The translations under genes were made by a program, and so were the position numbers. Shown piece by piece: positions 1 to 5,575 of a stretch of DNA of 5,575 nt. The DNA comes from a bacterium (GTDB taxonomy: Bacteria; UBP15; UBA6099; JAJRTR01), in contig JAJRTR010000172.1 of NCBI GenBank assembly GCA_024278215.1, forward strand, positions 1-5,575, in the 5' to 3' direction. The number at the start of each line of letters is the position of its first letter. The stretch's first letter is position 1. A model generated the notes under the pieces. That model saw nothing but the letters and a program-made list of their open reading frames with translations. It was not told the origin of the DNA and did no database searches.

Positions 1-104
1 AAATTGTTCAGAGCAAGGCAGAGGTGTAAAATCCTCGCAGGCGTACTTGCAGAGTACGTCGAGGACGATTTTGCGCCGACAACGCAGCTATGGACAATAG
101 CAGC
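1..104. repeat. Nested palindromic intergenic repeat at the left edge
   Basis: No gene is apparent here. The sequence folds into a long imperfect hairpin: 28-32 (AAAAT) pairs with 68-72 (ATTTT), 33-37 (CCTCG) with 60-64 (CGAGG), and 43-47 (GTACT) with 53-57 (AGTAC) around a five-base loop. A second hairpin follows, 87-91 (GCTAT) with 97-101 (ATAGC). This nested shape resembles the dispersed palindromic repeats found between genes in several bacterial genomes, but that likeness comes from memory and was not searched. The element may continue left of the window. It could instead be the 3' end of a structured RNA or a terminator for an upstream gene, although no clean T-run follows the stem. Confidence 0.45.
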
Positions 105-205
105 CGACCGCAGCAGAATCAGAATTTTGCAATTGGCTCGTATATATAATATCACGAATCCGAGCAGAATTTGAAGTAAAGCGGCCAGACAATGTGCATA
201 ACGTC

Positions 206-218
206 GCTTCAGAACCTG
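206..218. repeat. Left 13-bp direct repeat flanking the MITE-like element
   Basis: GCTTCAGAACCTG occurs here and again, identically and in the same orientation, at 344-356, directly outside the TGT/ACA ends of the inverted-repeat element. This is the arrangement expected of a target-site duplication. Thirteen bases is long for most insertion sequences, though IS4-type elements make duplications of about 10-13 bases. It could instead be an integral part of the repeat. Confidence 0.5.
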
Positions 219-343
219 TGTATGCGACACAAAAGTGGGTTTTTGCGAAAAGCGGGACAGGTACCGCAAAAAACAGCGTTACCAGTCCCTGTTTTTCGCA
301 CATTAAAAATGTGGTTGTTTTTAACCCACTTTTATGTCGCACA
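219..343. mobile_element. MITE-like inverted-repeat element, about 125 bp
   Basis: The arm at 223-241 (TGCGACACAAAAGTGGGTT) is the reverse complement of 323-341 with one mismatch in 19. Both outer ends read TGT...ACA (219-221 and 341-343). Inside, 245-260 pairs imperfectly with 284-299 and 261-267 pairs imperfectly with 276-282, so the whole unit can fold as one long hairpin. A side hairpin, CACATT/AATGTG, lies at 299-304 and 308-313. Identical 13-base direct repeats abut both ends. No transposase is encoded, so if mobile it would need an enzyme supplied elsewhere. Alternatives are a structured RNA or a palindromic repeat that never moved. Confidence 0.5.
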
Positions 344-356
344 GCTTCAGAACCTG
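344..356. repeat. Right 13-bp direct repeat flanking the MITE-like element
   Basis: This is an exact copy of the 13 bases at 206-218, in direct orientation, starting one base after the ACA end of the element. It is read as the second half of a probable target-site duplication. Confidence 0.5.
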
Positions 357-362
357 CTGTAA

Positions 363-391
363 CTGAAAAAATGTATGAATTATGGTAGTAT
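363..391 (+). promoter_or_regulatory. Weak sigma70-like promoter candidate for the methyltransferase gene
   Basis: CTGAAA at 363-368 and TAGTAT at 386-391 are separated by 17 bases, each a partial match to the -35 and -10 consensus. It would start a transcript around 398, some 90 bases before the methyltransferase start. It lies just right of the MITE-like element, so an insertion there could have altered expression. The match is weak and could be chance. Confidence 0.22.
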
Positions 392-489
392 TGAAGTTGA
401 ATGATACCCCGCATTCGAGTGAGTGAAAAAAAAGAGCGGGAATGACACGTCTTTGATACCGCTGAAGTATGCGGCGGGGAACTTCATAA

Positions 490-1434
490 ATGACGAGTAT
501 GATGGAACATGTAACATGTGATCTCTGCGGCAGTGACGACTGCTCGCGCGAGCTTGAAAAGAACGGCTGCACGATCGTAAAGTGCGGCGACTGCGGCCTC
601 GTGTATGTGAACCCGAGGCCGACAGAAGCATATCTTTCCGCAGAAGTATACACAGAAGCATATTTCAATGCGGAAAAAGGTTATGGAATAGCCGACCTTT
701 TCGGGGCGGGCCACAGGGAAGCACGTGCCAGGGCGGACAGGATACTCGACGATGTCGAAAAAAGGATCAGCCCGGGTAATGTCTTCGATGTGGGCTGCTC
801 AGCCGGTTTTGTTCTCGAAAAAGCTCGTGAGCGTGGATGGAATACCCGCGGAATAGAGCTATCGGATTTCGCCGCCTCTTATGCGAGGGAAGAACTCGGA
901 CTGGATGTCGCCACCGGTAGTCTCACAGACACTACCGTCGAGCTTCCCGAGAATGCCTTTGATCTTGTGTTGATGCTTGACGTAATCGAGCATTTCACGT
1001 CTCCTTCTACTGCCCTGGCTCGCACTGCGGACATGATGAAAAGCAATGGCCTGCTATATATGAATACGCCGAACTATGACAGTCCACCCGTGCGCGCGCT
1101 TGGCGCGGGATGGGGCAATATCACACCTGAACACCATCTGTTTTATTTCACGCCTGACACACTTGAGCGTATGCTGGATAAAAATGGATTCAAAATTGTA
1201 GATATGCAGTTCCCGCTATGGGGACTTGCGGACGTACTGCTGTCTGCCGGATCGTTCAGAAAGGCAGGAATTCCGGCCGGCGATGAGCAGAAGAAGTTTG
1301 TCCGGAAATATCTCAGGGGACCGCGCGACCTTGCGCGTGGTATCGTATCCGGCATCGACCGTATCCTGATCACACCATTCACAAAACGCAGGACCGGCGT
1401 CTCGATAAATGTCATAGCAGAAAAAAAATTCTGA
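490..1434 (+). CDS. Class I SAM-dependent methyltransferase with N-terminal zinc-ribbon motif
   Basis: A 314-residue protein that probably transfers a methyl group from S-adenosylmethionine; the acceptor is unknown. C10-x2-C13 and C32-x2-C35 form a zinc-ribbon-like four-cysteine head, common in methyltransferases of sugar and surface-glycan gene clusters. The Rossmann core follows: motif I FDVGCSAGFVLE (99-110), an acidic strand end GIELS (121-125) expected to contact SAM ribose, and FDLVLMLDVIEHF (157-169), the motif with the DVIEH signature. NTPNYDS (192-198) and PEHHLFYFTPDTLERML (213-229) are typical of the Methyltransf_23/type 11-12 group. The ATG at 490 is chosen because GGGGA at 476-480 lies nine bases upstream; Met4 and Met5 have poorer spacing. 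Length is normal for the family. No glycan genes adjoin it inside the window, so the substrate cannot be inferred. It ends convergently with the ExbD-like gene. Confidence 0.88.
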   Translation: MTSMMEHVTCDLCGSDDCSRELEKNGCTIVKCGDCGLVYVNPRPTEAYLSAEVYTEAYFNAEKGYGIADLFGAGHREARARADRILDDVEKRISPGNVFDVGCSAGFVLEKARERGWNTRGIELSDFAASYAREELGLDVATGSLTDTTVELPENAFDLVLMLDVIEHFTSPSTALARTADMMKSNGLLYMNTPNYDSPPVRALGAGWGNITPEHHLFYFTPDTLERMLDKNGFKIVDMQFPLWGLADVLLSAGSFRKAGIPAGDEQKKFVRKYLRGPRDLARGIVSGIDRILITPFTKRRTGVSINVIAEKKF

Positions 1435-1568
1435 TTCTGCTACGCTCGACTGCAATTGTCCGGAGCTAACCCGGATTTCTCACAAAGAACTCCGGGGCCT
1501 GTCTGGTACCGGCTATGGCGGGTCAGGTTGAATGAGCAGTTACAGAAGAGAGATAGAAAGCACGTCCA
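1435..1568. other. Convergent intergenic region without a clear terminator
   Basis: These 134 bases separate the ends of two convergent genes. CCGGAG at 1460-1465 can pair with CTCCGG at 1490-1495 across a 24-base loop, but no T-run follows on either strand, so I do not call an intrinsic terminator. Nothing else recognisable is present. Confidence 0.4.
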
Positions 1569-2222
1569 TCATTCTTTTTCCCTGAGATCGAGGTAGAAGT
1601 GGTCGCCTTTACCCTGCTGTTGAGTATCCTGCGGGACCGGGCCGCCGGTGTTTATTTTATCTATTTTACGCTGCTGATTCTCTTCGATATTTTCATCGGA
1701 TTTTCTATCATCTTTCCGTACTGTTTGTGTTTGTGCGGTCTTTTCGGCTTCCAGCTTGGCCATCTGTTTTTTCAGGCTTTCAAGTTCCGCCTGCTTTTCC
1801 TTCAGTTTCTTTTCGAGTTCGATAACCAGTTGCGGTTCGTCGCCCCTGCCGAGTTGTCTTCCGCCGCCGGGTCCGGCGACTGTGCTTTCTCCGCCTTCGC
1901 CTTTGCCGGTTTTTTTCTGTGGCGCCACAAGTGCACGAATCTGGCCGCTGCCTTCGAGAGGACGCAGCTCCGATGACATTTTCTGCTGTCCCACTCCGAT
2001 ATTCTGCTTTTGTATCCCTGAGGGTTTAATGATGAATTCACCTTCGAGATTGTCTATTTTCTTTGTTTCCTGTGTTTCGATATCAGTTGTTCCCAGCGGT
2101 TCGAAATATGCGATTGAAAGCATGCCGATGAATATGATTATCAACATGAAACAGAAGTCGATGTAGGGCATCAGGAACGATACCCGTTTCTTTGGTCTGC
2201 CTGAGGTTGGAGCTTCATTCAT
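1569..2222 (-). CDS. ExbD/TolR-like single-TM motor subunit with coiled-coil tail
   Basis: A 217-residue protein with a short basic N-terminus (KKR 11-13), one transmembrane helix (about 17-39) and a long hydrophilic remainder expected outside the cytoplasm. The helix contains MPYIDFCFMLIIIF (18-31), closely matching the ExbD/TolR signature P-x-ID-x-M-x-LLIIF; Asp22 corresponds to the proton-carrying aspartate of that family (Asp25 in E. coli ExbD). After the helix comes a linker (40-100), a Gly-rich stretch (104-128), a charged heptad-like coiled coil (about 131-163) and a Gln-rich tail. The usual ExbD periplasmic fold and an OmpA/MotB peptidoglycan-binding domain are not visible. The gene follows the ExbB-like gene by 109 bases on the same strand, the expected A/B pairing. 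The ATG at 2222 has only a weak GAAAGAA-type ribosome site, but it gives the normal pre-TM length; Met18 would remove the basic N-terminus. The partner and cargo are unknown. Confidence 0.72.
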   Translation of the reverse strand: MNEAPTSGRPKKRVSFLMPYIDFCFMLIIIFIGMLSIAYFEPLGTTDIETQETKKIDNLEGEFIIKPSGIQKQNIGVGQQKMSSELRPLEGSGQIRALVAPQKKTGKGEGGESTVAGPGGGRQLGRGDEPQLVIELEKKLKEKQAELESLKKQMAKLEAEKTAQTQTVRKDDRKSDENIEENQQRKIDKINTGGPVPQDTQQQGKGDHFYLDLREKE

Positions 2223-2244
2223 TTAATAATGTTCTTTCAATTTT

Positions 2245-2250
2245 ATTATA
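2245..2250 (-). promoter_or_regulatory. -10 candidate (TATAAT) for the ExbD-like gene
   Basis: A perfect TATAAT on the minus strand, about 23 bases before the ATG at 2222. No good -35 lies at 16-18 bases, so this is only a candidate. It sits downstream of a possible terminator, which would let the ExbD-like gene be transcribed separately. Confidence 0.25.
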
Positions 2251-2275
2251 GTAACTATCTGGCAATTAAACTTTA

Positions 2276-2297
2276 TAAAATGGAAGACCGCACTTCC
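2276..2297 (-). terminator. Weak intrinsic terminator or attenuator between the ExbB-like and ExbD-like genes
   Basis: Read on the minus strand, GGAAG (2297-2293), a six-base loop and CTTCC (2286-2282) form a five-base-pair stem followed by ATTTTAT. It lies 35 bases past the stop of the ExbB-like gene. The stem is short and the T-run is interrupted, so partial termination that sets the subunit ratio is more likely than a full stop, if it works at all. Confidence 0.3.
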
Positions 2298-2331
2298 GGG
2301 TTCCCTGCGTTCCTGTGTTGATTCGTTTTCT

Positions 2332-3462
2332 TTATCCCGTTGCCCTCTCGCGGTTTGAGACCCGCCGCGATTCGTAGCTGGCGAGCATGCTCAACATTAT
2401 AGACAGGCTGAGACCGGTTATGGTGGGCTCGATCTTGACATAGATTCCGTAGCCGATGGCGGCTATGTCCCTGCTTGCGATGGCGGGGCCGATGAGAAGT
2501 CCGAGTCCGAACAGTGTACATATCAGGCCGAAACCCTGCGCGGCGGATGCCATGGTCACGAGTTTTTCTTCATAAGGTTCTGTCGAAACAAGGCCGACGA
2601 TACACGTCCCTACAGCGACTATCGCCGCCCAGTATGTACTCAGCAATATACCGCCATAAAGAATAAACCAGACTCCGACCGAAAGCACCAGCGCGATGAA
2701 GATCATGTCCTTCCAGCCATCGGGTTTCCCTTTGACAATGCCGAGCACGAGATAGACGACCCACAGGGCCCAGGCCAGTCCCCACGCTGTTTTCACATAA
2801 GGCGCAAGGCTCTGCGTGATGGGGTCATTATGTGCCTTTTTTCTTATTTCCGCCAGCGGATCCTTTTCCCTCTCACCGCCTTTGTCTATTACTTTCACTC
2901 CCGGATTGGTGAAACCCTCGATTTTTTTCTTGTCGGTTGTGAGTATCGCCGCGTTGGGGCGTTCCTGCACCCGGAAGTAGCCGCACTCGGCTGTGGACCT
3001 GAGCGGTATCATCATGCGATTTTCAAATATGAACGGCGCGACAGGCAGCATTCTCACACTTCCGCCCATGTCGATGTTGGGGTCGTCAACCTTCATCTTT
3101 ATTGTTCTTTTACCCGGGAATACTAACTCCGCTACCTTATCATCCTTATACCATGTAACTTTCGCGCGAAGCGACTCGGCGGCGAAACGAAGCGGAATGA
3201 ATACGATGCCGCCGCGCTCGACCGGCGGCACGTCCGGCGAGATCGTGGCGCCGTCTACAACTATCGCGAAATCCGGTCTGACCCTGACCGTAGCATCAAG
3301 GATATCCTCCGCCATTTCCATCGCCCTCGCACTTTGCGCGACAACAAAACACATCACCAGCACAGATGTCAGGACGAAAAGAATCGTTCCGGGTTCCGAG
3401 CAGTTTATCTTCTTCAAAAGAGTAGCCCCTAATTTAGTTTTCTGCTTATTTATTACTTTCAT
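2332..3462 (-). CDS. Stalk-domain (copper amine oxidase N-like) fused to a MotA/TolQ/ExbB-like channel
   Basis: A 376-residue membrane protein. Residues 25-47 form a signal peptide or anchor ending in SARA. Residues 64-176 match the copper amine oxidase N-terminal/stalk domain: two repeats with the signatures FIPLRFAAESLRAKVTWY (88-105) and MMIPLRSTAE (150-159). After a charged linker come hydrophobic helices at about 225-243, 253-271, 274-293, 306-328 and 333-360. The last two resemble the MotA/TolQ/ExbB pore: GLICTLFG (313-320) parallels GLxGTVxG, and PTITGLSLS (346-354) parallels TAIGL, with Thr316 and Thr347 at the positions of the two conserved channel threonines. Predicted topology puts these helices in the ExbB orientation. 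The large cytoplasmic loop of ExbB or MotA is reduced to about 12 residues. The next gene is ExbD-like, supporting a motor pair. The ATG at 3462 lacks a ribosome site; TTG at 3417 (codon 16) has AGGGG eight bases upstream and gives a textbook signal peptide, so it may be the true start. The channel assignment is by eye. Confidence 0.68.
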   Translation of the reverse strand: MKVINKQKTKLGATLLKKINCSEPGTILFVLTSVLVMCFVVAQSARAMEMAEDILDATVRVRPDFAIVVDGATISPDVPPVERGGIVFIPLRFAAESLRAKVTWYKDDKVAELVFPGKRTIKMKVDDPNIDMGGSVRMLPVAPFIFENRMMIPLRSTAECGYFRVQERPNAAILTTDKKKIEGFTNPGVKVIDKGGEREKDPLAEIRKKAHNDPITQSLAPYVKTAWGLAWALWVVYLVLGIVKGKPDGWKDMIFIALVLSVGVWFILYGGILLSTYWAAIVAVGTCIVGLVSTEPYEEKLVTMASAAQGFGLICTLFGLGLLIGPAIASRDIAAIGYGIYVKIEPTITGLSLSIMLSMLASYESRRVSNRERATG

Positions 3463-3486
3463 TTTTTACTTTATTCATTAATATTC

Positions 3487-3494
3487 TATTTTAT
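3487..3494 (-). promoter_or_regulatory. -10-like element before the ExbB-like gene
   Basis: TATAAAAT on the minus strand, 24 bases before the ATG at 3462. It follows a small hairpin (CGGT/ACCG at 3501-3504 and 3508-3511) that might weakly end the DUF2007 transcript. No convincing -35 is present, so the three minus-strand genes could equally be one transcript. Confidence 0.22.
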
Positions 3495-3547
3495 ACAAAC
3501 CGGTAAAACCGTATATTGCCGTGTCGGCCTTATCGCTTAAAACCTTT

Positions 3548-3802
3548 TCAGTTTCCGTTCATGACTTCGGGCTCGGCACTTTCCCTGACGAGTTCACCGG
3601 CGTCGCGCGCATCCTGCGCCATGACTTTCACCCTCACCTCGCCCATGCCGTCGACATTGAAAACATGCACTGAAGGCGCTGCCGCGGATTCGAGAACGCA
3701 TTTTATTCCGTTCGACTCGAGCAGACCCCTGACAATATGCGCTTCCGGGAACCCCCAGGCTTTGTAGACGGTAACCCATTTGGCGGTTTTTTCGTTACTC
3801 AT
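3548..3802 (-). CDS. DUF2007 family protein (putative signal-transducing protein)
   Basis: An 84-residue soluble protein without a signal peptide or membrane segment. WVTVYKAWGFPEAHIVRGLLESNGIKC (9-35) is the family hallmark: an aromatic/Val strand, then an EA-x-II-x-GLLES-x-GI helix-turn. A ferredoxin-like second half follows (VRVKVMAQDARDAGELV, 56-72), matching the usual ending in which D-x-x-A-x-x-LV closes the domain. Length is normal. The biochemical role of DUF2007 (PF09413) is not established; it is often described as a PII-like or signal-transducing fold. The gene lies 85 bases upstream of the ExbB-like gene on the same strand, so it may be co-transcribed, but a functional link is inference. 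The ATG at 3802 has no ribosome site at normal spacing, and a TATAAT lies only five bases upstream, which suggests a leaderless message. Confidence 0.8.
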   Translation of the reverse strand: MSNEKTAKWVTVYKAWGFPEAHIVRGLLESNGIKCVLESAAAPSVHVFNVDGMGEVRVKVMAQDARDAGELVRESAEPEVMNGN

Positions 3803-3807
3803 ACAAG

Positions 3808-3813
3808 ATTATA
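3808..3813 (-). promoter_or_regulatory. -10 hexamer abutting the DUF2007 start codon
   Basis: A perfect TATAAT on the minus strand ends five bases before the ATG at 3802. Transcription would begin at or within a base or two of the start codon, predicting a leaderless mRNA. GAGGAA lies about 17 bases before the ATG, too far to act as a normal ribosome site. No good -35 hexamer is found at 17 bases. Confidence 0.4.
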
Positions 3814-3919
3814 CACTGTTCCTCGAGTTCTGTGTGTTTTTTGCAGCCTATTCCAAAATCAGTGGAACTGTCGCAACCTTACACCGGATCGGATTTTGCA
3901 TGCGAAGACCGGTAAAGCT

Positions 3920-3936
3920 ATCCGAATGCTTCGGAT
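3920..3936. repeat. Perfect 7-bp hairpin in the divergent region
   Basis: ATCCGAA (3920-3926) pairs perfectly with TTCGGAT (3930-3936) around a three-base loop. Neither strand shows a following T-run, so this is not a typical terminator. It could be an operator or an RNA structure in the region between the DUF2007 gene and flgF. The rest of 3814-4030 shows nothing I can name. Confidence 0.35.
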
Positions 3937-4034
3937 GTAATAATCTCCATATCGAACGTACTGTTTTGACCGGGTGCGCGACATATTTGCGTAAGTTTCC
4001 GCCCTGTCGTCTCATTCTTTGACCTCTGTGCAAT

Positions 4035-4064
4035 TTCACGAAAATGATTTTGGAATGCTATAAT
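4035..4064 (+). promoter_or_regulatory. Distal flgF-side promoter with extended -10
   Basis: TGCTATAAT (4056-4064) is a perfect extended -10 (TGnTATAAT). TTCACG at 4035-4040 is a partial -35 with an 18-base spacer. Transcription would start near 4071, ahead of the candidate small ORF and some 260 bases before flgF. No sigma28- or sigma54-type motif was seen in the divergent region, which would make this housekeeping transcription. Confidence 0.5.
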
Positions 4065-4095
4065 TCGTGGGCAAATTGTGAAAAAAAACGTTTTT

Positions 4096-4101
4096 GGGAG
4101 G
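4096..4101 (+). promoter_or_regulatory. Ribosome binding site of a candidate small ORF
   Basis: GGGAGG lies six bases before a TTG at 4108 and downstream of the extended -10 promoter. It is as strong as the flgF ribosome site in this window, where the start codon is also TTG. This is the main reason for calling the small ORF. Confidence 0.4.
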
Positions 4102-4107
4102 ACATTA

Positions 4108-4230
4108 TTGCAGCAGGCAGCGAGAACAAATCACGGACGAAGTGCAAATGTAGCAGAGCGCGGGAATAGTTTCCGAAAACAAGCAACCCGACTACTTCGA
4201 TCAATTGCGGAAAAAACTTGCAATATATAA
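4108..4230 (+). CDS. Candidate 40-codon basic small protein or leader peptide upstream of flgF
   Basis: From TTG 4108 to TAA 4228-4230 the frame encodes 40 residues beginning MQQAARTNHGRSANVAERGN and ending IAEKTCNI. It is basic (six Arg and two Lys), with no membrane segment or recognised domain. Support is contextual: an extended -10 promoter about 50 bases upstream and GGGAGG six bases before the TTG. In the same frame, GTG at 4078 would give a 50-residue form starting MKKNVFGRTLL, but without a good ribosome site and with only a few bases of leader. The ORF ends 104 bases before flgF and overlaps the -35 and spacer of a second promoter. It may be a genuine small protein, a translated leader affecting flgF, or chance. 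I do not recognise a homologue. Confidence 0.3.
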   Translation: MQQAARTNHGRSANVAERGNSFRKQATRLLRSIAEKTCNI

Positions 4231-4246
4231 ATATATAAATTAGAAT
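4218..4246 (+). promoter_or_regulatory. flgF: Proximal flgF promoter candidate
   Basis: TTGCAA (4218-4223) and TAGAAT (4241-4246) are spaced by exactly 17 bases in a very AT-rich stretch (4222-4246). They match the sigma70 consensus at four and five of six positions. Predicted initiation near 4253 gives an approximately 80-base leader containing two hairpins before the flgF ribosome site. Confidence 0.45.
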
Positions 4247-4259
4247 AAGCGGGAAATCA

Positions 4260-4312
4260 CCCGAAAGGGAAATTAGATATGTGCGCAAAAAAGAATGAAG
4301 TTTGCGCTATCT
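4260..4312 (+). promoter_or_regulatory. Structured flgF leader: GNRA-capped hairpin plus 12-bp stem
   Basis: CCC-GAAA-GGG (4260-4269) is a short stem capped by a GNRA tetraloop. It is followed by a larger stem: AGATA (4275-4279) pairs with TATCT (4308-4312), and GCGCAAA (4283-4289) with TTTGCGC (4301-4307). A three-base bulge (4280-4282) and an 11-base loop complete it. The stem ends 10 bases before the AGGAGG of flgF, so folding could modulate translation. It does not match the cyclic-di-GMP-I riboswitch consensus as I know it. Confidence 0.4.
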
Positions 4313-4321
4313 CGTATGGGC

Positions 4322-4327
4322 AGGAGG
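4322..4327 (+). promoter_or_regulatory. flgF: Ribosome binding site that fixes the flgF start
   Basis: A perfect AGGAGG, seven bases before TTG 4335. It decides the start against an upstream in-frame TTG at 4302, which lies inside the leader stem and has no ribosome site. Confidence 0.9.
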
Positions 4328-4334
4328 TGAGAAA

Positions 4335-5126
4335 TTGGACAGAGGTCTCTACACAGCCACAACAGGGATGCTCGTGCAGGAACTGCGACTTGATTATGCC
4401 GCGAACAACCTTGCGAACGTCAATACAATCGGGTTCAAGAGCAATGTCGGCGCGATAAAGTCTTTTCCGCAGATGCTGGTGCACAGGATAAACGACACAT
4501 ATCTGAAGACGAGCGGAGTCGAAGGGAATATGGATCTGCGGCCGCTTATAGGCATGAGCTCGATGGGGGCTGTTGTGGATGAGATCGCCACGAATTTCAC
4601 CAGGGGAGACATCCAGATTACGGGCAACAAGTTTGACCTGTCGATCGACGGCAACGGATTTTTCGTAGTGGAAACGCCATACGGTGAACGAATGACCCGT
4701 GCGGGCAATTTCGCGATAAATGCCAACAGGCAACTGGTCACAAAGGACGGGTACCGTGTGATGGGAGAGAACGGCCCGATAATACTGGACGGGCACAGTT
4801 TCCAGGTGGATGAACAGGGCGTTGTCTACGTCGGCCTTAAATCCGACGAATATGTGGACAAGCTGAAAATCGTAACCGTGGACGATTACAAAACGATCAA
4901 GAAGGTTGGCAACAATCTCTACATGGTCCCAAAGGAACACCCGCAACCGTACACCACCACAGCGGTGACGGTAAGGCAGGGTACGTTGGAGATTTCAAAT
5001 GTCAATCCTGTAATCGAGTTGAGGCAGATGATCGATGTTATGCGAATGTACGAAGCAAACTCGAAAGTCATCCAGACCAAAGACTCGCTTATCGGCAAGG
5101 CGGCCGTCGAGATCGGCAAGAAGTAG
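4335..5126 (+). CDS. flgF: Flagellar basal-body rod protein FlgF
   Basis: A 263-residue rod-family protein that would be exported through the flagellar type III apparatus and assembled into the rod. Residues 3-12 (RGLYTATTGM) and 24-35 (NNLANVNTIGFK) form the N-terminal rod motif. The central FlgE/F/G-type domain shows DLSIDGNGFFVV (101-112) and RAGNF (122-126). The C-terminal helix with ELRQMIDVMRMYEANSKVIQ (228-247) is the family's conserved coiled-coil end. Length fits FlgF/FlgG (about 250-260). TTG 4335 is chosen because AGGAGG lies seven bases upstream and it yields the canonical MxRGLYTA start. FlgF is preferred to FlgG because a second paralogue downstream has the clear FlgG signature and flgF-flgG is the usual order. 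Naming it a second FlgG-like protein (as with FlhO/FlhP in Bacillus) is the alternative. Promoter candidates lie at 4035-4064 and 4218-4246. Confidence 0.88.
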   Translation: MDRGLYTATTGMLVQELRLDYAANNLANVNTIGFKSNVGAIKSFPQMLVHRINDTYLKTSGVEGNMDLRPLIGMSSMGAVVDEIATNFTRGDIQITGNKFDLSIDGNGFFVVETPYGERMTRAGNFAINANRQLVTKDGYRVMGENGPIILDGHSFQVDEQGVVYVGLKSDEYVDKLKIVTVDDYKTIKKVGNNLYMVPKEHPQPYTTTAVTVRQGTLEISNVNPVIELRQMIDVMRMYEANSKVIQTKDSLIGKAAVEIGKK

Positions 5127-5429
5127 AAACAGGCAGAGCGGCGATAGGAACGCCGACGCCGATGTGACAGAGTGGTTATAGACCGGAAAAACGGAATCCG
5201 GGCAGAGAGAGTGGATAGGCCGGACTGCATGCAGAGGCTTAAGAACCGCCTACCGACCGACGCGGTTCAAGACACACACACACCAGCACCCCGGAAGCCT
5301 GAACACCAACAGGCTGACGCCGAATTTCCCCGGCGGAACATCCCAGGAACCACCCTGGCGCAATTATCAAAATCTATTACAAAGGCCGCGCGACGACGCG
5401 GCAAAAGCTATCGGAGGTCAGTAGCAACC
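5127..5429 (+). other. 303-base flgF-flgG spacer packed with small hairpins
   Basis: No ORF is supported. Short perfect stems follow one another: 5139-5143/5151-5155 (CGGCG/CGCCG, loop ATAGGAA), 5183-5187/5197-5201 (CCGGA/TCCGG, loop containing ACGGA), 5243-5249/5262-5268 (GAACCGC/GCGGTTC), 5296-5301/5310-5315 (AGCCTG/CAGGCT), 5318-5322/5331-5335 (CGCCG/CGGCG), 5343-5347/5354-5358 (CCAGG/CCTGG) and 5385-5390/5397-5402 (GCCGCG/CGCGGC). There is also a 10-base palindrome CTGCATGCAG (5225-5234) and an AC repeat (5271-5282). The segment is poor in T. GGA in the first two loops recalls CsrA sites. No T-run follows any stem, so termination is unlikely. Confidence 0.4.
5413..5417 (+). promoter_or_regulatory. 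flgG: Ribosome binding site of flgG
   Basis: GGAGG, 12 bases before ATG 5430. The spacing is slightly long. The GCCGCG/CGCGGC hairpin ends 10 bases upstream at 5402 and could affect access. Confidence 0.7.
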
Positions 5430-5575
5430 ATGATGCGATCACTTTACACTGCTGCGAGCGGAATGCTCACGCAGCAGATGAGAACCGACAACATCGCTCA
5501 CAATCTCGCAAATGTCAACACGACGGGATTCAAGAAATCACGAGTAGAGTTTCAAGACCTCTTTTATCAGACACT
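5430..5575 (+). CDS. flgG: Flagellar distal rod protein FlgG, N-terminal part
   Basis: The first 48 codons of a gene that runs off the right edge. The protein begins [12 protein letters not shown], followed by [18 protein letters not shown] (residues 24-41) and QDLFYQT (42-48). NLANVNTxGFK is the rod-family N-terminal motif. The F-x-DL-x-YQT ending is specific to FlgG, the distal rod protein that spans the cell wall between proximal rod and hook. Of the two adjacent ATGs, 5430 is chosen because FlgG proteins commonly begin MMR. It lies 303 bases after flgF on the same strand, an unusually wide gap for this pair. The C-terminal two-thirds are outside the window, so integrity cannot be judged. 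Confidence 0.92.

Follow-up and report, generated by a model that had tools for sequence, protein, structure and literature searches.

The window, a stretch of 5,575 nt, is an entire contig, one of 207 from a 4.55-Mb draft genome of the phylum UBP15. Its minus strand encodes a fusion protein in which a signal peptide and an extracytoplasmic stalk domain precede a MotA/ExbB-like channel, and an ExbD-like partner is the product of the gene that follows (Table 1). The single reading frame that the original prediction had described, joining a stalk domain to channel helices, is present as claimed.

Table 1. Features of the window (positions are those of the whole 5,575 nt stretch)
Feature	Position	Strand	Details
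Fusion gene	2332..3462	minus	376 codons; signal peptide, Cu_amine_oxidN1 stalk and five-helix MotA/ExbB-like channel
Predicted signal peptide	3322..3417	minus	Residues 16-47; AQSARA before likely cleavage site; from sequence, hydropathy and orthologs
Cu_amine_oxidN1 (PF07833) stalk domain	2983..3261	minus	Residues 68-160; Pfam profile
Channel half	2335..2823	minus	Residues 214-376; has five helices, of which helices 2-5 correspond to the channel that stands alone in the second phylum
Sub-threshold MotA_ExbB match	2350..2562	minus	Residues 301-371; Pfam
Thr316	2515-2517	minus	Within MotA_ExbB match
Thr347	2422-2424	minus	Within MotA_ExbB match
ExbD-like partner gene	1569..2222	minus	217 aa; N-terminal transmembrane helix, then low-complexity and coiled-coil sequence, and a conserved tail at the C-terminus
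Partner core	2091..2189	minus	Residues 12-44; KRVSFLMPYIDFCFMLIIIFxGMLSIAYFEPLG
Partner Asp22	2157-2159	minus
Partner C-terminal tail	1572..1607	minus	GDHFYLDLREKE in the window; GNHHYIDLRKNK and FGSSEYIDIRK in relatives
DUF2007 gene	3548..3802	minus	Directly upstream of fusion; Pfam
flgF/flgG-type flagellar rod genes	4302-5126 and from about 5431	plus	Divergent from fusion
Dispersed repeat, right part	1-149		Non-coding
Dispersed repeat, inverted part-copy	1425-1467		Non-coding
19-nt inverted repeat	223-241 / 323-341		Non-coding; before methyltransferase gene

The fusion gene and its stalk domain

The true start of the fusion gene is probably the TTG codon at 3417, corresponding to residue 16, since an AGGGG sequence lies upstream and the TTG starts of the orthologs agree. 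The orthologs open with a short, typical and equivalent signal peptide, and the first hydrophobic stretch of the window's protein is best read as a cleavable signal peptide, not as part of the channel. A signal peptide at the N-terminus would place the stalk outside the membrane, with five helices following it.

The stalk domain matched PF07833 with 65.4 bits (E 5.1e-18) in one profile search and 68.5 bits in another, passing the curated cut-off of 24.2 bits. Pfam reported a single such match in the fusion protein, and the span of residues 64-176 first assigned to the stalk is roughly correct. Between the window and its relatives the stalk is 47-54% identical, against 61-65% for the channel. 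Cell-wall hydrolases often carry PF07833 domains (PMC4137172), and in a Paenibacillus SOD the domain is a homodimerization module that stabilizes the protein (PMC10432803). Given this frequency in cell-wall hydrolases and the one case of homodimerization, wall anchoring or subunit assembly by the stalk appears at least as likely as the sensing or binding of a ligand. Elsewhere, the same genome has two more open frames, of 686 and 696 aa, whose products carry Cu_amine_oxidN1.

When 60 genomes were searched at the protein level, five from the same order yielded full-length orthologs that are 54-57% identical to the fusion. Six of the seven UBP15 genomes examined, including that of the window, have both the fusion and the partner; the seventh is 78% complete. 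The fusion is under strong purifying selection, with pN of 0.01-0.04 and pS of 0.2-0.4 among close relatives (0.030 versus 0.384 in one example). The search for the same fusion in other genomes, proposed with the original prediction, was successful: five of the six other UBP15 genomes contain it, and a second phylum has a three-gene form. With these full-length orthologs and a pN far below pS, the fusion is not a product of chance but a genuine gene. The ortholog in RA.bin91 carries a frameshift near residue 340.

Upstream of the fusion, the window has a single DUF2007 gene, and one relative that was examined (L008) has DUF2007 genes in tandem (2543-2776 and 2827-3066); such genes form a conserved neighbourhood of the fusion. 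A flagellar link through the neighbouring flgF/flgG-type genes was considered and rejected, as relatives lack such genes beside the fusion. Promoter and terminator scans gave results at chance level, and an Rfam search found nothing.

Relationship of the channel half and the partner to ion-driven motors

The five hydrophobic helices that had been placed after the stalk are found in an AlphaFold model of the channel half (pLDDT 77, pTM 0.69, from an alignment of ten sequences), at about residues 217-244, 250-269, 276-292, 297-329 and 333-375, and show partly in hydropathy. The segments GLICTLFG, with Thr316, and PTITGL, with Thr347, were located in the last two helices, where they had been predicted. 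This C-terminal helix pair, KLVTMAS-AQG-GLICTLFGLGLLIGPAIA-RDI-AIG-GIYVKIEPTITGL, is the most conserved block of the fusion, and Thr316, Thr347 and TITGL are kept in both phyla in every sequence extending that far.

Against the Pfam MotA_ExbB profile (PF01618), which has a gathering cut-off of 22.9 bits, the channel half scored 22.8 bits (E 8e-5), the full-length fusion 19.4 bits (E 9e-4) and the channel of the second phylum 15.1 bits, well under the cut-off. The profile match foreseen for the C-terminal half exists, but falls 0.1 bit short of the threshold. Because the scores lie below the cut-off, we call the channel a divergent relative of PF01618 and not a member. Seven of eight channel sequences across the two phyla matched the profile in the same register, and none of nine reversed or locally shuffled channel control sequences did so.

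In a profile comparison with 26 ExbB/TolQ-type proteins gathered for the analysis, the channel scored 32.0, against a mean of 15.1 and a maximum of 21.7 for 60 block shuffles. It should be noted that the reversed channel alignment scored 26.2, so that helix composition alone accounts for part of the ExbB/TolQ score; the margin above composition appears real yet moderate. The alignment set KLVTMASAAQGFGLICTLFG opposite LATIA..GLLGTV.G, and GIYVKIEPTITGL opposite GIAEALITTAAGL, pairing Thr316 with the threonine of GLxGT and Thr347 with the conserved threonine before GL in the last helix. Two adjacent pore helices carry GLxGTxxG-like and T-x-x-GL motifs in register, and the proposed equivalence of Thr316 and Thr347 to the conserved pore-helix threonines holds in this alignment.

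By VIA-align, the channel model has the transmembrane-unit fold of MotA, TolQ and ExbB. PomA/MotA gave the best natural overlay (Z 9-11, rmsd 2.1-2.4 Å, 103 residues, 14-24% identity), followed by ZorA, TolQ and ExbB at Z 7-9. A de novo designed helical bundle tied for the top Z, at 11.2, so the fold alone is insufficient for family assignment. Foldseek with the channel model gave no match at E 0.001 (best E 0.17), and its top matches were mostly TolQ, ExbB, MotA, PomA or ZorA. The full-length AlphaFold model was poor (pLDDT 54), with a stalk part that was not usable, and yielded the same fold families. A search of PDB sequences with the channel profile gave no match. The cytoplasmic domain typical of the family is missing: in the channel half, about 5-12 residues (STEPYEEK) separate helix 3 from helix 4.

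Nothing in the module is more conserved than the partner core, in which the UBP15 sequences all agree except at one position; the region between core and tail is variable. Within the core, MPYIDFCFMLIIIF aligns to the ExbD segment tPliDxxfxLLIFFm, a transmembrane stretch of the P-x-x-D-hydrophobic type. An ExbD-like neighbour with a transmembrane aspartate, as expected from the original prediction, is thus encoded next door, with Asp22 aligned in the ExbD segment. In a profile comparison with ExbD the partner scored 33.1 (null maximum 29.9; reversed 14.0), and four of nine partners matched Pfam ExbD (PF02472) under the cut-off, with a best E of 1.8e-4. Pfam gave no ExbD match past the transmembrane region of the partner, and so no sign of the globular periplasmic domain of ExbD/TolR. 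In four relatives the partner gene begins some 20-26 bases before the fusion gene ends, which makes co-translation of fusion and partner very likely. Matches of the partner in a PDB sequence search were coiled-coil noise.

Pfam, profile comparison and fold agree with the prediction that the C-terminal half is a MotA/TolQ/ExbB-type channel, although a divergent one. No single test is decisive; taking all of them jointly with the ExbD-like neighbour, we are highly confident that the channel is related to MotA/TolQ/ExbB.

A split form of the module in a second phylum

A profile of the channel half, searched against 386 genomes across bacteria, matched, at E of about 1e-30, three genomes that belong to a single other lineage, and a later profile search added a fourth genome with the split module. 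The module is present in all four genomes examined from this second phylum, which belong to one genus and are 1.8-2.0 Mb in size. All four contain dsrB (dissimilatory sulfite reductase), and the lineage is very probably Thermodesulfobiota, genus Thermodesulfobium; Dictyoglomus was rejected as the second lineage, the GH11 xylanase not being found there. Among the approximately 386 sampled genomes, no further lineage with the module was found. Two weak matches to the channel profile elsewhere were rejected as an MFS transporter (genome G132) and as antisense to a ribosomal L1-like gene (genome G081); other matches, at E 1e-4 to 1e-2, lay mostly inside longer frames. The partner-core profile matched precisely the channel-bearing genomes, plus chance matches; weak partner-profile matches in genomes G146, G070 and G081 were likewise ascribed to chance.

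In the second phylum, stalk, channel and partner are three adjacent genes. The stalk gene comes first; its product consists of a signal peptide, a Cu_amine_oxidN1 domain (106.4 bits, above the cut-off) and a single C-terminal helix. The channel that follows is a separate four-helix protein of 133-141 residues, and the partner gene after it encodes the equivalent of the UBP15 core, here MPFIDFAFML, and a YIDIRK tail. Stalks of both forms share a segment around ILDA and DVPPV, outside the generic domain.

The order of stalk, helix, four-helix channel and partner is identical in the two forms, carried by three genes in one and two in the other. Going by this gene order, the single helix of the split stalk would be the counterpart of helix 1 among the five in the fusion. 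As the same module is separate in one phylum and fused in the other, stalk and channel are functional partners that have become fused. The separate-to-fused pair represents genetic evidence for cooperation between stalk and channel that is beyond the reach of any single genome.

The split operon continues downstream with three genes on the same strand, of 186, 178 and 625 aa (L104, 5894-8861). Pfam assigned none of these three genes to a family above the cut-off, and one has a sub-threshold PASTA hint (E 0.22). It is possible that they encode further parts of the system.

Proposed mechanism and comparison with known systems

We propose, with a probability of about 0.6, that the module belongs to the MotA/TolQ/ExbB-ExbD type and works in the inner membrane as an ion channel or motor, in which the ring is held by the stalks and the output passes through the partner tail. 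Several copies of the channel (five by analogy) would encircle the transmembrane helices of the partner (two by analogy). Asp22 of the partner would be the ion carrier, facing a pore whose lining is formed by the two final channel helices, which bear Thr316 and Thr347, and inward ion flow would shift the partner relative to the channel ring. Each channel subunit would contribute one stalk domain on the periplasmic side; these domains would hold the ring in place, via the cell wall or each other, so that the motion passes to the partner. The long periplasmic arm of the partner, ending in the conserved YIDLR-like tail, would be the output. We infer the 5 : 2 stoichiometry, the ion flow, the anchoring by stalks and the output of force via the tail. 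No TonB, OmpA-like or Tol gene was found beside the module in the loci examined.

A more specific version leads us to speculate about a rotary motor with reversed anchoring, in which the stalks would fix the channel ring and the partner dimer would turn freely, with the YIDLR tail as output. Such a motor would have the smallest channel of its class and would occur in split and fused forms in two phyla. We put this version forward tentatively and consider it doubtful.

The stalks might instead merely assemble or stabilize the ring as a collar around the same channel and partner, with no wall anchoring. The homodimerizing domain of the Paenibacillus SOD offers a precedent, and the split-form stalk, a separate protein with its own helix, resembles an accessory assembly subunit. 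The stalk is, however, less conserved than the channel, which would suit a variable ligand on the outside just as well as a collar; we regard a collar as rather unlikely.

We consider it improbable that the module is a gated ion channel or sensor that performs no rotary work, its stalk binding an envelope ligand to open the pore and its partner serving as a plug. A partner that has no globular periplasmic domain for delivering force would suit such a channel, as would the lack of TonB-like or OmpA-like genes in the loci examined. However, characterized relatives with a transmembrane-Asp partner all turn ion flow into mechanical work (PMC9389320), and it is the partner core that is most conserved in the module, with the far tail conserved too.

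Convergence, by which an unrelated five-helix, glycine-rich protein would lie beside an unrelated single-pass protein, is disfavoured and still less probable. The sub-threshold Pfam score, the 26.2 reached by the reversed alignment and the designed bundle that ranks level with MotA are all compatible with it; but two independent phyla match the same family in the same register where scrambled sequences do not, the fold search returns the MotA/TolQ/ExbB/ZorA families together, and an ExbD-like gene adjoins the channel at every locus. A gene-calling or assembly artefact, which could be suspected from a short contig of a fragmented assembly and from one frameshifted ortholog, is refuted by the same uninterrupted fusion, under purifying selection, in four other independent assemblies.

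The proposed channel or motor shares features with several known systems. TtpC-type proteins are examples of A subunits with an N-terminal appended domain. A DUF3450 or DUF2341 at the N-terminus has been described for A subunits of the non-flagellar 'generic ion transporter' kind (PMC12505986); like the fusion, they have a domain appended N-terminally to a MotA/TolQ/ExbB-type subunit. The appended domain belongs to another family, a split version is not mentioned in the part of that report on which we draw, and the minimal channel and the partner tail are specific to the module described here.

In Serratia marcescens, ExbB starts with a signal sequence and is extended at its N-terminus by a periplasmic stretch to which HasB, a paralog of TonB, binds (PMC9008036). 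This pore subunit resembles the fusion in its signal sequence and in being extended N-terminally outside the cytoplasm, and in having pore-helix motifs with conserved threonines and an adjacent ExbD-type gene with a transmembrane Asp. However, its extension is a flexible, proline-rich stretch, whereas that of the fusion is a folded PF07833 domain; its channel is built of three helices with a large cytoplasmic domain, whereas the fusion has five helices and almost no cytoplasmic domain; and its partner is a true ExbD, unlike the partner here, which lacks the ExbD periplasmic domain. The original statement that no described motor has this arrangement was too strong, because extracytoplasmic appendages on ExbB-type subunits had already been described, in Serratia ExbB (PMC9008036) and in the DUF3450/DUF2341 A subunits (PMC12505986).

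MotAB/PomAB share with the module a four-helix channel unit, the best natural overlay, and a partner with one Asp-bearing N-terminal helix. In contrast to these stators, the module has no torque-generating cytoplasmic domain and its partner has no OmpA-like peptidoglycan-binding domain. In the window's own genome there are also two TolQ/ExbB-type genes and a separate flagellar stator gene of the MotP/PomA type, and the fusion module is therefore an additional system. There is also a likeness to Zorya ZorAB, in that the channel model matches ZorA (8vvi, Z 9.0) and the second-phylum partner weakly matches ZorB (E 7e-5). PADLOC models gave no match for the fusion, the window partner or the second-phylum channel, and no ZorC/D/E-like genes were recognized among the neighbours scanned.

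In the paper library that was searched, nothing was found that combines the stalk domain with channels of this type. The new elements are the PF07833 domain on the channel, the near loss of the cytoplasmic domain, the split and fused forms in two phyla, and a partner that lacks an ExbD- or OmpA-like globular periplasmic domain and has a conserved tail. The module is a real, conserved and previously unnamed variant of the MotA/TolQ/ExbB-type motor, the function of which we infer. In known motors the partner (MotB) is anchored, or the restraint of the ring is left open, as for GldL (PMC9389320); a channel subunit that itself carries a folded domain outside the cytoplasm represents a natural test case for ring restraint. 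With 133 residues, four helices and almost no cytoplasmic part, the split channel is a candidate minimal motor suited to structural work.

The window also contains repeats. The arms of the 19-nt inverted repeat are 95% complementary and 81 nt apart. The dispersed non-coding repeat, about 180 bp long, occurs at least 40 times in this genome with 94-100% identity (40 of 473 first-look candidates being scored), often at contig ends. Aligned copies have terminal inverted repeats, GAGCCAATTGCAAAATT ... AATTTTGCAATTGGCTC, and by eye most complete copies show apparent 4-bp target duplications (AATA, AGTG, GTAA, TAAA), features that give the element a MITE-like appearance.
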